From Sandaracinus sp. (GTDB lineage Bacteria > Myxococcota_A > Polyangia > Polyangiales > Houyiibacteriaceae), in assembly GCA_002699025.1 (NCBI GenBank), contig PABA01000224.1, positions 1 through 33,536 of the forward strand: a DNA stretch of 33,536 nucleotides, written 5' to 3'. A model generated the notes under the pieces. It was not told the origin of the DNA. It saw only the letters and a program-made list of their open reading frames with translations, and searched no databases. The translations under genes were made by a program, and so were the position numbers. Below, piece after piece: positions 1 through 33,536 of this stretch (position 1 is its first letter; every line of letters starts with the position of its first letter).

Positions 1-40
1 CCGGTGCTGTTGGTTGGCTTCGCAACCCCAGCAACACCGG
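1..40. terminator. Hairpin at the left edge, possible terminator of the 91-residue gene
   Basis: Bases 1-6 (CCGGTG) pair with 35-40 (CACCGG). The stem continues, with one mismatch, one G-T pair and a small bulge, to a GCTTCG loop at 17-22. It lies about 20 bases beyond the stop of the minus-strand gene ending at 60, where a terminator would be expected. Any T tract on the minus-strand side falls outside the window. On the plus side the hairpin is followed by four Ts at 43-46. The structure is seen; the role is inferred. Confidence 0.45.
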
Positions 41-59
41 GCTTTTCAGGTGAATTCCA

Positions 60-335
60 TCAAGCGCGGTTTTTCAGCGCTTGGTTGAGGACTAGCGGCT
101 CGAGTGTGCGAATTATGTTGTCCCTTACAAGGATCTTTCCGATGCGGCTATCACTTCCGACCGAGACGCTACTCTCGCCTACCGTGGACGCCGCGTTGTC
201 ATCAGGAGATCCCAGTCCTCGGGATGCGAAACGCCCCTGAGCGGTTGCGCTATAGTTTTCCTGCGCGCCAGGGGACTCCACTGCAATCTGTCCACCTGGA
301 TCCGACACCGCAGATGCATCAGCGTAAAGAGCCAC
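60..335 (-). CDS. Small protein of unknown function, translationally coupled
   Basis: A 91-residue ORF with a GTG start whose G overlaps the TAG stop of the preceding gene (TAGTG), which suggests translational coupling. The N-terminal two thirds is rich in Ala, Ser and Gly and looks disordered. The last 30 residues (RIGKILVRDNIIRTLEPLV) look like a beta strand plus helix. There is no signal peptide or membrane segment and no recognised family. Base composition is about 50-57% GC, far below most of the window, as in its upstream partner, so the pair probably arrived together by transfer. The ORF is short, so coding status is likely but not certain; the overlap with the upstream gene is the main support. 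Confidence 0.5.
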   Translation of the reverse strand: MALYADASAVSDPGGQIAVESPGAQENYSATAQGRFASRGLGSPDDNAASTVGESSVSVGSDSRIGKILVRDNIIRTLEPLVLNQALKNRA

Positions 336-1078
336 TATGCCGCACCTCCGACAACCTCGCTTGCCCTGTTAAATAGGGTTGTGGCCGTCTTGACGCACTG
401 GATTATTTCCTTTGTGTCAATGCTTCTTGGCTCCGCGAGGAGCCGCTGCCAATCCATTACTAGATTCAGTTCCGGATCTGAGGCAGTTCTATCGAGCAAT
501 GCGCGATAGTGGCACTGATCAATGGCATCGTCATGGTCGCGGAGCAAGGCTAGCATCGAAGCCTCAATCTTTCGCAGAGGGTGGAACCATGGTTGGTCGA
601 AAGTGTCTATCCACGATTGAACACCAGGAGGCACGTCAGATGGCTTAACCCTGGTCATCGCGACTACGCCAACCCGATTTATCAACAGTGGGTCGCCTTG
701 CTCTGATAGGCAATCAAGCAACTCGATCATGGCCTCGCTGACCATGCTGAGCGATTCACTGAACGTGCGCGTCGGGCTAACCTGTTCCAGGTAGGCCTTA
801 GGTTCCCCTGGTACAGATCGTTCAATGAATCGGTATTGAAACTGGACGTTTATGTTGTCGTGGAATAGTTTGTAGACTAGTCCATCAGTTCGCTCTAGCG
901 TTAAATTGCTCGATCCGTCAGCCTTTACGGCGGCGAGATCAACGTCTTCTGTCGACTCAATCTTCCTCACGATTGGCTCGATGAGGTCCGCGTACCTCAA
1001 GCTCCGCCGCCAGTTGCGAACGGGGCGCAAACCAATGAGAGGAACTGCCAGAACGGTGTCGAGCCAGTTCAAGTCCAT
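335..1078 (-). CDS. Unknown 247-residue protein in a low-GC patch
   Basis: The 247-residue product starts with ATG (MDLNWLDTVLAVPLIGL). Codon use is balanced and unlike the G/C-ending codons of the neighbours, but the amino-acid composition is that of a normal soluble globular protein. There is no signal peptide, convincing transmembrane helix or metal motif. The middle (residues about 85-165) alternates strand-like and helical stretches and contains NRVGVVAMTRV, which faintly recalls the TIGR04255 family of unknown-function proteins; that is only a hint. Its start overlaps the end of an upstream gene fragment by 10 bases (ATGGACTTGA), and its stop overlaps the next start. This suggests one operon whose 5' end is missing. 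Accessory or defence-associated cargo is possible but unproven. Confidence 0.7.
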   Translation of the reverse strand: MDLNWLDTVLAVPLIGLRPVRNWRRSLRYADLIEPIVRKIESTEDVDLAAVKADGSSNLTLERTDGLVYKLFHDNINVQFQYRFIERSVPGEPKAYLEQVSPTRTFSESLSMVSEAMIELLDCLSEQGDPLLINRVGVVAMTRVKPSDVPPGVQSWIDTFDQPWFHPLRKIEASMLALLRDHDDAIDQCHYRALLDRTASDPELNLVMDWQRLLAEPRSIDTKEIIQCVKTATTLFNRASEVVGGAA

Positions 1079-1185
1079 AGGTTAGTGTCGGCTAGGACCT
1101 TGAAGTGGGCAACCCCTGACGGGGAGACAACGACGAGGGTCCCGATCGCCGCTTGGAGTTCGACCGGGACGCGGGGGACCGTGCT
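1069..1185 (-). pseudogene. C-terminal remnant of an upstream gene at the island border
   Basis: Reading the minus strand in the frame that ends at TGA 1071-1069 gives a protein-like tail, VPVELQAAIGTLVVVSPSG followed by VAHFKVLADTNLWT. It overlaps the ATG of the next gene by 10 bases, as real operon genes do. No ATG, GTG or TTG start is visible in this frame. Upstream of about 1185 it runs into very GC-rich sequence that encodes Arg/Ala-rich nonsense. I read it as the 3' end of a gene whose 5' part was lost at the junction with the resident chromosome. The exact breakpoint cannot be placed from this sequence alone. Confidence 0.45.
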
Positions 1186-1277
1186 CGCCGACGCCGCTCG
1201 TCCGCTCGAGGCGGCGCCCGTCCGCGCCGCCCGAGACCTCTGCGCCCCCCGCTGCGTGGCGCGGTCCGGCGGGACGC

Positions 1278-1817
1278 TCAGGCGCCCGCGTCGCGCGGCG
1301 GCCAGACGCGGTTGAGCGCCATGGCCCAGCGCTCGACTTCGACGCGCTCGCCGTCGAAGACGTCCCGCCTCCGCGCCCCGTCCGGGCGGAGACCGCGGCC
1401 CGCGTAGAAGCCCTGCGCGGCGCGGTTCTCCGCCAGGACCCAGACGTGCAGCCAGTAGGCGCCGGCCTCCTCGAGCAGGGCCATGCTCTCCGCGAAGAGC
1501 GCCGCGCCGAGCCCACGCCGCCAGTGGCTCGGCCGGACGTAGAGCATGAAGAGCTCCCCGAGGCGCCCGCCGAAGCTCTGCGCCTGGCCCGCCCCGACCA
1601 GCGAGAAGCCGACGAGCGCGCCGCGCACCGTGGCCACGTGCATCGGCTCCCCGCGCCTCAGCCGCCGCGCCCAGTAGCGCGCGAGCGGCTCCGGGCGCAG
1701 GGTCGCCAGGTAGCTCCTCGGGAGGACCCCGGCGTAGGCCACCTGCCAGCTCTCCGCATGCACCTGCGCGACGGCCGCGGCGTCGGCGACGCGGGCGCGG
1801 CGCAGGCGCGCGCTCAC
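1278..1817 (-). CDS. GNAT-family N-acetyltransferase
   Basis: The 179-residue product uses a GTG start that overlaps the TGA of the mannosidase gene (GTGA, 4 bases), so the two are translationally coupled. It has the typical GNAT order: an N-terminal strand and helix with VADAAAVAQVHAESW (residues about 10-24), the central beta strand ELFMLYVRPSHW followed by the acetyl-CoA pyrophosphate loop RRGLGAAL (about 100-107), then LHVWVLAENRAAQGFYAGRG (about 123-142), a C-terminal GNAT signature. The acceptor substrate (amine, peptide N-terminus or antibiotic) cannot be told. A frame extension upstream of the GTG lies inside the mannosidase gene and is not needed. The family is secure and the substrate unknown. 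Confidence 0.88.
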   Translation of the reverse strand: MSARLRRARVADAAAVAQVHAESWQVAYAGVLPRSYLATLRPEPLARYWARRLRRGEPMHVATVRGALVGFSLVGAGQAQSFGGRLGELFMLYVRPSHWRRGLGAALFAESMALLEEAGAYWLHVWVLAENRAAQGFYAGRGLRPDGARRRDVFDGERVEVERWAMALNRVWPPRDAGA

Positions 1818-4138
1818 GGTACGAGCTCCCAGCGGAGCGTGCCGCCGTCCGCCAGCGACGCGTGCGGCAGCCGCGCGTCCTCGATGGGCTCCCCCTCGAA
1901 GCGCACGCTCCCGAGGCGCCAGGTGTGGGCGCTCGCCTCCGGCGCCTCGACGACCATCGTGCCGCCCGGCAGGTCGAGCTCCGCCCGGGTCAGCGTGGGC
2001 GCCGCGAGCAGGTAGTCGTCCGCCGCCGTGATCGGATAGAAGCCGAGCGCCGCGAAGACGTACCAGGCGCTGAGCGTGCCCGCGTCGTCGTTGCCCGGGA
2101 TGCCGGCCGGCGTCGCGTCGTAGTAGGTGCGCATCACCCAGCGCACCCAGCGCGCGCTCTCGTCCGGCCGTCCCAGCGCCGAGTAGATCCACGGCGCGTG
2201 GATGTCCGGCTCGTTGCCGTGCCAGTAGTAGTTCTCCGGCAGGAGGGTCTGCGGGCGGCGCGTCGAGCTCTCGAAGAAGAAGTCGAGGCGCTCGAAGAAG
2301 CGCGCCTCCCCGCCCATCTGCTCGGCGAGCCCCGCCAGGTCGTGGGGCACGTACCAGAGGTACTGCCAGGCGTTCCCCTCCGCGTAGTAGTCCTGCCAGC
2401 GGAGCAGATCGAGCTCGCCCTCGGGGAAGCTCCCATCGGCGGCGCGCCCGACCAGGAACTCGCTCGCCGGGTCCCAGAGGTTCCGCCAGTTGCCCGCGCG
2501 CTCCCGGAGCGCCGCGGCGTCCTCGTCCTCGCCCACGCCCTCGGCCAGCTTCGCGAGCGCCCAGTCGTCGTAGGCGAACTCAAGCGTAAGCGACGCGCTC
2601 GCGCCGCGGTCCATGGGCACCCAGCCGAGCTCCATGTAGGGCTCGATGCCCGAGCGGCCGCCGTAGGGCGCCCCCGGCGGCGTCGCCTCGAAGGCCGTGC
2701 GCCGGAGCAGCGCGTAGGCCCGCGCCGCGTCGAAGCCCCCCACGCCCTTCACCCAGGCGTCGACGATCCAGGGCCCGGCGCTGTCGCCGACCATGCCGCC
2801 CGTGTAGCCGGTGCCGAGGGGCCAGCGCGGCATCCAGCCGCCGTCCTCGGCCATGGCCATCAGCGAGCGCACCATGTCGCGCTGGAGCGCCGGGTAGAGC
2901 AGCGAGAGCAGCGGCCCCTGCGTCCGGAAGGTGTCCCAGAGGCTGTGGTCCGTGTAGTAGCGGAACGGATCGTCCTCCGGCACCGCATGCACCTCGCCGT
3001 CGAGGCCGCGGTAGGTGCCGTCGACGTCCATGGCGAGCGTCGGCATCAGGAGCGAGCGGTAGAGCGCGCTGTAGAAGAGCGTGAGCTCCTCGTCGCTCCG
3101 CGCCTCGATGCGCACGCGCGAGAGGAGCGCCTCCCAGGCCTCGACGGTGGCCGCGCGCATGGCGTCGAAGCCCTCGGGCTCGGCCTCGAGGTTCATGCGG
3201 GCGTGCGCGACGTCCGTGAAGGAGAGGCCGACGGCCACCTCGACCTCGCGCCCGTCGAAGCCGACCCAGGCGCCGGCCGCCGTGCCGCTCGCCTCGTCCC
3301 CCTCCGCGAGGGCGCCGTCGCTCCAGACGCCGTGGCGCGCGAAGGGCGTGTCGAAGCGCGCGACGAAGTAGACGGTCACGCCGCCCGAGCGCCCCGAGTA
3401 GCCGCCGTCGAAGGTGCTGTGGCCGGCGATCTCGCCCGCCTCCGCGTCGACGCTCACGGCGCCGCCGGTGATGTCGATCTCGCCGATGAAGTGACCGACG
3501 TCGACCAGGAGGGTCGGCTCCTCCACGGACTCGGGGAAGGTGACGCGGTGGCGGGCGACGCGCTCCCCCGCCGTGAGCTCGACACGGGTGCCGCTCTCGA
3601 GCGTGACGTCGTAGTAGCCGACCTCGACGGTCTCGTCGTCGTGGGAGAAGGCCTGCCGGTAGCCGGTCTGGGTGGTCTTGCTCGCGTCGACGCCGTCCGA
3701 GGGCATCAGCGCGATGACGCCGTACTCGGGGATGCCCATGCCGTGCGGGCGCACCTGGGAGAAGCCCTGGATGAGCGAGTCCTCCCAGTAGTAGCCGGCG
3801 CAGTGGTTGAAGCCGGGCGCGCCGTCGGGCTCGGAGGTGTCGGGGGCCGGGCGGGCGAGGCCGAAGGGGCGCTGGGGCGCGGGGGAGACGCTGCCGACGC
3901 CGAAGCCGAGCCCACCGGTGCCGATGAGCGGATCCACGTAGGCGGTGTAGGGCGCCGTGGCCGGGCGGCTCGGGGGCGGCGGGCCGGCGTCCGTGCCTCC
4001 ATCCGCTGGGCCGGCGTCGGGAGGCGGGCCCGCGTCGGCCGTGAAGCCCGCGTCGCCGTCCACGCCTCCGTCGTCGTCGCCGCACGCCATCCCCGAGAGC
4101 GCGAGCGCGACGATGAGCCAACCCCGGATGAGCCTCAT
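1814..4138 (-). CDS. GH92 family alpha-mannosidase, predicted lipoprotein
   Basis: A 774-residue glycoside hydrolase family 92 enzyme; the family consists of calcium-dependent exo-alpha-mannosidases that act on N-glycans and mannans. The chosen ATG gives a lipoprotein signal (MRLIRGWLIVALALSGMAC, lipid Cys19). An Asp/Gly/Pro-rich linker follows (about 20-62), then the N-terminal beta-sandwich from YVDPLIGTGG. The catalytic (alpha/alpha)6 domain carries family landmarks: YTDHSLWDTFRTQGPLLSLL, GNEPDIHAPWIYSALG from about 641, and GIPGNDDAGTLSAWYVFAALG from about 679, whose Asp pair is the expected base region. Length is normal. The first 17 residues possible from an upstream ATG would spoil the signal peptide, so I chose the internal start. 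The product is probably anchored on the outer membrane, trimming host or microbial glycans. It is coupled to the GNAT gene. Confidence 0.93.
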   Translation of the reverse strand: MRLIRGWLIVALALSGMACGDDDGGVDGDAGFTADAGPPPDAGPADGGTDAGPPPPSRPATAPYTAYVDPLIGTGGLGFGVGSVSPAPQRPFGLARPAPDTSEPDGAPGFNHCAGYYWEDSLIQGFSQVRPHGMGIPEYGVIALMPSDGVDASKTTQTGYRQAFSHDDETVEVGYYDVTLESGTRVELTAGERVARHRVTFPESVEEPTLLVDVGHFIGEIDITGGAVSVDAEAGEIAGHSTFDGGYSGRSGGVTVYFVARFDTPFARHGVWSDGALAEGDEASGTAAGAWVGFDGREVEVAVGLSFTDVAHARMNLEAEPEGFDAMRAATVEAWEALLSRVRIEARSDEELTLFYSALYRSLLMPTLAMDVDGTYRGLDGEVHAVPEDDPFRYYTDHSLWDTFRTQGPLLSLLYPALQRDMVRSLMAMAEDGGWMPRWPLGTGYTGGMVGDSAGPWIVDAWVKGVGGFDAARAYALLRRTAFEATPPGAPYGGRSGIEPYMELGWVPMDRGASASLTLEFAYDDWALAKLAEGVGEDEDAAALRERAGNWRNLWDPASEFLVGRAADGSFPEGELDLLRWQDYYAEGNAWQYLWYVPHDLAGLAEQMGGEARFFERLDFFFESSTRRPQTLLPENYYWHGNEPDIHAPWIYSALGRPDESARWVRWVMRTYYDATPAGIPGNDDAGTLSAWYVFAALGFYPITAADDYLLAAPTLTRAELDLPGGTMVVEAPEASAHTWRLGSVRFEGEPIEDARLPHASLADGGTLRWELVP

Positions 4139-4224
4139 TCGCGGCAGGGTAGCGCCTCGCCTCCGCGGCGTCCTTACACGGGCTTTCACCGCCTGCCGCG
4201 GTTCTCGCGGTTCGTCTCGGAACG

Positions 4225-4280
4225 CGGGCTGCGGATCGCGGGCTGCGGATCGCGGATCGCGGCTGCGGATCGCGGGCTGG
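4225..4280. repeat. Imperfect 14-bp tandem repeat
   Basis: The unit GCGGATCGCGGGCT recurs with small losses about four times in this gap between the mannosidase gene and the DUF721 gene. There is no credible coding sequence in the remaining bases of 4139-4352. Confidence 0.7.
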
Positions 4281-4352
4281 GATCCCGGAAGCCCGAGCTC
4301 GACGCGGCAGCCGCGGAGCCCACGTCCGCGTCACCGCCGGCCCGCGCGGCGC

Positions 4353-4850
4353 CTATCGCTCCCGCTTCGAGAGCGGCCGGTCGTCCGGCTCGCAGGTCAG
4401 GCTGGTCGTCGCGGCCGCGGCGATGGCACGCCGGAGCGCGTCGTCGCCGACCCGCGCGAGCGCCCGGCCCAGCTCGTCGGGCAGCGCCGTCAGCGCCACG
4501 CGCCGCGGCTTCGGCGGGTCGATGGGCCGCCGCACGGGCATCTCCGGGAGGGGCCCGACGCGGAAGCGGAGCATGTGCACCCGCGCCCGCGGCGCCGCCT
4601 TCCGCACGCGCTCGAGGAGCTCGTCGTGCATGAAGTGGAGCTCCTGCGCCCAGGCGCTCGACTTCGTGTTCACCCAGAGCACACCGCGCTCGAGCCGCGT
4701 GGGCCGCGCCGCGTCGACGATGCGCTTCGGCAGGGCGCGCCCCCACCAGGCGAAGACCCGCGCGGCGTCGACCTGCTCGGGCGCCGGGTGCACGCGACGG
4801 ACGAGCTCGCCGAGCTCGTGGAGCTTCCCCTTCCGTCGACGGCGCGCCAT
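4353..4850 (-). CDS. DUF721 / DciA-like protein
   Basis: The 165-residue product starts at ATG (MARRRRKGKLHELGELVRRV). It has the DUF721 layout: a basic N-terminus, a helix with a Trp-rich patch (VFAWWGRALPKRI, about 32-44), then strand VLWVNTKSSAWAQELHFM (about 57-73), where the (N/S)SAWAQEL motif is the family hallmark. A helix of the type LLERVRKAAPRARVHMLRFRVG follows. DciA proteins are the ancestral bacterial loaders or operators of the replicative helicase DnaB. The C-terminal 60 residues are poorly conserved and probably flexible. An upstream frame extension reads through a tandem repeat and is not believable. The family is fairly certain; the DciA role is inferred from it. Confidence 0.8.
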   Translation of the reverse strand: MARRRRKGKLHELGELVRRVHPAPEQVDAARVFAWWGRALPKRIVDAARPTRLERGVLWVNTKSSAWAQELHFMHDELLERVRKAAPRARVHMLRFRVGPLPEMPVRRPIDPPKPRRVALTALPDELGRALARVGDDALRRAIAAAATTSLTCEPDDRPLSKRER

Positions 4851-4916
4851 CCGGCTCAGCCTACGCCCGGATTCGCCTCCCGTCGACGCGCCCTCGCCCG
4901 TTCCTTCGGGCCCGTC

Positions 4917-4976
4917 TCGCGGGTCCTCTCCGTGCGGGTCCTCTCCTCGCGGGTCCTCTCCTCGCGGGTCCTCTCC
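4917..4976. repeat. Four tandem copies of a 15-bp unit
   Basis: Four near-identical units TCGCGGGTCCTCTCC (the second begins GTG) sit head to tail just upstream of the DUF721 gene on its strand. Because 15 is a multiple of 3, a false open frame runs through them (repeating EDPRG on the minus strand). The rest of 4851-5038 holds nothing recognisable. Confidence 0.85.
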
Positions 4977-5038
4977 GGGCGGCGCGAGCGTCGCCGCCTC
5001 GCCGAGTCGTCGTGCTCCGCTGCGCGGGCCGGCCGGCG

Positions 5039-5368
5039 CTACTTCGTCGGCGCTTCGTCGACCGCGCGGATGATCCGCGCGAGGAGCTCCGGGCCGTCCT
5101 CGCCCTCCAGCCGGTCCCGCACGTCGACGGGCACGGGGACGGTCACGGGCACGAGCCGGCGCGTCACCAGCAGGTCGAAGGGGACGCGCAGCGCGGCGGC
5201 CAGGCCGCGCACCTGATCCACGCCCGGATCCGCGACCTCCGCGTTCTCCAGACGCGCGATGGTCCGCCGCGACACGCCCACCCGCTGCGCCAGCTCGAGC
5301 TGACCGAGGCGGCCGCGAAGCTCTCGCAGCACGCGGAGGTTGGTCGCGAGGATTCGCGTGAGCTCCAT
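5039..5368 (-). CDS. XRE-family helix-turn-helix regulator
   Basis: A small 109-residue cytoplasmic DNA-binding protein starting at ATG (MELTRILATNLRVLRELRG). The HTH_3/Cro-C1 fold occupies residues about 8-68: LRVLRELRGRLGQLELAQRV, recognition segment GVSRRTIARLENAEVADPGV, then helix QVRGLAAALRVPFDLLV. The C-terminal 40 residues (VPVTVPVPVDVRDRLEGEDG then a short helix) probably dimerise. There is no ligand or protease domain. An inverted repeat lies just upstream at 5401-5446 and could be its operator, suggesting autoregulation. It follows the MYXO-CTERM gene on the same strand after 83 bases. Target genes are unknown. Confidence 0.88.
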   Translation of the reverse strand: MELTRILATNLRVLRELRGRLGQLELAQRVGVSRRTIARLENAEVADPGVDQVRGLAAALRVPFDLLVTRRLVPVTVPVPVDVRDRLEGEDGPELLARIIRAVDEAPTK

Positions 5369-5400
5369 GCGCGACGATCTGGCACCTCGCCTCGGACCTC

Positions 5401-5446
5401 CGCAAGACGTTTTTTCGATCCGTCCTCGGCGAAAGCGTCTTCTGCG
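5401..5446. promoter_or_regulatory. Inverted repeat upstream of the XRE gene (candidate operator)
   Basis: The arm CGCAAGACGTTTTTTCG (5401-5417) is matched on the other strand by CGCAGAAGACGCTTTCG (5430-5446), differing by small indels, around a 12-base centre. It lies about 33 bases before the XRE start and contains the only A/T run nearby. It could be the repressor's operator or a terminator of the upstream gene ending at 5452. No T run follows on the minus strand, so I favour an operator. Confidence 0.4.
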
Positions 5447-5451
5447 CGTCC

Positions 5452-7074
5452 TCAGGCGCGCCGTCTCCGCCGCAGCAGGAGGGAGAGGAGCGCCACGAGC
5501 GCCATGTCCCCCACGTCCGGGTCTTCCCCGCCCCCCGGCGCGCGGCAGCCGCAGCCGCCTCCCCCGTCCGCGGCGCCGGGCGCGCCCGCGTCGACGTCCC
5601 GGGTCGGCCCGGCGTCGTCGCCGCCGGGCGCCCCGCCGTCCTCCCCCGGCGCAGGAGGCGGCGCGTCGCCTCCGGTGAACGCTGTGAAGAAGCCGTCCTC
5701 CGCGCCGCCGCTCTCGCTCTGCACGGCCTCGTCCACCCAGAGCTGCGTCGCCCCCTCGCCGTTCCGCTTCGTCGTCCCGGCGAGGACGACGCGGAGCTCC
5801 CCGTCGACGCTCCGCGCGTCCACGGCGTGCGCATGGCCGCTCGGATCCATGCGCGTCACGAAGCGCCGCTCGCGCAGGTCCGGGCTCATCACCACGAGGT
5901 AGGCGCCGCCCGTGTAGTCGCCCGTGCCCTCCGGGGTCCAGCTGAGCGGCAGCCCGGCGGCGGCGGCCCCCGCGAGGTAGACCTGGCCGCTGGCGTCGGT
6001 CGTGATCGCGCCCTCGCGCACGCGCACCGTGTTGCCGCGGCCCGAGCTGAGGCGCCCCGTGAGCTGCTGGCCCGTCCGGTAGGCGCCGCTCGCCGGGTCG
6101 TAGACGCCGAAGAAGGTCTTGTGCTCCGAGCGCGTGTCGAAGAACTCGTGGTAGCGGTCGCCGCCGACGATCTCGACGCGCGCGCTCACGTCGAAGGGGT
6201 CGTAGCGGAAGAGGTGGTTGCCGCCCGCGCACTCGAAGGCGGCGAGGAGGCGCCCGTCCCGGCCGACGCTCACCCGGTAGCCGCGCGTGTCGGCCATGTT
6301 GTTCTCGGGCCGGTTGAGGAAGTCGTCGGCGCCGTTCTCCGTGGACCAGTCGTAGCCGGTCCAGCGCGTCTCGCCGTCGAAGCCGACGCCGCGGAGGTAG
6401 GCGATCTGCACCGGGTTCCCGTCGGCGCGGGCCTGGCGCCAGCCGACGAGGACCACCGTCTCGCTCGGCGCGTGCACGGCGAGGTCGAGGGTGTTGCGGT
6501 GCCCGCCGAAGCGCGCGCCGGCGCCGCCGGCGGCATCGTAGAGGTGGATCGTCCCCGCGCCGGGCGTGTCGTTCGCGCCGCCCACGCCGCCCACGTCCGA
6601 GGGCACGAGCGCGGCGACGGTGCCGTCGGCGCCCACGTCCACCCGATGCACGTGGCCCGGCGTGGCGCTCCAGCGGACGGCGCCCGCCTCGGCGTCCACC
6701 GCGAGGAGGCCGGCCTCGCCCGCGGCGACGTAGAGCCGGTCGTCGGCGTCGACGGCGAGGTCGAGGGGCACGCCCGGGAGGCGCGCGACCCGCTCGACCG
6801 CGCGCCCGTCGGCGCTCAGGAGCAGCAGCGCGCCGGGAGCGTCCGCGGCGGCCCCGGCGAGCGCCACCTCCTCGCCGCCCGGGCGCACGTTCACGCTGCC
6901 GGCGAGCACGATCCGACCGTCGGAGAGCAGCGCCGCCCCCCAGACGTCCTGGTCGCCCTCACCGCCCAGGTAGGACGAGGCCGTGGCGGAGAGCTGAGCC
7001 GCCGTGGGGGAGGTCAGGGCGGTCGCGAGCGCGGCCGCGGTGGCGAGCGGGAGGAGGAGGGCGCGGCAGAGCAT
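5452..7074 (-). CDS. Secreted beta-propeller-like protein with MYXO-CTERM tail
   Basis: A 540-residue product starting at ATG with a signal peptide (MLCRALLLPLATAAALATAL). The body has repeated short strands and motifs such as DGRIVLAGSVN, DDRLYVAAGEAGLLAVD, SGQVYLAGAAAAG and GELRVVLAGTTK, the pattern of propeller (SBBP/PQQ-like) repeats, with a longer middle insertion (about 270-370). A Pro/Gly/Asp-rich linker leads to GGGGCGCRAPGGG, then hydrophobic MALVALLSLLL and RRRRRA at the C-terminus. This Cys motif, helix and Arg cluster arrangement is the MYXO-CTERM sorting signal of Myxococcota, proposed to be processed by myxosortases for surface anchoring. The function of the propeller is unknown. 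The tail is the best lineage marker in the window. Confidence 0.87.
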   Translation of the reverse strand: MLCRALLLPLATAAALATALTSPTAAQLSATASSYLGGEGDQDVWGAALLSDGRIVLAGSVNVRPGGEEVALAGAAADAPGALLLLSADGRAVERVARLPGVPLDLAVDADDRLYVAAGEAGLLAVDAEAGAVRWSATPGHVHRVDVGADGTVAALVPSDVGGVGGANDTPGAGTIHLYDAAGGAGARFGGHRNTLDLAVHAPSETVVLVGWRQARADGNPVQIAYLRGVGFDGETRWTGYDWSTENGADDFLNRPENNMADTRGYRVSVGRDGRLLAAFECAGGNHLFRYDPFDVSARVEIVGGDRYHEFFDTRSEHKTFFGVYDPASGAYRTGQQLTGRLSSGRGNTVRVREGAITTDASGQVYLAGAAAAGLPLSWTPEGTGDYTGGAYLVVMSPDLRERRFVTRMDPSGHAHAVDARSVDGELRVVLAGTTKRNGEGATQLWVDEAVQSESGGAEDGFFTAFTGGDAPPPAPGEDGGAPGGDDAGPTRDVDAGAPGAADGGGGCGCRAPGGGEDPDVGDMALVALLSLLLRRRRRA

Positions 7075-7171
7075 GGCACCCAGTGTCGCATCCCTCGCCC
7101 CTCCTCCGGTGTCCGGCCGCCCCCCACCCGCCGCCGGGCGGCTCCGCTTCCCTTCGCCGCCGATCGGCGCT

Positions 7172-7177
7172 AGGTGG
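7172..7177 (+). promoter_or_regulatory. Ribosome binding site that fixes the trpB start
   Basis: AGGTGG ends five bases before the ATG at 7183. A GTG at 7174 in the same frame lies inside this site, so the ATG is the better start. Confidence 0.7.
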
Positions 7178-7182
7178 ACCCC

Positions 7183-8403
7183 ATGCGCGCCACCCTGGAT
7201 CTGCCCCCGGGCTTCGACCCGATGACCGGGCGTTTCGGCCGCTTCGGAGGCCGCTTCGTCGCCGAGACGCTGATGCCCGCCCTCGACGAGCTGACCCGCG
7301 CGTTCTTCGAGGCCTGGGCGGACCCGGCCTTCCGCGGCGAGCTCGACGGTCTCCTCCGCGACTACGTCGGCCGCGAGACGCCCCTCTACGAGGCGCGGCG
7401 GCTGAGCGAGCGGGTCGGCGCGCGCGTCTGGCTCAAGCGCGAGGACCTCGCCCATACGGGCGCGCACAAGGTGAACAACACCGTCGGCCAGGTGCTCCTC
7501 GCGAAGCGCATGGGCAAGACGCGCATCATCGCGGAGACCGGCGCCGGCCAGCACGGCGTCGCGACGGCCACGGCCTGCGCGCTCCTCGGCCTCCCCTGCG
7601 AGGTCTTCATGGGTGCCGAGGACGTGCGGCGGCAGGCGCCGAACGTGCGGCGCATGGAGCTGCTCGGCGCGAAGGTGCACGCCGTGGAGAGCGGCTCGCG
7701 CACGCTCAAGGACGCCATGAACGAGGCGCTCCGGGACTGGGTGACGAACGTCGAGGACACCTACTACTGCGTGGGCTCGGCGGCCGGCCCCCACCCCTAC
7801 CCGCTGATCGTCCGCGAGATGCAGGCGGTCATCGGCCAGGAGGCGCGCGCCCAGATGCTGCGCCAGGCCGGGCGGCTCCCGGACGCGGTCGTCGCCTGCG
7901 TGGGCGGCGGCAGCAACGCGATCGGCATCTTCGCCGGCTTCCTCGCGGACGCGGGCGTCGCGCTGATCGGCGTGGAGGCGGCCGGCGAGGGGCTCGGGAC
8001 GACCCGGCATGCCGCCCCGCTGAGCGGCGGCTCGGTCGGCGTCCTCCACGGCGCGAAGAGCTACGTGCTGCAGAGCGAGGACGGGCAGATTCAGGAGGCC
8101 CACTCCGTGAGCGCCGGCCTCGACTACCCGGGCGTCGGCCCCGAGCACGCCCACCTCAAGGACACGGGCCGGGCCGAGTACCTCGCCGTGACGGACGACG
8201 AGGCCCTGAGCGCGCTCCAGCTCCTCGCCCGCGAGGAGGGCATCATCGCGGCCCTCGAGTCGAGCCACGCCATCGCCATCCTGCCGAAGCTCGCCGGGCG
8301 CTTCGGTGAGGGCGCGCAGCTCCTCGTCAGCCTCTCCGGGCGCGGCGACAAGGACCTCGACACGGTGCTCGGCCTGCTCGCCGAGCGGAAGGCGGAGCAC
8401 TGA
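7183..8403 (+). CDS. trpB: Tryptophan synthase beta subunit
   Basis: The 406-residue PLP enzyme condenses indole with L-serine to give L-tryptophan and works as an alpha2-beta2 complex with TrpA. Landmarks are [19 protein letters not shown] at the N-terminus, [20 protein letters not shown] with the PLP lysine at position 96, [36 protein letters not shown] and the PLP-phosphate loop GGGSNAIG. C-terminal [15 protein letters not shown] is typical. Length matches the family (E. coli about 397). The TGA stop overlaps the trpA ATG by one base (TGATG), so the two subunits are translationally coupled. Confidence 0.98.
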
Positions 8404-9203
8404 TGGGGCGCATCGCGGACGCCTTCGCGAAGGCGAACGAGGAGGGGCGCGCGGCGCTCGTCATCTACCTCTGCGCCGGCGACCCGAGCCTCGACTGGAC
8501 GCCGGAGCTGATCGCGGCGATCGCGGAGGCCGGCGCGGACGTGGTCGAGCTGGGCATGCCCTTCAGCGATCCGACGGCGGACGGCGAGGCGATCCAGCTC
8601 GCGTCGCAGCGCGCGCTGAAGGCGGGCACGACGCTGAAGGGTGCGCTCGAGGCGATGAAGGCGACCCGGGCGAAGACCGACGTGCCGGTGCTGCTCTTCG
8701 GCTACTACAACCCGCTGCTCGTCTACGGGGAGGAGGCCATCGCGCGCGACGCGAAGGCGGCCGGCGTGGACGGTTTCCTCGTCGTCGATCTCCCGCCCGA
8801 GGAGGCGGCGCCGCTCGAGGCGCCGATCCGCGAGGCGGGGCTCGACTACGTCCCGCTCGTGGCGCCGACCAGCACGCCCGAGCGGAAGAAGGCGGCCGGC
8901 GCCGTGGCGAGCGGCTTCGTCTACTACGTCTCGATGACCGGCGTGACCGGCGCGAAGGCGACGACGCTCGACGTGGCCGCCGAGTCCGCCGCGGCGCTCG
9001 GCGGAGAGCTCGAGCGGCCGGTGGCCGTGGGCTTCGGGATCCGCACGCCCGAGGACGCGGCGACCGTCGCCGCGAAGGCCGACGGCGTGGTCGTGGGGAG
9101 CGCCGTCGTGCGCCGCATCGCCGCGGCCGGCTCGCTCGAGGAGGCGAAGGCGAGCGTCGCCGAGCTCGTCCGGGGCCTCGCCGCCGCCTGCCGCCGCCCG
9201 TAG
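8403..9203 (+). CDS. trpA: Tryptophan synthase alpha subunit
   Basis: The 266-residue TIM-barrel subunit cleaves indole-3-glycerol phosphate to indole and glyceraldehyde 3-phosphate and passes indole to TrpB. The two catalytic acids fall at the canonical numbers: Glu49 (DVVELGMPFSDP) and Asp60 (PTADGEAIQ). Other signatures are FGYYNPLLVYG, GFLVVDLPPEEA, PLVAPTSTPERKK and the phosphate-binding loops GFVYYVSMTGVTG, VGFGIRTPEDA and GVVVGSAVV. The sequence GMPFSDPTADGEAIQ shows mild substitutions against the usual GIPFSDPxADGPxIQ, but no key residue is missing. It is the last gene of the plus-strand pair and converges on trpF. Confidence 0.98.
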   Translation: MGRIADAFAKANEEGRAALVIYLCAGDPSLDWTPELIAAIAEAGADVVELGMPFSDPTADGEAIQLASQRALKAGTTLKGALEAMKATRAKTDVPVLLFGYYNPLLVYGEEAIARDAKAAGVDGFLVVDLPPEEAAPLEAPIREAGLDYVPLVAPTSTPERKKAAGAVASGFVYYVSMTGVTGAKATTLDVAAESAAALGGELERPVAVGFGIRTPEDAATVAAKADGVVVGSAVVRRIAAAGSLEEAKASVAELVRGLAAACRRP

Positions 9204-9280
9204 GCCGGGGCGCATCGTGCGCCGTGCCTCCGAGCGCCCCCGCCGGGAGCCGCCCCCCGACCCCGCGCGCCCGGCCGCGC

Positions 9281-9898
9281 TCAGCCGGCGCCCTTCGCCG
9301 CCTCGACGAAGGCGCGCACCTTCGCCGCGTCCTTCACGCCCGGCGCCGCCTCGACCCCGCTCGCCACGTCGACCCGGAAGGGGCGCACGCGCCGCACGGC
9401 CTCGGCCACGTTGCCCGGGTGCAGGCCCCCGGCGAGCGTCAGCTTCCGGAGCGACGCGACCTCGACGGCGAGCTCCCAGTCGAAGCGCGCCCCGGTGCCG
9501 CCCGGCATGGCCCCGGGCACGCGCGCGTCGAGCAGCAGCTGCTCGCCGGGGTAGGCGAGGGCCGCCTCCACGTCGCTCGCCTGGGCGACGCCGACCGCCT
9601 TGTAGGCCTCCGGCAGGAGCGCCTCCACCAGCGCCGGCGGCTCCTCGCCGTGGAGCTGCACCCAGCGGATCCCCGTCGCCTCGCGCACGGCCCGGATCCG
9701 CGCCTCGCCCGCGTCGACGAAGACGCCCACGAAGCTCACCCGCTCACCCAGGGCCTGGACGATCGCGCGCGCCGTCTCCACGTCCACCCGGCGGGGCGTC
9801 CCCGCCCAGAAGTTCAGGCCGATGGCGTCCGCGCCGGCCTCCACGCACGCCGCCGCGTCCTCGAGCGTCCGCACGCCGCAAATCTTGACCTGGACCAT
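9281..9898 (-). CDS. trpF: Phosphoribosylanthranilate isomerase
   Basis: A 205-residue TIM barrel for the Amadori rearrangement of N-(5-phosphoribosyl)anthranilate to CdRP, the third step of tryptophan synthesis. It opens MVQVKICGVRTLEDA with the catalytic Cys7, has GADAIGLNFWAGTPRRVD, and the general acid Asp124 in LLLDARVPG. Phosphate-binding signatures LAGGLHPGNVAEAV and GVDVASGVE-type RVDVASGVEAAPGVKD close the barrel. Length is normal. In most bacteria trpF lies in line with trpBA; here it faces them tail to tail, 77 bases after trpA, so it has its own promoter in the divergent gap before korA. Confidence 0.96.
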   Translation of the reverse strand: MVQVKICGVRTLEDAAACVEAGADAIGLNFWAGTPRRVDVETARAIVQALGERVSFVGVFVDAGEARIRAVREATGIRWVQLHGEEPPALVEALLPEAYKAVGVAQASDVEAALAYPGEQLLLDARVPGAMPGGTGARFDWELAVEVASLRKLTLAGGLHPGNVAEAVRRVRPFRVDVASGVEAAPGVKDAAKVRAFVEAAKGAG

Positions 9899-9991
9899 CC
9901 GACAACACCTCGCTCACATACCCATGTTTTCCCATCGGGATGATAGAGATTTTTCCCTGGCGCCTCGACGCCCCTCGCTCCACATTCCGCT

Positions 9992-10004
9992 GCGAACGGT
10001 TCGC
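9992..10004. promoter_or_regulatory. Palindrome in the trpF/korA divergent gap
   Basis: GCGAACGGTTCGC is a perfect 6-base inverted repeat around one G, in the 173-base region between the two divergent genes. The segment 9915-9955 is the most A/T-rich part and probably holds promoter elements, but I cannot assign -35/-10 boxes with confidence. The palindrome may bind a regulator; its length is modest and chance is possible. Confidence 0.3.
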
Positions 10005-10071
10005 GAGCGGCCGTGACGGATCGCCCGCTTCGGGTGGAAGGGCCACCCCTCAGCTTCTATAGGACCCAGCC

Positions 10072-11970
10072 ATGAGTACCGCGACGAAGGACGTGAAGCG
10101 CGAGGAGCTCGAGAGCGTCGTCATCCGATTCGCCGGCGATTCCGGCGATGGGATGCAGCTCACCGGCTCCCAGTTCACCTCGGCGACCGCCATGATGGGC
10201 AACGACCTCGCGACCTTCCCGGACTTCCCGGCGGAGATCCGCGCTCCGGCCGGCACCACCTACGGCGTCAGCGGTTTCCAGATCCACTTCGCCGACCACG
10301 ACATCCTCACGCCCGGCGACGCGCCGGACGTGCTCGTCGCGATGAACCCGGCCGCGCTGAAGGTGAACCTACCGACCCTCAAGAAGGGCGGCCTGCTCAT
10401 CGTCAACACCGACGCCTTCACCAAGAACAATCTGAAGAAGGCCGGCTACGAGTCGAACCCGCTCGAGGACGACTCGCTCGCGCCCTACCGGCTCCTCGCC
10501 CTCGAGATCACGCGCATGACGCGCGCCGCCGTGACCGAGTTCAACCTCGGCGCGAAGGCCGCCGACCGCTCGAAGAACATGTGGACCCTCGGGCTCATGT
10601 TCTGGCTCTTCGGCCGCGACCGGCAGCCGACCGTCGACTGGCTGAAGAAGAAGTTCGCCAAGAAGCCCGAGATCGCCGAGGCGAACATCGCGGCGCTGAA
10701 CGCGGGCCACATCTACGGCGAGACGGCCGAGCTCCCGAGCACCGTCGGCGTCTACCAGGTGCCCTCGGCGGATCTGCCCCCGGGCACCTACCGCAACATC
10801 GACGGCAACCAGGCCACGGCCTGGGGCCTCGTCGCCGGCGCGCAGCTCGCGGGCCTGCCGCTCTTCTACGGCTCCTACCCGATCACGCCCGCCTCCTCAC
10901 TCCTCCACAACCTCGCCAAGCTCAAGCACCTCGGCGTCGTGACCTTCCAGGCCGAGGACGAGATCGCCGCCGTCTGCGCGGCCATCGGCGCGAGCTTCGG
11001 CGGCTCCGTCGGCGTCACGGGCACGAGCGGCCCGGGCGTGGCGCTCAAGGGCGAGGCCATCGGCCTGGCGATCGCCACCGAGCTCCCGCTCGTCATCTGC
11101 GACGTGCAGCGCGGCGGCCCCTCGACGGGCCTCCCGACCAAGACCGAGCAGTCCGACCTCTTCCAGGCCGTCTACGGGCGGAACGGCGACGCGCCCCTCG
11201 TGGTGCTCGCCGCCGCGACGCCCGGCGACTGCTTCTACATGGCCATCGAGGCCGTGCGCCTGGCCACCAAGTACATGACCCCGGTCATGCTGCTCACGGA
11301 CGGCTACATCGCGAACGGCGCCGAGCCCTGGCCGATCCCGGATGTCTCGAAGCTCGAGCCCTTCCCGGTGAAGTTCCACGAGGGGCCGAGCGAGGGCTTC
11401 CAGCCCTTCCTCCGGCGCGACGACGGCACGCACGCGCGCGTCTGGGTCAAGCCGGGCACGCCCGGGCTCGAGCATCGCATCGGCGGCCTCGAGAAGGCGG
11501 CCGACTCCGGCAACATCAGCTACGACCCGGACAACCACCACGCGATGACCAAGCTGCGCGCCGAGAAGGTGCGCGGCGTGGCCGACGACGTGCCGGCGGC
11601 GAGCCTCGACCAGGGCGAGGCCGGCGGCGAGCTGCTCGTGGTCGGCTGGGGCTCGACCTACGGCTCGATCAAGCAGGCCGTCGAGCGCGTGCGGAAGGGC
11701 GGCCGCAAGGTCGCGCACCTGCACCTCCGGAACATCTGGCCGCTCCCGAACGGGCTGAAGGAGCTCCTCGAGGGCTTCGACCAGGTCATGGTGCCGGAGA
11801 TGAACGACGGGCAGCTCGCCCGCCTGCTCCGCGGCGAGCTCCTCGTCGACGCCGTGCCCTTCTCGAAGATCGCCGGCCAGCCCTTCCGCATCTCCGAGCT
11901 CGTCACGGAGATCGAGCGGCGCCTCGGCGACGCCGCCCCCCGCGAGTCCTCCCCCGAGGTGCGCGCCTGA
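10072..11970 (+). CDS. korA: 2-oxoacid:ferredoxin oxidoreductase, alpha subunit with fused gamma domain
   Basis: The 632-residue product has the gamma domain first (about 10-215, opening [19 protein letters not shown]) and then the alpha/pyrimidine-binding region. The key motif is YPITPASS at 269-276, and [20 protein letters not shown] and [20 protein letters not shown] follow. The C-terminal transketolase-like domain carries [12 protein letters not shown]. This gamma-alpha fusion is the KorA/PorA type seen in two-subunit enzymes that oxidise 2-oxoglutarate or pyruvate with CoA and ferredoxin. AGGA at 10060-10063 precedes the ATG by eight bases. It is followed by the beta subunit after 85 bases. 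2-Oxoglutarate is my preferred substrate by family resemblance, but substrate choice is not proven. Confidence 0.94.
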
Positions 11971-11984
11971 GCGGCGACCCCGCT

Positions 11985-12039
11985 GCCCTCGACCGAATCG
12001 CCCTCGACCGAATCGCCCTCGACCGAATCGCCCTCGACC
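11985..12039. repeat. 15-bp tandem repeat between korA and korB
   Basis: Three full copies of GCCCTCGACCGAATC and a fourth partial copy lie end to end in the 85-base gap between the two subunit genes. It separates cotranscribed genes, so it would be present in the mRNA, just ahead of the korB ribosome binding region (AGAGAG at 12044-12049). Confidence 0.9.
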
Positions 12040-12055
12040 CCGCGAGAGAGAACCG

Positions 12056-13060
12056 ATGACCGAGAATCCCCGCAAGCTCACCCGGAAGGACTTCGCCTCG
12101 GACCAGGAGGTCCGCTGGTGCCCCGGCTGCGGCGACTACGCCATCCTCGCCGCGATCCAGCGCACGCTCCCGAAGCTCGGCGCGACCACGGAGAACACCG
12201 TGTTCGTCAGCGGCATCGGCTGCTCGAGCCGCTTCCCGTACTACATGAACACGTACGGCTTCCACACGATCCACGGGCGCGCGCCGACCTTCGCGACGGG
12301 CCTGAAGATCACGCGGCCGGAGCTCGACGTCTGGGTCATCACCGGTGACGGCGACGGTCTGAGCATCGGCGGCAACCACCTGCTGCACGTGCTGCGGCGG
12401 AACGTGAACCTGCAGATCATCCTCTTCAACAACCAGATCTACGGGCTCACGAAGGGCCAGTACTCGCCCACCTCGGACGTGGGGCAGGTCTCGCCCTCGA
12501 CGCCGCTCGGCTCCATCGATCAGCCAGTCGTGCCCGTGCGCGTGGCGCTGGGCGCGAACGCGAAGTTCGTCGCGCGCGGCTACGACGTGTCGAAGAAGCT
12601 GCCCGAGCTGCTCGAGCAGGCGCACGCCTTCCCCGGCGCGGCGCTGGTCGAGGTGCTGCAGAACTGCCCGGTCTTCAACGACGGGGTCTTCGACCTGATC
12701 ACGGACCGGAAGAAGGGCCCGCAGCACCAGCTCTGGGTCGAGCATGGCAAGCCCATGATCACGGCCGACGGGAAGAAGGGGCTGCGCCTCGACCCGAAGA
12801 CCATGCAGCTCGAGCTGGTGGAGCTCGGCGAGGGCGGCGTGAGCGAGGACGAGCTCTTCGTGCACGACGAGACGAACCGCTCGATCGCCTGGATGCTCTC
12901 GGACCTGCCGGAGGTGAAGGCGCTCGGCGTGCTCTACCGAGAGCCGGACGCGCCGGTCTACGACGACGGCGTGCGCGCCCAGGTGGAGATGGCCCAGGAG
13001 AAGGCCGGAGGGAGCGACCTCGCGGCGCTGCTCCGCTCGGGCCACACCTGGGAGGTCTGA
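12056..13060 (+). CDS. korB: 2-oxoacid:ferredoxin oxidoreductase, beta subunit
   Basis: The 334-residue thiamine-diphosphate subunit is the partner of the preceding gene. TPP/Mg binding motif TGDGDGLSIGGNH starts at 96, with NNQIYGLTKGQYSPTS downstream. Four cysteines at Cys22 and Cys25 (WCPGCGDYA), Cys56 (GIGCSSRFP) and Cys204 (LQNCPVFND) match the ligands of the proximal [4Fe-4S] cluster in the family. GRAPTFATGLK is also typical. There is no separate ferredoxin-like delta subunit in the window, which is usual for the two-subunit type. The C-terminal 40 residues extend somewhat beyond the core. Electrons would go to a ferredoxin encoded elsewhere. Confidence 0.95.
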   Translation: MTENPRKLTRKDFASDQEVRWCPGCGDYAILAAIQRTLPKLGATTENTVFVSGIGCSSRFPYYMNTYGFHTIHGRAPTFATGLKITRPELDVWVITGDGDGLSIGGNHLLHVLRRNVNLQIILFNNQIYGLTKGQYSPTSDVGQVSPSTPLGSIDQPVVPVRVALGANAKFVARGYDVSKKLPELLEQAHAFPGAALVEVLQNCPVFNDGVFDLITDRKKGPQHQLWVEHGKPMITADGKKGLRLDPKTMQLELVELGEGGVSEDELFVHDETNRSIAWMLSDLPEVKALGVLYREPDAPVYDDGVRAQVEMAQEKAGGSDLAALLRSGHTWEV

Positions 13061-13099
13061 GGAAGAAGGGGCAACGCCTTCCTCCCGTGCCCGTGCTCC

Positions 13100-13143
13100 T
13101 GCCCCTGCCCGCCTCTACCGGAGAAGAGGCGAGGGCGGGGGCA
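13100..13143. terminator. Strong hairpin between convergent korB and cheY
   Basis: TGCCCCTGCCCGCCTCT pairs with AGAGGC...GAGGGCGGGGGCA through about 17 base pairs with one G-T pair and a two-base bulge; the loop is ACCGGAGA. It stands 40 bases after the korB stop, in the gap between convergent genes, so it may stop transcription from both sides. No clear U tract follows, as is common in GC-rich myxobacteria. The rest of 13061-13327 shows nothing else. Confidence 0.6.
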
Positions 13144-13327
13144 CACGCGTCACGGCTCCCGGGGCCCGCGACACGAGCGAGGCACGCGCGGACGCGAGCC
13201 CGTCGACGCGATCACATCGGGAGGCAGACGCCGCGCGAATGACGCGGGCGCGCCGCTTCGACCCCGCCGACGGGCGGGGGCACGGGCACGCGAGCGGGAG
13301 CTTCGGCGGGCTTCGCCTCCCGAGACC

Positions 13328-13702
13328 TCAGACGTCCAGGAGCTCCTTCACCTTCGCGATCACCTGCGGCGCCTGGATCGGCTTCGTGATGTAGGCGGTC
13401 GCGCCGAGGGCCATGGCCCGCTGCCGGTCCTCCTGGGAGCCCTCGGTCGTGATGATGATGATCGGGACGTCCTTGTGCGTCTCGTCGCTGCGGATGCGCT
13501 TGACGAGCTTCAGGCCGTCCATGATCGGCATGTTGATGTCGGTGATGATGAGGTCGAAGCGCCCTTGGGCGAGCTTCCGCAGCCCGTCCACGCCGTCCTC
13601 GGCCTCCGTGACGGCGAGCTTCTTGATGCGAGCCAGCGCGAACACCAGCAGCTGCCGCATCATCGGCGAGTCTTCGACTACCAAACAGGAGAGATCGGCC
13701 AT
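13328..13702 (-). CDS. CheY-like single-domain response regulator (last gene of the che run)
   Basis: A 124-residue receiver domain with no output domain. The acidic pair is Glu10-Asp11 (VVEDSPMMRQLL), the phospho-acceptor Asp55 is in LIITDINMPIMDG, the switch Thr is in IIIITTEGS (85-86), and Lys107 is in YITKPIQAP. All catalytic residues are present, so it should be phosphorylatable. It lies 48 bases after the coiled-coil/GAF gene on the same strand and at the end of the chemosensory run, with a hairpin beyond it. It may be the output regulator or a phosphate sink for the CheA at 19678-21822; a second CheY begins the che set. Confidence 0.93.
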   Translation of the reverse strand: MADLSCLVVEDSPMMRQLLVFALARIKKLAVTEAEDGVDGLRKLAQGRFDLIITDINMPIMDGLKLVKRIRSDETHKDVPIIIITTEGSQEDRQRAMALGATAYITKPIQAPQVIAKVKELLDV

Positions 13703-13750
13703 GGGTATCGGTCGATTCGAGGCGCCGGCCCTCGGGCCGCCGCCGAAGGT

Positions 13751-14608
13751 TCAGAGTTTCTCCTCGATGCCTCGCAGCGCGGCCAGCGGCCCCGCCTCGG
13801 CGTCGTAGAGGTTCGCGGCGATCAGGGCCACGCCGGCCTGGGAGCCGAGGAGCTGGAAGAGCTCGTGGTCCACGTTGGCCCAGCCCTCCTTCTGCTCGAG
13901 GAGCGTGATCACCTCGACCACACCGACGGCCTTGCCGTCGGCCATGACGGGAATGACCGCGGCCGGGTCCTCCCGCGTCGCTTTCTCCAGGTCCGCCTCG
14001 CGGACCCGCGCGATGCCCGTCAGGCACGCTTCGCCGACCGGGCTCGCGTCGCCGACCTCCACCGGCTGGACCTCCGCCTCGTCGAGGCCGTCGGAGGCCA
14101 CCGGATAGGCGCGCTTCCCCTCCGCGTCGACCAGGTACACGACGTACTGGGCGGCGCCGACGAGCTGGCCCGCCATGTCGCTCAGGTGCCGGATGACGCG
14201 CCTCGGCGAGAAGCTGGCGTGGAGCTGGAAGTTCGCCACGTAGAGGTTGGCGAGGTCGTTGATCTCCTGCTCGACGGCGGCTTGGCGGTCGCGCCGCTCC
14301 TGCTCGGTCTGCTCGAGCTGCTCGGAGCGCTCCAGCAGGTTGCCGCGCTCCTTCTCGAGCCGCTCGATCGTCTTGAGGAGGTCCTTGATCGCGTCGTCGC
14401 TGGCGATCTGCGCCCGGAGCCGCGCGTTCTCCGCGCGGAGGTCGGCGATCTCGGAGCGGAGCTCGCGGCTCTCCTCGAGGAGGGCCTCCGTGTACTCGAC
14501 GCCCTTCCGCAGGAAGGAGCGGACGAAGGCCTCTCGTTCCTTCACGAGGTCCATCGGTACATCGCTCGCGCGGCGGTCGCGTTCCGCCTTCGGCTCACCC
14601 TCGCTCAC
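13751..14608 (-). CDS. Coiled-coil and GAF-like domain protein
   Basis: A 285-residue soluble protein. Residues about 20-120 form a long charged coiled coil (EALLEESRELRSEIADLRAE and RLEKERGNLLERSEQLEQ heptads). Residues about 125-275 read as a GAF-type sensor domain: LYVANFQLHASFSPRRVIRHL, then QYVVYLVDAEGKRAYPVAS, the strand AAVIPVMADGKAVGVVEVI and the closing helix FQLLGSQAGVALIAANLYD. No catalytic domain follows. I chose the first GTG; an ATG 18 codons in is an equal alternative. It sits inside the che cluster between CheB and CheY, so it is a candidate cytoplasmic input or scaffold in place of a receptor. The ligand is unknown. Confidence 0.8.
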   Translation of the reverse strand: MSEGEPKAERDRRASDVPMDLVKEREAFVRSFLRKGVEYTEALLEESRELRSEIADLRAENARLRAQIASDDAIKDLLKTIERLEKERGNLLERSEQLEQTEQERRDRQAAVEQEINDLANLYVANFQLHASFSPRRVIRHLSDMAGQLVGAAQYVVYLVDAEGKRAYPVASDGLDEAEVQPVEVGDASPVGEACLTGIARVREADLEKATREDPAAVIPVMADGKAVGVVEVITLLEQKEGWANVDHELFQLLGSQAGVALIAANLYDAEAGPLAALRGIEEKL

Positions 14609-14637
14609 GGTCGGCCCACGGTATCACAGCGGCCCCG

Positions 14638-14691
14638 AGAAAGGGGCGGGAGAGTGCGCCTCGCGCGCCGCCCGAACGGCCTCCCCTTTCT
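14638..14691. promoter_or_regulatory. Inverted repeat in the cheB-GAF gap
   Basis: AGAAAGGGGCGG (14638-14649) pairs with CCTCCCCTTTCT (14680-14691) with one mismatch, around a 30-base GC-rich loop. It occupies the only sizeable gap (116 bases) inside the che genes, just after cheB on the minus strand. It may act as an attenuator or partial terminator that lowers expression of the GAF and CheY genes, or as an mRNA-processing element. The structure is clear; the role is a guess. Confidence 0.45.
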
Positions 14692-14724
14692 GCGGTAGCG
14701 CCTCGCCGTCCTCGAGCGCGGCGC

Positions 14725-15750
14725 TCAATCCAGGAGCTGGCCGAGGCGGCGCCCGAGCGCGTCGATCGGGAGCGACTCGTCGACGGCGCCGGTCGCCGCC
14801 GCGGCTTGCGGCATGCCGTAGATCACCGCCGTCTCCGCCGACTCGGCCAGCACGCGCGCGCCGGCTCGATGCAGCGCGGCCGCGCCCCGGGCGCCGTCGT
14901 CGCCCATGCCCGTGAGCACCACGCCGAGGCAGCGCTGGCGGAGGTGCCGCGCCGCCGACTCGAAGAGCCGATCCACCGACGGCACGTAGCGGTCGGTCGC
15001 GGCCGGAGGCAGGACGATCAGCTGCCCGTCGGCGCCGATCTCCGCGCACTGGCCGCCGGGGCAGACCCACGCCTCCCCGGCCTGCAGCGGGTGCGCGCGC
15101 GTGGCCTGGCGGACGTGGATCGGACCGAGCCGATCGAGCCGCGCCGCGAAGGTCTCGGTGAAGCGGGGCGGCATGTGCTGGGCGATCACGAAGGCCGCGT
15201 CCGGGCCCGGCGGGAGCCGGCGGAAGAGCTCGACGAGCGCCGTCGGGCCGCCCGTGGACGCGCCGATCACCACGACCTTGCGCGGCCGCCCGGGCGTGCG
15301 CGAAGGCGCCTCGGCGCGGGCCCCGCGCTCGACCGGGCGCACGCCGCCGAGGCGCGAGAGGTGCCGCACCAGCGCGACCTTCTCGAGCAGCTCCGCGCGG
15401 ATGGCGGCGAGGTCCGTCGTGACCGAGCGGGTCGGCTTCGCGACGAAGTCGAGGGCGCCGAGCTCGAGGGCGCGGAAGACGTTCTCCTTGTTGGCGTAGC
15501 CCGAGACGACGATTACCGGCGTCGGCTGCCGGGCCATGAGCAGGCGGAGGAACGTGAAGCCGTCCATGCGCGGCATCTCGAGGTCGAGCGTGATCACGTC
15601 CGGCGAGAGGTCGCGGACGAGCCGCAGGGCCTCGTTCCCGTCGGCGGCCTTCCCGACGACCTCGACGTCCGGGAGGCTCTCGAGCAGGTCGCTGATCGTC
15701 CGCCGGTTGTAGGCGGAGTCGTCGACCACCAGCGCGCGGAGCGGCTTCAT
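14725..15750 (-). CDS. cheB: CheB protein-glutamate methylesterase/deamidase
   Basis: The 341-residue enzyme removes methyl groups from chemoreceptors when phosphorylated by CheA. The receiver domain occupies 1-120 with Asp10-Asp11 and phospho-acceptor Asp56 (TLDLEMPRMDGF), and Lys in DFVAKPTRS. After an Arg/Pro-rich linker, the esterase domain shows the catalytic Ser in VVIGASTGGPTAL, His in IAQHMPPRFTETFA and Asp in LTGMGDDGARG. The C-terminal IYGMPQAAAATGAVDESLPI is typical. The ATG overlaps the cheR stop (ATGA). Its presence implies that methylated receptors exist elsewhere in the genome. Confidence 0.96.
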   Translation of the reverse strand: MKPLRALVVDDSAYNRRTISDLLESLPDVEVVGKAADGNEALRLVRDLSPDVITLDLEMPRMDGFTFLRLLMARQPTPVIVVSGYANKENVFRALELGALDFVAKPTRSVTTDLAAIRAELLEKVALVRHLSRLGGVRPVERGARAEAPSRTPGRPRKVVVIGASTGGPTALVELFRRLPPGPDAAFVIAQHMPPRFTETFAARLDRLGPIHVRQATRAHPLQAGEAWVCPGGQCAEIGADGQLIVLPPAATDRYVPSVDRLFESAARHLRQRCLGVVLTGMGDDGARGAAALHRAGARVLAESAETAVIYGMPQAAAATGAVDESLPIDALGRRLGQLLD

Positions 15751-16643
15751 GGGCCGGCCTCCTCGCCCCGGTCCGGCCACGCGCGCGGCTCGTCGTCGAG
15801 GCGCGGCCGCCGATAGACCATGTCGCCCTCGAGGTGCACCAGCTCGAAGTCCGTGGAGGCGCGCAGGAGCGATTCGCTGTGGCCGAGCATGAGGTAGCCG
15901 CCGGGGGTGAGCCGGTCGAAGAAGGTTCGCACGACCTGGCCCCGGGACTCGTCGTCGAAGTAGATCAGGACGTTCCGGCAGAAGATCGCGTCGACGCTCC
16001 CCACGATGGCGGACCGGTCGTGGTCGAGGAGGTTGAGGTGGCCGAAGTGGCACATCGCTCGGATCTCCGGCCGTACCAGCCGCCCGTCGGGCGTGTCGAG
16101 GAAGAAGCGCTCGTGCTCCGGGGGCATCGCGCGGAAGGAGCCCTCCCGGTAGACGGCGCGGCGCGCGTGGTGGAGGACCCGGCGGCTGATGTCGCTGCCG
16201 AAGACGCGCACCTCCCACCCGTCGAAGCGATGGCTCGCCGCGAGGATCATCGCGAGCGTGTAGACCTCCTCGCCGGTGGAGCAGCCGGCGCTCCAGAGCG
16301 TGAGCCGCTTCTTGTGCGCGTTCCGGGCGGCGAGCTCGGGGAGGAGCTCCTTGCGGAAGGCCTCGAGCTGGTAGGCCTCGCGGAAGAAGTAGGTCTCGTT
16401 CGTCGTGAGCAGGTCGACGGCGCGCTCGAGCTCGGTCTCGCCGTCCGGGTGGAAGCGGAGCCGCTCGTAGTAGGCGGTGTAGCTGTCGAGGCCGAGGGCG
16501 TGCAGCCGCTCGCGGAGGCGGCGCTCGACCACGAACTTCGCGTCGCGGTCGAAGCTGATGCCGCAGAAGGAATTGACCAGGTCGCGGAGGAGCCGAAACT
16601 CCTCCGGGGTCATGGACGGTCCCTGGTCGAAGAGCAGCGTCAT
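15747..16643 (-). CDS. cheR: CheR chemoreceptor methyltransferase
   Basis: A 298-residue SAM-dependent methyltransferase that adds methyl esters to glutamates of chemoreceptors. The N-terminal CheR helical domain starts at MTPEEFRLLRDLVNSFCGI and contains DRDAKFVVERRLRERLHALG. It is followed by LLTTNETYFFREAYQLEAF, the SAM-binding motif I LWSAGCSTGEEVYTLAM, RVFGSDISRRVLHHARRAVY and the conserved IFCRNVLIYFDD. There is no TPR or pentapeptide-binding extension. Start and stop both overlap neighbours by ATGA (HEAT gene upstream, cheB downstream), so it is tightly coupled to both. Confidence 0.96.
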   Translation of the reverse strand: MTLLFDQGPSMTPEEFRLLRDLVNSFCGISFDRDAKFVVERRLRERLHALGLDSYTAYYERLRFHPDGETELERAVDLLTTNETYFFREAYQLEAFRKELLPELAARNAHKKRLTLWSAGCSTGEEVYTLAMILAASHRFDGWEVRVFGSDISRRVLHHARRAVYREGSFRAMPPEHERFFLDTPDGRLVRPEIRAMCHFGHLNLLDHDRSAIVGSVDAIFCRNVLIYFDDESRGQVVRTFFDRLTPGGYLMLGHSESLLRASTDFELVHLEGDMVYRRPRLDDEPRAWPDRGEEAGP

Positions 16644-18631
16644 CCCCCCGCCCGACCTCCCTCGGCGAGGGCGGCGTCGAGCGCCTCCCGGACCAGCTCG
16701 TCCTCCTCCACGGCGCGGCGCGCTTCGAGCGCGGCCGTGGCTGCCCCCGAGCCCAGCTCCCCGAGCAGCCGCGCCGCCGCCGCCCGCACGTGCCAGCTCC
16801 CGTGCGCGAGCCCCGCGCCGAGACGCGTCGCCGCCGCCGCCGCGGGGAGGCGCCGCGCCGCCGCCAGCCCGCGCTTGACCACCTCGGCGTCGGCGTGGGC
16901 CAGGGCCCGCTCCACGTGCGCCTCGAGGTCGGGGGGCGCCAGGGCGATCAGCGCGTCCATGGCGGCCACGGCCACCGCCGGCTGGTCTTCGAGGAGCGCC
17001 CCGAGCAGCGGCACGTCCGCCCCGTCTCCGTGCGCGCCGAGCGCCGCGGCCGCCTCCGCACGCACCGCGGGCGCGCCGTCTTCGAGCGCCTGCCGGAGGC
17101 CCTCCGCCGCGCGCGCGCCGAGCGGGCGCACCCGGCCCAGCGCCCGCACGGCCTCCCGCCGCACGGCCGCGTCCTCGTCCATCAGGGCGAAGGCGATCAC
17201 GTCGCTCCCGCGCCCGTCCCCGAGCGCCCCGAGCGCGTCCAGGCACGCCTGCCGGAGCGCCGGGTCCTCGCTCGAGAGGCCGGCCTGGAGCGCGTCCAGC
17301 GCGCCTTCGCCCCCGAGCTCGGCGAGGAGCGCGGGCAGGCGCGGCCCCGCGTGCCCGAGGTCGACCGCGGCGAGCGCCGCCTCGACCGACGCCGCTTCGC
17401 GCTCGGCCAGTCTCCGGAGCGCTTCCGTGGCCGCCGCGGCCGGCTCGGCGTTCGCCGCGAGGTCGCCGCCGGGCGCGCTCGCCCGCCTCACGAGGGCCGG
17501 CGCGTCCTCGGCCTGGGCGAAGCGACCGAGGCTCCGCAGCGCCGCCGCCGCCACGGCCGGCGCCTCGTCCTCCGCCGCCTCCCAGAGCCACGCGCGGAGC
17601 GTCGCGTCCGGCGCCGTCGCCAGCTCGGCCGCGAGCTCCAGGGCGAGCGCCCGCGTCGGGCCGGTCGCCGCGTCGGCCACCGCGCGCAGGGGGGCGCTCG
17701 CCTCGGCGCCCCACTCTCGGAGGGCCGCGATCGCGTTCGGCCCGAGCACGTCCCGGGCGAGCACCGTCACGGCCGCGCCGAGGCGCGCCGTGTCGCGGAG
17801 CACGAGGAGCAGCTCGGCGGCGTGTCGGGGGGTCTCCCCCTCTTCCTCGCCGAGCGCCTCGCCGAGGGCCGCTTCGCTCCCGGCCAGGGGGTCGCGGAGC
17901 GCCGCCGGGCCAAGCGCCGCGGCCAGCTCGGCGAGCCCGGCGACCGCGAGCGAGCGTTCGTGCGGGGTCCGCTCGAGGGCTGCTGCCAGCGGGGCGATGG
18001 CCTCGGGCGCGCCGCTCCGCCCGAAGAGGGGGAGCGCCGCTCGCCGCGCCAGCCGGTCGTCGAGGAGCGGGGCGAGCTCCACCCAGGGCAAGACGGCGCC
18101 CGTCCGGACCAGCCCGTCGAGGGCGGCGACGCGCTCGTAGGCGCCGGCGTCCGCGAGGTGCGCGCGGAGGATCTGCTGGGCGGCCGGGCCGCCGAGGCGG
18201 GCGAGGGCGTCCAGGGCCGCCGCGGAGATGTTCGGGTCGGCGTCGCGCACGAGCGGCGCGATCCACTGGACCGCCTCCTCCGCGCCCGTGTCGCCGAGCG
18301 CCTCGATCACGAACTTCCGCGTGCCGTCCGGCCGCGCCTCGAGCGCGTCGCGGAGTGGCCCGAGCGCCCGGCGGCCGAGGCGCCCGAGGGCCTCGAGGGC
18401 CGCGTTCCGGAGCCCGACGTTCTCGCCCTGGGCCAGCGCGTCCACGAGCCGCGGCAGGAGCGGGTCCCGCTCCTCCGGCGCGCAGCGGATCACGCTCTGG
18501 ACGGCCTCGGCCCGCACGCGCCAGTCCGGGTCGGCGAGCCCCTCGAGGAGCGCGTCGCGCCGCTCGTCGTCGAGGCGCGCCCCGGCGAGCTCGCGCACCC
18601 GCCGCCGCCGCCGCTCGACCGGATCGCTCAA
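16640..18631 (-). CDS. HEAT-repeat protein of the chemosensory operon
   Basis: A 663-residue protein built almost entirely of HEAT/PBS-lyase-like helical pairs. Recurrent units of about 30 residues look like DPDWRVRAEAVQSVIRCA, DEDAAVRREAVRALGRV, DGAPAVRAEAAAALGAHG and SWHVRAAAARLLGELG. There is no catalytic or membrane segment. The start is TTG, overlapping the CheW stop (TTGA); no good ATG lies nearby, and longer readings give Arg/Gly-rich nonsense. The stop overlaps cheR (ATGA). HEAT solenoids are protein-binding scaffolds; the Che7 cluster of Myxococcus xanthus also carries a HEAT-like protein (Cpc7). Its position between cheW and cheR suggests it organises or tunes the kinase complex. 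The exact partner is unknown. Confidence 0.85.
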   Translation of the reverse strand: MSDPVERRRRRVRELAGARLDDERRDALLEGLADPDWRVRAEAVQSVIRCAPEERDPLLPRLVDALAQGENVGLRNAALEALGRLGRRALGPLRDALEARPDGTRKFVIEALGDTGAEEAVQWIAPLVRDADPNISAAALDALARLGGPAAQQILRAHLADAGAYERVAALDGLVRTGAVLPWVELAPLLDDRLARRAALPLFGRSGAPEAIAPLAAALERTPHERSLAVAGLAELAAALGPAALRDPLAGSEAALGEALGEEEGETPRHAAELLLVLRDTARLGAAVTVLARDVLGPNAIAALREWGAEASAPLRAVADAATGPTRALALELAAELATAPDATLRAWLWEAAEDEAPAVAAAALRSLGRFAQAEDAPALVRRASAPGGDLAANAEPAAAATEALRRLAEREAASVEAALAAVDLGHAGPRLPALLAELGGEGALDALQAGLSSEDPALRQACLDALGALGDGRGSDVIAFALMDEDAAVRREAVRALGRVRPLGARAAEGLRQALEDGAPAVRAEAAAALGAHGDGADVPLLGALLEDQPAVAVAAMDALIALAPPDLEAHVERALAHADAEVVKRGLAAARRLPAAAAATRLGAGLAHGSWHVRAAAARLLGELGSGAATAALEARRAVEEDELVREALDAALAEGGRAGG

Positions 18632-19116
18632 GGCGCCTCCAGCGCCGTCGGCACGTCGATGGCCTCGGCCGGCGCCGCGACCCGGTCGACGTCGATCACG
18701 AAGGTGAGCCCCCCGCCCGTGGCGTACACGGCCGCGATCCCCCGCGCCTCGTCGCCCGTGCCCAGCTTCGGCACGCCGCGCTGCTCCGTCGGGCCGGCGC
18801 CGAAGACGTCCGTCACGGAGTCCACGACGAGCCCCGCCGAGCGGTCCTCGAGCTCGACGACGATCCACTTCGTGCGGCGCGTCGGCGCCGTCGCCGGCAG
18901 GCCGAAGCGGCGGCGCAGGTCGAGCACCGGGACCACCTCGCCGCGGTGATCGGCCACGCCGAGCACGCTCGGCGGCGCGTGGGGGAGCTCGACGAGCGGG
19001 AGCGGGTTGATGATCTCCCGCACGCGGAGGATGTCCACGGCATACCGCACGTCGCCCACCTGGAAGCCCACCAGGTTCTTGCTGCGGTCGCTCCGTTGTC
19101 TCGTGGCGTCGACCAT
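18628..19116 (-). CDS. CheW-like adaptor protein, second copy in transcript order
   Basis: The 162-residue single CheW domain couples CheA to receptors. The N-terminus is basic (MVDATRQRSDRSKNLVGFQV), then the SH3-like subdomains: VGDVRYAVDILRVREIINPL, SVLGVADHRGEVVPVLDLRRRFG (the LGV..RG..VPVxDLRxRFG signature), WIVVELEDRSAGLVVDSVTDV and the C-terminal strand GGGLTFVIDVDRV. It follows the other CheW gene after 25 bases and overlaps the HEAT gene by TTGA. Two different CheW proteins in one operon suggest two receptor partners, or a partner for the HEAT protein. Confidence 0.93.
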   Translation of the reverse strand: MVDATRQRSDRSKNLVGFQVGDVRYAVDILRVREIINPLPLVELPHAPPSVLGVADHRGEVVPVLDLRRRFGLPATAPTRRTKWIVVELEDRSAGLVVDSVTDVFGAGPTEQRGVPKLGTGDEARGIAAVYATGGGLTFVIDVDRVAAPAEAIDVPTALEAP

Positions 19117-19141
19117 GTCGTCTTCCTCGCCGCGCGCTCCC

Positions 19142-19681
19142 TCAGTCGAGCAGCGGCTCGGGGTCGAGGAGCACGAGGATCTCTTCCGTCTCGCTCTCCG
19201 TGTCGCGCTCGCCCTCCCGGTCGCGCCGCGAGCGCCGCGGCCGGCCCACGCCGAGGACGTAGTCGGACAGATCTCCGCCGACGACGCCGGAGAGCTCGAT
19301 CTCGTCGTCGAGGAGCCGATGCACCGAGAGCACCTGGTCCACCAGCACGCCGAGCACCTCGTCCTCGGCGGCGACCAGGAGGATGCGCGTGTGCTTGTCC
19401 GGCGGGCTCTCGGCCACGCGCAGCCGCCGGCGCAGGTCGATCACCGTCGTGATGGTCCCGCGGACGGCCACCACGCCGAGCACGTCGCCGGGGGCGCGCG
19501 GCACGGGCGTGATCGGCGGCGGCTTGAGGATCTCCCGGATGGCGTGGAGCGGGAGCGCGTAGGTCTCCTCGGCGATGACGAAGGCGAGGAACTCCCGCGC
19601 CGTCAGCGCCTCCCGCTCCAGCACCGGCGCCTGGCTCGCCGCCGCCGGGATCACCGTGTCGCGCTTGACGACGTCGCTCAT
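19142..19681 (-). CDS. CheW-like adaptor protein, first copy in transcript order
   Basis: A 179-residue CheW domain with an N-terminal extension of about 28 residues. Core signatures are FLAFVIAEETYALPLHAIRE, ILKPPPITPVPRAPGDVLGVV, AVRGTITTVIDLRRRL, RILLVAAEDEVLGVLVDQVL and the late strand EEILVLLDPEPLL. A charged insertion (RPRRSRRDREGERDTESE, about 149-166) separates the last strands, which is unusual. The ATG overlaps the cheA stop (ATGA). It is probably the main CheA-receptor coupler, with the copy at 18628-19116 as its paralogue; the two are clearly diverged. Confidence 0.92.
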   Translation of the reverse strand: MSDVVKRDTVIPAAASQAPVLEREALTAREFLAFVIAEETYALPLHAIREILKPPPITPVPRAPGDVLGVVAVRGTITTVIDLRRRLRVAESPPDKHTRILLVAAEDEVLGVLVDQVLSVHRLLDDEIELSGVVGGDLSDYVLGVGRPRRSRRDREGERDTESETEEILVLLDPEPLLD

Positions 19682-21822
19682 CGCGAGGCCTCCAGGGCCG
19701 TGAGCTCGGGCGTGCCGAGCAGCTCCTCGAGGAGCGCCGGGACGTCCAGCACGAGGGCCACCTGCTGGTCCCCGAGGTCCGTCGCGCCGGCGAAGCCGCG
19801 CACGCGCTGGAGGCTCTTGCCGAGGCTCTTGATGACGATGTCCTGCTGGCCGTCGAGGCCGTCGACGACGAAGCCGAGCCGCCGATGGGCGACCGCACAG
19901 ACCACCACGTAGCGCCGCGGCGGTGTGCCGTCCGCGTCGAGCTCGGGGGGCTCCGCGGCCTCGAGCCGGAAGAGCCGGTCGAGCCGGCAGAGCGGCAGGG
20001 TGGCGCCGCGCAGCGTCATCACCTCGCGCCCCTCCACGGTGCGGAGCTTCTCCGGCTCGAAGAGGATCGCCTCCTGCACCGACGTGATCGGGATGGCGAA
20101 GCCCCGCCCGCCGATTCGGATCAGGAGGGCGTTGATGATCGCCAGCGTGACCGGGAGGGTGATCGTGAACTTCGTGCCCGTCCCCAGCTCGGACTGCACG
20201 TCGATCACCCCGCCGAGCCGCGAGATGTTCGTCTTCACGACGTCCATGCCGACGCCGCGACCGGAGAGGTCGGTGATCGCCGAGCGCGTGCTGAAGCCGG
20301 GCATGAAGATGAGGTTCAGCGCCTCCTCCCGGCTGACCTCGGCCGCCGCCTCCTCCGTGATCAGCTCCCGGCGGAGGGCCGTCTCGACGATGCGCTGCGG
20401 GTTCATGCCGGCGCCGTCGTCCTCCACCTCGATGACGACGTGCTTGCCCTTCTGGTAGGCGTTCAGCGCGAGCGTCCCCGAGACCGGCTTGTCGGCGAGC
20501 TCGCGCACCTTCGGCGACTCGATGCCGTGGTCGATCGCGTTCCGGATGAGGTGCATGAGCGGGTCGCTCAGCTCCTCGACGATGAGCTTGTCGACCTCCG
20601 TGTCCGCGCCCGTCACCAGGAGCTTCACGTCCTTGTCGTGCTCCCGCGCGACTTGCCGCACGATGCGCGCGAGCTTGTCGAAGATCTGCCCGAGCGGGAC
20701 CATCCGCACGTCGAGGATGCCGTCCTGGAGCTCCTCGAGGCGGCGCTCGAAGCCGCGGTTGATCCGGTGCAGCTCGATGGCGAGCTGGCGGAGCTCGGGC
20801 CGGCCGCGGAGCCGCTCCGAGATGCGCCCCACGGCGCTCTTCACGAGCGCCAGCTCGCCCACCACGTTCATCAGGTGGTCGAGCTTGCGGATGTCGACGC
20901 GCACCGTGTTCGCCACCGAGCGGAGCGTGAGCTGGTCCGGCGACATCTCGCGTCGCTCCACGGGGGCCGCGCTCGGCGGGCGAGGCGTCGGTGCCGGCGG
21001 GGGCGCCGGGAGCGGGGTCGAGCTGCTGCTCGGGGCGAGCGCTTCGTGCTCCGTGCGCCGGTCCGGGCTCTCCCCCGAGCTCCGCCGGCTCACGCGGAGC
21101 AGCTCCGCGTCGGCGTCGACGAGCGCCTCCTCGAGCGTGTCGTAGGGCGCGCTGCTCGCGAGGAGCACGTCGAGGTCGATCGTGTCCCCGTCGCCGCCGC
21201 CCGTGCTCGGCAGGTAGGTGATGATCTCGGCGAGCGGCTTGGCGCGATCCTTCAGGTCCTCGAGCTGGCTGTCGATGGTGAGGAGGCTGAAGCGCACCTT
21301 GAGCCGGTAGAGGGAGACGCCCTGGCGCACGTTCGTGCGCAGCCGATGCTCCTCGTACTCCGTGAGCACGGAGAGCACGTTCGGGTCGAGCTCGTAGCCG
21401 AGGAGGTCGTCGTCCGGCGCGGCCGAGCCGCTCCCGGTGAAGCGCGCGATGCCCTGGAGGAGCCGCTCGACGTCCACCTCGGGGGCGTCGGGCGAGTCGA
21501 CCAGGAGCCGCTGGAAGCTCTCGACGCCCTCGAAGAGCACGTCGAGGACGCTCGGGTCGAGCTCCACGCGCCCGAGCCGGAGCTGATCGAGGAGATCCTC
21601 GAGGGCGTGGGAGACCTCCCCGAGGCGGGCGTAGCCGAACATGCCCGCGATGCCCTTGAGCGTGTGGACGCCGCGGAAGACCTCGTTGATGAGCTCGCTG
21701 GTGGTCTGATCGAGCTCCGGCCCATGCTCCTTCTGCGCCTGGTCGAGCAGGAGCAGGTCGCGCGAGAGCGACTCGATGATCTCCTGCGCTTCGGCGAGAA
21801 ACTCCTCGTGGACGTCGCTCAC
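19678..21822 (-). CDS. cheA: CheA chemotaxis histidine kinase
   Basis: A 714-residue class II kinase. The P1 HPt domain (1-110) carries the phospho-accepting His53 in EVFRGVHTLKGIAGMFGYA. A P2-like region (about 140-235) is followed by a Ser/Pro-rich linker (250-290). The dimerisation domain is at about 300-370. The ATPase holds the N box MHLIRNAIDHGIESPKVRE (424-442), G1 EVEDDGAGMNP and G2 LSGRGVGMDVVKTNISRLGG. A CheW-like regulatory domain ends the protein (from about 555, FAIPITSVQEAILFE). There is no C-terminal receiver, unlike FrzE-type hybrids. It is coupled to cheY upstream and cheW downstream by ATGA overlaps. Confidence 0.97.
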   Translation of the reverse strand: MSDVHEEFLAEAQEIIESLSRDLLLLDQAQKEHGPELDQTTSELINEVFRGVHTLKGIAGMFGYARLGEVSHALEDLLDQLRLGRVELDPSVLDVLFEGVESFQRLLVDSPDAPEVDVERLLQGIARFTGSGSAAPDDDLLGYELDPNVLSVLTEYEEHRLRTNVRQGVSLYRLKVRFSLLTIDSQLEDLKDRAKPLAEIITYLPSTGGGDGDTIDLDVLLASSAPYDTLEEALVDADAELLRVSRRSSGESPDRRTEHEALAPSSSSTPLPAPPPAPTPRPPSAAPVERREMSPDQLTLRSVANTVRVDIRKLDHLMNVVGELALVKSAVGRISERLRGRPELRQLAIELHRINRGFERRLEELQDGILDVRMVPLGQIFDKLARIVRQVAREHDKDVKLLVTGADTEVDKLIVEELSDPLMHLIRNAIDHGIESPKVRELADKPVSGTLALNAYQKGKHVVIEVEDDGAGMNPQRIVETALRRELITEEAAAEVSREEALNLIFMPGFSTRSAITDLSGRGVGMDVVKTNISRLGGVIDVQSELGTGTKFTITLPVTLAIINALLIRIGGRGFAIPITSVQEAILFEPEKLRTVEGREVMTLRGATLPLCRLDRLFRLEAAEPPELDADGTPPRRYVVVCAVAHRRLGFVVDGLDGQQDIVIKSLGKSLQRVRGFAGATDLGDQQVALVLDVPALLEELLGTPELTALEASR

Positions 21823-22202
21823 CCGGCGCCTCCCGCGCGGCGCTCCAGCACGTCCCGCACGAGGGTGGTCAGCGCGTCGGCGCCGAAGGGCTTGCTGAGG
21901 AAGGCGTCGGCCCCGAGGTCGAGGCCGCGCTGCCGGTCGCGGGCGCTGGCCTCCGTGCTGATGAGGATCACCGGCGTCGCGCCGTGCTGCTCGCTCTTGC
22001 GCATGAAGGCGATGAGCTCGAGCCCGTTGATGTCGGGCATGTTGATGTCGACGACGACGAGCTCCCAGGGCTCGCGGGGGAGCAGGCGGAGCGCCTCGAA
22101 GCCGCTCGACGCCTCGCTCACGTCCGCGCCCGTGTCCTCGAGGGCGGCACGCACGAACGCGCGCATGGCGCTGCTGTCTTCGACCACCAGGACGCGGAGC
22201 AC
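21819..22202 (-). CDS. CheY-like single-domain response regulator (first of the che run)
   Basis: A 127-residue receiver domain starting with GTG. Acidic residues Glu8-Asp9 (VLVVEDSSAMRAFV), phospho-acceptor Asp52 (VVVDINMPDINGLEL), switch Ser/Thr in VILISTEASARD and Lys in FLSKPFGADALTTL are all present. The stop overlaps the cheA ATG (ATGA). It lies 48 bases after recO on the same strand, so readthrough from the recO operon is likely. It would be the direct CheA phosphorylation partner; no flagellar or pilus motor gene is in the window to name its target. Confidence 0.93.
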   Translation of the reverse strand: MLRVLVVEDSSAMRAFVRAALEDTGADVSEASSGFEALRLLPREPWELVVVDINMPDINGLELIAFMRKSEQHGATPVILISTEASARDRQRGLDLGADAFLSKPFGADALTTLVRDVLERRAGGAG

Positions 22203-22250
22203 CGCCGGATCGTAATCGAAAACGGCCCCGGCCCGAAGGGAGCGACGCGT

Positions 22251-22985
22251 TCAGCGCTCGCGGCGGGCGCGCGGCTCCCCGACGTGGGCCCGGAGGAGCG
22301 CCAGGAGCAGGTCGTCCGCCTGTTTGCGCGCGCGGTCGTCCCAGCCCTCGAGCTCGGTCCAGCCCTCGCCCATCGCCTGCTTCAGGAGCGCCCGGGTGGG
22401 GCCCGAGACGAGCAGGGGGCCGCCGCCGTGGGCCCGGGCGACGATGGTGCCGCGCTCCGGGTCGAAGAGGGCGGCCTGGCCGGGGGGGCAGGGCGCCCCG
22501 GAGACGCCGCAGGCGTCGAGCCCCGGCGCGAGGCCGACCAGGGCGAGGGCCCGGGCCCGGAAGGCGAGCGCGACGTCGTCGGGGTTCTCGCTCGCGGCGA
22601 GGGCGGCGTGGTAGCGGGCCACGGCCTCGAAGAGCCGGGGCATGGGCTCGCGCTCGGGGCAGAGGCGCCGCACGAGCTCGAGGCCGCGGCCGGCCGCCTG
22701 GATCCGCCCCAGCGAGGTGAGCAGGCCCGGGTAGGCCTCGCGCACGCGGGCCTCCTTCAGGGTCGCCAGCTCGCCCCGGCCGAAGGTGAAGCTCACGGCG
22801 AGCCGGTGGCAGGGCTCGAGGCCGCCACCGAAGCGCTTCCGGCTCCGGCGGGCGCCGCGAGCGAGGGCGCCGACCTTGCCGTGCTCCTCCGTCAGGAGCG
22901 TGACGATCTTGTCGGCGTCCCGGTAGTCGATGGCGCGCAGGAGGAAGGCGTCGCTGCGCTCCTCCTGGCGGCTCGGGGCGCTCAA
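22251..22985 (-). CDS. recO: DNA repair protein RecO
   Basis: A 244-residue recombination mediator that loads RecA on SSB-coated DNA with RecR. The N-terminal OB fold is visible as DAFLLRAIDYRDADKIVTLL, then GKVGALARGARRSRKRFGGG, and LEPCHRLAVSFTFGRGELATL. A helical C-terminal domain follows with FRARALALVGLAPGLDACGV; the pair Cys...Cys (ACGVSGAPC) resembles the degenerate zinc site of the family. The start is TTG overlapping the stop of the RodZ-like gene (TTGA). Normal size for RecO. Confidence 0.92.
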   Translation of the reverse strand: MSAPSRQEERSDAFLLRAIDYRDADKIVTLLTEEHGKVGALARGARRSRKRFGGGLEPCHRLAVSFTFGRGELATLKEARVREAYPGLLTSLGRIQAAGRGLELVRRLCPEREPMPRLFEAVARYHAALAASENPDDVALAFRARALALVGLAPGLDACGVSGAPCPPGQAALFDPERGTIVARAHGGGPLLVSGPTRALLKQAMGEGWTELEGWDDRARKQADDLLLALLRAHVGEPRARRER

Positions 22986-23455
22986 GCGCGGAGCGTGACC
23001 GGCGCCGTGGTCTCGACGCTGGAGAGCTCCACGGGCACGTCGCGATGCCGCGGCCGGAGCACGATGGAGAGGGCGAGCGTGAAGAGGATCAGCAGGACCA
23101 CCACGGCGATGGCGATGCCGAAGCGGCGCCCGCGCTCGGGGGTGGCGGCGACGCTCGAGAGGGGCGTCGGCGTCTCGTCCTCCTGCCGGCCTTCGTCGTA
23201 GCGGGCGAGGATGGGCGCCGGGTCCAGGCCGAGGGCCTTGGCGTAGGCGCGCAGGAAGCCACGCACGAAGACCTCTCCGGGGAGGGCCTCGAAGTCGTCC
23301 GCCTCGACGGCGCGCAGGGTCTTGAGCGGGATGCGCGTGGTCTGGGCGACCTCTTCGATGGAGATCGCGCGGAGCTCGCGCTCGCGCCGGAGGTGGGCGC
23401 CGACGCCGTCGCGCAGGCGAAGCTCGGTCGCGGGGAGGGGGCGGGCTGTGCTCAT
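22982..23455 (-). CDS. RodZ-like helix-turn-helix membrane protein
   Basis: A 157-residue protein with an N-terminal RodZ-type HTH_25 domain (about 15-85): GAHLRRERELRAISIEEVAQ, TTRIPLKTLRAVEADDFEAL, and PGEVFVRGFLRAYAKALGLD. A variable linker is followed by one transmembrane helix (about 112-134, FGIAIAVVVLLILFTLALS). The periplasmic tail is only about 22 residues, so the DUF4115 domain of full RodZ is missing. RodZ binds MreB and supports rod shape; this short form may be a minor paralogue or a membrane-bound regulator. The ATG overlaps the TPR gene stop (ATGA), and its stop overlaps recO. Confidence 0.88.
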   Translation of the reverse strand: MSTARPLPATELRLRDGVGAHLRRERELRAISIEEVAQTTRIPLKTLRAVEADDFEALPGEVFVRGFLRAYAKALGLDPAPILARYDEGRQEDETPTPLSSVAATPERGRRFGIAIAVVVLLILFTLALSIVLRPRHRDVPVELSSVETTAPVTLRA

Positions 23456-24396
23456 GGCTGGGCCTCCGCGTCGTTCGTGCGGGGGGCGGTGTCGGCGGCG
23501 GTGTCGGGGGGGGCGGCCGGGGAGGGGTTGGGCGGCGGGGGCGGCGTCCGGTCGAGCAGACGCTGGCAGCGCTGGCCTTCTTCCGTGTCGGCGCCGAGGG
23601 CCACGCAGCGCTCGAGGTCGGCCAGGGCGTCGGCGCGGCGACCGAGGCGGGCCCGGACCTCACCGCGGAGCCGCCAGGCGCCCTGCAGCTGCGGCGCGTC
23701 GGCGCAGGCCTCGTCCGCCTCGATGGCGCGCACGAGGGCCTCCTCGGCCAGCTGGAGGTCGTTCGCCGCGAAGTGCGCCCGGCCGAGCCGGTACCAGCCC
23801 ACGCAGAAGCGCGGCTGCATGCGCACGGCGGTCTCGAGCGCCTCGACGGCCTCGGGGGCGCGCCCGGCCTCGAGACGGGCGAGCCCGAGGTTGCCCCACG
23901 CGAGGTGCGGGGCCGTGTTCATCTCGTCCAGCGCCGAAGCCTCGAGGACCTCGGCGGCCTCGTCGTACTCCTCGCGGGCGATCAGGACGAGGCCGAGCAC
24001 GTTGCGCGCCTCCGCGAGCGTCGCGCCGCGGCGCCCGTGCTCCACGAGCAGCTCCACGCCGCGCCGGGTGTGCTCCTCGGCGGACGGGTGGTTCGCGCGC
24101 TGGAACTGGATGATGCCGAGGAGCACGTGCGCCTCGGCGTTCTCCGGATCCAGCTCGAGCGCCTCGCGCAGGTGTCCGATGGCGCCCGGAATGTTCTGCT
24201 CTTCGTGCAATGCAGCCGCCAGCTCGAGCTCTCGACGGGAGCGTTCGATGTCGTCGCTCGAGGGTCCGTGAACCCCACAACCCAGAAGCGAAGAGACGGT
24301 CAGGGGCGCGAGCAGCAGGAAGACGAAGAAAGACGGAGTACGGCCCCGCGCGCCCTTGAAGGCCGGGGATCTACCGGGTGCCCGCAGTGGGGTCAA
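23452..24396 (-). CDS. TPR-repeat lipoprotein
   Basis: A 314-residue protein predicted to be an exported lipoprotein with at least five tetratricopeptide repeats. The signal is FFVFLLLAPLTVSSLLGC, with the lipid Cys at about 40 from a TTG start. The TTG is the first plausible start before the hydrophobic stretch; the actual start could differ by a few codons. TPRs run from about 53 to 285: AGAIGHLREALELDPENAEA-like PGAIGHLREALELDPENAEA, then ARNVLGLVLIAREEYDEAAEV, NLGLARLEAGRAPEAVEAL, WYRLGRAHFAANDLQLAEEA and a weak last one. The tail is Pro/Ala/Thr-rich. It resembles PilF/PilW-type pilotins in layout, but identity is not proven. First gene of the TPR-rodZ-recO set. Confidence 0.85.
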   Translation of the reverse strand: MTPLRAPGRSPAFKGARGRTPSFFVFLLLAPLTVSSLLGCGVHGPSSDDIERSRRELELAAALHEEQNIPGAIGHLREALELDPENAEAHVLLGIIQFQRANHPSAEEHTRRGVELLVEHGRRGATLAEARNVLGLVLIAREEYDEAAEVLEASALDEMNTAPHLAWGNLGLARLEAGRAPEAVEALETAVRMQPRFCVGWYRLGRAHFAANDLQLAEEALVRAIEADEACADAPQLQGAWRLRGEVRARLGRRADALADLERCVALGADTEEGQRCQRLLDRTPPPPPNPSPAAPPDTAADTAPRTNDAEAQP

Positions 24397-24493
24397 GCGT
24401 GATTCCCCGCACACGACGCGGCGGCCTGCGGGGTCGCGGGTGTCGGCGGCGGCCGTCGGTGCACCGACGGATCGCGGAAGTGCCCGGGATCGT

Positions 24494-25162
24494 TCAGATG
24501 ACACCGCCGCGCACCTCCTCCTTCGTGCCCAAGAGCTCGTAGAGCCGCTGCAGGGCGCCCAGGTCGGGCAGGACGATCCGCTCGTCCATGATCCGCAGAT
24601 ACCCGCCATCTCGGAGCTGCTGCACCGCGCGCTTCACCGTGTCCACGTCCAGGCCGACCCGGCTCGAGAGCTCGAGGGGCGAGAGCTGGAGCGACACCTC
24701 CGGGCCCTCGGCCGGGGTGACGGCGGCGAGGCGGAGCAGCGTGTTCACGACGCGCGAGGGGTGGTCGCGCAGCATGGCGTTCTCGAGCTGCTCCTCGGCG
24801 TCGCGGAGCCGGCGGACGAGCTGCTCCACGAGCCGGAGCGAGACCTCCCGGTTGCCCGCGAGGAGCTCGGCGAAGGTCTGCCGGTCGAGCGCGAGGACGC
24901 TGATGTCCGTGAGGGCGACGGCGGAGGCGCTGCGGCGGGCGCCGCGGAGGAGCGCGTCCTCGCCGAAGAGATCGCCGGGCCGGAGGACGGTGAGGCTCCG
25001 CTCGGTCGCGCGGATGCGCTTCACGAGCCGCACGCGCCCCTCCTGGATCAGGAAGCAGGCGGCGGCCTCGTCCCCTTCGGCGTAGATGGTCGCGCCGGCA
25101 TCGAAGGTGCGCCCGAAGCGGTCGAAGAGGCGGCTCCGCTCGTCGTCGGCGAGCTCGTCCAT
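24494..25162 (-). CDS. Crp/Fnr-family transcription regulator
   Basis: A 222-residue protein. The cyclic-nucleotide-binding-like beta barrel spans about 10-115 with ATIYAEGDEAAACFLIQEGR and TVLRPGDLFGEDALLRGARR. A dimerisation helix follows (REVSLRLVEQLVRRLRDAEE). A winged helix-turn-helix is at about 158-192 (LSPLELSSRVGLDVDTVKRA, VQQLRDGGYLRI). There is no Fnr-type cysteine cluster at the N-terminus, so it does not look like an oxygen sensor; cAMP, c-di-GMP or no ligand are open. It is 97 bases before the TPR gene on the same strand and could head or control the same run. Confidence 0.92.
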   Translation of the reverse strand: MDELADDERSRLFDRFGRTFDAGATIYAEGDEAAACFLIQEGRVRLVKRIRATERSLTVLRPGDLFGEDALLRGARRSASAVALTDISVLALDRQTFAELLAGNREVSLRLVEQLVRRLRDAEEQLENAMLRDHPSRVVNTLLRLAAVTPAEGPEVSLQLSPLELSSRVGLDVDTVKRAVQQLRDGGYLRIMDERIVLPDLGALQRLYELLGTKEEVRGGVI

Positions 25163-25208
25163 CGGCGACGTGTTAGTCCGTCGCGCCGCTCACGTCGAGC
25201 CCGATCTG

Positions 25209-25392
25209 GCGTGCTGGCGCTGGGCCGGGGCTTCGCGGAGGCGGTCGGCGCGCGTGGGTGAGCGCGCGGCAGTGGGTCGACCCCGGCGCTGACGGATCGG
25301 GCGTGCTCGCCGGGGGGCGGGGCTTCGCGGAGGCGGTCCGCGCGCGGGCGAGCGCGCGACGGCGCTCGAGCTCCCCGGCGACGGATCGGGTC
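25209..25392. repeat. 92-bp imperfect tandem duplication
   Basis: GGGGCTTCGCGGAGGCGGTC at 25227-25246 recurs at 25319-25338, offset 92. The flanking parts also match: GTGCT at 25211 and 25303, GAGCGCGCG, and the ends containing GACGGATCGGG. The two copies have diverged by substitutions and short indels. Confidence 0.75.
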
Positions 25393-25485
25393 GAGGGGGG
25401 GCAGACGAGCCGCGAGGCGGGCTGGACCCGCGAAGGGAGCCGGGTCCGCCGCGACCTCCGAGAGGAGGGCCCGCGAGTGGCCGCC

Positions 25486-25549
25486 GAGCAGATGCGCTGC
25501 CGAGCCGATGCGCTGCCGAGCCGATGCGCTGCCGAGCAGATGCGCTGCC
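25486..25549. repeat. Four tandem copies of a 16-bp unit
   Basis: GAGCAGATGCGCTGCC and GAGCCGATGCGCTGCC alternate as A, C, C, A forms in four head-to-tail copies. There is no spacer between copies, so it is not a CRISPR. The array ends nine bases before the 48-residue ORF stop at 25558. Confidence 0.9.
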
Positions 25550-25557
25550 GAGCGCCG

Positions 25558-25704
25558 TCAGACGGCGGCGGGCTTCGGCGCCCGGCGCGCGCGCTCGGCT
25601 TCCACGCCGTAGCGGACGAGCTGCGTCCAGAGGAGCGTGGAGCCCACCGCATAGTGGGAGGCCCAGACGGGCAGGAGCGGGAGTGCGAGCGCGCGGCGAA
25701 GCAT
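25558..25704 (-). CDS. Small hydrophobic protein, 48 residues, unknown function
   Basis: ATG 25704 opens a 48-codon frame: MLRRALALPLLPVWASHYAV, then GSTLLWTQLVRYGVEAERAR, ending RRAPKPAAV. The first 30 residues could form one amphipathic or membrane helix with aromatic residues; the C-terminus is basic. The amino-acid pattern (Trp, Tyr, His, well-placed charges) is much better than in random GC-rich frames. It stands alone between repeats. I do not recognise a family. It might be a small inner-membrane protein; translation needs proof. Confidence 0.5.
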   Translation of the reverse strand: MLRRALALPLLPVWASHYAVGSTLLWTQLVRYGVEAERARRAPKPAAV

Positions 25705-25810
25705 CGTGACCTCGGAACGAACCTAGCGGGCCGGTGTTTCGTTCGTATGTCCGCGGCGAAAAATGGAGAGGTCTTCGGGTTGGCGGCGGCGTGCCGTCGG
25801 CTGCGGACGC

Positions 25811-25915
25811 GCCTTCGTTCGGAGCGGCAGCGGCCTCGTCCGGAGCGGCAGCGGCCTCGTCCGGAGCGGCAGCGGCCTCGTCCGGAGCGGCAGCGGCTTC
25901 GTCCGGAGCGGCAGC
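25811..25915. repeat. Five tandem copies of a 21-bp unit
   Basis: The unit GGCCTCGTCCGGAGCGGCAG plus C repeats five times; the first and last copies carry substitutions (TTC for CTC). It lies 70 bases upstream of the lipoprotein start. Because 21 is a multiple of 3 all frames stay open, giving false repeat peptides. Apart from this array, 25705-25986 shows nothing coding; an A/T-richer stretch near 25722-25765 may hold promoters for one or both flanking genes. Confidence 0.9.
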
Positions 25916-25986
25916 GCCGCGCGTCGCGGTTCGGAGCGCCGGAACCCGGCTCGAATTCGCGGGCAGCAGTAGTAGGGTCCCGCCCC

Positions 25987-26841
25987 ATGCGACGCCGCCG
26001 CGCTCCCCGCTTCGCGCTCCTCGCCCTCGCCGGCTGCCTCCCGCTGGTCGTGGCGGGCTGCCCCAAGCCCGGCTGCCCGACCACGCCGCACGCGAGCCCC
26101 GCGCGGGCCCTCCGCATGCATCGCTCGCTCACGCGCACGGTCACGGCGCTCCGGGCCGAGGCGCGCGTCGACCAGCGCGGCCCCGAGGGGCGCATCCGCG
26201 GCACCGTCCTGCTCTTCCTCGAGCGCCCCGATCGGGTGCGCTTCGACGCGATGACCCAGCTCGGTCCGGCCGCCGTGCTCACGAGCGACGGGAGCGCCTT
26301 CCAGCTCCTCGACATGCGCGAGGACCGCTTCCTCCAGGGGCCCACCTGCCCGGCGAACATCGGCCGGCTCCTCGGGATCCGGCTCGGCGGCGAGGAGCTC
26401 ACGCGCTTCCTCCTCGGCGACACGCCACGGCTCGAGACCGACGACGTGACCATGGCCTGTGGCGAAGAGGGCTACGAGATCACACTGCGCGCCGAGGACG
26501 GACGCACGCAGGAGATCGTGCTCGGCGTGCGCGAGGCCGATCGGGAGGCGCCGCCCGAGCAGCAGCACCTGCGCCTTCGGCGGAGCGAGCTCCGCCGAGC
26601 GGACGGGAGCGTCGACTGGCGCGCGACCTTCGACGAGTTCCGCGTCGTCCCCGATCCGAACGATCCCGAGGGCCGCGGCGTGGCGCTCCCCTTCGAGGTG
26701 CGCTTCGTCGACCCGGACACGGGCGCCGACACGCTGGTGCGCTTCCGCTCCATCGAGCTCCTCGACGAGCCGGTGCGCGAGGGGGTCTTCCGGCAGACGC
26801 CGCCCCCCGGCGTGACCGTCGAGAGCGTCTCCTGCGACTGA
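25987..26841 (+). CDS. Predicted lipoprotein, LolA/LolB-like fold suspected
   Basis: The 284-residue product has a basic N-terminus and a signal (RFALLALAGCLPLVVAGC) with two possible lipoboxes (LAGC and VAGC); the second fits best. The mature part begins with helix ALRMHRSLTRTVTALRAEAR. Antiparallel strands follow of the kind GRIRGTVLLFLERPDRVRFD, GPAAVLTSDGSAFQLLDMRE and YEITLRAEDGRTQEIVLGV, then a lipid-binding-like half barrel to the C-terminus. This pattern matches LolA/LolB and DUF4292-type outer-membrane lipoproteins, but no signature proves it. Four extra cysteines may form disulfides. I chose the ATG at 25987 because it gives a proper signal peptide; longer frames read through repeats. 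Confidence 0.78.
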   Translation: MRRRRAPRFALLALAGCLPLVVAGCPKPGCPTTPHASPARALRMHRSLTRTVTALRAEARVDQRGPEGRIRGTVLLFLERPDRVRFDAMTQLGPAAVLTSDGSAFQLLDMREDRFLQGPTCPANIGRLLGIRLGGEELTRFLLGDTPRLETDDVTMACGEEGYEITLRAEDGRTQEIVLGVREADREAPPEQQHLRLRRSELRRADGSVDWRATFDEFRVVPDPNDPEGRGVALPFEVRFVDPDTGADTLVRFRSIELLDEPVREGVFRQTPPPGVTVESVSCD

Positions 26842-26871
26842 CGCGAGAGCGCGCCGTCTCCAGCGCGGCGC

Positions 26872-28152
26872 CTACTCGACGAGGCCGAGCGCGATCGCGG
26901 CCGCCAGGAGCGCGCCGGCGAAGAGGAGGCCGAAGAAGAGGAAGCGGGCCATCTCGCCCAGCTCGCGCCCCAGCGCCTTCCGCTCGGCGGCCCGGACGGT
27001 CTTCTTGCCGAAGGTGCGCTCGAGGTCCCGGCGCGCCTGGCGGAGCTCCTCCTCGTGCATCGGGTCGTGGCCGCGCAGGTGGTGCAGGTGGTGCTCGACC
27101 TCGTGGTCGAGCGTCTCCCGAAGCTCGGCGTCCACGTCGTAAGGCGCCGACGCGAACATGTCCTCGAAGGTCCGGTAGTAGAGCGTGATGACGAAGCGCA
27201 CGTCCGTGTAGTGAGCGCCGGCGTCGGCGTAGACCGGCTGGTAGCTCCCCATCAGCGGCTCCCCGCCATCGTCCACGGCGGGGACGCCGTCGTCGACGAC
27301 GAGCTCGAGGTTCTCCACGCCGCGCTCCCGGAAGACCTCCTCCCGGAGCTCCTCGGCGCGCGCGGCGAAGGCCTCGAGCGAGGGGAAGCGCTCCGGCGCC
27401 GCCGCGGGGTCACCGGCCGGGCCCCAGATCGCGTCGAGCGCGGCCGGGTCGATCTCGAAGGCGCGCTCGCTCGGCGTCGGTACGTCGTGGATGGCGCCGC
27501 ACTCGGCGCACACGCCCGGGAAGCGGCAGCGCGCGGGGGTGTTCAGCTCGACGAAGAGCGTCTCCACCACGCCGAGGAGCGCATCCGAGGCCCGCCCGAG
27601 CTTCCGCGCGATGCGCGCCGCTCGCCGCTCCTCCCGGCCGTCCATCTCGAGCGCCTCGAGGCCGAGGGCGCCCACCACCGCGGCGTCGATGCGCGCGTCT
27701 TCCTCGGCGAGCATGCGCCAGAGCGGCCGCACCGCGCCCAGCCGGACCGGGCGCATGTGCACCGCCGTCACGCCGTCGATCGGGGGCTCGAGCGGGAAGG
27801 GGCCCTCGGGGGGCGCGTCGCCCGAGGGATCCGCCTCGAGGAGCGTCTCGAGGGGCGCGTCCCGGGAGTCGAGCTCGAGCGGCTCGGCGCAGTTCCGGCA
27901 GGTCCAGGGCGCGGGCGCGAGGGCGATCGCCCCCCGCCGCTCGGCGAGGTCCCGGAGCAGCTCCGCGTCGGCCAGCCAGAGCATGTCGGGGTCCTCGCCC
28001 GCGACCTCGAGCGCGCCCGCGGCGAGGGCGTTCCAGAAGCGCCCGGCGAAGAGCGGCGCGCCGTCCACCCGGTCGTCCTCGATGCCCGCTGGCTCGAGCC
28101 GCACCGTGCGCGGCTCCCCGTCGATGAAGGCCAGCCGGTGCACCTCGCTCAT
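26872..28152 (-). CDS. Zinc-ribbon / zincin metallopeptidase-like / membrane-anchor fusion
   Basis: A 426-residue protein. The N-terminal 230 residues are unfamiliar but carry two CXXC knuckles: TCRNC (Cys85, Cys88) and CRFPGVCAEC (Cys209, Cys215, Cys218), which together could make a split zinc ribbon. Residues about 256-375 resemble the PF06262 zincin family: LMGSYQPVYADAG, VITLYYRTFEDMF and ETLDHEVEHHLHHLRGHDP with an HEXXH motif at 350-354. The family usually reads HEXGHH; here the Gly is Glu and several His follow. A basic helix and one transmembrane helix (402-424) end the protein, so the domains are probably cytoplasmic. The ATG overlaps the upstream gene stop (ATGA). Substrate unknown. 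Confidence 0.75.
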   Translation of the reverse strand: MSEVHRLAFIDGEPRTVRLEPAGIEDDRVDGAPLFAGRFWNALAAGALEVAGEDPDMLWLADAELLRDLAERRGAIALAPAPWTCRNCAEPLELDSRDAPLETLLEADPSGDAPPEGPFPLEPPIDGVTAVHMRPVRLGAVRPLWRMLAEEDARIDAAVVGALGLEALEMDGREERRAARIARKLGRASDALLGVVETLFVELNTPARCRFPGVCAECGAIHDVPTPSERAFEIDPAALDAIWGPAGDPAAAPERFPSLEAFAARAEELREEVFRERGVENLELVVDDGVPAVDDGGEPLMGSYQPVYADAGAHYTDVRFVITLYYRTFEDMFASAPYDVDAELRETLDHEVEHHLHHLRGHDPMHEEELRQARRDLERTFGKKTVRAAERKALGRELGEMARFLFFGLLFAGALLAAAIALGLVE

Positions 28153-28955
28153 GCGCTCGGTCCCCGCGTCGCCGCAGCGACGGCCGCGACGTGGGCCGCG
28201 TCCGTCCCGCAGCAGCCGCCGACGGCGGCCACGCCCGCCTCGTAGAGCGCCCCCGCGAGGGCCCCGAAGTCGCCCGCGGCCATCGCCCTCCCGACGCCGG
28301 CCGTCGGGATGGCGAGGACCGGCGCGCCCGCCCCCAGCATGCCCCGCGCCGCCTCCGCCGTGGCCTCGGGCCCGTCGCCACAGCCGGCCCCGATCGCCGC
28401 GGCCCCTGCCTCGACCAGCCGCTCCGCGAGCTCCGCCGGGGTCCACCCCTCGCGCGTGCGCCCGTCCGCGAAGCTCGCGCAGGCCCAGACCGGCAGGCCG
28501 ACCTCGCCAGCCGCGCGCAAGGCCGCGAGGAGCGCCTCACCGCTCGTGAAGGTCTCGAGGAGGAGCGCGTCGGCCCCCGCGAGCGCCCGCGCCGCGGCCT
28601 CCACGGCCCGGGGCGCCGGCTCCGCCGCCGGCGCGCCGATCGATCCCAACACGGGCCGCTCCACCTCGCGGGCGAGGGCCACTGCGCGCCGGCCGAGCTC
28701 GCGGACGTCCTCCCCGCCGGCCGCCCGCCGCGCCAGCCCGAAGCTGTGGGTCGTGATCGCCTCGGCGCCCGCCCGCGCGTGCGCCGCGTGGATGGCCCGC
28801 CCCCGCGCCGGCTCCTCGAGGAGCAGGGCCTCGAGCCGCATGGCGTCCGCGCCCCCCGCGATCAGGGCCGTGCCCATCGCTCCGTCGAGCACGCGCACGC
28901 CCGGGAGGCCGCCCAGGAGCCCGCCCTCGCGCCCGGGCCGGCGCTCGCCGCGCAT
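28149..28955 (-). CDS. Homocysteine S-methyltransferase family protein
   Basis: A 268-residue protein of the zinc-dependent S-methyltransferase family (MetH N-terminal domain, MmuM, BHMT). It begins GVRVLDGAMGTALIAGGADA, has EAITTHSFGLARRA, ALLLETFTSGEALLAALRAA, WACASFADGRTREGW, and the three zinc cysteines: Cys192 in AIGAGCGDGPEA and Cys248-Cys249 in AVGGCCGTDAAHV. The first Cys normally follows Gly-x-Asn (GINC), here GAGC. It would methylate homocysteine to methionine with a methyl donor such as S-methylmethionine, or act on another thiol. It overlaps the next gene by ATGA, linking it to the zincin-like fusion. Confidence 0.9.
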   Translation of the reverse strand: MRGERRPGREGGLLGGLPGVRVLDGAMGTALIAGGADAMRLEALLLEEPARGRAIHAAHARAGAEAITTHSFGLARRAAGGEDVRELGRRAVALAREVERPVLGSIGAPAAEPAPRAVEAAARALAGADALLLETFTSGEALLAALRAAGEVGLPVWACASFADGRTREGWTPAELAERLVEAGAAAIGAGCGDGPEATAEAARGMLGAGAPVLAIPTAGVGRAMAAGDFGALAGALYEAGVAAVGGCCGTDAAHVAAVAAATRGPSA

Positions 28956-28988
28956 CTCAGCTCCGCGCGCGCGGACCTCGCCGCGCCA

Positions 28989-29981
28989 TCACTCGAGCGA
29001 CTCGATCCACTGGCGGATGGGCTGGAGGATCGCCTCCGGGTAGCCGTCCGTGTTGTCGAGGGGCATCGGATCGCCGCAGGTCACCGCGTCCGTCCCCAGG
29101 AGCTTCGTGTAGAAGAGGCTCGCCATCGGGTCGCCGGGGACGATCAGCTGGCCGGTGCCGGCGCACTCGGAGCCCGCCGCGTCGACGCCGCTCATCGCCG
29201 TCAGCGCGTCGCCCTCCATCGCGAGGCTCGAGAAGTCGAGCTCCTGGCTGTCGGGCCCGTAGAAGGGGCTGCTCGGCTCGTGGCAGGTCAGGCAGACCGG
29301 CTCGACGAGGCGCTCGTAGATCGACGGCCAGTTCGGCTCGGGCGGCTCGGCGGCCGCCGCGATCACGCAGCGCCCCACCTCGCCCATGCCGCAGTCGTCG
29401 CCGGCCTCGCCCCCGCCATCGGCCGGCGTGCGCGCCTGCTCCACGACCGGGCTCCCGCAGGCGAGCCAGTTGCGGAGGATCTCGCGCCCCTCCTTCTCCT
29501 CGACGCTGGGGAGCGGGTCCTCGAGGCCGGCCGCCGTGGCCGTGAGGAAGTAGTCGAAGCCGGCGCGCGCCGACTCGCCCGCGGCACCCGGCGGCATGGA
29601 TCCGTCCTCGACCGTGCGCAGGATGTCGTGCCGGTAGTCGAAGGTCTTGCGCTGGTTGGCGCGCAGCCGCTCCACGGCCTCCTCCTGCTCGTCGCAGTCC
29701 TGCGTGGAGGTGCAGGCCAGGCCGAGGCCGAAGTCGAGACCGGCGGGGGCCCCACCGCGGTTGCTCCCCTCGGCCTCCGGCGAGTGACAGGAGCCGGCGC
29801 TGCTGCAGTGGAGCTGCACGAGCGCCTGACCTGCGTAGAGCGGCTCGCCGTCGGTCTCGCGGAAGACGATCTGACGCGCGGCGCTCTCGTCGCACTCACC
29901 GAGGTCTGGCTGACACCCGGCGGCGAGAAGGCAAGGGAAGAGGAGGGCGGGCCCGGCGCCGAGCAGCGCGCGACGGAACAT
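28989..29981 (-). CDS. Cytochrome-c-like lipoprotein
   Basis: The 330-residue product has a lipoprotein signal (ALLFPCLLAAGC, lipid Cys23). It holds one unusual haem-like site, CSSAGSCH (59-66, CX4CH), and one canonical CXXCH, CLTCH (230-234), with no obvious distant axial Met assigned. Other cysteines (30, 90, 96, 175, 197, 205) may form disulfides. SMPPG (128-132) and MPLDNTDGYPEAILQPIRQW near the C-terminus recur in myxobacterial cytochrome-type lipoproteins. It is likely periplasmic or on the outer membrane as an electron carrier or a degenerate cytochrome fold. Divergent from the TetR gene with a 130-base gap containing a palindrome. Confidence 0.75.
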   Translation of the reverse strand: MFRRALLGAGPALLFPCLLAAGCQPDLGECDESAARQIVFRETDGEPLYAGQALVQLHCSSAGSCHSPEAEGSNRGGAPAGLDFGLGLACTSTQDCDEQEEAVERLRANQRKTFDYRHDILRTVEDGSMPPGAAGESARAGFDYFLTATAAGLEDPLPSVEEKEGREILRNWLACGSPVVEQARTPADGGGEAGDDCGMGEVGRCVIAAAAEPPEPNWPSIYERLVEPVCLTCHEPSSPFYGPDSQELDFSSLAMEGDALTAMSGVDAAGSECAGTGQLIVPGDPMASLFYTKLLGTDAVTCGDPMPLDNTDGYPEAILQPIRQWIESLE

Positions 29982-30054
29982 GGGCGTAAGGTTGAGGTTC
30001 CGGGCCCCGGCGGGTCAAGCTCGCGGGCCCCCATGTCGGGGTCTTCGCGGCGTC

Positions 30055-30073
30055 GGGGTCCAGCTGGAGCCCC
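30055..30073. promoter_or_regulatory. Palindrome upstream of the TetR gene (candidate operator)
   Basis: GGGGTCCAGCTGGAGCCCC is a near-perfect inverted repeat with core TCCAGCTGGA and one extra G. It lies 39 bases before the TetR start and 74 bases before the divergent lipoprotein start, a usual place for a TetR-family operator. It may control both genes. Confidence 0.45.
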
Positions 30074-30111
30074 GGAGACGCGCCGGGCAGAGCGAACGAG
30101 AGACGGGACAC

Positions 30112-30804
30112 GTGAAGGGCGGCAACGAGGGCAAGGGCGACGCCGACGCGACAGGGAGCGCGCCGCGGCGGGGGAAACGGACGCGCGACCCGGAGAAGAC
30201 GAAGCGGAGGATCCTCGCCGCGGCCGAGGCCGAGTTCGCGCGGAAGGGCTACGACGGGAGCCGCCTCCGGGACGTCGCCGAGGTCGCCGGCGTGCATCAC
30301 GCCCTCCTCCACCACTACTTCGGGGACAAAGCGGGGCTCTACCGCGCCGTGGTCGAGCGGGCCTTCACCGAGGTGAGCAGCCAGGCGACGGCGCTCCTCG
30401 CCTCGCGGGAGACGGTCGAGGCGCTCCTCGAGCGCTACGTCGACGCGCTCGTCACCTTCCACGTCGAGAGCCCCGGGCTGGTGCGGATCCTCTACCTGGC
30501 GAGCCTCGACGAGGCTTCGCCCGCCTACGAGGTCTGCCGGGAGCTCACCGCGACCTTCCTCGCGCCCCTGCTCGCGCGCATGGCCGAGGTGGTCGAGAAG
30601 TCGCAGCGGGCAGGGAAGGTCCGCGACGACGTCGACGCGCGGCGCCTGGTCGCCCTCTGCCTCGGCGCCGTCTCCTTCCTCTTCTACGAGGACCGCTTCT
30701 TCGGCGCCTACCTCGGCGAGGACGTCCGAAGCCCCGAGGCGACGGCCGCCCACCGCGACGCCGCCATCCGCTTCCTCCGCGCGGCCGTGCTGCCGGCGGG
30801 GTGA
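30112..30804 (+). CDS. TetR-family transcription regulator
   Basis: A 230-residue regulator with a GTG start (VKGGNEGKGDADATG); the first 28 residues are a flexible basic tail. The DNA-binding helix-turn-helix is at about 31-77: KRRILAAAEAEFARKGYDGS, RLRDVAEVAGVHHALLHHYF, with GDKAGLYRAVVERAF after it. The C-terminal ligand/dimer domain is helical (ALLERYVDALVTFHVESPGL, LVALCLGAVSFLFYEDRFF) and resembles the class with a C-terminal domain of about 120 residues. The ligand is unknown. A likely operator is just upstream; the neighbouring lipoprotein is the obvious target. Confidence 0.92.
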   Translation: MKGGNEGKGDADATGSAPRRGKRTRDPEKTKRRILAAAEAEFARKGYDGSRLRDVAEVAGVHHALLHHYFGDKAGLYRAVVERAFTEVSSQATALLASRETVEALLERYVDALVTFHVESPGLVRILYLASLDEASPAYEVCRELTATFLAPLLARMAEVVEKSQRAGKVRDDVDARRLVALCLGAVSFLFYEDRFFGAYLGEDVRSPEATAAHRDAAIRFLRAAVLPAG

Positions 30805-30810
30805 GCCTCG

Positions 30811-32058
30811 TCAGGCGGGCGGGGGCATCGAGTCGGGCGAGGCGTCCCGGCTCAGCCGATCGAGCAGCTCCGCGAGGGGTTGCGCCGGGCCGAGGCGCCA
30901 CTCCCCGTTCCACAGCGCCACCCAGCGGCTGAAGGGCTCGCCGAGCGCGAGCTGCACCTCGAGCGTCGGCCGCGGCTCGTCGGGCATGCCGCGTTCGCGG
31001 AGGGGCCGCAGCAGCCACACGGCGCCGTAGCGGAGCGCCTCGACGAGCGCCTGCATCTGCATGGCGTTCAGGAAGCTCCGGCGCGTGGAGGCGACGGGCG
31101 CCCCGGGCAGCCGGCCGCTGACCACGCGCTCGCCGTTGCCGAAGACCTGCAGCCGTCGCGTGCCGTGGATCTCGCTGTCGACGGCCGTCCAAGTCAGCAG
31201 CAGGTTCCCCCGCTGGTCGGGCTGCTCGATGACCCGCTCGAGCATCGAGACGAAGGGCAGGTGCTCCAGCCGCGGCGGGTCCCCGCGGCGATGGGCGAGC
31301 CACTCGCGCGCGAAGTCGAAGGCCGGCCGGGCGTGCGGGAGCTGGTCGCCGAGGCCGCTCACCGCGTCGAAGCCGTCGTCGCCGAGCAGCGCGAGCGCGT
31401 CGAGGGCCCGCCAGCCCACCGTCGACTCGGCCCCCGACGAGAGCACGCGCGCCACGCGCCGGGCCGCGAAGAGCGCGCCCGCCGGCCCGTAGCTGCGCAG
31501 CCGATCGACGAGGCCGGGGGCGCCCGAGAGGAGCGCGGCGTCCAGCTCGGCCTCGGCCGCCTCGTCGATGCCGGCCTCCCGGAGCGCCGGCGCCGTCGTG
31601 ACCAGCAGCTCCATGGTGCCGGTCCGCGGGGCCGGGTCCTGCGCGTCGTCGTCGGAGGGCTCGGGGCTCCACGCCGTGAGCCGACCCGAGGCCCGCACCG
31701 CGTCGTAGGCGAAGGCCACCTCCCAGCGCCCCGCCCCGCGCCGATCGAAGGCCCAGCTCAGGTCGAGCCCCGTGCTGACGGTCGCGCCCGGGAGCAGGCG
31801 CGTGAAGGCCTCGGGCGGGTGGAGCACGTTTCCATCCCCGAAGGAGACGCGGATCCACGGGCGGTGTGCCTTCGGGGGCGAGACGCGGAGCGAGCGCGGG
31901 TAGCCGCTCTGGAAACCGAAGAGCTGCACCGGCTCCTTCGAGCGGTTCTGCGCGAGCAGCTCCACGACGATCGTCCCGCCCGCCTCGACCTCACCGGGCG
32001 GCGGCCGCAACCCGAAGCGGACTCCGCCGATCTCGTCCCCCCAGACCACCTCCGCCAT
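30811..32058 (-). CDS. Unknown 415-residue protein
   Basis: Starts at ATG (MAEVVWGDEIGGVRFGLRPP). There is no signal peptide or membrane helix. Residues about 5-150 look like an immunoglobulin-like beta sandwich (GGTIVVELLAQNRSKEPVQL, GATVSTGLDLSWAFDRRGAG, GRWEVAFAYDAVRASGRLTA). The middle (about 165-270) is helical and could contain HEAT-like pairs, followed by a C-terminal alpha/beta part with LLLTWTAVDSEIHGTRRLQV and FLNAMQMQALVEALRYGAVW. I recognise no family or catalytic motif. It converges with TetR after six bases and lies 201 bases after rpoH on the same strand. Readings upstream of the ATG are Arg-rich and unlikely. Confidence 0.75.
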   Translation of the reverse strand: MAEVVWGDEIGGVRFGLRPPPGEVEAGGTIVVELLAQNRSKEPVQLFGFQSGYPRSLRVSPPKAHRPWIRVSFGDGNVLHPPEAFTRLLPGATVSTGLDLSWAFDRRGAGRWEVAFAYDAVRASGRLTAWSPEPSDDDAQDPAPRTGTMELLVTTAPALREAGIDEAAEAELDAALLSGAPGLVDRLRSYGPAGALFAARRVARVLSSGAESTVGWRALDALALLGDDGFDAVSGLGDQLPHARPAFDFAREWLAHRRGDPPRLEHLPFVSMLERVIEQPDQRGNLLLTWTAVDSEIHGTRRLQVFGNGERVVSGRLPGAPVASTRRSFLNAMQMQALVEALRYGAVWLLRPLRERGMPDEPRPTLEVQLALGEPFSRWVALWNGEWRLGPAQPLAELLDRLSRDASPDSMPPPA

Positions 32059-32207
32059 GCGGCCGAGCCTACTCGATGTCGTCCCGCGCCGCTGCTTCGC
32101 GACCCGCCGCGGGGCCGCCCTTCGCCGGACGCGAAGGAGAGGGACTCCATCGGGACGTGGCACCCGAGTCGGGGCGCCACGTCCGAGCGAGTCGTCGCCG
32201 AGGGTGT

Positions 32208-32268
32208 CCGGTGGTTCAGGCGGCAGGTTCCAGCGCCGGTGGTTCAGGCGGCCGGTCGCTCAGGCGGC
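32208..32268. repeat. Three copies of a 17-bp unit covering the rpoH stop
   Basis: CCGGTGGTTCAGGCGGC occurs at 32208-32224 and 32236-32252, and a variant CCGGTCGCTCAGGCGGC at 32252-32268. The last contains the rpoH TGA and its final codons. The copies look like duplications of the gene's 3' end into its downstream region. The rest of 32059-32259 holds nothing recognisable. Confidence 0.7.
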
Positions 32269-33078
32269 CGGGCGGAAGTCGGCGAGCTGCTCGCGGAGCT
32301 TCGCGCGGGCGCGCACCTCGAGCTGGCGGACGCGCTCCTTGCTGACGCCCATCTCGTTGCCGAGCTGTTCGAGCGTGCACGGATCCTCGGCCATCAGGCG
32401 CGCCTCCACGATGCGGCGCTCGCGGTCCGTGAGCGCGGCGAGCGCGTCGCCGAGCGCGGCCTTCACGCCGTCCACCGTGTGCTGCCGCGCCACCTGCTCC
32501 TCCGGCGTGGTCGCGTACTCGTCCTCGATGCGCTCCACGGCCGGCGACCGGTCGTCGTAGCTCGCGTCGAGGGAGACGTCCCCGCCCGTCAGGAGCGGCC
32601 AGAGCTTCTTCGCGCGCGCCAGCGGCATGCCCGAGATCTCGGCCAGCTCGGTGGCGTTCTCGACGCCCTTGCGCCGGAAGGCCCGCATGGCGCGCCGCTC
32701 GGTGCGCGTCGTCCCGAGCCGGACGATGCGGTACGCGCGCACCACGTAGTCGCGGATCTCGGCGCGGATCCAGTACGCCGCGTAGGTGATGAGGCGACAG
32801 GCCTTGTCCGGGTCGAACTTCGCGGCGGCCTTCAGCAGCCCGAGGTTGCCCTGTTGCACCAGGTCCTCCAGGGGGACGCCCCAGCGCCGATACTCCCGCG
32901 CGATCTTGATCACGAAAGGGAGGCTGGATTCGATGAGTACCCGTCCCGCGTTCTCGTCGCCGTGGTCCCGCCATCGCCGCGCGTACTCGAGCTCGACCTG
33001 CGGGTCGAGCGGCTTCACGTGCGAGAGGGAGTTGCGGTAGCGATCGAGTGCGGTGGCAGGGAATGACTTGCTTCGCAT
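32260..33078 (-). CDS. rpoH: RNA polymerase sigma factor, RpoH (sigma-32) type
   Basis: The 272-residue sigma-70 family factor has region 2 but no long N-terminal region 1. Core landmarks are VLIESSLPFVIKIAREYRRW and LEDLVQQGNLGLLKAAAKFD (2.1-2.2), then LITYAAYWIRAEIRDYVVRA (2.3-2.4). YRIVRLGTTRTERRAMRAF (about 116-134) corresponds to the RpoH-specific box. Region 4.2 is CTLEQLGNEMGVSKERVRQL, EVRARAKLREQL. Sigma-32 types control heat shock; in myxobacteria related factors (SigB/SigC type) also act in development. The start is fixed by the strong Shine-Dalgarno at 33081-33088; an earlier in-frame ATG at 33138 lacks one. Divergent from the next gene, with a palindrome between. Confidence 0.92.
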   Translation of the reverse strand: MRSKSFPATALDRYRNSLSHVKPLDPQVELEYARRWRDHGDENAGRVLIESSLPFVIKIAREYRRWGVPLEDLVQQGNLGLLKAAAKFDPDKACRLITYAAYWIRAEIRDYVVRAYRIVRLGTTRTERRAMRAFRRKGVENATELAEISGMPLARAKKLWPLLTGGDVSLDASYDDRSPAVERIEDEYATTPEEQVARQHTVDGVKAALGDALAALTDRERRIVEARLMAEDPCTLEQLGNEMGVSKERVRQLEVRARAKLREQLADFRPAA

Positions 33079-33080
33079 GA

Positions 33081-33088
33081 TTTCCTCC
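33081..33088 (-). promoter_or_regulatory. Strong Shine-Dalgarno of rpoH
   Basis: The minus strand reads GGAGGAAA TC ATG; the GGAGG core lies five bases before the ATG at 33078. It is the best ribosome binding site in the window and decides the start. Confidence 0.85.
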
Positions 33089-33213
33089 ACCGCGTGCCCG
33101 GCGTACTCGGCTTGCACAGCACGTGCCGCGTCCGGCATCCCCGGGCTGCGCAGGGGAAGAGGGGGAGCCCGCGGCGAAAAGGCGGGGCGGCGGGGAGGCG
33201 GGTTCGCAAGGCT

Positions 33214-33234
33214 GCCGCGGCAAGTTGCCGCGGC
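33214..33234. promoter_or_regulatory. 10-base perfect inverted repeat in the rpoH divergent region
   Basis: GCCGCGGCAA (33214-33223), one G, then TTGCCGCGGC (33225-33234). Each arm is itself nearly palindromic (TTGCCGCGGCAA type), so it could be two adjacent operator half-sites or a hairpin. It lies 55 bases before the plus-strand gene and 136 bases before rpoH. I do not recognise it as a CIRCE element. Confidence 0.4.
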
Positions 33235-33288
33235 GCGCGTCTCGGCGTGGCTCTCGACCCGTCGGGAGACTTGGGCTAGTCCGCGCCC

Positions 33289-33536
33289 GTGACCAGGCTG
33301 GAGATCGTTTCGCGGCCTCCGCGACCCCGCGGCTGGACGATCGCCCTCGCCGGCGCGATCGGGCTGGCGCTGGGGCTCGGGCTCGTGCGGCTCACCATGC
33401 ACGCCGCCCCCGAAGGCCTCCGCGCGGCCAGCCGAGGCGGCGCCCCGGCCGAGTGGGAGGGCGGCGGCGCCGAGGAGCCCGAGCCCGAGGAAGACGGGGC
33501 GGGGGCCGCTGGGGCCGCCGCGCGAGACGACGCCCC
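33289..33536 (+). CDS. 5' part of a membrane-anchored protein, cut by the window end
   Basis: A GTG start opens a frame to the window end (82 full codons seen). The product has a basic N-terminus (VTRLEIVSRPPRPRGW), one transmembrane segment (about residues 17-34, TIALAGAIGLALGLGLVRL), then a Gly/Glu/Pro/Ala-rich acidic stretch that looks disordered. This fits a periplasmic protein anchored by an uncleaved N-terminal helix. There are too few residues to name a family. No strong ribosome binding site is visible; the frame and the membrane segment are the only support. Confidence 0.5.
   Translation, partial: MTRLEIVSRPPRPRGWTIALAGAIGLALGLGLVRLTMHAAPEGLRAASRGGAPAEWEGGGAEEPEPEEDGAGAAGAAARDDA

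Follow-up and report, generated by a model that had tools for sequence, protein, structure and literature searches.

The 33,536-nucleotide stretch of Sandaracinus sp. DNA analysed here (the window) contains a chemosensory operon in which a gene for a HEAT-repeat protein stands between cheW and cheR and from which a gene for a methyl-accepting chemotaxis protein (MCP) is missing, raising the question of which receptor signals through the operon and which partners the HEAT protein has. Che8/beta-group systems, to which the operon belongs, are widespread, and one of them controls electrode colonisation in Geobacter; the HEAT gene has so far been overlooked despite occurring in the cluster with near-core regularity. 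From the comparison reported here, a likely receptor for the operon emerges, and the candidate partners of HEAT are narrowed to CheY1 and CheR, not CheW. Judged from sequence, the place of HEAT is most likely in a CheY-HEAT-CheR module that stands beside one of CheA, CheW and receptor; a link of this kind, if true, would wire adaptation in an unusual way.

Organisation of the operon

The seven che and HEAT genes from cheY1 to cheB, all drawn on the minus strand (Table 1), have Pfam identities far above the curated cut-offs. Five of their junctions are 4-base overlaps and one, between the two cheW genes, is a gap of 25 bases. The preliminary description had recognised the overlaps and the gap, and the ATGA at cheA/cheW, HEAT/cheR and cheR/cheB and the TTGA at cheW/HEAT stand as described, but the cheY1/cheA junction is GTGA and not ATGA. 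It had likewise delimited the seven-gene run properly but missed its continuation: 116 bases beyond cheB, the cluster resumes with a coiled-coil/GAF gene followed by cheY2, both of which recur in related loci. The GAF gene occupies the same place in 31 of these, each of which also has cheY2, while cheY2, whose position is conserved across related loci, occurs without the GAF gene in seven and the GAF gene without cheY2 in none. The two form a second pair, which persists in loci L172 and L173 despite the loss of cheY1 and HEAT and possibly represents a separate output or input branch.

A recO-like gene, recognised by eye, ends about 48 bases ahead of cheY1 on the same strand, so that transcription of the che genes may begin at some point ahead of cheY1. 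The gene for the beta subunit of a TPP-binding oxidoreductase, convergent with the che cluster, is an unrelated neighbour. A scan of the region for promoters and terminators was uninformative.

Table 1. Genes of the chemosensory cluster and its neighbours in the window.
Feature	Position	Strand	Description
recO-like gene	22251..23663	-	by eye
cheY1	21819..22202	-	single-domain response regulator, first in cluster; PF00072 E 6.5e-28; GTG start
cheA	19678..21822	-	714 aa; HPt, dimerisation, HATPase and CheW domains (Pfam); no fused receiver
cheW (first)	19142..19681	-	PF01584 E 1.9e-32
cheW (second)	18628..19116	-	PF01584 E 6.8e-32
HEAT solenoid gene	16640..18631	-	663 aa; TTG start; PF13646 E 8.7e-42
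cheR	15747..16643	-	methyltransferase, 298 aa; PF01739 E 2.7e-56, PF03705
cheB	14725..15750	-	methylesterase with receiver domain; PF01339 E 5.9e-56, PF00072
coiled-coil/GAF gene	13751..14608	-	285 aa; GAF families E 3.5e-8 and weaker
cheY2	13328..13702	-	second single-domain response regulator; PF00072 E 6.9e-30
TPP-binding oxidoreductase beta subunit gene	12056..13060	+	PF02775

A Che8/beta-group cluster

The operon is a Che8/beta-group chemosensory core, a known cluster type. It shows the order of this type, cheY-cheA-cheW-cheW-...-cheR-cheB(-cheY) in one direction, no mcp lies in the cluster, and both MCPs of the genome are encoded on other contigs. In a CheA tree constructed without M. 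xanthus CheA8, the window CheA groups with those from loci of the same order in Sorangium, Nannocystis, Anaeromyxobacter, Desulfuromonadales and others. The che8 cluster of M. xanthus (MXAN_4751-4759) comprises cheY8b, cheA8, cheW8b, cheW8a, two unlisted genes, cheR8, cheB8 and cheY8a, without an mcp (PMC3945109), and has no known function (PMC9040617). Mcp-less 'beta-group' clusters were reported to be conserved in delta-proteobacteria including Geobacter, Anaeromyxobacter, Stigmatella, Plesiocystis and M. xanthus (Tran 2008; PMC2577667), and che8 is common to M. xanthus, A. dehalogenans and G. sulfurreducens according to the Anaeromyxobacter genome paper (PMC2330069). The operon type is thus not new, the same gene content without an mcp being found in M. 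xanthus che8 and in the beta-group clusters of Tran 2008; the word HEAT is absent from the main text of the latter (PMC2577667).

M. xanthus Che7 had earlier been drawn on for comparison. A relationship with Che7 was ruled out by gene order and by the CheA tree, and the true counterpart is Che8: Che7-order operons carry an mcp between cheW and HEAT, which in the window is absent, the second cheW and HEAT overlapping by TTGA, and the CheAs of two loci of Che7 order (cheY-cheA-cheW-mcp-HEAT-cheR-cheB; L130 and L135) sit on a very long branch far outside the window CheA group. Both cluster types coexist in one genome (G177). The preliminary description was right to see HEAT as a core component and the module as lineage-wide. 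HEAT recurs in the cluster almost as regularly as the core genes.

Two further arrangements were observed among the relatives. In Enhygromyxa salina (L048), a CheA of the window family stands alone, the 9 kb to each side of it showing no cheY, cheW, HEAT, cheR or cheB. In many lineages, a gene encoding a zinc ribbon and a receiver (PF13717 and PF00072 in L028, at L028:13514-14428; equivalents in L029, L032, L033, L147, L148 and L190) is located just upstream of HEAT; it is absent from the window, and a receiver-like gene is kept at that place in the HEAT-less loci L172 and L173.

A candidate receptor encoded elsewhere

It had been predicted from CheR and CheB that the window, itself devoid of an MCP, is served by a receptor encoded elsewhere, and the genome does encode two MCPs, on contigs C92 and C198, along with five CheW domains. 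The C92 MCP shares its contig with another cheA and cheW; this second che cluster (G000:C92; L001, L005 and L007) includes a HAMP-bearing MCP and a CheR-like protein with, by eye, an extra C-terminal STAS-fold-like region. The other MCP, P0001 (G000:C198:25277-27031; L002 and L118), is an orphan of 585 aa for which two N-terminal membrane segments were predicted by eye, with almost no periplasmic part. Neither a HAMP nor a recognised sensor domain was found in P0001, the input of which may be cytoplasmic or membrane-borne. In MCPs of class 40H, that of EsnA, each arm of the signalling domain exceeds that of class 36H (Tsr) by two heptads; the signalling domain of P0001 has 14-residue insertions in each arm relative to Tsr, yet aligns without gaps to TM1143.

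Across 188 Myxococcota genomes, HEAT (E ≤ 1e-60) was present in 52, a C198-type MCP (E ≤ 1e-40) in 54 and both in 50 (Fisher p 3e-38, ignoring relatedness). The C198-type MCP thus tracks HEAT, occurring in 50 of 52 HEAT genomes versus 4 of 136 others, whereas just 8 of the 52 encode the C92 MCP. In the class to which the window belongs, an MCP at a minimum of 53% identity is present in each of the 31 HEAT genomes, and the only match among the eight genomes without HEAT, in G032, is weak. In families f15, f19, f27 and f30, a related MCP often lies within the operon, between cheW and HEAT; a receptor beside the gene set with HEAT not conserved was not encountered, as receptor-bearing sets keep HEAT adjoining the receptor. 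In G. sulfurreducens, two-hybrid assays found EsnA, a class 40H MCP encoded elsewhere, to associate with CheW and CheA from a cluster of the order cheA-ATPase-cheW (PMC5585712), and the Desulfuromonadales loci compared here have the same cheA-AAA-cheW order. Based on its co-occurrence with HEAT, its in-operon relatives and the parallel with EsnA, P0001 is probably the receptor of the operon.

Structure and conservation of the HEAT protein

The HEAT protein contains about 20 repeats, with HEAT_2 (PF13646) matched in seven stretches and PF02985 also recognised. An AlphaFold2 model based on 26 orthologues reached a mean pLDDT of 93.7 and a pTM of 0.80, with 41 predicted helices; Pfam, the model and the solenoids matched in the PDB all indicate tandem HEAT repeats forming a solenoid. 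The Foldseek matches in the PDB were generic HEAT solenoids only (PP2A A subunit, karyopherins, CAND1 and SF3B1) and suggested no function, and no equivalog was found in NCBIfam or PHROGs. Conservation, in a numbering about 17 ahead of that of the 663-aa protein, peaks in the first repeats (approximately residues 30-200) and again in stretches of the C-terminal third. The N-terminal half is retained in fused and shortened forms.

Joint loss of HEAT and cheY1

So that the sample would not depend on HEAT, loci were collected by CheA as well, from 59 genomes of the window's class. Both traits were readable in 77 of the 80 loci scored: 69 had HEAT and cheY1, seven had neither (L020, L021, L042, L168, L171, L172 and L173), one had HEAT only (L025 from Anaeromyxobacter, with no cheY1 found upstream of cheA) and none had cheY1 only (Fisher p 3e-9, uncorrected for descent). 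The CheA tree implies five changes in HEAT, of which at least four are forced by starred branches, and cheY1 changes alike in all four independent pairs, whereas CheR and CheY2 are for the most part the same across the pairs where HEAT changes; with only four to five independent HEAT losses, a tree-based sign test cannot reach 0.05. Among the CheA-selected loci, a minimum of four losses of HEAT can be counted, every one accompanied by loss of the upstream cheY. The three intervening genes (cheA and two cheW) were retained, which rules out a single deletion removing HEAT and cheY1. Relocation of HEAT was also rejected, only weak partial HEAT matches (best E 1e-24 to 1e-30) being found in the HEAT-less genomes G195, G196 and G197. 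The HEAT-less loci keep CheA and CheW and, in six of seven cases, CheR, so HEAT is not essential to CheR. Six of their genomes encode the receptor at 52-62% identity and the seventh (G197, the same genome as G032) only a 34% relative.

A CheY partner for HEAT proteins has precedents. For Cpc7, the HEAT protein of M. xanthus Che7, binding to CheY7 has been reported (Darnell 2014, cited in PMC11514114), and the earlier statement that the HEAT partner is unexplored is superseded to the extent of that citation; CheY is an interaction partner of Halobacterium OE2401F, whose deletion mimics that of CheY (PMC2666748).

Association of HEAT with CheR

In nearly all loci with both genes, the HEAT stop lies 6-66 bases ahead of the CheR domain, the exceptions being two fusions, L134, where the HEAT frame is broken, and L131, for which the distance given has no meaning. 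An mcp, an AAA gene or the zinc-ribbon receiver gene intrudes among cheA, cheW and HEAT, never between HEAT and cheR. Each fusion is a single open frame in a draft genome (L035:14044-16035, 664 aa; L141:5988-7814, 609 aa), in which an N-terminal HEAT part of roughly 330-370 residues, corresponding to only the N-terminal half of HEAT, precedes CheR. Branch-length residuals from 51 operons, with related loci counted as independent, correlated for HEAT with those of CheR (0.43, p 1e-5) and CheY1 (0.31, p 0.002) but not with those of either CheW (0.04 and 0.10), the values for CheA and CheB being 0.22 and 0.16; for reference, the same test gave 0.44 for CheA-CheW1, a known complex, and 0.38 for CheR-CheB. 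Adjacency could inflate the HEAT-CheR covariation, though the often-adjacent HEAT and CheW2 show none. With related loci again counted as independent and a profile built mostly from HEAT-bearing loci, CheR profile scores in loci lacking HEAT fell below those predicted by CheA and CheW (p 1e-5), and a short or fused HEAT likewise went with low CheR scores, whereas CheB scores were not lowered where HEAT is absent (p 0.86).

These data bear on several readings of the HEAT protein. The preliminary description, noting that HEAT directly follows cheW in an operon without a receptor, had proposed it as a possible link between CheW/CheA and a receptor that is distant or cytoplasmic. This now appears highly improbable: the HEAT-less genomes tested keep CheA, CheW and a receptor, HEAT lacks rate covariation with either CheW, and it is still present where an MCP lies in the operon, so it is no stand-in for linkage. 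The alternative raised there, a link to CheR, is plausible in view of the cheR adjacency, the two fusions and the HEAT-CheR rate covariation. HEAT could be an adaptor bringing CheR to a receptor without a C-terminal tether pentapeptide, its link to CheY1 being indirect; the C-terminus of the C198 receptor reads ...ANKLKSL and bears no NWETF-like tether sequence, the Geobacter class 40H/44H MCPs are also tetherless (PMC2577667), and the fusions to CheR would fit. Since the receptor and CheR are kept while HEAT is lost, always together with cheY1, we consider such a role improbable. Conversely, HEAT might serve CheY1 purely as its output target, a role proposed for Cpc7, with the tie to CheR reflecting operon order and chance fusions. 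The co-loss with cheY1, the OE2401F and (as cited) Cpc7 precedents and the persistence of CheR without HEAT agree with this, but it is made unlikely by the two independent HEAT-CheR fusions, by the covariation with CheR, the strongest that HEAT shows, and by the divergence of CheR, not CheB, where HEAT was lost or shortened.

A proposed CheY-HEAT-CheR module

The reading that we favour, with moderate confidence, is that of a Che8/beta-group core whose receptor is the C198 MCP and whose HEAT protein is a CheY1 partner coupled to CheR, probably as a scaffold; its basis at the sequence level is the gene set, co-occurrence, co-loss, the HEAT-CheR fusions and rate covariation. The unlinked, two-TM, HAMP-less C198 MCP would signal via CheW to CheA, and phosphate from CheA would go to CheY1. 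The HEAT solenoid would bind CheY1 and also CheR, probably uniting the two, and this scaffold would tie receptor methylation, or output, to CheY1 phosphorylation, if control runs in the direction we infer. A module of this kind is suggested by the cheY1 co-loss, the constant cheR adjacency, the fusions and the rate covariation with CheR and CheY1 but not CheW, and it agrees with the CheY binding published for OE2401F and, through its later citation, for Cpc7. A more specific version, in which HEAT is a phospho-CheY-gated CheR regulator, is put forward tentatively and is rather doubtful: phosphorylated CheY1 would act through HEAT, a separate adaptor twice fused to CheR, on the methyltransferase, creating a second feedback loop beside that of phosphorylated CheB.

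Comparison with known systems

The window resembles M. xanthus Che8, as compared by gene listing and not by sequence (tables of PMC3945109), in gene set and order, in the mcp-less operon and in a CheA with a dimerisation domain and no fused receiver; it differs in that one or two genes occupy the HEAT position in Che8 and that cheB8 and cheY8a have no gene between them, where the window has the GAF gene. Beta-group clusters likewise have cheA, cheW, cheB and cheR and lack an mcp (PMC2577667), whereas in the desulfuromonadal clusters an AAA ATPase gene separates cheA from cheW and extra receiver genes are frequent, both being absent from the window operon. M. xanthus Che7 shares with the window a HEAT gene (cpc7) directly before cheR-cheB and cheY-cheA-cheW ahead of it, but has an mcp between cheW and HEAT. 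Halobacterium OE2401F (HEAT_PBS) is, like the window HEAT, encoded by che genes, and its interaction with CheY is documented (PMC2666748); it is, however, archaeal, acts with CheF at the archaellum and was compared with the window protein at the level of the HEAT repeat. Finally, the CheR-TPR proteins FrzF and WspC join CheR to a helical-repeat scaffold (PMC3447774), as do the HEAT-CheR fusions, but their repeat is a TPR, short and mostly C-terminal, whereas here it is HEAT, long, N-terminal and usually a separate protein.
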